Source of the DNA: a virus
Direction: 5' to 3' (one strand)
IMG/VR virus record: IMGVR_UViG_3300033143_001596
Location: 1 to 20,469 of that record
DNA length: 20,469 nucleotides
Shown here: in pieces, positions 1 to 20,469 of the stretch
Layout: every line of letters starts with the position of its first letter
How positions within the stretch are numbered: position 1 is the first letter of the stretch
Translations under genes and position numbers: made by a program
Notes under the pieces: model-generated
Database searches by the model: none
What the model saw: the letters and a program-made list of their open reading frames with translations, nothing else
What the model was told of the DNA's origin: nothing

Positions 1-751
1 CTTTCATTTCCCTACCTACTGCTATGGTAGATATTTCTGCTGCCATGTAATTTTTATATGCCAATGCATTTAAAGTGATCCTGATTTTATGCCTATCCAT
101 AGGGATTAACCTTTGCATGTGATAATTAAATTGACTGCACCCTGTAAACTGCAGGTAGGTAGGATAGTTCTGTATAGATGAGGTATCAACCCTAGCCATA
201 GTATGTGTAGCTATAACTGCATCCCCATTTGCCTTATCTAACTCTTCTATTAGCATATCCGATCCATATATACCAAAAAAACTAATATGATCCGATATGT
301 CAAATTCAAGCTCTAATACTATACTTTGATTATACACCTCTGTAGTAGTACTAAAATAATAATCTGTAAATGCATACTCATTTGTTTTATATAGAAATTG
401 CCATTTACTATCATTTGCCAAAGGATCAGTATCATTTGCATCCTCCATTGATAGATAGATGTTATTTACTGAACCTACAGATACCCTATCCCCATTCCTA
501 TAAGTTCTACCTGCATCAAATTCTAGGTACTCTATGATTTTCCATTCATCCGGTGCTGCATCTGCAGGATGGGATGTGTTACTATCTATAAGAGATTTAA
601 AGATCACCCCTATATAAACACTATCCTTTTCTGTAACTTTTACTATGTCATTTGTATTGTATGTACCTGCTACCCACTCTGTATATACTGCATCACCTCT
701 TGGTATATTTGATGAAACTATAGTTATTGGCTTAGATGGTACTGCTATCAT
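1..751 (-). CDS. Putative tail-tip structural protein with CBM-like repeats (partial, C-terminus off the window)
   Basis: An open frame starts at ATG 751-749, overlapping the tape-measure stop as ATGA, and runs 250 codons to the window edge with no stop, so the C-terminus is missing. Two N-terminal segments look like short carbohydrate-binding (CBM5/12-type) modules. One is around residues 27-70 (pattern AGTYNTNDIVKV ... P..DEWKII). The other is around residues 75-115 (AGRTYRNGDRVSVG ... SKWQFL). The following 130 residues are rich in beta-type sequence and match no family I can name. The first gene after a tape measure in siphoviruses is usually a distal tail or tip protein, so a tail-tip role is inferred from position, and surface-glycan contact from the repeats. 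Translation is probably coupled to the tape measure. The reading frame is certain; the function is moderately sure. Confidence 0.72.
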   Translation of the reverse strand, partial: MIAVPSKPITIVSSNIPRGDAVYTEWVAGTYNTNDIVKVTEKDSVYIGVIFKSLIDSNTSHPADAAPDEWKIIEYLEFDAGRTYRNGDRVSVGSVNNIYLSMEDANDTDPLANDSKWQFLYKTNEYAFTDYYFSTTTEVYNQSIVLELEFDISDHISFFGIYGSDMLIEELDKANGDAVIATHTMARVDTSSIQNYPTYLQFTGCSQFNYHMQRLIPMDRHKIRITLNALAYKNYMAAEISTIAVGREMK

Positions 752-3700
752 GCTCTGATCCCCTCGTATGGATTTAAACTCTGTGTACTTACTGTATTCT
801 GATCTGTTAATAATCTCTCGTTATCATTCCTCAAAAGTTCCTCCTGTACTGCTGCTGTCCTAGCCTGTTCTGTTACTAAATTACCTAAACTAGCTAATAT
901 CCCACCTAGTGTACCGTTACGCTCTGTATCTAACTGTATCTTTTCACCCTCGAATGCAAAAAGCTCATCTAGGTTACGAACTACACTCTCATTAAATTCA
1001 ACCGTTTCCGGCAATAGTGTTTCGTTTTGTTCTATTAGCTTTTCATACATAGCTGCTGCTTCTGCATTTATCTTAGCTATGGTTGCAGCACTTGCAGAAG
1101 TACTCTTGGTACTTGCAGCTATTTCCTCTCTAAGTTTAGGTGCTTCCAACCCTTGAACTAATGCATTTGCTTCTGCTAATCCGGTGTAAAAATCTTCTTT
1201 TGATCCGGATGTAGCACCTAACTGTTTAGTGTAACTGTTAAATGCACCCCCTATTGCATCATAATCCTTGTTATTTACTGCAGTAAGTAGGCTGCCCATA
1301 TACTGACCTACAGTAAACCCTTGCAACGCTCTAAATGAATTGTAAACACTATCTTTTAAATCTACAATAGTACTTCTAAGTTGGTTAGATGCTGCTACCT
1401 CTTTATTTATAGCACTTATCCTAGCACTATGTGCTTCTGCACTTGCACTTGCTGCTGCATTAGCTGCTTCAATCTGCTGTGCTGCCCATTTATCTATTTT
1501 GGATGAGATAGCATCATTCCCTACAGTTTCAAAGTTTCCTATATCGGAATAGATACCACCGGATGTAACAGGTTTTTGTGTTATATATGCACTTTGTGCT
1601 TCTCTTAGTCCGGCTATAGTCCGGTTGATAGCACCTACTGTATCATCAAATGCACCTGCCAAAGGCAATAGCTGCCCATATAGCCTAGCACCTGCATCTG
1701 TGGTAATGTCTATGCCCTCCATTAATGATCTAAACTCATCATTTGATCTAGGCATTTGAACATTTAGCCTAGTAAATTCATTATGTAAAAGATCAGTACT
1801 CATTTTGATCTTCTCTACATCTGTATAGAATAAATCTTTAAATGTTTCCATAGATGCTGCGAACTCATCTATCCCCCCTGCTGCCATAACCATAGTATCT
1901 GTAAGTTCTGCTATTTTTTGTTCTGCAGTAACGAAATTTATCCTTAGTCCAAATAACCCTGCACCGGTCTTTTCAAATGATCCTGTTACCTCATCAAAAC
2001 CCTGTCCTACATAGCCTAAATGAGTAGTAGCATACTCATACTGTACTGCTACCCTGCCTAATGTTTCTATAGCTTCCTCACCTACAGTAGCTAAATCTAA
2101 AACCCATGCTGCAGATTTTTCGATCATAGCATTTAGATCATTCCCTATAGCACCGGTTATCATAGCCTGTATTTCGTCTTGACTTTTACCCTCAAAATCA
2201 AGTTTGTTTAGCGTACCCTCAAAACTTGATAGTATCCGTTCTGCACCCTTGATCCCTAAAACATCTGTAGCATCTATGATCGCTGTCATACCACTTTTGT
2301 ATGCTGCATTGATACTATCTATGGTAGCCTGTTCTGCAGGGGTTCTTATTGTGCTTGTAGTAGTTTTGCTGCTAAGTCCGAACCATGAGGTTTTAGTTTT
2401 CTGCAATACCTCTACCATATCTGCAGTAACACCACCTAATGCGCTAAATTGCATTTCTACACCTGTGAATAGGGTTTTTACATCTTTGCCACCCCATAAC
2501 CCACCTAATGCACCTGCAGTATAGCTATCTTTATTTTTAAAAGAGAATGAACTATCTAACCCTATAGCTGCCTTACCTGCTTGGGATACCAATAGGGATA
2601 AATTCTCATACATCCCTTTAGAATAATCTAACCCTGTTAATAGCGTTTTATCTATACTCTCTAAAAAATTATCTATACCCTCTGTTTGTGGATCATTTAT
2701 AACACCGTTTTGCTCTTGCCAATCTTCTTTACTAATAGGTTCTGATCCACCACCACCCAATAATCCTAATCCTACCATTAATGCTAACATAGCTGCAGCA
2801 CCATACCAACCACCGGTTTCACCACCCTTAGCTACTGCTGCAGGTGCAGATTTTAATCCTGCTGCTGTACTATCTGCTATGCTTTGTGCTGCCATTTTAG
2901 TAGATGCACCCATCATAGTATCTACTGCACCACCTATTAGAGAATTAAATGAATTTCCGAACATAGAGGTTAGCTTCTCTTTTGCCGGTTCTATGAATAT
3001 ATCCATCATATCTTCATATAGTCCTTTTATAGCACCCCTAAAATCACCACCCAATAAACTATCTACTAGATTATCACCCATATCTTTTAGCTTTTTGCCG
3101 GTATCTAATGCTGTCTTATTTAAAAGTCTTGCTTCTTTTGTCTTAGCTTTTATTAGATTTATTTCTAACTCTAATAGTTTCTTTTTAGCTTTTGGATCAT
3201 TAGCACCTTGCTTTTTAGCAAAATCATACGCTTTTTTCTGTTCTGCTACTGCTGCTGTAGCTAACATTAAATTTTGCTCTGTTAGATCACGCTCTGTAAG
3301 TAATATCCCCTGTCTTGCTACCATTAGATTTAAATTAGCTATTGCTAATTCTGCTTCCTGCATAGTTAATGCAATCATATCTCTCTTATATTTGTCTAAT
3401 GCTTTTGCAGCACCGGTTTTCTTCTCATCTGCAGGATCATTACCTCCCTTAGCTTCCCACTTAGTACCATCTTTTTTTAGCCTATTTAGTATTTCTATCT
3501 TAGCTACCTGTGCAGCATATATATCACCTATCTCTTTTTGTACTGATAATTCACCCCTGCTGCCTTTTAGAGCTGCTTCTACTGCTGCTACTGCTTCCTT
3601 ATCCGTTTTAGCTGCTCTAATGCCCTGTATGAGTTTGTATTCTGACTTAATAGCCTTATTTCTTTTCATTACAGTTGCATAATCATCTTCATTTAGCGCA

Positions 3701-5064
3701 TGTATCTCTAATTTCTTTTCTGCAATAGCTATATCTTTTTGGAGTGCTTCACTATCTAAATTTAATTGGTTTCTAGCTGTGGTTAAAAGTCTATCTTTAG
3801 CTTTTTGTGCAGCATCCCCTTTAGCACCACCGATCATTATCAACTTCTCATAATGCGCAAAGGTTGCCTTATCCTTATCAGATAATCCGGATGCTTCTTT
3901 ACCCATCAAGCGATTTAACTCAAATTTAGCCTTACTAGCATATAAAAACCCTAGCTGTACGCTCTTTATTACTATAGCTACTCCATCAAGGGATTTTTTT
4001 AACATAGCTGTAAGGTCTATCCATGCTGTCATACCACCTAAAATAGCACCTATACTGTCATAGGTACTGTCAAGGGATGATTTTATATTAGTTAAACCCT
4101 CCATAGTAATAATAGTGAATGCTTTAGCTTCTGCATAACTCTGTTGCCAATTCTCTATGAACTCATCCATATTTTCTAATAGAAACTGCTTGATAACTTT
4201 TGAATATCTTTTAATATCTTCAAAGAATGGGTGCATACTCTGTTTTCGTATCTCATCCAATGTAGCGCCTAATTGCGCCATAGATTTAGTATAGGTATCA
4301 ACCGTTTCAAGGTTTTCAAATGGTTTCAAAAGTCCTAGCAAAAGATCAGATAAACCCTCTGTGGATTTTTTAGCATTCTTTACTGCAGCATTTGCTTCTT
4401 TAGGTGATCCGAATAGTACCAATGCCAATAAACTATCAGTAGATGCATTTCCACTCATAATAGATCGTATCTCTTCATTTACCTTATTCATTTCCATACC
4501 CATAGCTGCACCTAATCCACTCATACGCTGTGTAAACTGTATGGTATTGTTAGATACATCCTCAATACTTTTACCAAAAGTGCCGTTAGCTGTAATGGCA
4601 TGTCCTATAGCCTGTTGATAGAACCCTACCATCTGTTGAAAGGATGCCGGTGTTAGGAGTGCAGCTTTTTTAATATCATCCATAACACCACTCATTTTAG
4701 CCTGTACTGCTATGAACTGATCGTATGATCCTACCTCATCACCATTTAGTTTAATCATCTTAGTTTTTGCAGTAACAAGTGCAGATATACCCAACGCTTG
4801 ATCTTCATACTGTTGATTTAGCCTTACACCTGCTACAATGATCTTATCAAATGCTTTATATACAGTATATGCTGCTACTGCTACAGTTTCCATCCGTCTA
4901 ATACTTCTAACCATATTATTATTTAACAGTTGGAAACTTTGTGCTGTTGATTTAGTGTGTTTGGAGATTTTCTTTAGTTCTTTTTCAGATTTTTTGATAC
5001 CTTTTTCAAGGTTCTTAATATCCAATTTGAGATTAACATACATATCACCTACATTAGTTGCCAT
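748..5064 (-). CDS. Tail tape measure protein
   Basis: This is the largest gene (1438 aa) and sits directly after the G/GT chaperone frames, the standard place for a tape measure. The protein sets tail length and is thought to pass through the tail tube during DNA entry. The N-terminus has short lysine-rich heptad-like helices (residues about 12-45). Long Ala/Lys/Glu helical stretches follow, especially about 430-660. A hydrophobic Gly-rich segment lies at about 751-771 (AAAMLALMVGLGLLGGGG), typical of the membrane-inserting part of tape measures. The C-terminal third is helical, with an Ala-rich stretch near residue 1200. At about 0.15 nm per residue the tail would be near 215 nm; this is an estimate from the general rule. 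The start ATG has AAGGG five bases upstream. No lysozyme or peptidase motif is obvious. Confidence 0.93.
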   Translation of the reverse strand: MATNVGDMYVNLKLDIKNLEKGIKKSEKELKKISKHTKSTAQSFQLLNNNMVRSIRRMETVAVAAYTVYKAFDKIIVAGVRLNQQYEDQALGISALVTAKTKMIKLNGDEVGSYDQFIAVQAKMSGVMDDIKKAALLTPASFQQMVGFYQQAIGHAITANGTFGKSIEDVSNNTIQFTQRMSGLGAAMGMEMNKVNEEIRSIMSGNASTDSLLALVLFGSPKEANAAVKNAKKSTEGLSDLLLGLLKPFENLETVDTYTKSMAQLGATLDEIRKQSMHPFFEDIKRYSKVIKQFLLENMDEFIENWQQSYAEAKAFTIITMEGLTNIKSSLDSTYDSIGAILGGMTAWIDLTAMLKKSLDGVAIVIKSVQLGFLYASKAKFELNRLMGKEASGLSDKDKATFAHYEKLIMIGGAKGDAAQKAKDRLLTTARNQLNLDSEALQKDIAIAEKKLEIHALNEDDYATVMKRNKAIKSEYKLIQGIRAAKTDKEAVAAVEAALKGSRGELSVQKEIGDIYAAQVAKIEILNRLKKDGTKWEAKGGNDPADEKKTGAAKALDKYKRDMIALTMQEAELAIANLNLMVARQGILLTERDLTEQNLMLATAAVAEQKKAYDFAKKQGANDPKAKKKLLELEINLIKAKTKEARLLNKTALDTGKKLKDMGDNLVDSLLGGDFRGAIKGLYEDMMDIFIEPAKEKLTSMFGNSFNSLIGGAVDTMMGASTKMAAQSIADSTAAGLKSAPAAVAKGGETGGWYGAAAMLALMVGLGLLGGGGSEPISKEDWQEQNGVINDPQTEGIDNFLESIDKTLLTGLDYSKGMYENLSLLVSQAGKAAIGLDSSFSFKNKDSYTAGALGGLWGGKDVKTLFTGVEMQFSALGGVTADMVEVLQKTKTSWFGLSSKTTTSTIRTPAEQATIDSINAAYKSGMTAIIDATDVLGIKGAERILSSFEGTLNKLDFEGKSQDEIQAMITGAIGNDLNAMIEKSAAWVLDLATVGEEAIETLGRVAVQYEYATTHLGYVGQGFDEVTGSFEKTGAGLFGLRINFVTAEQKIAELTDTMVMAAGGIDEFAASMETFKDLFYTDVEKIKMSTDLLHNEFTRLNVQMPRSNDEFRSLMEGIDITTDAGARLYGQLLPLAGAFDDTVGAINRTIAGLREAQSAYITQKPVTSGGIYSDIGNFETVGNDAISSKIDKWAAQQIEAANAAASASAEAHSARISAINKEVAASNQLRSTIVDLKDSVYNSFRALQGFTVGQYMGSLLTAVNNKDYDAIGGAFNSYTKQLGATSGSKEDFYTGLAEANALVQGLEAPKLREEIAASTKSTSASAATIAKINAEAAAMYEKLIEQNETLLPETVEFNESVVRNLDELFAFEGEKIQLDTERNGTLGGILASLGNLVTEQARTAAVQEELLRNDNERLLTDQNTVSTQSLNPYEGIRA

Positions 5065-5065
5065 G

Positions 5066-5095
5066 ATAACCCTTTTTATTTAATGGGTTATTATA
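5066..5095 (-). promoter_or_regulatory. Extended -10 box and hairpin over the tape-measure ribosome site
   Basis: Minus-strand TGCTATAAT (TATAAT at 5090-5095) lies at the end of the T frame and is identical to the extended -10 upstream of the small terminase gene. No convincing -35 is present. Just downstream, ATAACCC (5085-5091) and GGGTTAT (5066-5072) form a perfect 7-bp inverted repeat with a 12-base AT-rich loop. The second arm contains the AAGGG ribosome site of the tape measure. The hairpin could limit tape-measure translation unless it is opened by ribosomes finishing the GT frame. Promoter activity is inference. Confidence 0.4.
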
Positions 5096-5429
5096 GCATA
5101 GGTTTCATATATGATTTTAGATCGCATTTTTTTATAGGTTTGAAGTTTCCTATAGTCATATACTCTTCATCTTCATTTTCTTTTACTTTTGCTGCTTTAC
5201 CCGAAAAGATAAAATCTCTTGGAGTAGCTTTACCACCTAATGCATTTCTTACTGACGATATAAGGATAGCTAACTGTACCTCTTCTACTGCAGGTTCTTT
5301 ATGGGTAAAGTAACTTAGCCATGCATTTAACTCATCTTTTGTTAATAGATCATTTAAATGTCTTACAGGGGTAGATAGCGTTTCTGCTACCTTATGCAAT
5401 AGCTTTTCATTATGTGTTAGCTCTCTAAG
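5091..5429 (-). CDS. T frame of tail assembly chaperone GT, read by -1 frameshift
   Basis: This frame is the second half of the GT chaperone fusion seen in lambda-like tails. It is open from the GGGAAAC heptamer, so the fusion is join(5770..5429, 5429..5091) on the minus strand with base 5429 read twice, giving about 226 aa. The first in-frame start-like codon is a TTG at 5399 with no ribosome site, which argues against independent translation. Fusion residues after the shift begin LRELTHNEKLLHKVAETL. The segment ELNAWLSYFTHKEP, followed by a gene-count-like helix, resembles small gpT-type domains that bind tape measure and tail tube proteins. The gene sits immediately upstream of the tape measure, as expected. 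Family knowledge: the ratio of G to GT controls tail assembly. Confidence rests on the frame relation and gene order more than on sequence similarity. Confidence 0.82.
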   Translation of the reverse strand, partial: LRELTHNEKLLHKVAETLSTPVRHLNDLLTKDELNAWLSYFTHKEPAVEEVQLAILISSVRNALGGKATPRDFIFSGKAAKVKENEDEEYMTIGNFKPIKKCDLKSYMKPML

Positions 5430-5770
5430 TTTCCCTCATTATCTACCATACTACTTGCTTCAATTACTTTCAAAATTTCTACCATAGCTACCTGCACATC
5501 TGTATCCATAGCTCTTAGTTCTTTTGCAGTAATTACAGGATCAATTAACATCTTTTCGATCTTCTCATATTTAATATCACTACCTGCTTTTATATTGTAG
5601 TTTTGCCCATCTTTTTTAACATCTTTTAAAAGTCTTAGGTTATAAGCATCATCTTCTGCAGATGTAAGTTTACGATATGTGATCTCATAATCAAGGCTTT
5701 TGATATATGCCTTTAATTCCGGATGCTGTTGAAATTTTGCGAATGGATTTTCGTTTTTAGTTGTTGCCAT
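5417..5770 (-). CDS. Tail assembly chaperone, G-like
   Basis: A 117-aa acidic/charged protein between tail tube and tape measure, the standard place of the gpG-type tail assembly chaperone. I start at ATG 5770 (MATTKNENPF) because AGGAGA lies seven bases upstream. The frame stays open to 5836, but the extra 22 residues cover the promoter region and have no ribosome site. The C-terminus (SSMVDNEGNLES) contains the slippery codons, so most ribosomes should end here and a fraction continue into the T frame. It acts in the cytoplasm during tail assembly and is absent from the mature virion in the known family. A promoter with several dyads lies directly upstream and may give this gene its own regulation. 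Confidence 0.85.
   Translation of the reverse strand: MATTKNENPFAKFQQHPELKAYIKSLDYEITYRKLTSAEDDAYNLRLLKDVKKDGQNYNIKAGSDIKYEKIEKMLIDPVITAKELRAMDTDVQVAMVEILKVIEASSMVDNEGNLES
5429..5435 (-). other. Slippery heptamer GGGAAAC for -1 ribosomal frameshift
   Basis: In the G frame the codons read gaG GGA AAC, exactly the X XXY YYZ arrangement. The zero-frame stop follows four codons later (5417-5419). The -1 frame is open both across the site and down to 5091. The lambda G/GT site is GGGAAAG, so this is a close variant in the same gene context. I see no strong pseudoknot or stem directly 3' of the site. Confidence 0.88.
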
Positions 5771-5805
5771 AGTTGTATCTCCTATACAGATTAAATTTGA
5801 GTTGT

Positions 5806-5824
5806 TACACTCTAAAGAGGTGTA
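5806..5824 (-). promoter_or_regulatory. Operator-like dyad at +1 of the tail-chaperone promoter
   Basis: The minus strand reads TACACCTCTTTAGAGTGTA, an inverted repeat with one extra base in the left arm. It abuts the -10 box and spans the expected transcription start near 5817. A repressor bound here would block the promoter. It could equally be a short 5' hairpin in the mRNA. Confidence 0.45.
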
Positions 5825-5852
5825 GTATAGGTACACCCCTTTACAATGTAAA
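5824..5852 (-). promoter_or_regulatory. Sigma-70-type promoter upstream of the tail chaperone
   Basis: On the minus strand TTTACA (5847-5852) and TATACT (5824-5829) are separated by exactly 17 bases; each matches the consensus at five of six positions. It lies in the 112-base gap between tail tube and chaperone genes. The -35 box is half of a 13-bp palindrome and the spacer is one arm of a longer inverted repeat, so the site looks regulated. Confidence 0.6.
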
Positions 5853-5870
5853 CTGCTGCAGGGGTGTACC
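5830..5870. repeat. Nested inverted repeats overlapping the tail-chaperone promoter
   Basis: Outer arms GGTACACCCCT (5830-5840) and AGGGGTGTACC (5860-5870) are a perfect 11-bp inverted repeat. Between them is TTTACAATGTAAA (5840-5852), a perfect palindrome around one base that covers the -35 box. The right arm is itself nearly palindromic (GGGGTGTACCCC, 5861-5872). No U-tract follows, so this is not a standard terminator. Operator sites for a phage regulator are the most likely reading. Confidence 0.6.
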
Positions 5871-5882
5871 CCCTACATTTGA

Positions 5883-6398
5883 CTATGCACTACCTGCTAT
5901 TGCAGCACATTTGTTTTGCGTACCGGTTAATGAAATAGTAGAAGAGTAAAGTACTGCTTCATCCATAGCGATAGAAATACCATCACCACTAATTACACCT
6001 GTGTACCAAAAGATCGTACCGGATGCATCTGTATCACCTAATGTAGTATCTGCATTTGCTAACTCGAATGCAAAAATTACAGTATCATTTGCTTCCATAG
6101 CATCATATAATGCTGTTTGTCCTGAAATATCATCCGGATCCAATAACATACCTACTGTTACCTCTCCTAGTTTCATAGCACCTGCAGATTTAAGAACATC
6201 ATTTGATGATAAACATGAGTATTCTTTAATATCCCTAGTTCTCGTAATTTCTCCTAAGTCCTGTGGGCATAGTACTTGCTTTCCTGCCTTGATAGCTGTT
6301 ACTGCTGCTGTGCAATCTGCAAAAGGTGTTGCCGGTACAGGTAGAACATACAAAATAGTTCCCTGTGCATTGATTAAGTTATTTAAACTTCCTGCCAT
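5883..6398 (-). CDS. Major tail tube protein
   Basis: A 171-aa protein placed before the G/GT chaperones and tape measure, matching the position and length of siphovirus tail tube proteins. The stretch ISGQTALYDAMEANDTVIF (about 92-110), followed by a beta-rich C-terminus with TGVISGDGISIAMDEAV, resembles the Phage_tail_3/TTP family, in which subunits stack as hexameric rings around the DNA channel. The start has a very strong ribosome site (AAGGAGATC, suitable spacing), as expected for an abundant virion protein. A putative extended -10 promoter is in the 65-base gap upstream. Two cysteines lie in the N-terminal half and one near the C-terminus. The alternative of a sheath or minor tail protein is less likely given length and order. 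Confidence 0.85.
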   Translation of the reverse strand: MAGSLNNLINAQGTILYVLPVPATPFADCTAAVTAIKAGKQVLCPQDLGEITRTRDIKEYSCLSSNDVLKSAGAMKLGEVTVGMLLDPDDISGQTALYDAMEANDTVIFAFELANADTTLGDTDASGTIFWYTGVISGDGISIAMDEAVLYSSTISLTGTQNKCAAIAGSA

Positions 6399-6449
6399 AA
6401 TCTGATCTCCTTAAAGTATTTTTGTATGCCCTATACACATCATGCTATT

Positions 6450-6458
6450 ATTGTACCA
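6450..6458 (-). promoter_or_regulatory. Possible extended -10 promoter for the tail tube gene
   Basis: The minus strand reads TGGTACAAT in the 65-base gap after the endolysin gene: an extended -10 (TGn) plus TACAAT. No good -35 is visible. Its support is the position before a gene that needs high expression and has a strong ribosome site. Confidence 0.33.
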
Positions 6459-6463
6459 TAATT

Positions 6464-6940
6464 TTATAGATACTCTAATGCCATACTAGCGATAGTTTCT
6501 GCCTTATCATTTCCATTGATAACCTGCCTTGCACCTACATAATCTGCTTCTATTTCATTAATAAACCGATCTATAGATGATCCGGTAAACAATCCATCTT
6601 TAAACCCCTTAACTAGGATGTATGCTGCATACTTTGGATATAAAGCTAAATCCGGATGTTCTACTAAATCCACATGCAATAATTTACCGAATATTTCATA
6701 GTTACTTTTCCATGTGACTTGAACATACCCCCTGCCATAAAAAGGATAGTATCTAAGGTGCTTTGATCTCCATTTTTCAGAAGTCCAATATGCTTCTTTT
6801 ACAGGTAGCCATGTATGATTAGTTTCCCATGCTACAGTAGCTAAGATGTACGCTATCTGCTCATTCATTATAATGCCCTGCGTAATACATTCTACTCTAA
6901 TGATCCGGATCGCTTCTGCTTTGATCTCTTCTTTTGTCAT
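6464..6940 (-). CDS. Endolysin, glycoside hydrolase family 19 type
   Basis: A 158-aa muralytic enzyme predicted to cut peptidoglycan glycan strands at lysis. The family signature is clear: YPFYGRGYVQVTWKSNY at about 65-81, followed by FGKLLHVDLVEHPDLAL at 84-100. This is the GRGYxQxT..xNY ... DLxxxPdLA pattern of GH19 lysozymes of phages. The probable catalytic glutamates are E39 (VAWETNH) and E49 (PVKEAY). The C-terminal INGNDKAETIASMALEYL also fits the family. There is no signal peptide or membrane anchor, so a holin is needed for export. The start overlaps the upstream 52-residue gene as ATGA, so the two are translationally coupled. Its place within the tail genes is unusual, and it could also act as a virion-associated lysin. 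Confidence 0.9.
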   Translation of the reverse strand: MTKEEIKAEAIRIIRVECITQGIIMNEQIAYILATVAWETNHTWLPVKEAYWTSEKWRSKHLRYYPFYGRGYVQVTWKSNYEIFGKLLHVDLVEHPDLALYPKYAAYILVKGFKDGLFTGSSIDRFINEIEADYVGARQVINGNDKAETIASMALEYL

Positions 6941-7095
6941 CTATATTTCACCATCTGCTGTATAAATAATTTACCGGAATGGTGCAAATCACCTCTCATC
7001 ACCCACCCATCTGCTAAATGATCCTCTATGATCTTTTCAAGTCTTATACTATCTGCTTGGTGTAATATTAAAACCTTATCTACTTGCTGTGCCAT
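6937..7095 (-). CDS. Small protein in the lysis cassette (DUF1737-like)
   Basis: A 52-aa gene found by reading the gap between the holin candidate and the endolysin. ATG is at 7095, with AAGG just upstream, and the stop TGA overlaps the endolysin ATG. The start overlaps the end of the holin candidate by 20 bases. The protein begins MAQQVDKVLILHQAD and contains LEKIIEDHLADGWVMRGDLH, then FIQQMVKYR. The LExxIxxxLxxGWxxxG pattern is like the small DUF1737 family, whose function is unknown. Coupling on both sides suggests expression as one unit with holin and endolysin. It may be a lysis accessory factor, but that is inference from position only. It has no membrane segment, so it is not an obvious spanin. 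Confidence 0.78.
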   Translation of the reverse strand: MAQQVDKVLILHQADSIRLEKIIEDHLADGWVMRGDLHHSGKLFIQQMVKYR

Positions 7096-7321
7096 CTTTA
7101 CCCTCCAAAATGTCTATTCTTTTGCTAATGTGATCTAATGCAAAAAGTATCTCATCTTTTGCCATTAGCGTATCATGTTTCTTTTGTAGTTCTACTCTTG
7201 GTACTACCTCATCCTTTAGATCAGATAGCTTTATGCTGTGGTACTGCTGCATAACAAATACAATAGCTACTGCAGCACCCATAAATATTTTATTCCAATC
7301 TATTTTATTATTCATATCCAT
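7076..7321 (-). CDS. Small membrane protein, holin candidate
   Basis: An 81-aa protein with one clear hydrophobic segment near the N-terminus (about residues 12-25, KIFMGAAVAIVFVM), followed by a charged, heptad-like C-terminal helix (residues 34-75). A single membrane helix with a coiled-coil tail, just before an endolysin, fits a holin or holin-like protein that permeabilises the inner membrane. It overlaps the tail terminator gene by 14 bases. Two starts are possible (7321, or the third codon at 7315); the AGGG ribosome site is too close to the first and suits the second somewhat better. The single segment also allows an i-spanin-like or other membrane role. No motif proves holin function, so this is a call from neighbourhood and topology. 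Confidence 0.62.
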   Translation of the reverse strand: MDMNNKIDWNKIFMGAAVAIVFVMQQYHSIKLSDLKDEVVPRVELQKKHDTLMAKDEILFALDHISKRIDILEGKDGTASR

Positions 7322-7661
7322 TTACCCTAAAAGTTATTATTTGCCTATACTTCAAAGTTATATCCTCATACACCTCATAGTTTCGCACTCCTGCAGCATT
7401 AAAGGATGATCTTATAGCTGCTATCACCTCATCCTTAATAGCTACACTATCAGAATACTCTTTAGCAAATACATCTATCTGCACTTCCATATCTGAACTA
7501 TGTCTAATCCCACATAACCCTGCCTGTTCTGCATCGCCTATAACAGTATATACTACTGCACTATGTTGGGTATCCTGTGGCATTACTAATGGGTAAATCC
7601 TATTCGATACCAAAAATACACCATTCTTTAAAGCACTATATAAATCTCTTCTAAAACCCAT
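7308..7661 (-). CDS. Tail terminator / tail completion protein (DUF3168-like)
   Basis: A 117-aa protein with the profile of the DUF3168 (gp17-like) tail completion family: an N-terminal helix (RRDLYSALKNGVF), an early proline-containing strand (RIYPLVMPQD), a middle strand ending in QIDVFAK, a helix (AIKDEVIAAIRSSF) and a C-terminal strand (IITFRVNGYE). Such proteins form a ring that caps the tail tube and joins it to the head. The start has AAAGGGG six bases upstream and begins directly after the stop of the gp10-like gene. Its position after connector, closure and gp10-like genes follows the usual HK97-type order; what is unusual is that lysis genes, not the tail tube, come next. Confidence 0.82.
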   Translation of the reverse strand: MGFRRDLYSALKNGVFLVSNRIYPLVMPQDTQHSAVVYTVIGDAEQAGLCGIRHSSDMEVQIDVFAKEYSDSVAIKDEVIAAIRSSFNAAGVRNYEVYEDITLKYRQIITFRVNGYE

Positions 7662-8234
7662 CTAAAACCCCTTTTTCTCTAAATACTCACCTAATCTTTT
7701 AGCCATAGCCTGCTCTACTCCTGCTGCAGCTATAGCAGGTCTTAGGAAAGGTCTTGCTGTAGTCCACCATGCCGGATCACCATACCAATATGGACTGTCA
7801 CTTCTACCACTTTTATAGCTTGGTTTCTTTAGTGTAGCAGGTGCATAAGGTTCTTTACCTTTATAATCTCTATTTCCGTATGTACCGAACTCGATCCACA
7901 TAGCAGGATAGCATTTATAGTTTGTAGCACCTGCTTTACCTAATGCTACCTTTTCTTTTCTATCAGTTAATGCTTTTAAGGAATGCTCATACCCTGCAAT
8001 TACAGATACTTTAGATACGAATTTTTTTGAGGTTTTACGATTTTTTGCTTTAATGGATGCCCTCATACATGCCGGTGCTTTAGCTTTAGCTGCTTTCATA
8101 ACAACTTTAGCACCTGCAGTAAGTGTAACCCCTGTAGCATTCTTTTGTATCTTCATAGGTGCTTTGTCAAATCTATCTAACAGTTTCTTTAGCTCTTGTT
8201 TATCTATTGTTAAACTAAAACTCTCTACTGCCAT
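7662..8234 (-). CDS. HK97 gp10-like head-tail / minor tail protein
   Basis: A 190-aa, strongly basic protein of the HK97 gp10-like type, which helps head-tail joining or tail completion. The N-terminus has a helix pair containing DKQELKKLLDRFDKAPMKI and a basic Lys/Arg block (residues about 50-80: KAKAPACMRASIKAKNRKTS). The middle has the family hallmark WIEFGTYGNRDYKG, an aromatic plus [E]-F/Y-G-T block. The end has RPFLRPAIAAAGVEQAMAKR, the conserved PFLRPA motif. The gene has AGGGG six bases upstream of ATG and lies between head-closure and tail-terminator genes, as in HK97-type phages. It is cytoplasmic during assembly and likely a virion component. The family call is fairly sure; the exact step is not shown by sequence. 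Confidence 0.84.
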   Translation of the reverse strand: MAVESFSLTIDKQELKKLLDRFDKAPMKIQKNATGVTLTAGAKVVMKAAKAKAPACMRASIKAKNRKTSKKFVSKVSVIAGYEHSLKALTDRKEKVALGKAGATNYKCYPAMWIEFGTYGNRDYKGKEPYAPATLKKPSYKSGRSDSPYWYGDPAWWTTARPFLRPAIAAAGVEQAMAKRLGEYLEKKGF

Positions 8235-8243
8235 TTTAAACCC

Positions 8244-8591
8244 CTATGTTATTGGATGTGCATTATCGTGATCGTATTTTTCTGCTACATTGAAAGTTAA
8301 AAAAATATTTCTCTCTTCAAAGTTTACCGGAAACCCTATTAACTCAAATATCCTATTATCAAATACTATCCTCATAGTACTCTCGATCCCCTCAATGTAT
8401 CTGATCTTTATTTTATGTGTTTGGGTAGAATTTAGCTGCTTTTCTGCGAAATTCTCTCTACCTAATAAAGGTCTTATTTCTGCATAGGCATTAGCAAAAA
8501 GCTCATATCCTTTAATGGGTTCTCCTAGATCATCCGGTGCTTCGATATATCTCTGTATCTGCACCAAATGCCTTAGCTTTCCTGCTTTCAT
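8244..8591 (-). CDS. Head closure / head-tail joining protein
   Basis: A 115-aa protein matching the SPP1 gp16 / Phage_H_T_join family. It starts with MKAGKLRHLVQIQRYIEAPDDLGEP, close to the typical N-terminus in which a beta strand with RI/VxIQR is followed by a Gly/Pro turn. The central HKIKIRYIEGIESTMRIVFDNRIFELIG is the second family hallmark (…hxixiRy..gi...mri…g..y.I.g). These proteins form a ring under the connector that closes the head and holds the DNA. The gene overlaps the connector stop by four bases and is followed nine bases later by the gp10-like gene. The ribosome site is purine-rich but weak, so translation is probably coupled. Confidence 0.88.
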   Translation of the reverse strand: MKAGKLRHLVQIQRYIEAPDDLGEPIKGYELFANAYAEIRPLLGRENFAEKQLNSTQTHKIKIRYIEGIESTMRIVFDNRIFELIGFPVNFEERNIFLTFNVAEKYDHDNAHPIT

Positions 8592-9115
8592 ACTCTACTC
8601 TTCCAAATAGAGGGTAAAGCGTACTGTACCCAATCCGGCATGAATTTAGGTTCACCAATATTGATAGCTTCTCTATTCTCATACAGGTGTGCAGCATAAC
8701 GATATATGATCGTTACTAGATTTAGAGGTATATTATCTGTTGCTAAGTACCCTGCTTCAAATTCTAGGGTATCACCCTGTATAGGTATAGGGGTAACATA
8801 CCCTCTATGCTTATCTACAGTTTCTAATATATCTTCTGCTGCAGCATTCGTAAATACTACTGCAGATATATCCTGTCTTGTAGTGTTAAAATATCTTCTA
8901 TTCGTTTTGCATGTTTCATAGTCCAATATAGTTATTTTATACTTTGTCCTAAAAATATCTGTATCCGAAAAGATAGATATAGCATCTATAGCACCTGTAA
9001 GGTACATGAGGATGGGTTCATCTTCAAGGCTATGCATTATCCTAAGATGGTGTTTAAATCCTAGTAATAGCTCTGTGGGTACACCGGAATAGTCTATATC
9101 AGTTTTATCTATCAT
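8588..9115 (-). CDS. Head-tail connector (gp6-like adaptor)
   Basis: A 175-aa protein following the portal/CBM pair and preceding head closure: the position of the gp6-like adaptor, whose ring binds the portal. It is mostly helical at the start (ELLLGFKHHLRIMHSLEDEPILMYLTGAIDAI), as in connector proteins with N-terminal helices. It ends with LVTIIYRYAAHLYENREA followed by the WVQYALPSIWKSRV tail, the recurrent ‘YR-A-HLYENRE … P … Lx-IWKxRV’ pattern of this family. The middle is an unusual strand-rich insert of about 70 residues, making it longer than most (about 100). The ribosome site is AGGATAGC, overlapping the upstream stop region. The identification relies on the C-terminal pattern and gene order. 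Confidence 0.83.
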   Translation of the reverse strand: MIDKTDIDYSGVPTELLLGFKHHLRIMHSLEDEPILMYLTGAIDAISIFSDTDIFRTKYKITILDYETCKTNRRYFNTTRQDISAVVFTNAAAEDILETVDKHRGYVTPIPIQGDTLEFEAGYLATDNIPLNLVTIIYRYAAHLYENREAINIGEPKFMPDWVQYALPSIWKSRV

Positions 9116-9116
9116 G

Positions 9117-9986
9117 CTATCCTGCCTTTATTTGGGTTTTTAGGATCGTTACCTCATCAAAAAGCTCTTGTAATGCTTCTGTTACATCACTCTCGATAAT
9201 TTCTACATCACCCTTTTCACCCTTTTTACCCTGCTTACCTCTTTTTGTAAGTAGCTTCCATCCTTTAGATGGTATTGTAGTTTCCGGATCAGATGTTTTA
9301 AACCATGAGTTATCATTGAACATAACGATATTACCTTGATGGTACTCACCTTTAGGATCATACAATCCTTTATGCTCTATTTCTTTTGGCGCTTCTATAA
9401 TTAGTTGGTAGCTATGGTTTTTCCTTGATGGTGGGGTATCGTTATCATCCATAAGATTTAGCCATAGTGAATTATTCCATTTTACAAATACACCCCTATC
9501 TACATTTTCCATATTATAGTTTACTGCTTTAGGTAAAGTTAGCATCACCTCTTTAGCATCCACTTTTGCTATAGCACTTCCTAGATCATCTGCAGCTTTT
9601 TTATTTACTACTCCTATTTCTTTAATGAGAGATACCATATCAGTCTGATATTTTTTAATCTCATCTGCTGCAGCTTTTTTTACTGCTGCTACCTCATCCT
9701 TAAATTCTTTTCTGATCTCTTCAATGGTTTCTGCATTTGCTTTTGCAGTAGCCATGAGGGGTTCATCATCATAGGTTGCTGCCTTGATACCCTCTAAGAG
9801 TGCCTTAGCTGTATCTTCTCTCTTTTGTTCTGCTTCTGCGATTAATTCTAAAACTGCTGCATCATCATAGGGTGTAAACTCTTTTACCTGTATATCAATA
9901 GCATTTAGCTTTTCATTTACCGGTTTCAACTTTGCTACAATAAGATCACCTACATCTTTTATAAATTCCAATGCATTAAATTTCAT
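9117..9986 (-). CDS. Coiled-coil protein with CBM-like modules and a collagen-like repeat
   Basis: A 289-aa protein in four parts. Residues about 45-145 form a long helix rich in Ala, Glu and Lys, likely a coiled-coil stalk. Residues about 155-195 (VFVKWNNSLWLNL ... YQLII) and 205-248 (GLYDPKGEYHQGNIVMFNDN ... GWKLL) look like CBM5/12-type carbohydrate-binding modules. Residues 250-260 are a short collagen-like G-x-y run (GKQGKKGEKGD). A C-terminal helix follows. This arrangement of module plus Gly repeat occurs in phage structural proteins of unknown role near portals. The gene overlaps the portal stop by 11 bases and has AAAGGA before ATG. It may be a head fibre or decoration that touches glycans, but could also be an assembly factor; the call is on architecture, not on a proven family. 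Confidence 0.68.
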   Translation of the reverse strand: MKFNALEFIKDVGDLIVAKLKPVNEKLNAIDIQVKEFTPYDDAAVLELIAEAEQKREDTAKALLEGIKAATYDDEPLMATAKANAETIEEIRKEFKDEVAAVKKAAADEIKKYQTDMVSLIKEIGVVNKKAADDLGSAIAKVDAKEVMLTLPKAVNYNMENVDRGVFVKWNNSLWLNLMDDNDTPPSRKNHSYQLIIEAPKEIEHKGLYDPKGEYHQGNIVMFNDNSWFKTSDPETTIPSKGWKLLTKRGKQGKKGEKGDVEIIESDVTEALQELFDEVTILKTQIKAG

Positions 9987-11280
9987 TTGTATATCCTTTT
10001 AGTAAATCTTTTGCAGTATCGTTATCTATATCCCCTGCAGCTTCATCCTCTTTTTGTTCACCCTGTACCTGCCCATCCATAGTAGTACCCACTTTTACCA
10101 TTTGTGCTTGGAGATATATATCATCACCATGATCTTTAGGTTTTAACCCCTCTTTAGCTCTTGCTTCATTTGGAGTATAGATAGCACCCTGCACCCCTTT
10201 AGATAATCCATCCATTCTACTTTTAAAATCACTTCTCAAAAGATAGTCTGTATCAAAGTTTATAAACTCACCTGCAGGTAAATTAAATAGATCATTTAAA
10301 CTCTCTTCTATGTGATCTAAGATAAACCCTAACCCCGAACTGATCCAAAACTTCATAAGAGCTTCCACATTATTAAAAGTACTGTTATCCATAGAACCGA
10401 TCAAAGGCATAGGTACTCTAAATACAGATGCTATATCCATCTTACTCATTTTGTAAGTATTTATAATTTCTGCATCTACTGCACTCATACTCATCTTCTC
10501 AAACTTTAGTCCGTTTGTTAGAATAGGAATACCACCGGTATTTAAATCCTTAGTCTGTTCATTAAACCTCTCTCTTAGCTGTGTAGTTTGTTCACCTGTC
10601 AAAGTCATATCTGTAGTAACTACTCCGGATGGTCTTGACATATTGTTAAAAAACTTATTTTCATGCCCTTGAATAGAGTTACCGGTATCTACTGCTACCA
10701 TAGCTGCAGTTAATGAAGTGATCCCTATCAATGGGTGACTTCCTGTATGCATTTTTGTATGTAAAACATTCCTACTAGGTAGTAGCCTATCAATATCTAC
10801 CAACTCATTACCCTCTACAGAATAGTAAACATCTTTTGCATCTATAGAAACATAAGGTTGCATCTTCTTTTGTGGGTAAAGAGCTTCTATCTCATATCTG
10901 TTATTTCGTGTTGCTACTCCAAAACCGTTACCCTCTAAAAGTAGCTGCCTTACAAAATTTAAAAAGAAGTCTGATTTAGTTTGGAATGGATTAGGTTTCC
11001 TTAGCACCCTAGATGCTGCAGATGTAGTTACCTTTTTAAACCCACCCTCACCATCATCTTTAAAATGGTGTATGGGTAACATAGCTACAGTTTCAGATAT
11101 TGTACCTATACATGCTTCTACAGTAGTATTATCCCCTATAGCATCTACCTGTATATCTTTTTGCCAATAATCCCATGCAAAATTTTCCGGTGGGGTAGCT
11201 GTGCAGGTAGTAACACCCATAGGGTTAGATATACCCTGCAGGTTAAATGCTTTTGCTGCCCATCTTTGGATCAAGTTCAT
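9976..11280 (-). CDS. Portal protein, HK97 family
   Basis: A 434-aa protein of the length and pattern of HK97-type portals (Phage_portal). Twelve copies would form the DNA channel at one head vertex and bind terminase. Features in order: an N-terminal segment with VEACIGTISETVAMLPIHHF (early helix typical of the family), LRKPNPFQTKSDFFLNFVRQ, the LLLEGNGFGVATRNN turn, ENKFFNNMSRPSGVVTTDM, FRVPMPLIG and STFNNVEALMKFW (stem region), and a C-terminal NEARAKEGLKP motif before an acidic, flexible tail. The ribosome site AAAGGGG is well placed. It lies after, not before, the protease-capsid gene, an inversion of the usual portal-protease-capsid order. The call is secure on sequence pattern and neighbours. 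Confidence 0.94.
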   Translation of the reverse strand: MNLIQRWAAKAFNLQGISNPMGVTTCTATPPENFAWDYWQKDIQVDAIGDNTTVEACIGTISETVAMLPIHHFKDDGEGGFKKVTTSAASRVLRKPNPFQTKSDFFLNFVRQLLLEGNGFGVATRNNRYEIEALYPQKKMQPYVSIDAKDVYYSVEGNELVDIDRLLPSRNVLHTKMHTGSHPLIGITSLTAAMVAVDTGNSIQGHENKFFNNMSRPSGVVTTDMTLTGEQTTQLRERFNEQTKDLNTGGIPILTNGLKFEKMSMSAVDAEIINTYKMSKMDIASVFRVPMPLIGSMDNSTFNNVEALMKFWISSGLGFILDHIEESLNDLFNLPAGEFINFDTDYLLRSDFKSRMDGLSKGVQGAIYTPNEARAKEGLKPKDHGDDIYLQAQMVKVGTTMDGQVQGEQKEDEAAGDIDNDTAKDLLKGYTNEI

Positions 11281-11292
11281 ACTAACCCCTTT

Positions 11293-11985
11293 TTATGGTG
11301 TAGCTGCGATTATCGCTGCCTTTAGTGCTGCAATAGTCATATCTGTAGTATCTATTCCTAACCCCTGTGCTTCTGCGATTAATCTCTGTTTTTCAGTTGA
11401 TGGTGGGTTAGATCTTCCTGTAGTAACATGAACATAACCATCATCTAAAACTATAGTTAGTACTGCTGCATTTATGAATAGTGCTGCCAATGCCGGATCA
11501 TTAGAGCTATAACTTGCACTACTAGATGCAATCATAGGATAATCTGTACCCCCTACACTTAACAGTAGGTCTTGCATGTGTAAAGGTTTTGCATCAAATG
11601 CTACCCATGTTTCATTTTCAAAACTATCAATAGATACTACCTCTACACCATCAAAATCTGTATGATCTATACTCCCCATATCATCCTTACCGTACCCTAT
11701 CCATCCATCACCATCTGTACCACATGTTACTGAAAATGTAGCCTGTACCGGTTGTGCAGAATTATATTTTAATTGCTTATCTGCTATATCTGCAGGATCA
11801 ACTACACCACTTGGGGCATGGTAAAGTTTCCTAGTACCATCTTCTGCTAAATCTGCATTATCATCCATACATTCGTAAAGATGGTATCTTAAAGGCTTTG
11901 CTACGCTATCACCTACACCACCTGCATCTAGTAACCCTGTAACACCCTCTACACTCAATGTATAGCACCATATTTTCTTAGCCAT
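11293..11985 (-). CDS. Structural protein of unknown fold with C-terminal HeH/SAP-like motif
   Basis: A 230-aa protein between capsid and portal genes, not recognised as a whole. Residues 1-190 are rich in Gly, Asp, Ser and beta-type stretches, with three Cys (CYTLS, YECMDD, VTCGTD). The last 34 residues (TEKQRLIAEAQGLGIDTTDM ... AALKAAIIAATP) form two helices around a LGID turn, the pattern of HeH/SAP/LEM-like motifs often found at the ends of phage head proteins. A strong ribosome site, AAGGAG, lies seven bases from ATG. A 10-bp hairpin separates it from the capsid gene upstream. Position suggests a head decoration or capsid-stabilising protein, which is inference. A minor head protein or DNA-binding head component are alternatives. 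Confidence 0.6.
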   Translation of the reverse strand: MAKKIWCYTLSVEGVTGLLDAGGVGDSVAKPLRYHLYECMDDNADLAEDGTRKLYHAPSGVVDPADIADKQLKYNSAQPVQATFSVTCGTDGDGWIGYGKDDMGSIDHTDFDGVEVVSIDSFENETWVAFDAKPLHMQDLLLSVGGTDYPMIASSSASYSSNDPALAALFINAAVLTIVLDDGYVHVTTGRSNPPSTEKQRLIAEAQGLGIDTTDMTIAALKAAIIAATP

Positions 11986-12021
11986 GTATGAACTCCTTTT
12001 ATTTAGTTGATAGAACTACTG

Positions 12022-12045
12022 CAGCATCCTTAGAAAAGGATGCTG
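12022..12045 (-). terminator. Hairpin after the capsid gene, weak terminator or mRNA-end stabiliser
   Basis: A perfect 10-bp inverted repeat, CAGCATCCTT and AAGGATGCTG, with a four-base loop, lies seven bases past the capsid stop. On the transcribed (minus) strand it is followed by CAGTAGTTCTATC, so there is no U-run. It would not act as a strong intrinsic terminator. It may protect or trim the capsid mRNA 3' end, or reduce downstream expression. Confidence 0.55.
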
Positions 12046-12052
12046 TATAGTT

Positions 12053-14095
12053 TTACCACGCTACACCTGTGATAACCTGTACCCCACCTAGTCTTGAAAT
12101 ACTCCAATCCATACCTAGCTTAAATCTCAACGCTGTAGTATCTGTTTGAAACATACTTCTAACCGGTAAAGCTGTTACTGCACTACCATTACCAATAGGT
12201 TCTGCAGGGTTAGCCATAACTACAGTAGCTTGTGTAGAAACTTCAAACTGTGGTGCAAAATCTGTACCAAAACTCATAGCACGATCATCAATCAAAAATA
12301 CTACATCATCCGGTACATTTGTAGATGTTACGATAGTAAACCCATCTACTAAACCATCTTTTAGAGGATACTGCCCTAGTGCATTTGTTTTTCTTCTCAA
12401 ATGTCTTGAAATTTTAGGGTTCATTACAATAACCCCACTTTGTCCTAGCTCTACTGCACCCATACGATCCATAGCTGCATCCAAATCTGCTTCTATAGCT
12501 GCTATATCTGTACCTGTTGCTGCATTGATATTACCTGCACCTGTTGCTGTTGCATTTTGAAGTCCTGCAGGTCTAGGGTTAGGTAGTCCGGCTACTGCTG
12601 CATTGTCTAGGAATGCTGCATCAATAGCTTTTGCAGTATCTTCTAAAATATCAGTTCTTACAATCTGCTCTACATTTGGAGTACTTGATTTAAGAATTTC
12701 TGCAGTAAATGTAGTGATAACTGCCATTTTCTTAGGTGTAAGAGTTTGTGTTACAAATGCATCCTCTTTTACCGGAATTGGCTGCCCCTCACCTACGAAC
12801 CCACCGGAAACATCTGCGCCTGCTTTTCTAGCAGGAATGATAACCGATCTAGCTTTTCCAAACTCAAATTTACGCCCACCAACTCTACCATATACTGTCA
12901 TAGGGTATAGCGTTTCTAGGAAACTGTCATAACCTTGCTGTACTAAGTTACCTGCCCATTCTGCATCTGTTGTAGTTGCCGGATCAGTTGCAGCTTTTAC
13001 TAAGTCCTTTAGTCCTTTTGTATCTGCATAGTAAAGTTCTGCTGCAGCTACAGGTGATATTTTTGCACCAAATGCTTTAATAGTTGTTACGATCCCTTTA
13101 AATACTAAGCTCTTAGCTTCATCTTCATTTAGCTTCTCTTCTGCAGCTACTACAGTTTCTACTACACCACCTGCAGCTTTTACCTCGATAGCTTCAAACT
13201 GCTCAATTCTACCTGTTAGCGTTTTGATCTCATCTGAAAGTTCACTCATTTTTGCTACATCTGCATCTGATAAATCATCTTTTGCATTTAGCTTATTTAG
13301 TTCTGCACTCTTAACTGCCATTTTGCCCTGTGCTGCTGCAATTCTCTCTTGTATAGTCATAGCCTTAAATCCTCTTTTTATTGATTTTGTTTTTATGTTT
13401 AAGTTATTATCCCCTGCTTTAGTACTGCTGCAATCCCCATTCATGGTACATATTCGCTTTACCTCATCATTCGATAAATAACTAAACTCTTTTGCTAATG
13501 CGTTTTGGTTTGCCGGAATTGAAACTAAGCTACACTCAAATAAGTAGTTTTCGTCTAAGTCATAACCTCCAAAGGTGTTAGCTTTGGATTTTTTACTTCT
13601 AAACCCTACAGATACACTTTTTAAAATGTCCTGCTCTACTAATTTGTGAAGAGAGTTAATGAAGTCACTCGTACCCACTTCTGCTAATTCAAGATCACCC
13701 TGCAGCATCCCATCCTGTACCCTAATGTTTATCCATTTACCTACAGGGTTGGTATGATCGTGAAAAGCTAATACTATGGGGTTTTTGATAAAATCATCTA
13801 AATCCCAATTCTGCAATACTCGATCACCATCCCTATCTATATCCGGTGTACTGAATACAAAAGTTTTGCTGCTAGTTTTCTTTGTCTTAGTGTGTAGTTT
13901 TTTCTTATCCATGCTGTAATAATAGCATAAAGTATGATACTTTAACAATAACTCTTCAAGTCTATATGTCAAACTTCTAACCTTATCCGGATCACCTATA
14001 TTTTTTCTAATCTGAATAAGTAAGTTTGCTACCTCATCCTGCAGGTTTGTAAGATCACTTAATAGATTATTTATATTTAGGCTACTCTTACTCAC
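12053..14095 (-). CDS. Prohead protease fused to major capsid protein (HK97 fold)
   Basis: A 680-aa fusion. Residues 77-205 are a U35-type prohead protease: FSTPDIDRDGDRV (81-93), catalytic-region HDHTNPVGKW (112-121), SVSVGF with likely Ser162, and LFECSLVSIPANQNA (185-199). Residues 246-305 are a heptad-rich delta-like scaffolding helix (ERIAAAQGKM ... IEQFEAIE). The rest is the HK97-fold capsid protein (e.g. EFGKARSVIIPARKAG, MDWSISRLGGVQVITGV at the end). The protease would trim the delta segment after prohead assembly. Start GTG at 14095 overlaps the upstream stop; its ribosome site is weak, and residues 1-61 are an extra helical N-terminus. Met62 is an alternative start. Met246 (ATG 13360) has a strong internal ribosome site, so capsid protein alone (435 aa) is probably also made. 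Normally the two proteins are separate genes. Confidence 0.94.
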   Translation of the reverse strand: MSKSSLNINNLLSDLTNLQDEVANLLIQIRKNIGDPDKVRSLTYRLEELLLKYHTLCYYYSMDKKKLHTKTKKTSSKTFVFSTPDIDRDGDRVLQNWDLDDFIKNPIVLAFHDHTNPVGKWINIRVQDGMLQGDLELAEVGTSDFINSLHKLVEQDILKSVSVGFRSKKSKANTFGGYDLDENYLFECSLVSIPANQNALAKEFSYLSNDEVKRICTMNGDCSSTKAGDNNLNIKTKSIKRGFKAMTIQERIAAAQGKMAVKSAELNKLNAKDDLSDADVAKMSELSDEIKTLTGRIEQFEAIEVKAAGGVVETVVAAEEKLNEDEAKSLVFKGIVTTIKAFGAKISPVAAAELYYADTKGLKDLVKAATDPATTTDAEWAGNLVQQGYDSFLETLYPMTVYGRVGGRKFEFGKARSVIIPARKAGADVSGGFVGEGQPIPVKEDAFVTQTLTPKKMAVITTFTAEILKSSTPNVEQIVRTDILEDTAKAIDAAFLDNAAVAGLPNPRPAGLQNATATGAGNINAATGTDIAAIEADLDAAMDRMGAVELGQSGVIVMNPKISRHLRRKTNALGQYPLKDGLVDGFTIVTSTNVPDDVVFLIDDRAMSFGTDFAPQFEVSTQATVVMANPAEPIGNGSAVTALPVRSMFQTDTTALRFKLGMDWSISRLGGVQVITGVAW
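13358..13377 (-). promoter_or_regulatory. Internal ribosome site and ATG for the capsid protein alone
   Basis: Inside the fusion gene the minus strand has AAAGAGGA, nine bases from ATG 13360-13358 (MTIQERIAAAQ). This is one of the best ribosome sites in the window, and it falls exactly at the protease/delta-domain junction. It predicts two products: the 680-aa fusion in small amount and a 435-aa capsid precursor in large amount, giving the ratio a head needs. Confidence 0.72.
13919..13948 (-). promoter_or_regulatory. Possible promoter with 15-bp palindrome inside the protease gene start
   Basis: On the minus strand TTGTTA (13943-13948), an 18-base spacer and extended -10 TGCTATTAT (hexamer 13919-13924) precede Met62 (ATG 13912-13910). 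The spacer holds AAAGTATCATACTTT (13929-13943), a perfect 15-bp palindrome. It could drive a shorter protease-capsid mRNA under repressor control. The region is coding, so chance cannot be excluded. Confidence 0.33.
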
Positions 14096-14277
14096 TTTTT
14101 TACACCCCTACGATATTTCCTAATAGCTTCTGCATGTGTATCTGCATAGAAGATCACCCCTGCTACCTCATATTTGCCTTTTGATATAAACCTCGATCTT
14201 AGCATCATATCCATATCCTTGCATTTATCCACTTTTGGGAATATCTTATTTCTACCCCATCTTAAAAGTCTATTCAT
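14092..14277 (-). CDS. Small basic protein of unknown function
   Basis: A 61-aa basic protein (MNRLLRWGRNKIFPKVDK...; many Lys and Arg), not matched to a known family. The C-terminal part GKYEVAGVIFYADTHAEAIRKYRRG has a strand followed by a helix with an ‘A-x-THAEAIRKYR’ stretch, seen in several small phage proteins of unknown role. GGAG lies five bases before ATG. It overlaps the gene before by eight bases, and its TGA overlaps the GTG of the protease-capsid gene, so it may serve as the coupling reading frame for capsid translation. Net charge suggests nucleic acid contact, but that is inference. Confidence 0.62.
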   Translation of the reverse strand: MNRLLRWGRNKIFPKVDKCKDMDMMLRSRFISKGKYEVAGVIFYADTHAEAIRKYRRGVKK

Positions 14278-14458
14278 GCTTACTCCATTCTTTTAAATTT
14301 AGTTTTGAGAATACAATAGTTTTAACTATATCTCTATTGTTAATACCTCTGAATACCAAAAAGGTAACTCCAATAATATTTTCAATTCTACCTATATTCC
14401 CTTTTTTATCCTCGATCTTATCATTCACTTTGATATGAACTCCGTTTTTATCCTGCAT
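14270..14458 (-). CDS. Small beta-rich protein, KOW/SH3-like
   Basis: A 62-aa protein starting at ATG 14458 (MQDKNGVHIKVND). The frame is open further upstream to a Met at 14623, but those 55 residues are only the out-of-frame reading of the zinc-finger gene at 14448-14645. I chose the internal ATG, which overlaps that gene's stop, with AAAGG eight bases before. The sequence IKVNDKIEDKKGNIGRIENI, then strands (GVTFLVFRG, IVKTIVFS), fits a small SH3/KOW-like barrel seen in short phage proteins. No specific function is known. It forms part of a tightly overlapping string of accessory genes. Confidence 0.68.
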   Translation of the reverse strand: MQDKNGVHIKVNDKIEDKKGNIGRIENIIGVTFLVFRGINNRDIVKTIVFSKLNLKEWSKHE

Positions 14459-14645
14459 AGCGTAAACCTTTGGTGCTTTTTTGCTTCCTAAATAGATATT
14501 TGGTATCAATACCCATGCTAATAGGTTTTTTACCTTTATGGGCATTCTTATGAAAATTGGTTTTACAGATAGTGCTACATAAACTTGTATCATCTGCACT
14601 AAAAAAGTAAAACCGGCATACAATGCATAATCTTTTTTGTTTCAT
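14448..14645 (-). CDS. Small zinc-finger protein
   Basis: A 65-aa basic protein with four cysteines spaced as C7-x2-C10 and C23-x3-C27 (CIVCRFYFF...SLCSTIC), a likely zinc-binding knuckle, followed by a Lys/His-rich tail (KTNFHKNAHKGKKP). Short phage proteins with a CxxC...CSxxC pattern are common and often bind nucleic acid or a host protein. The start ATG overlaps the stop of the 37-residue membrane gene (ATGA), and its own end overlaps the next start. No specific role can be assigned. The cysteine pattern and the tight packing make it likely to be real. Confidence 0.68.
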   Translation of the reverse strand: MKQKRLCIVCRFYFFSADDTSLCSTICKTNFHKNAHKGKKPISMGIDTKYLFRKQKSTKGLRYAG

Positions 14646-14755
14646 CCAAAAAACTTAAATGCAAATATGTAACCGATAGTGATCCCAAATCCTACTGAAA
14701 ATGAAATACCTATAAAAATACCATTTAGTAATAGTGCATTATAAAATGCTTTCAT
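14642..14755 (-). CDS. 37-residue single-pass membrane protein
   Basis: A short gene between 14645 and 14752, found by translating the gap. ATG at 14755 overlaps the upstream stop as ATGA, and its TGA overlaps the next ATG in the same way. The protein starts MKAFYNALLLNGIFIGISF and is hydrophobic through to IGYIFAFKFFG, with one long membrane helix (about residues 7-33) containing Gly residues. Coupling on both sides and the lack of other coding in this gap support it. It could be a superinfection or lysis-related membrane factor, but nothing shows which. Confidence 0.62.
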   Translation of the reverse strand: MKAFYNALLLNGIFIGISFSVGFGITIGYIFAFKFFG

Positions 14756-15234
14756 TTAACCAACTCCTTTTCAAAGTACATATAAAATCTTTTAGCTGTT
14801 ACTACTGAACTATCAATAATAACTCTAAGCTCATCATACTTTTTTTTATCTGCCATTTTCTGTTTTAGCATAAGTAGTGCGAAATATGCCCTACCTGCTC
14901 TTAGCTTTTTATTCCCTACTCCTAGATAAATGCTTTTCCTGTACTGCAGGGGTACATTTTCAACCCAAAGTTTAATTAACTCCATAGCATACACCACGAA
15001 ACTTATCTGCTGCTCTTTTATGTGTTTAGCTGTAGGGGTTTCACCTAACTCTTCCAATAGTTTAGCTTCTGCAGCACTAAACCTGCCCATAGTCATATAT
15101 GATCGTATTCCGGATATTAGCTTCATGTGAATATCCTCTTTTGTCATACCGTCCTCTATAGCTCTTGCTAAATATGCTTCTACTTGAAATAGGATCAGTT
15201 TATTAAAAACTATGTAAGGATTTTTACTCACCAC
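14752..15234 (-). CDS. Helical protein of unknown function (160 aa)
   Basis: A 160-aa mostly helical protein, not recognised. It has charged helices (e.g. NKLILFQVEAYLARAIEDGM, EAKLLEELGETPTAKHIKEQ, KLRAGRAYFALLMLKQKMAD) and no membrane segment or metal motif. Start choice is weak: GTG at 15234 overlaps the upstream stop, with another GTG one codon later, and AGGTGG runs into the start codon itself. The gene is followed by the 37-residue membrane gene with ATGA coupling. It may belong to the replication/regulation accessory group because of its place downstream of the replication genes, but this is only position. Confidence 0.62.
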   Translation of the reverse strand: MVSKNPYIVFNKLILFQVEAYLARAIEDGMTKEDIHMKLISGIRSYMTMGRFSAAEAKLLEELGETPTAKHIKEQQISFVVYAMELIKLWVENVPLQYRKSIYLGVGNKKLRAGRAYFALLMLKQKMADKKKYDELRVIIDSSVVTAKRFYMYFEKELVK

Positions 15235-15487
15235 CTATTACCATGTTTTTGCGTACTTCTATTTCAACCTCTTTATTCATTTTCATCATTTCCATTTCTG
15301 CAATCTCATCATTTTCTGTTTTACTTACAATTTCAAGGTTTTTCAGTTGTGCTACAAATGCACCTGCAAAAAAAGCAGTTCTCATAACTCTAAGCTGTAC
15401 CTGTGTAGCGCCTTTGGGTGCTACCATACTTCTAAACTTGTACCACTCATCCGTAATAGTTAAAATCTTATCTTGCTCTTTTGTCAT
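15224..15487 (-). CDS. Small phage protein of unknown function
   Basis: An 87-aa acidic protein, MTKEQDKILTITDEWYKFRS..., with QVQLRVMRTAFFAGAFVAQL in the middle (about residues 29-48) and a charged C-terminal helix. Short proteins with ‘W..fr..v.p..a...Q...mr.aFfaGA’ occur in many phage genomes; their function is not known to me. GAGGG lies nine bases before ATG, and the start overlaps the HTH gene's stop. It is unlikely to be a membrane protein, since the hydrophobic stretch is short and amphipathic. Confidence 0.65.
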   Translation of the reverse strand: MTKEQDKILTITDEWYKFRSMVAPKGATQVQLRVMRTAFFAGAFVAQLKNLEIVSKTENDEIAEMEMMKMNKEVEIEVRKNMVIGGE

Positions 15488-15804
15488 ATTAATTTACCCT
15501 CTAAACTCAATTCCTGTTTATAATGCCGGTGCTTCCTAATTGCTGCAGTATGCTTATCTTTGTCATAGTACTGCTTTGATCCACCCCTATCTACTCTTCT
15601 TTGATAATTTGCTTTTTGTCTATCCGGATAGATAACAAAAACTATTAATCTCCTGCTGCAGTTATATTCTGCTGCCAATTCCCTTTGGGATACACCACCC
15701 ACTTTTAGATACCGGTATCTGATCTCTTCCTTATCTGCATCTGAAAGTTTCGCACTCTTTTTAAGTTTTGTAGGGATTAGCTTCTCTATGTGCTTATATG
15801 GCAT
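15484..15804 (-). CDS. Helix-turn-helix DNA-binding protein
   Basis: A 106-aa basic protein. Residues 20-60 read SDADKEEIRYRYLKVGGVSQ followed by RELAAEYNCSRRLIVFVIYP: a sigma-region-4/resolvase-type helix-turn-helix with VSQRELAAEYNCSRR as the turn and recognition helix. The following RRVDRGGSKQYYDKDKH is a conserved basic tail seen in a family of small phage HTH proteins. It probably binds phage DNA as a regulator or in a replication or packaging role, and is a candidate to bind the dyads described here. AAAGGA is seven bases before ATG, and the start overlaps the upstream stop. The fold is fairly sure, the target is unknown. Confidence 0.78.
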   Translation of the reverse strand: MPYKHIEKLIPTKLKKSAKLSDADKEEIRYRYLKVGGVSQRELAAEYNCSRRLIVFVIYPDRQKANYQRRVDRGGSKQYYDKDKHTAAIRKHRHYKQELSLEGKLI

Positions 15805-16069
15805 ATGGTGATCCTTTAACTGCTACTGCTACAGTATCTTTTGGTACATTAACATTTTGATAAACCCACCCGAAACAACTTAAAAACTCTATATCTTTTA
15901 TTTCCGGATTAAATATAACTACATATTCTCTACAATCTACAATATCAGGGAAAAACTTATTAAAAAATTTCCTTTTAAGTCCATCCCTATCTTTAGCTGT
16001 GATCTGTTTTTTAATCTTATTTAAGTTCTCTACAGTAAAAGGATTATCGGCACTTGCTGCTACCTGCAT
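15794..16069 (-). CDS. Hypothetical protein (91 aa)
   Basis: A 91-aa protein not recognised. It has a helical first half (ENLNKIKKQITAKDRDGLKR) and a strand-rich second half (YVVIFNPEIKDIEFLSCFGW), with two cysteines. No membrane segment or catalytic motif is visible. AAGGA is about six bases before ATG 16069, and the gene overlaps both neighbours by about ten bases, which supports it as real. Function cannot be inferred beyond membership of the accessory string. Confidence 0.6.
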   Translation of the reverse strand: MQVAASADNPFTVENLNKIKKQITAKDRDGLKRKFFNKFFPDIVDCREYVVIFNPEIKDIEFLSCFGWVYQNVNVPKDTVAVAVKGSPYAI

Positions 16070-16455
16070 GGATCATCCTTTTCAATAATCTCTGTTTTGA
16101 AACTTCCTGCAGGTCTATTCATAGAACCCGAAATATTATGCCTTTGTGGATCATCATTATTCAAATGCTGTGCTGCAGCATCCAAAGGTTTTTCAATCCA
16201 TTGATACCCACAAATATTACAGGTAACTAAGATAGTTTCGTTTGTATCGCTTCCTGTTTTCAGTAGATGCTTGTTACCACCCAAAGTAGCTTCTGACATA
16301 ATATAATTCGTACCCACATATTCTAGGGATGCATTATCTGCATTACACTTTGTGCATAGCGTATTGATATACTCCGGTGGTGGTGGTGCGATAACCTCAT
16401 CCTCTTCTAAGTGAACTACTGTTGGTTTTTGGCTTAAATCTCTATATTCTTTCAT
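16060..16455 (-). CDS. Zinc-ribbon protein of unknown function
   Basis: A 131-aa protein taken from ATG 16455, because GAGGA is seven bases upstream; the frame is open to 16479, but the upstream ATGs lack a ribosome site. Two CxxC pairs (C34-C37 in CTKCNAD and C79-C82 in CNICGYQW) with about 41 residues between form a zinc ribbon, ending in the aromatic ‘CxxCGYxW’ common in nucleic-acid-binding ribbons. The N-terminus contains a PPPP run (IAPPPPEYIN) and the C-terminus is polar. Zinc ribbons occur in phage transcription or replication accessory proteins, so a regulatory or DNA-binding role is plausible but unproven. It overlaps the next gene by ten bases. Confidence 0.72.
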   Translation of the reverse strand: MKEYRDLSQKPTVVHLEEDEVIAPPPPEYINTLCTKCNADNASLEYVGTNYIMSEATLGGNKHLLKTGSDTNETILVTCNICGYQWIEKPLDAAAQHLNNDDPQRHNISGSMNRPAGSFKTEIIEKDDPCR

Positions 16456-16459
16456 TTGG

Positions 16460-16678
16460 TTATCCTCTTTCATACCCATAGGTATTATTCATAATTTCTA
16501 GTGCTTCACTATTCCCATACTCTTTTTTTAGATGTGTAAATAATGCATCTGCATCACCTACATTTGCATAAGCATCATCAAAGTACCCATCAACTAAAAC
16601 CCAACTGCTGCTGCTATCCATACTAAAAAATGCACCACCTAAAACATAAACAAAAAACGCTATTACTAAATATTCCAT
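16460..16678 (-). CDS. Small protein with N-terminal membrane segment
   Basis: A 72-aa protein with a hydrophobic N-terminus (MEYLVIAFFVYVLGGAFFS, one membrane helix or signal-anchor), then an acidic, polar part (VDGYFDDAYANVGDADALFT). I start at ATG 16678, because TTAGGA is six bases upstream; the in-frame ATG at 16684 directly touches the ribosome site. Its place is right after the replication genes and a 57-base gap with an inverted repeat, so it may be the first gene of a sub-operon. The function is unknown; a small envelope or immunity factor is possible. Confidence 0.6.
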   Translation of the reverse strand: MEYLVIAFFVYVLGGAFFSMDSSSSWVLVDGYFDDAYANVGDADALFTHLKKEYGNSEALEIMNNTYGYERG

Positions 16679-16696
16679 TCTCATTCCTAATTTTGA

Positions 16697-16738
16697 ATTA
16701 ATGTATTATTGCATACCTAACCTTAGATACACATTAAT
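16697..16738. promoter_or_regulatory. Inverted repeat with possible extended -10 before the accessory genes
   Basis: Arms ATTAATGTAT (16697-16706) and ATACACATTAAT (16727-16738) form an imperfect inverted repeat (one or two extra bases) around a 20-base centre, in the only gap of the accessory string. The minus strand has TGCAATAAT (hexamer 16705-16710), a near extended -10. Together they suggest a regulated promoter for the genes from 16678 down. Confidence 0.38.
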
Positions 16739-16741
16739 ACT

Positions 16742-17284
16742 TTATTGCCTTACCATATCCAAAACTCTCTTTTCACCTGCAGTAACTAATTTTGCTTTAT
16801 TGGCTATTAGGGTTTTTTTAACTGCTGCAGCATATAAAGTTTCATATAGCGTACCTAGCTCATACAGGGTGATTAATCTATTCAGAGTACCCACGCTATC
16901 CATAAGTTCTATTTCCTTGTTTAAGAAGTACTGTACCCCATCTGCATTTAACTTTCCTAGATCATCTGTCAAGTACTCTTCATTATCTCTAAGTGTAGCT
17001 ATCGCTATTTTAAATTTATGGGATAGCTCTTTACAAAACTTTTCAAGTACTCCTATAGGAATACCATCTTTTGTGTTTTTGTATTTAGAGTGCAGGATAG
17101 TTAATCTCTCTCTTCTGTTTATAAAATCTACAGTATCCCTATTATTTCTAATCCACTCTATAAATAATTCCGGATCGCTTACTGTGGATAATGCATCTAG
17201 TATCCCTACTTGATCCTGTTGGTTATTAAAATCCAATCCTAGTATATTGGCTAGTCTAATTGAGGTAGTTTTAGATATTTGCAT
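16742..17284 (-). CDS. Protein of unknown function linked to the replication initiator
   Basis: A 180-aa, mostly helical, acidic protein, not recognised as a known family. Features: an N-terminal helix with ISKTTSIRLANILGL, a middle with LFIEWIRNNRDTVDFINRRER, and a C-terminal helical part with MDSVGTLNRLITLYELGTLY. No nucleotide-binding motif. The ATG has AAAGG, and the start overlaps the initiator's end by 14 bases, so both are translated together. By analogy with phage pairs of replication initiator and helicase-loading partner, it could be a loader or accessory replication factor, but it lacks Walker motifs, so this is position-based inference. Confidence 0.66.
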   Translation of the reverse strand: MQISKTTSIRLANILGLDFNNQQDQVGILDALSTVSDPELFIEWIRNNRDTVDFINRRERLTILHSKYKNTKDGIPIGVLEKFCKELSHKFKIAIATLRDNEEYLTDDLGKLNADGVQYFLNKEIELMDSVGTLNRLITLYELGTLYETLYAAAVKKTLIANKAKLVTAGEKRVLDMVRQ

Positions 17285-17957
17285 TGTATGCCTTTAGAAG
17301 ATCATCAAATCCATTATCTTTAGTCCTAGCATTACTCATCATTTGTGCTTCCATCACATCAAACTTATCTCTTAGCTTTTTACCACTCAAAATATTTGCT
17401 TTCCAAAAATCACCATCTGCAGTATAAATCCAATCAATACACCCTAACAATTCTGCTTCTGATCTCTTATCAACTCTCATAGCCAAATCAATCTCTCTAC
17501 TCCATGCTTTTTTAGAGTAGGTTTTAAAGTTAGGTTTTAACGATAAAATCTTATTTTTTAAATGTGTGACTATATTATCTACACTTAAGTTATCTTCCTT
17601 AATAGGATATGTCGGAACTTTGTTCATACCCTCATCGGAACTTTGTTCATAGGAACTTTGTTCATAGTCGGAACTTTGTTCATACCCCGAAACTGACATA
17701 AAATCTTTGTATCTTTTGGTTACTTTTAGATGCCCTTTTGAGTTACTTTTTAGGTAGTTTTTATCAACTAATCTAAGTCTTATTTTAAAGAAACCTCGCT
17801 CTGTAATACCATGATGTGCAGCTAAGTTTTTCTTACTTGCATAGCACCAATTTGTATCACCTGTTAGAAAATCTACATTCTCTAATATCATCATATCGGA
17901 TGGGTATATCCCCATTTTTTTGCATAGATTAATGTCTATGGTATAGTGATTTTTCAT
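17271..17957 (-). CDS. Replication initiator-like protein with winged helix
   Basis: A 228-aa protein. Residues 38-80 (CYASKKNLAAHHGITERGFF, then KIRLRLVDKNYLK) form a winged-helix DNA-binding domain of the type in phage replisome organisers. Residues 90-118 are a low-complexity linker built of YEQSS repeats, encoded by iteron-like DNA. The C-terminal part (149-205) has the pattern W.REID.AMRVD ... CIDWIYTADGDFWKANI followed by LRDKFD.ME.Q, common in phage O/DnaD-like initiators that bind helicase or loader. It likely binds the repeats in its own gene and starts phage replication. There is no clear ribosome site before ATG 17957, and a 180-base structured leader precedes it, so translation may be controlled. 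The function call is strong on architecture. Confidence 0.84.
   Translation of the reverse strand: MKNHYTIDINLCKKMGIYPSDMMILENVDFLTGDTNWCYASKKNLAAHHGITERGFFKIRLRLVDKNYLKSNSKGHLKVTKRYKDFMSVSGYEQSSDYEQSSYEQSSDEGMNKVPTYPIKEDNLSVDNIVTHLKNKILSLKPNFKTYSKKAWSREIDLAMRVDKRSEAELLGCIDWIYTADGDFWKANILSGKKLRDKFDVMEAQMMSNARTKDNGFDDLLKAYNANI
17614..17684. repeat. Four iteron-like repeats in the initiator gene (candidate replication origin)
   Basis: Four exact copies of GGAACTTTGTTCATA lie at 17614-17628, 17637-17651, 17652-17666 and 17670-17684, spaced 23, 15 and 18 bases from start to start. Each contains the short dyad GAAC-x3-GTTC. Three copies encode YEQSS in one frame, but the copy at 17614 is read in a different frame (MNKVP), so the DNA, not the peptide, is conserved. 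An AT-rich stretch (17541-17566, with TTATTTTTTAAAT) follows 50 bases away, as in lambda-type origins inside gene O. Confidence 0.78.
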
Positions 17958-18001
17958 AACAATTCTAACGGACTTTTGATTTTAAAGCATGATGTAGATA
18001 C

Positions 18002-18088
18002 CCCGTCCAAAAGGTAAATGATCTGTTATAGCCTTAATAATCCGTCCACTCTTAAGAGTGAATGGATAACCTTTGGACGGGTTATTAA
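18002..18088 (-). ncRNA. Structured leader with two competing stems upstream of the initiator gene
   Basis: Three copies of a CCGTCC core lie in the 213-base gap. The 3'-most on the plus strand (ACCTTTGGACGGG, 18069-18081, continuing to TTATTAA at 18088) can pair with CCCGTCCAAAAGGT (18002-18015), with one bulge. It can also pair with TTAATAATCCGTCC (18034-18047) through its other flank, with one mismatch. These pairings exclude each other. A perfect 14-bp palindrome CACTCTTAAGAGTG (18047-18060) lies between. No U-run follows, so a transcription terminator is unlikely; translational control, a small RNA or DNA sites for an initiator are all possible. Confidence 0.5.
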
Positions 18089-18109
18089 AGCTACTTTAGA
18101 AGTAAGCAG

Positions 18110-18135
18110 GAAACCTCTACAGATGTAAAAGTTTC
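18110..18135. promoter_or_regulatory. 26-bp dyad at the start of the replication transcript (operator candidate)
   Basis: Plus-strand arms GAAAC-x3-TACA (18110-18121, the arm ending CTACA) and TGTA-x3-GTTTC (18124-18135) mirror each other around two bases; the x3 blocks pair only by wobble in RNA. The dyad begins at the predicted transcription start (about 18135), where a bound repressor would block the promoter. The minus-strand centre TTTACATCTGTA resembles the palindrome TTTACATTGTAAA at the tail promoter. An mRNA 5' hairpin is the alternative. Confidence 0.58.
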
Positions 18136-18141
18136 ATGTGT

Positions 18142-18170
18142 ATTATAGTGTGTTTATCCTTTATTGTCAA
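18142..18170 (-). promoter_or_regulatory. Consensus sigma-70 promoter for the replication genes
   Basis: The minus strand has TTGACA (18165-18170), exactly 17 bases and TATAAT (18142-18147): a full consensus promoter placed directly after the large terminase stop. It would drive the initiator gene and those after it. Such a perfect promoter would be strong and needs control, which fits the dyad just downstream. A six-codon ATG frame (MKLLHL) begins at or near the transcription start and may be meaningless. Confidence 0.85.
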
Positions 18171-19811
18171 TTAACCGATCAAACTATCCAAATCTACAGT
18201 TTCATCTACATGCACCCCTGCTCTACCTATTGCCATAGCTAACGCTACTGCACCATCTATTTTCTCCATAGCCTTAGATTTATCCATTTTTACATTATCT
18301 GCTGCATCTGTAGTGATCGCTACATTTGCTATATTCCAATTCAGTACAGGGTTATTACCATGATTTAATAGTTTCTGCAGCACTAACGCTTCAATCTCTT
18401 TTACAGGTGAACTCATAGATTTATAACCCTGCCCAAAACCTACCATAGTCATACCCTTCTGCTCTAAGTTTGTTACTAAGCTGTGGCTATTCCATCTATC
18501 AAATGCCATTTCTCTAATGTCAAACTTTGCAGCATCATCCAAAATTTTATTTTCTATCACCTCATAATCTATAACATTACCCTCTGTGGTGGTGATCCAT
18601 CCCTCTCTGATCCAATCTAAGTAAGATACCTTATCCGTCCTAGATCGCTCTATAGCGTTTTCAGATGGTATGAAAAACCGGCATAAAGCATCATAGCTAC
18701 CATCACCATTAGGAAATACATAAACTATAGCTGTAAGGTCTGTTACAGATGATAAATCTAGTCCACCGTAACACTCCCTACCTACCAAATCCTCTTCTGT
18801 AAACTCTTTTCTGTTGGATGCTAACCAATCTGTAGATTTAATCCATGTTACTGCAGCATCCACCCACATACATAAATGCTTAGTCTTAAATGATACCTCT
18901 TCTGTAGCGCTGTGTAGTGCTTTTGTGAACTTATCTCTAAGGTAATCAAGCTTTACCCCATATCCTATAGCCGGATTAACCTTGATCCAATTCTCTTCTA
19001 AAGTCCAATCATCTTCAAGTGTAAGTGAATAATCCATTAGAAAAACACTATCATCTTTTATCGTACCATCCATAACCTGTTTAGCGTATGCCAATAGCCG
19101 GTAAAAGAAACCATTTTTATTGTAACCTGCAGTAGTGATAATAATACTCAAAGGTTGATCTCTATGCGCCATACTCTCACTCATAACATTATAAAGTTCT
19201 GCAGATGGGTATGCATGTGCTTCATCACTTGTTAGTACAGATGCTTTTAATCCATCTTTTGTACCTGCAGTAGATGAAAGTACTTTAAATAAATCCACAA
19301 ATGATCCGGCTATGGTTTCTATGGATTTTGTGGACTTCCAAACATTTACCCTTTTAAAGAGTGCCGGTGCTTGTTTTAGCATAGCCACGATAGCAGCGTA
19401 AAGTATTGTAGCCTGTTGCGTTTCAGATGCGATAACATACTGCTCTTTTTGCTTCTCATCATCCCCAAAATATAGCCATAGGTTGATAGCTGCCAAAAGT
19501 TCAGTTTTACCCTGTTTTCTAGGTACAAAAAGTATTACAGTTTTATGCTTCCTGTACCCATTTTTATGCTGCATTACTGCCAAAGTTTCTAAGATAAATT
19601 CTACTTGAAAAGGTAGTAATTGAAAGTTGATACCACCTAATGCACCACCGGTATGTTTTAAAAGAGATATGAATTTTATGATCTTGTTTGCTAATGGTAC
19701 ATCTAGGTAAAATGGTGTACCCTCATACTTCTTTTCTACCTCTAATATAACTACCTGCGCTTCTGCTATTACCGTTTCACGATCCCTAACTTCTACTTTG
19801 GTACTATCCAT
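18171..19811 (-). CDS. terL: Terminase large subunit
   Basis: A 546-aa packaging motor with ATPase and nuclease. ATPase part: Walker A VPRKQGKTE (96-104), Walker B region with acidic pair DE196-197 (VLTSDEAH), and coupling motif TTAG (226-229). Nuclease part (RNase H-like): D352 in GGLDLSSVTDLT, D438 in MAFDRW, and D519 in KIDGAVALAMA, the three expected metal-binding acids. The length and motif order match the HK97/YmfN-type large terminases, which bind the portal and cut concatemers. The start overlaps the small subunit by eight bases with AAGGG seven bases upstream. A full consensus promoter begins directly after its TAA stop. The gene ends without a terminator hairpin that I can see. Confidence 0.95.
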   Translation of the reverse strand: MDSTKVEVRDRETVIAEAQVVILEVEKKYEGTPFYLDVPLANKIIKFISLLKHTGGALGGINFQLLPFQVEFILETLAVMQHKNGYRKHKTVILFVPRKQGKTELLAAINLWLYFGDDEKQKEQYVIASETQQATILYAAIVAMLKQAPALFKRVNVWKSTKSIETIAGSFVDLFKVLSSTAGTKDGLKASVLTSDEAHAYPSAELYNVMSESMAHRDQPLSIIITTAGYNKNGFFYRLLAYAKQVMDGTIKDDSVFLMDYSLTLEDDWTLEENWIKVNPAIGYGVKLDYLRDKFTKALHSATEEVSFKTKHLCMWVDAAVTWIKSTDWLASNRKEFTEEDLVGRECYGGLDLSSVTDLTAIVYVFPNGDGSYDALCRFFIPSENAIERSRTDKVSYLDWIREGWITTTEGNVIDYEVIENKILDDAAKFDIREMAFDRWNSHSLVTNLEQKGMTMVGFGQGYKSMSSPVKEIEALVLQKLLNHGNNPVLNWNIANVAITTDAADNVKMDKSKAMEKIDGAVALAMAIGRAGVHVDETVDLDSLIG

Positions 19812-20379
19812 TTATCAACCCTTCCATTTCATCTATTTCATGTTTTGTGGGTGGGTTCATTTTTGACATACTTTCCGGTGTAAATCCTAAACTCTTTTCA
19901 TAACTCATTACCTGCTTTGTAAACACTTCATACATTTTCAGATAAATAGTATTATCCTCTGATAAACCCAACTCATATAGGTATTTCTGCTGCATTTGGG
20001 ATGCTATGGCATATCTCAAAATAACACCCTTATCTGTTATCTCCAAAATACCCATATCATCTAATCTTTTGGTAGCTCTCATAATCTCCTGCTTTCCAAA
20101 ATCATTTAGTATTTCCGGATTATCTTCATTCTCTTCACAAAACTGTTTAACTTCCTTATTTGGTGGTGGTGGTACAGGTATATTCTTTTTATCATGTCTT
20201 GTAACTCCATTAACATCTACATTTTCATCATACATAGATACTATATCCCTAACCTGTCGCTCATTAAACACCAAATAACCCTGCCTATTCTTAGTTGCAG
20301 ATAACATGCCCTTTTTCTTATATTTCATAACAGTTTTTCTGCTGCATCCTATGTAACCCATCACTTCTTTTAATAACAT
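19804..20379 (-). CDS. terS: Terminase small subunit, P27-like, with N-terminal HTH
   Basis: A 191-aa protein directly before the large terminase. Residues 2-48 form a MerR-like helix-turn-helix (LKEVMGYIGCSRKTVMKYKK, then GYLVFNERQVRDI), the DNA-recognition part. Residues 66-75 are a proline-rich linker (IPVPPPPNKE). Residues 120-175 are helical (YLYELGLSEDNTIYLKMY...) ending in LGFTPESMSKMNPP, the P27-family type ‘LGxTPxSRxxL’ motif. The subunit recognises the packaging site and stimulates the large subunit. The start has AGGAG at good distance. A TGCTATAAT box and an inverted repeat lie upstream. An N-terminal MerR-type HTH fused to a P27 tail is not the plain P27 layout, so this may also act as a regulator. 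Confidence 0.86.
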   Translation of the reverse strand: MLLKEVMGYIGCSRKTVMKYKKKGMLSATKNRQGYLVFNERQVRDIVSMYDENVDVNGVTRHDKKNIPVPPPPNKEVKQFCEENEDNPEILNDFGKQEIMRATKRLDDMGILEITDKGVILRYAIASQMQQKYLYELGLSEDNTIYLKMYEVFTKQVMSYEKSLGFTPESMSKMNPPTKHEIDEMEGLING

Positions 20380-20402
20380 TTTTATCTCCTACTTTGCGCT
20401 GT

Positions 20403-20440
20403 GGTGGGGTGTTGTGATATGATACCGGTTACACCCCACC
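20403..20440. promoter_or_regulatory. Perfect 10-bp inverted repeat at the terminase transcript start
   Basis: GGTGGGGTGT (20403-20412) and ACACCCCACC (20431-20440) are exact inverted repeats with an 18-base centre. The predicted transcription start (near 20438) lies within the upstream arm. It may be a repressor operator or a 5' hairpin that affects translation of the small terminase; the ribosome site is outside it. The GGGGTGT half-site also occurs in the inverted repeat at 5830-5870. Confidence 0.55.
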
Positions 20441-20444
20441 CCCT

Positions 20445-20453
20445 ATTATAGCA
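20445..20453 (-). promoter_or_regulatory. Extended -10 promoter for the terminase genes
   Basis: The minus strand has TGCTATAAT (hexamer 20445-20450) with a run of T directly upstream and no visible -35 before the window edge. T-rich upstream DNA with an extended -10 instead of a -35 is the usual promoter style in Campylobacterota, which is the main hint about host. TSS is expected near 20438. Confidence 0.6.
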
Positions 20454-20469
20454 CACAAAAAAATATAAC

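Follow-up and report, generated by a model that had tools for sequence, protein, structure and literature searches.

A putative phage replication origin within its initiator gene, and covariation of recognition helix and repeat half-sites across an initiator family

Gene Content of the Window

The window, i.e., the whole stretch of DNA analyzed here, is an IMG/VR record of 20,469 bases that represents a fragment. Its host is probably campylobacterotan, because the terminase is closest to those of Campylobacter CJIE4 prophages (43% identity) and the closest C-terminal matches of the putative initiator are found in the Nitratiruptor phages NrS-4/5. The features of the replication locus are as follows.

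17271..17957, minus strand: putative initiator gene (228 aa) with a wHTH, a disordered linker, and a helical C-terminal domain (ORF, PHROGs, AF2)
17688..17957, minus strand: predicted wHTH DNA-binding domain, residues 1-90 (AF2, Foldseek)
17763..17801, minus strand: predicted recognition helix, residues 53-65 (AF2)
17671..17681: putative iteron 1 in gene order, GAAC-N3-GTTC, frame YEQSS
17653..17663: putative iteron 2, GAAC-N3-GTTC, frame YEQSS
17638..17648: putative iteron 3, GAAC-N3-GTTC, frame YEQSS
17615..17625: putative iteron 4, GAAC-N3-GTTC, shifted frame, MNKVP
17535..17594: AT-rich stretch, candidate DNA unwinding element, located 3' of the array (gene orientation) at a distance of 20-80 bp
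17274..17582, minus strand: helical C-terminal domain, residues 126-228, DnaD/O-like, presumed replisome contact (PHROGs, NrS-4 identity)
16742..17284, minus strand: 180-aa ORF overlapping the end of the initiator gene, in the position of a helicase-loader gene

One row of minus-strand genes (17271-19811) holds the replication gene with the terminase on one side and the structural genes on the other, which is an unusual position for a replication module. The intergenic stretch 17958-18170, which separates terL from the initiator gene, has an unusually good fold (z = -4.06), in which the long arms CCCGTCCAAAAGGT/ACCTTTGGACGGG enclose an inner hairpin, and this region has no Rfam match. Elsewhere in the window, a 680-aa ORF (12053-14095) resembles, by eye, a fusion of a prohead protease with a major capsid protein.

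A preliminary description of this DNA had reported four exact 15-base copies, three encoding YEQSS and one encoding MNKVP from identical bases, and both statements were confirmed. An exact search placed GGAACTTTGTTCATA at plus-strand starts 17614, 17637, 17652, and 17670 (span 17614-17684; start-to-start spacings of 23, 15, and 18), with all four copies inside ORF 17957..17271(-), approximately 270-340 bp into the gene. The coding-strand unit is TATGAACAAAGTTCC, which is read as MNKVP in the frame-shifted copy at 17614, the last in gene order. No exact GGAACTTTGTTC occurs beyond these four copies in the 20.5-kb record, and there are five 12-mers at ≤2 mismatches compared to 1.2 expected. Among 20,000 synonymous-codon shuffles of the window gene, which retain the peptide and a codon usage that still includes the iteron codons, four GAACN3GTTC arose in 0.08% and four identical 15-mers in none. 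As a refinement, the functional unit appears to be an 11-bp palindrome, GAAC-AAA-GTTC, made of two 4-bp half-sites around three bases. Judged from the window gene alone, identical copies could also stem from a recent tandem duplication, but the cross-phage comparison of sequences described below excludes duplication as the whole explanation.

In the AF2 model, built with a family alignment, pLDDT is 94-98 over residues 11-90, with helices at residues 9-15, 19-32, 42-48, and 53-65 followed by two wing strands. The disordered linker (approximately residues 90-125) contains the iteron-encoded peptides, and the C-terminal part is helical at low to moderate confidence. The recognition-helix motif is T52-E53-R54-G55-F56-F57-K58, with R54 at position 2 and K58 at position 6. 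Foldseek with the wHTH retrieved generic wHTH proteins, including the CggR-DNA and RbkR-DNA complexes. In Pfam searches, the protein fell below the cut-off of HTH_36 (PF13730; 12.2 bits vs. 25, E = 0.16) and had no match to Phage_rep_O (PF04492). PHROG profiles identified a DnaD-like helicase loader (phrog_2514, E = 1.4e-15, residues 96-213), a replisome organizer (1.1e-11), and an O-like replication initiation protein (1.8e-11), bearing out the earlier placement of the repeats in an initiator-like gene, which also holds across a wide family. The entries phrog_2514 and phrog_4880 (DnaD-like phage helicase loader/replisome organizer), which match the C-terminal half, are themselves named by homology only.

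The C-terminal domain shares 49.5% identity over 96 aa with a protein of Nitratiruptor phage NrS-4, whose N-terminus differs from that of the window protein and whose gene lacks these repeats. Since the C-terminus is shared while the N-terminus and repeats are not, the domains are modular. Named phages resemble the window initiator in the C-terminal part only, and a peptide-pattern search of IMG/VR found no close relatives of the whole protein.

A Family of Initiators With In-Gene Repeats

Nine contigs came out of a search of IMG/VR for two 12-mers within 30 bases; in almost all of them the copies sit inside an initiator-like ORF, with the frames E-Q-S-S, N-K-V-P, and G/R-T-K-F mixed. When the centre was left free, three GAACN3GTTC were found in at least 119 IMG/VR stretches, compared to 17 for three copies of the reversed control palindrome CTTGN3CAAG, and many of these ORFs have a wHTH just upstream of the array. 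A GTDB scan with an 11-mer pair returned a mixture of true initiators (e.g., L014, L016, L022, L026, L030, L034, and L044), unrelated tandem repeats, and Bradyrhizobium pairs, from which only ORFs having a wHTH upstream of the array were kept. The IMG/VR stretches and GTDB loci together yielded a DNA-selected set of 50 non-redundant wHTH initiators. Their wHTH is approximately 18% identical to that of the window; HTH_36 matches 43 of the 50 at E ≤ 0.01, and Phage_rep_O only two. An arginine equivalent to R54 is present in 50/50, although the selection motif required it and it is hence not independent evidence. Viral contigs and bacterial genomes from a wide range of phyla share the in-gene repeat design, and this very large initiator family probably has plasmid members too.

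Conservation at the level of DNA across reading frames, as first proposed from the window, is upheld in these relatives: the copies use more than one frame in 46 of the 50 genes and all three frames in 19. Lambda O behaves alike, its four mapped iterons being in frames 0, 2, 2, and 1. The shifted copy, singled out in the preliminary description, is no oddity: frame shift is a regular property of in-gene origins, and frame-shifted copies were already known from lambda. Spacings amongst the 50 genes are mostly 21-23 bp (97/155), with smaller groups at approximately 33 and 15-18 bp, and only 37/155 are divisible by three; such clustering fits sites whose placement follows the DNA helix. The irregular spacing of the window had been taken as a possible sign of a different binding surface, which does not stand against family clusters at 22-23, ~33, and 15-18 bp and lambda spacings of 20, 24, and 23: the window spacings of 18, 15, and 23 fall within the family groups. 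The centres of the repeats vary while the half-sites are fixed, and synonymous shuffling rules out explanations by the peptide alone for one gene after another.

Two further observations were made in the GTDB material. In L044 (ORF L044:912-1580), the initiator frame stops past the linker, and the overlapping frame that comes next matches the O-like phrog_678, suggesting either a split gene or a frameshift. Many Bradyrhizobium genomes (L025, L032, L039, L047, L049-L051, L053, L060, L063, L070, L074, L076, L082, and L085) carry two or three copies of GAACTTTGTTC at intervals of 28-32 bp, close to where an ORF of mostly 440-510 aa begins; no wHTH initiator is involved.

Covariation of the Recognition Helix and the Half-Sites

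The DNA-selected set cannot show matching between protein and DNA because it was chosen by its DNA. Two samples were therefore chosen by protein, using the patterns [ASK]L[AC]DxA[ND]DxG (80 loci) and YA[IC]IYGF (80 loci) in the stretch upstream of the recognition helix. Each linker was searched de novo for repeated palindromes, the counts were compared with synonymous-codon shuffles, and helix positions were assigned via profile alignment. Amongst the 153 genes having enough linker, a palindrome family was found at p ≤ 0.02 in 89 and none at this threshold in 64; some of the two-copy calls are noise because the best palindrome was chosen in each gene and the per-gene p-values are uncorrected for this choice.

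The half-sites sort by helix residues. Helices with R2..K6 go with GAAC and those with R2..R6 with GACA in both subfamilies, R2..N6 often with GAAA, Q2..K6 with AAAC or CAAC, T2..K6 with TAAC, and R2-A3-V-[QR]-other with GCA and a wider centre. At position 6, this amounts to lysine with AAC, arginine with ACA, and asparagine with AAA. Helix positions 2, 3, and 6 couple to half-site bases: in 58 genes, after redundancy was removed at 70%, mutual information was 1.07 bits between position 2 and base -5 (z 13.1) and 1.11 bits between position 6 and base -2 (z 11.5). In these genes, R2 is paired with G at -5 in 28/29 cases and Q2 with A or C in 13/13. Kinship was controlled with gene pairs matched for identity outside the helix. 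Base -5 changed in 13/20 pairs differing at position 2 compared to 5/36 sharing it, and base -2 in 25/33 pairs differing at position 6 compared to 5/32 sharing it, while the control helix positions 1, 4, and 7 had little or no effect in matched pairs. The window gene is in neither protein-chosen sample, and its helix TERGFFK (R2, G3, and K6) predicts GAAC, as found.

Pfam was also used to collect HTH_36 proteins of other genomes. Their helices are mostly SRSTVKR-like, and almost all of the genes lack GAACN3GTTC; the exceptions are known iteron-bearing genes and one single copy in L277. The motif is also absent from L251 and L248, which have R-G or R-A helices. In the Pseudomonas and Stenotrophomonas phage loci L290, L292, L297, and L300, helices are SERAVQ[NGQ]AIKWL or similar and GAAC iterons are absent; their linker peptides QQVHP, ADAA, and RSKCTP suggest GCA-type repeats in several frames.

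The switch of half-sites can be followed in three homologous genes, L310, L325, and L324, which have an array layout common to all. L310 and L325 are 88% identical outside the helix. The helices are TSRAVQKTIRS (L310), AGRSVQRIIRD (L325), and KKRAVQLAIRS (L324), and the iterons at alike aligned positions are GAAC-N3-GTTC, GACA-N3-TGTC, and TGCA-N5-TGCA, respectively. Each set includes one or more imperfect iterons, and the alignment shows the intervening DNA to be largely unchanged. Concerted change of separate sites and of the helix that would read them is hard to explain except by binding. We found no earlier description of a residue-to-base code between helix and iterons in these initiators in the open-access literature.

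AT-Rich DNA, Neighboring Genes, and Alternative Explanations

AT-rich DNA beside the array, another element of the preliminary description, is present in the window and at the same place family-wide. The stretch in the window is 75-85% AT compared to a gene mean of 68%, and the contrast is modest because the whole gene is AT-rich to that degree. In the DNA-selected set, the AT-rich block begins directly after the array and has ended by 60-80 bp. In the protein-selected set, the three 20-bp bins nearest the array on its 3' side exceed a peptide-preserving null in AT content by 7.5, 7.9, and 3.0 percentage points, respectively (± ~0.9 in each case). The gene following the initiator encodes DnaB (L009, L013, L115, L134, and L137) or a DnaC-like or IstB-type ATPase (L005, L109, L136, L172, and L177) at 10 of the 20 iteron-positive loci tested. 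Family members without GAAC iterons also adjoin DnaB, ZapE-type ATPase, or primase/helicase genes. The 180-aa ORF next to the window initiator had no significant family match in Pfam and PHROG searches and no similarity to the gene after the NrS-4 initiator.

These surroundings bear on whether the sites, if bound by the protein, could be an operator for autoregulation instead of an origin. Covariation reveals recognition and not function, and in-gene operator sites would covary alike; moreover, the record has no other copies, so that a regulatory site would have to be the in-gene array. However, the depth of the sites within the gene is far from the usual promoter position, the AT-rich block lies on the 3' side family-wide, DnaB/DnaC-like genes adjoin the initiator in the family, and the layout matches the lambda ori, all of which make an operator unlikely.

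Selection for a YEQSS peptide repeat, with DNA identity left by recent tandem duplication, would agree with the one frame shared by three of the four copies, and unrelated ORFs do contain such duplication arrays (e.g., L052, L071, and L079). This reading is already contradicted by the use of all three frames across the family at non-codon spacings, the synonymous shuffles, and half-sites that switch in concert with the helix, and it also fails to account for fixed half-sites around varying centres; we regard it as very unlikely. Binding by a host protein, such as a LexA-like regulator, is likewise highly improbable. The Gram-positive LexA box is GAAC-N4-GTTC, a similar half-site, and the LexA wHTH is the top PDB sequence match of the family profile, but identical sites occur in phages and elements of very different hosts and the half-site tracks the phage protein's own helix. 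A LexA/SOS box was also rejected directly, as all four window copies have N3 spacing and not N4. An in-gene self-immunity or decoy element is extremely improbable: the bstA locus likewise contains a short direct-repeat DNA element, aba (PMC8585504), but the window gene has no phage-defense family match in Pfam and PHROG searches, its product has an initiator-like C-terminus, and helicase genes are neighbors in the family.

Comparison With Known Systems

Lambda O has the same order as the window gene, with an N-terminal DNA-binding region, imperfect inverted-repeat iterons within the gene, and then a C-terminal part. It differs in having its own iteron sequence and in going undetected by the family wHTH profile; the window protein was not filed as a lambda O homologue because the profile does not recognize lambda O, which belongs to PF04492. 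Gp38 of phage SPP1 binds direct repeats within its own gene 38 (oriL) beside an AT-rich unwinding element, accompanied by genes for a loader and a DnaB-type helicase (PMC6316719). The initiator sites of SPP1 are in-gene as in the window family, a likeness of layout drawn from the published description. HTH_36 genes are also known from the replication regions of Stx phages (Eru5/6/8/11/13 units), where iterons are unmentioned (PMC8951638). These proteins share their wHTH family with 43 of the 50 iteron-bearing relatives, while the window protein falls below the Pfam cut-off. In PLE RepA, the initiator DNA-binding domain covaries with the origin iterons (PMC8263062); unlike the window, the PLE origin is non-coding, with a RepA_N domain, iterons of approximately 30 bp, and no residue-to-base code.

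Proposed Mechanism and Implications

Taken with the repeats and their frames, the family, the helix/half-site covariation, the AT-rich block, and the helicase gene neighbors, the four repeats very likely serve as iterons of a phage replication origin located within the initiator gene and bound by the gene's own product, similar to lambda O and SPP1 gp38. We infer that each 11-bp palindrome would be bound by a dimer of the N-terminal winged-helix domain of the window protein, with the half-site read by R54 and K58 of the recognition helix. Initiators assembled on the four sites may then melt the AT-rich DNA just downstream, and the C-terminal DnaD/O-like domain may bring in the replicative helicase. 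Because the sites fall where the gene encodes an unstructured linker, the DNA may be free to preserve binding sites and helical spacing even when the reading frame is sacrificed.

At the level of the family, it is likely that the wHTH helix and the in-ORF half-sites change together, so that each gene of this very large group of phage initiators records its own specificity in a simple code (position 2: R for G, Q for A/C at -5; position 6: K for AAC, R for ACA, N for AAA; A-V-[QR]-other for GCA). A replicon would switch its specificity by changing one helix and all in-gene iterons in concert, and nature would thereby supply a library of matched winged-helix/DNA pairs. Individual model phages have already provided examples of in-gene origins. 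Here the DNA target may be readable from the gene itself, which would open protein-DNA recognition to study by sequence data only. If true, the origins of metagenomic phages could be located without experiments, and a large natural data set for winged-helix recognition would be at hand. The evolutionary question is how one helix and four or more sites within coding sequence change together, and L310, L325, and L324 are close relatives that make this question of concerted change directly testable.
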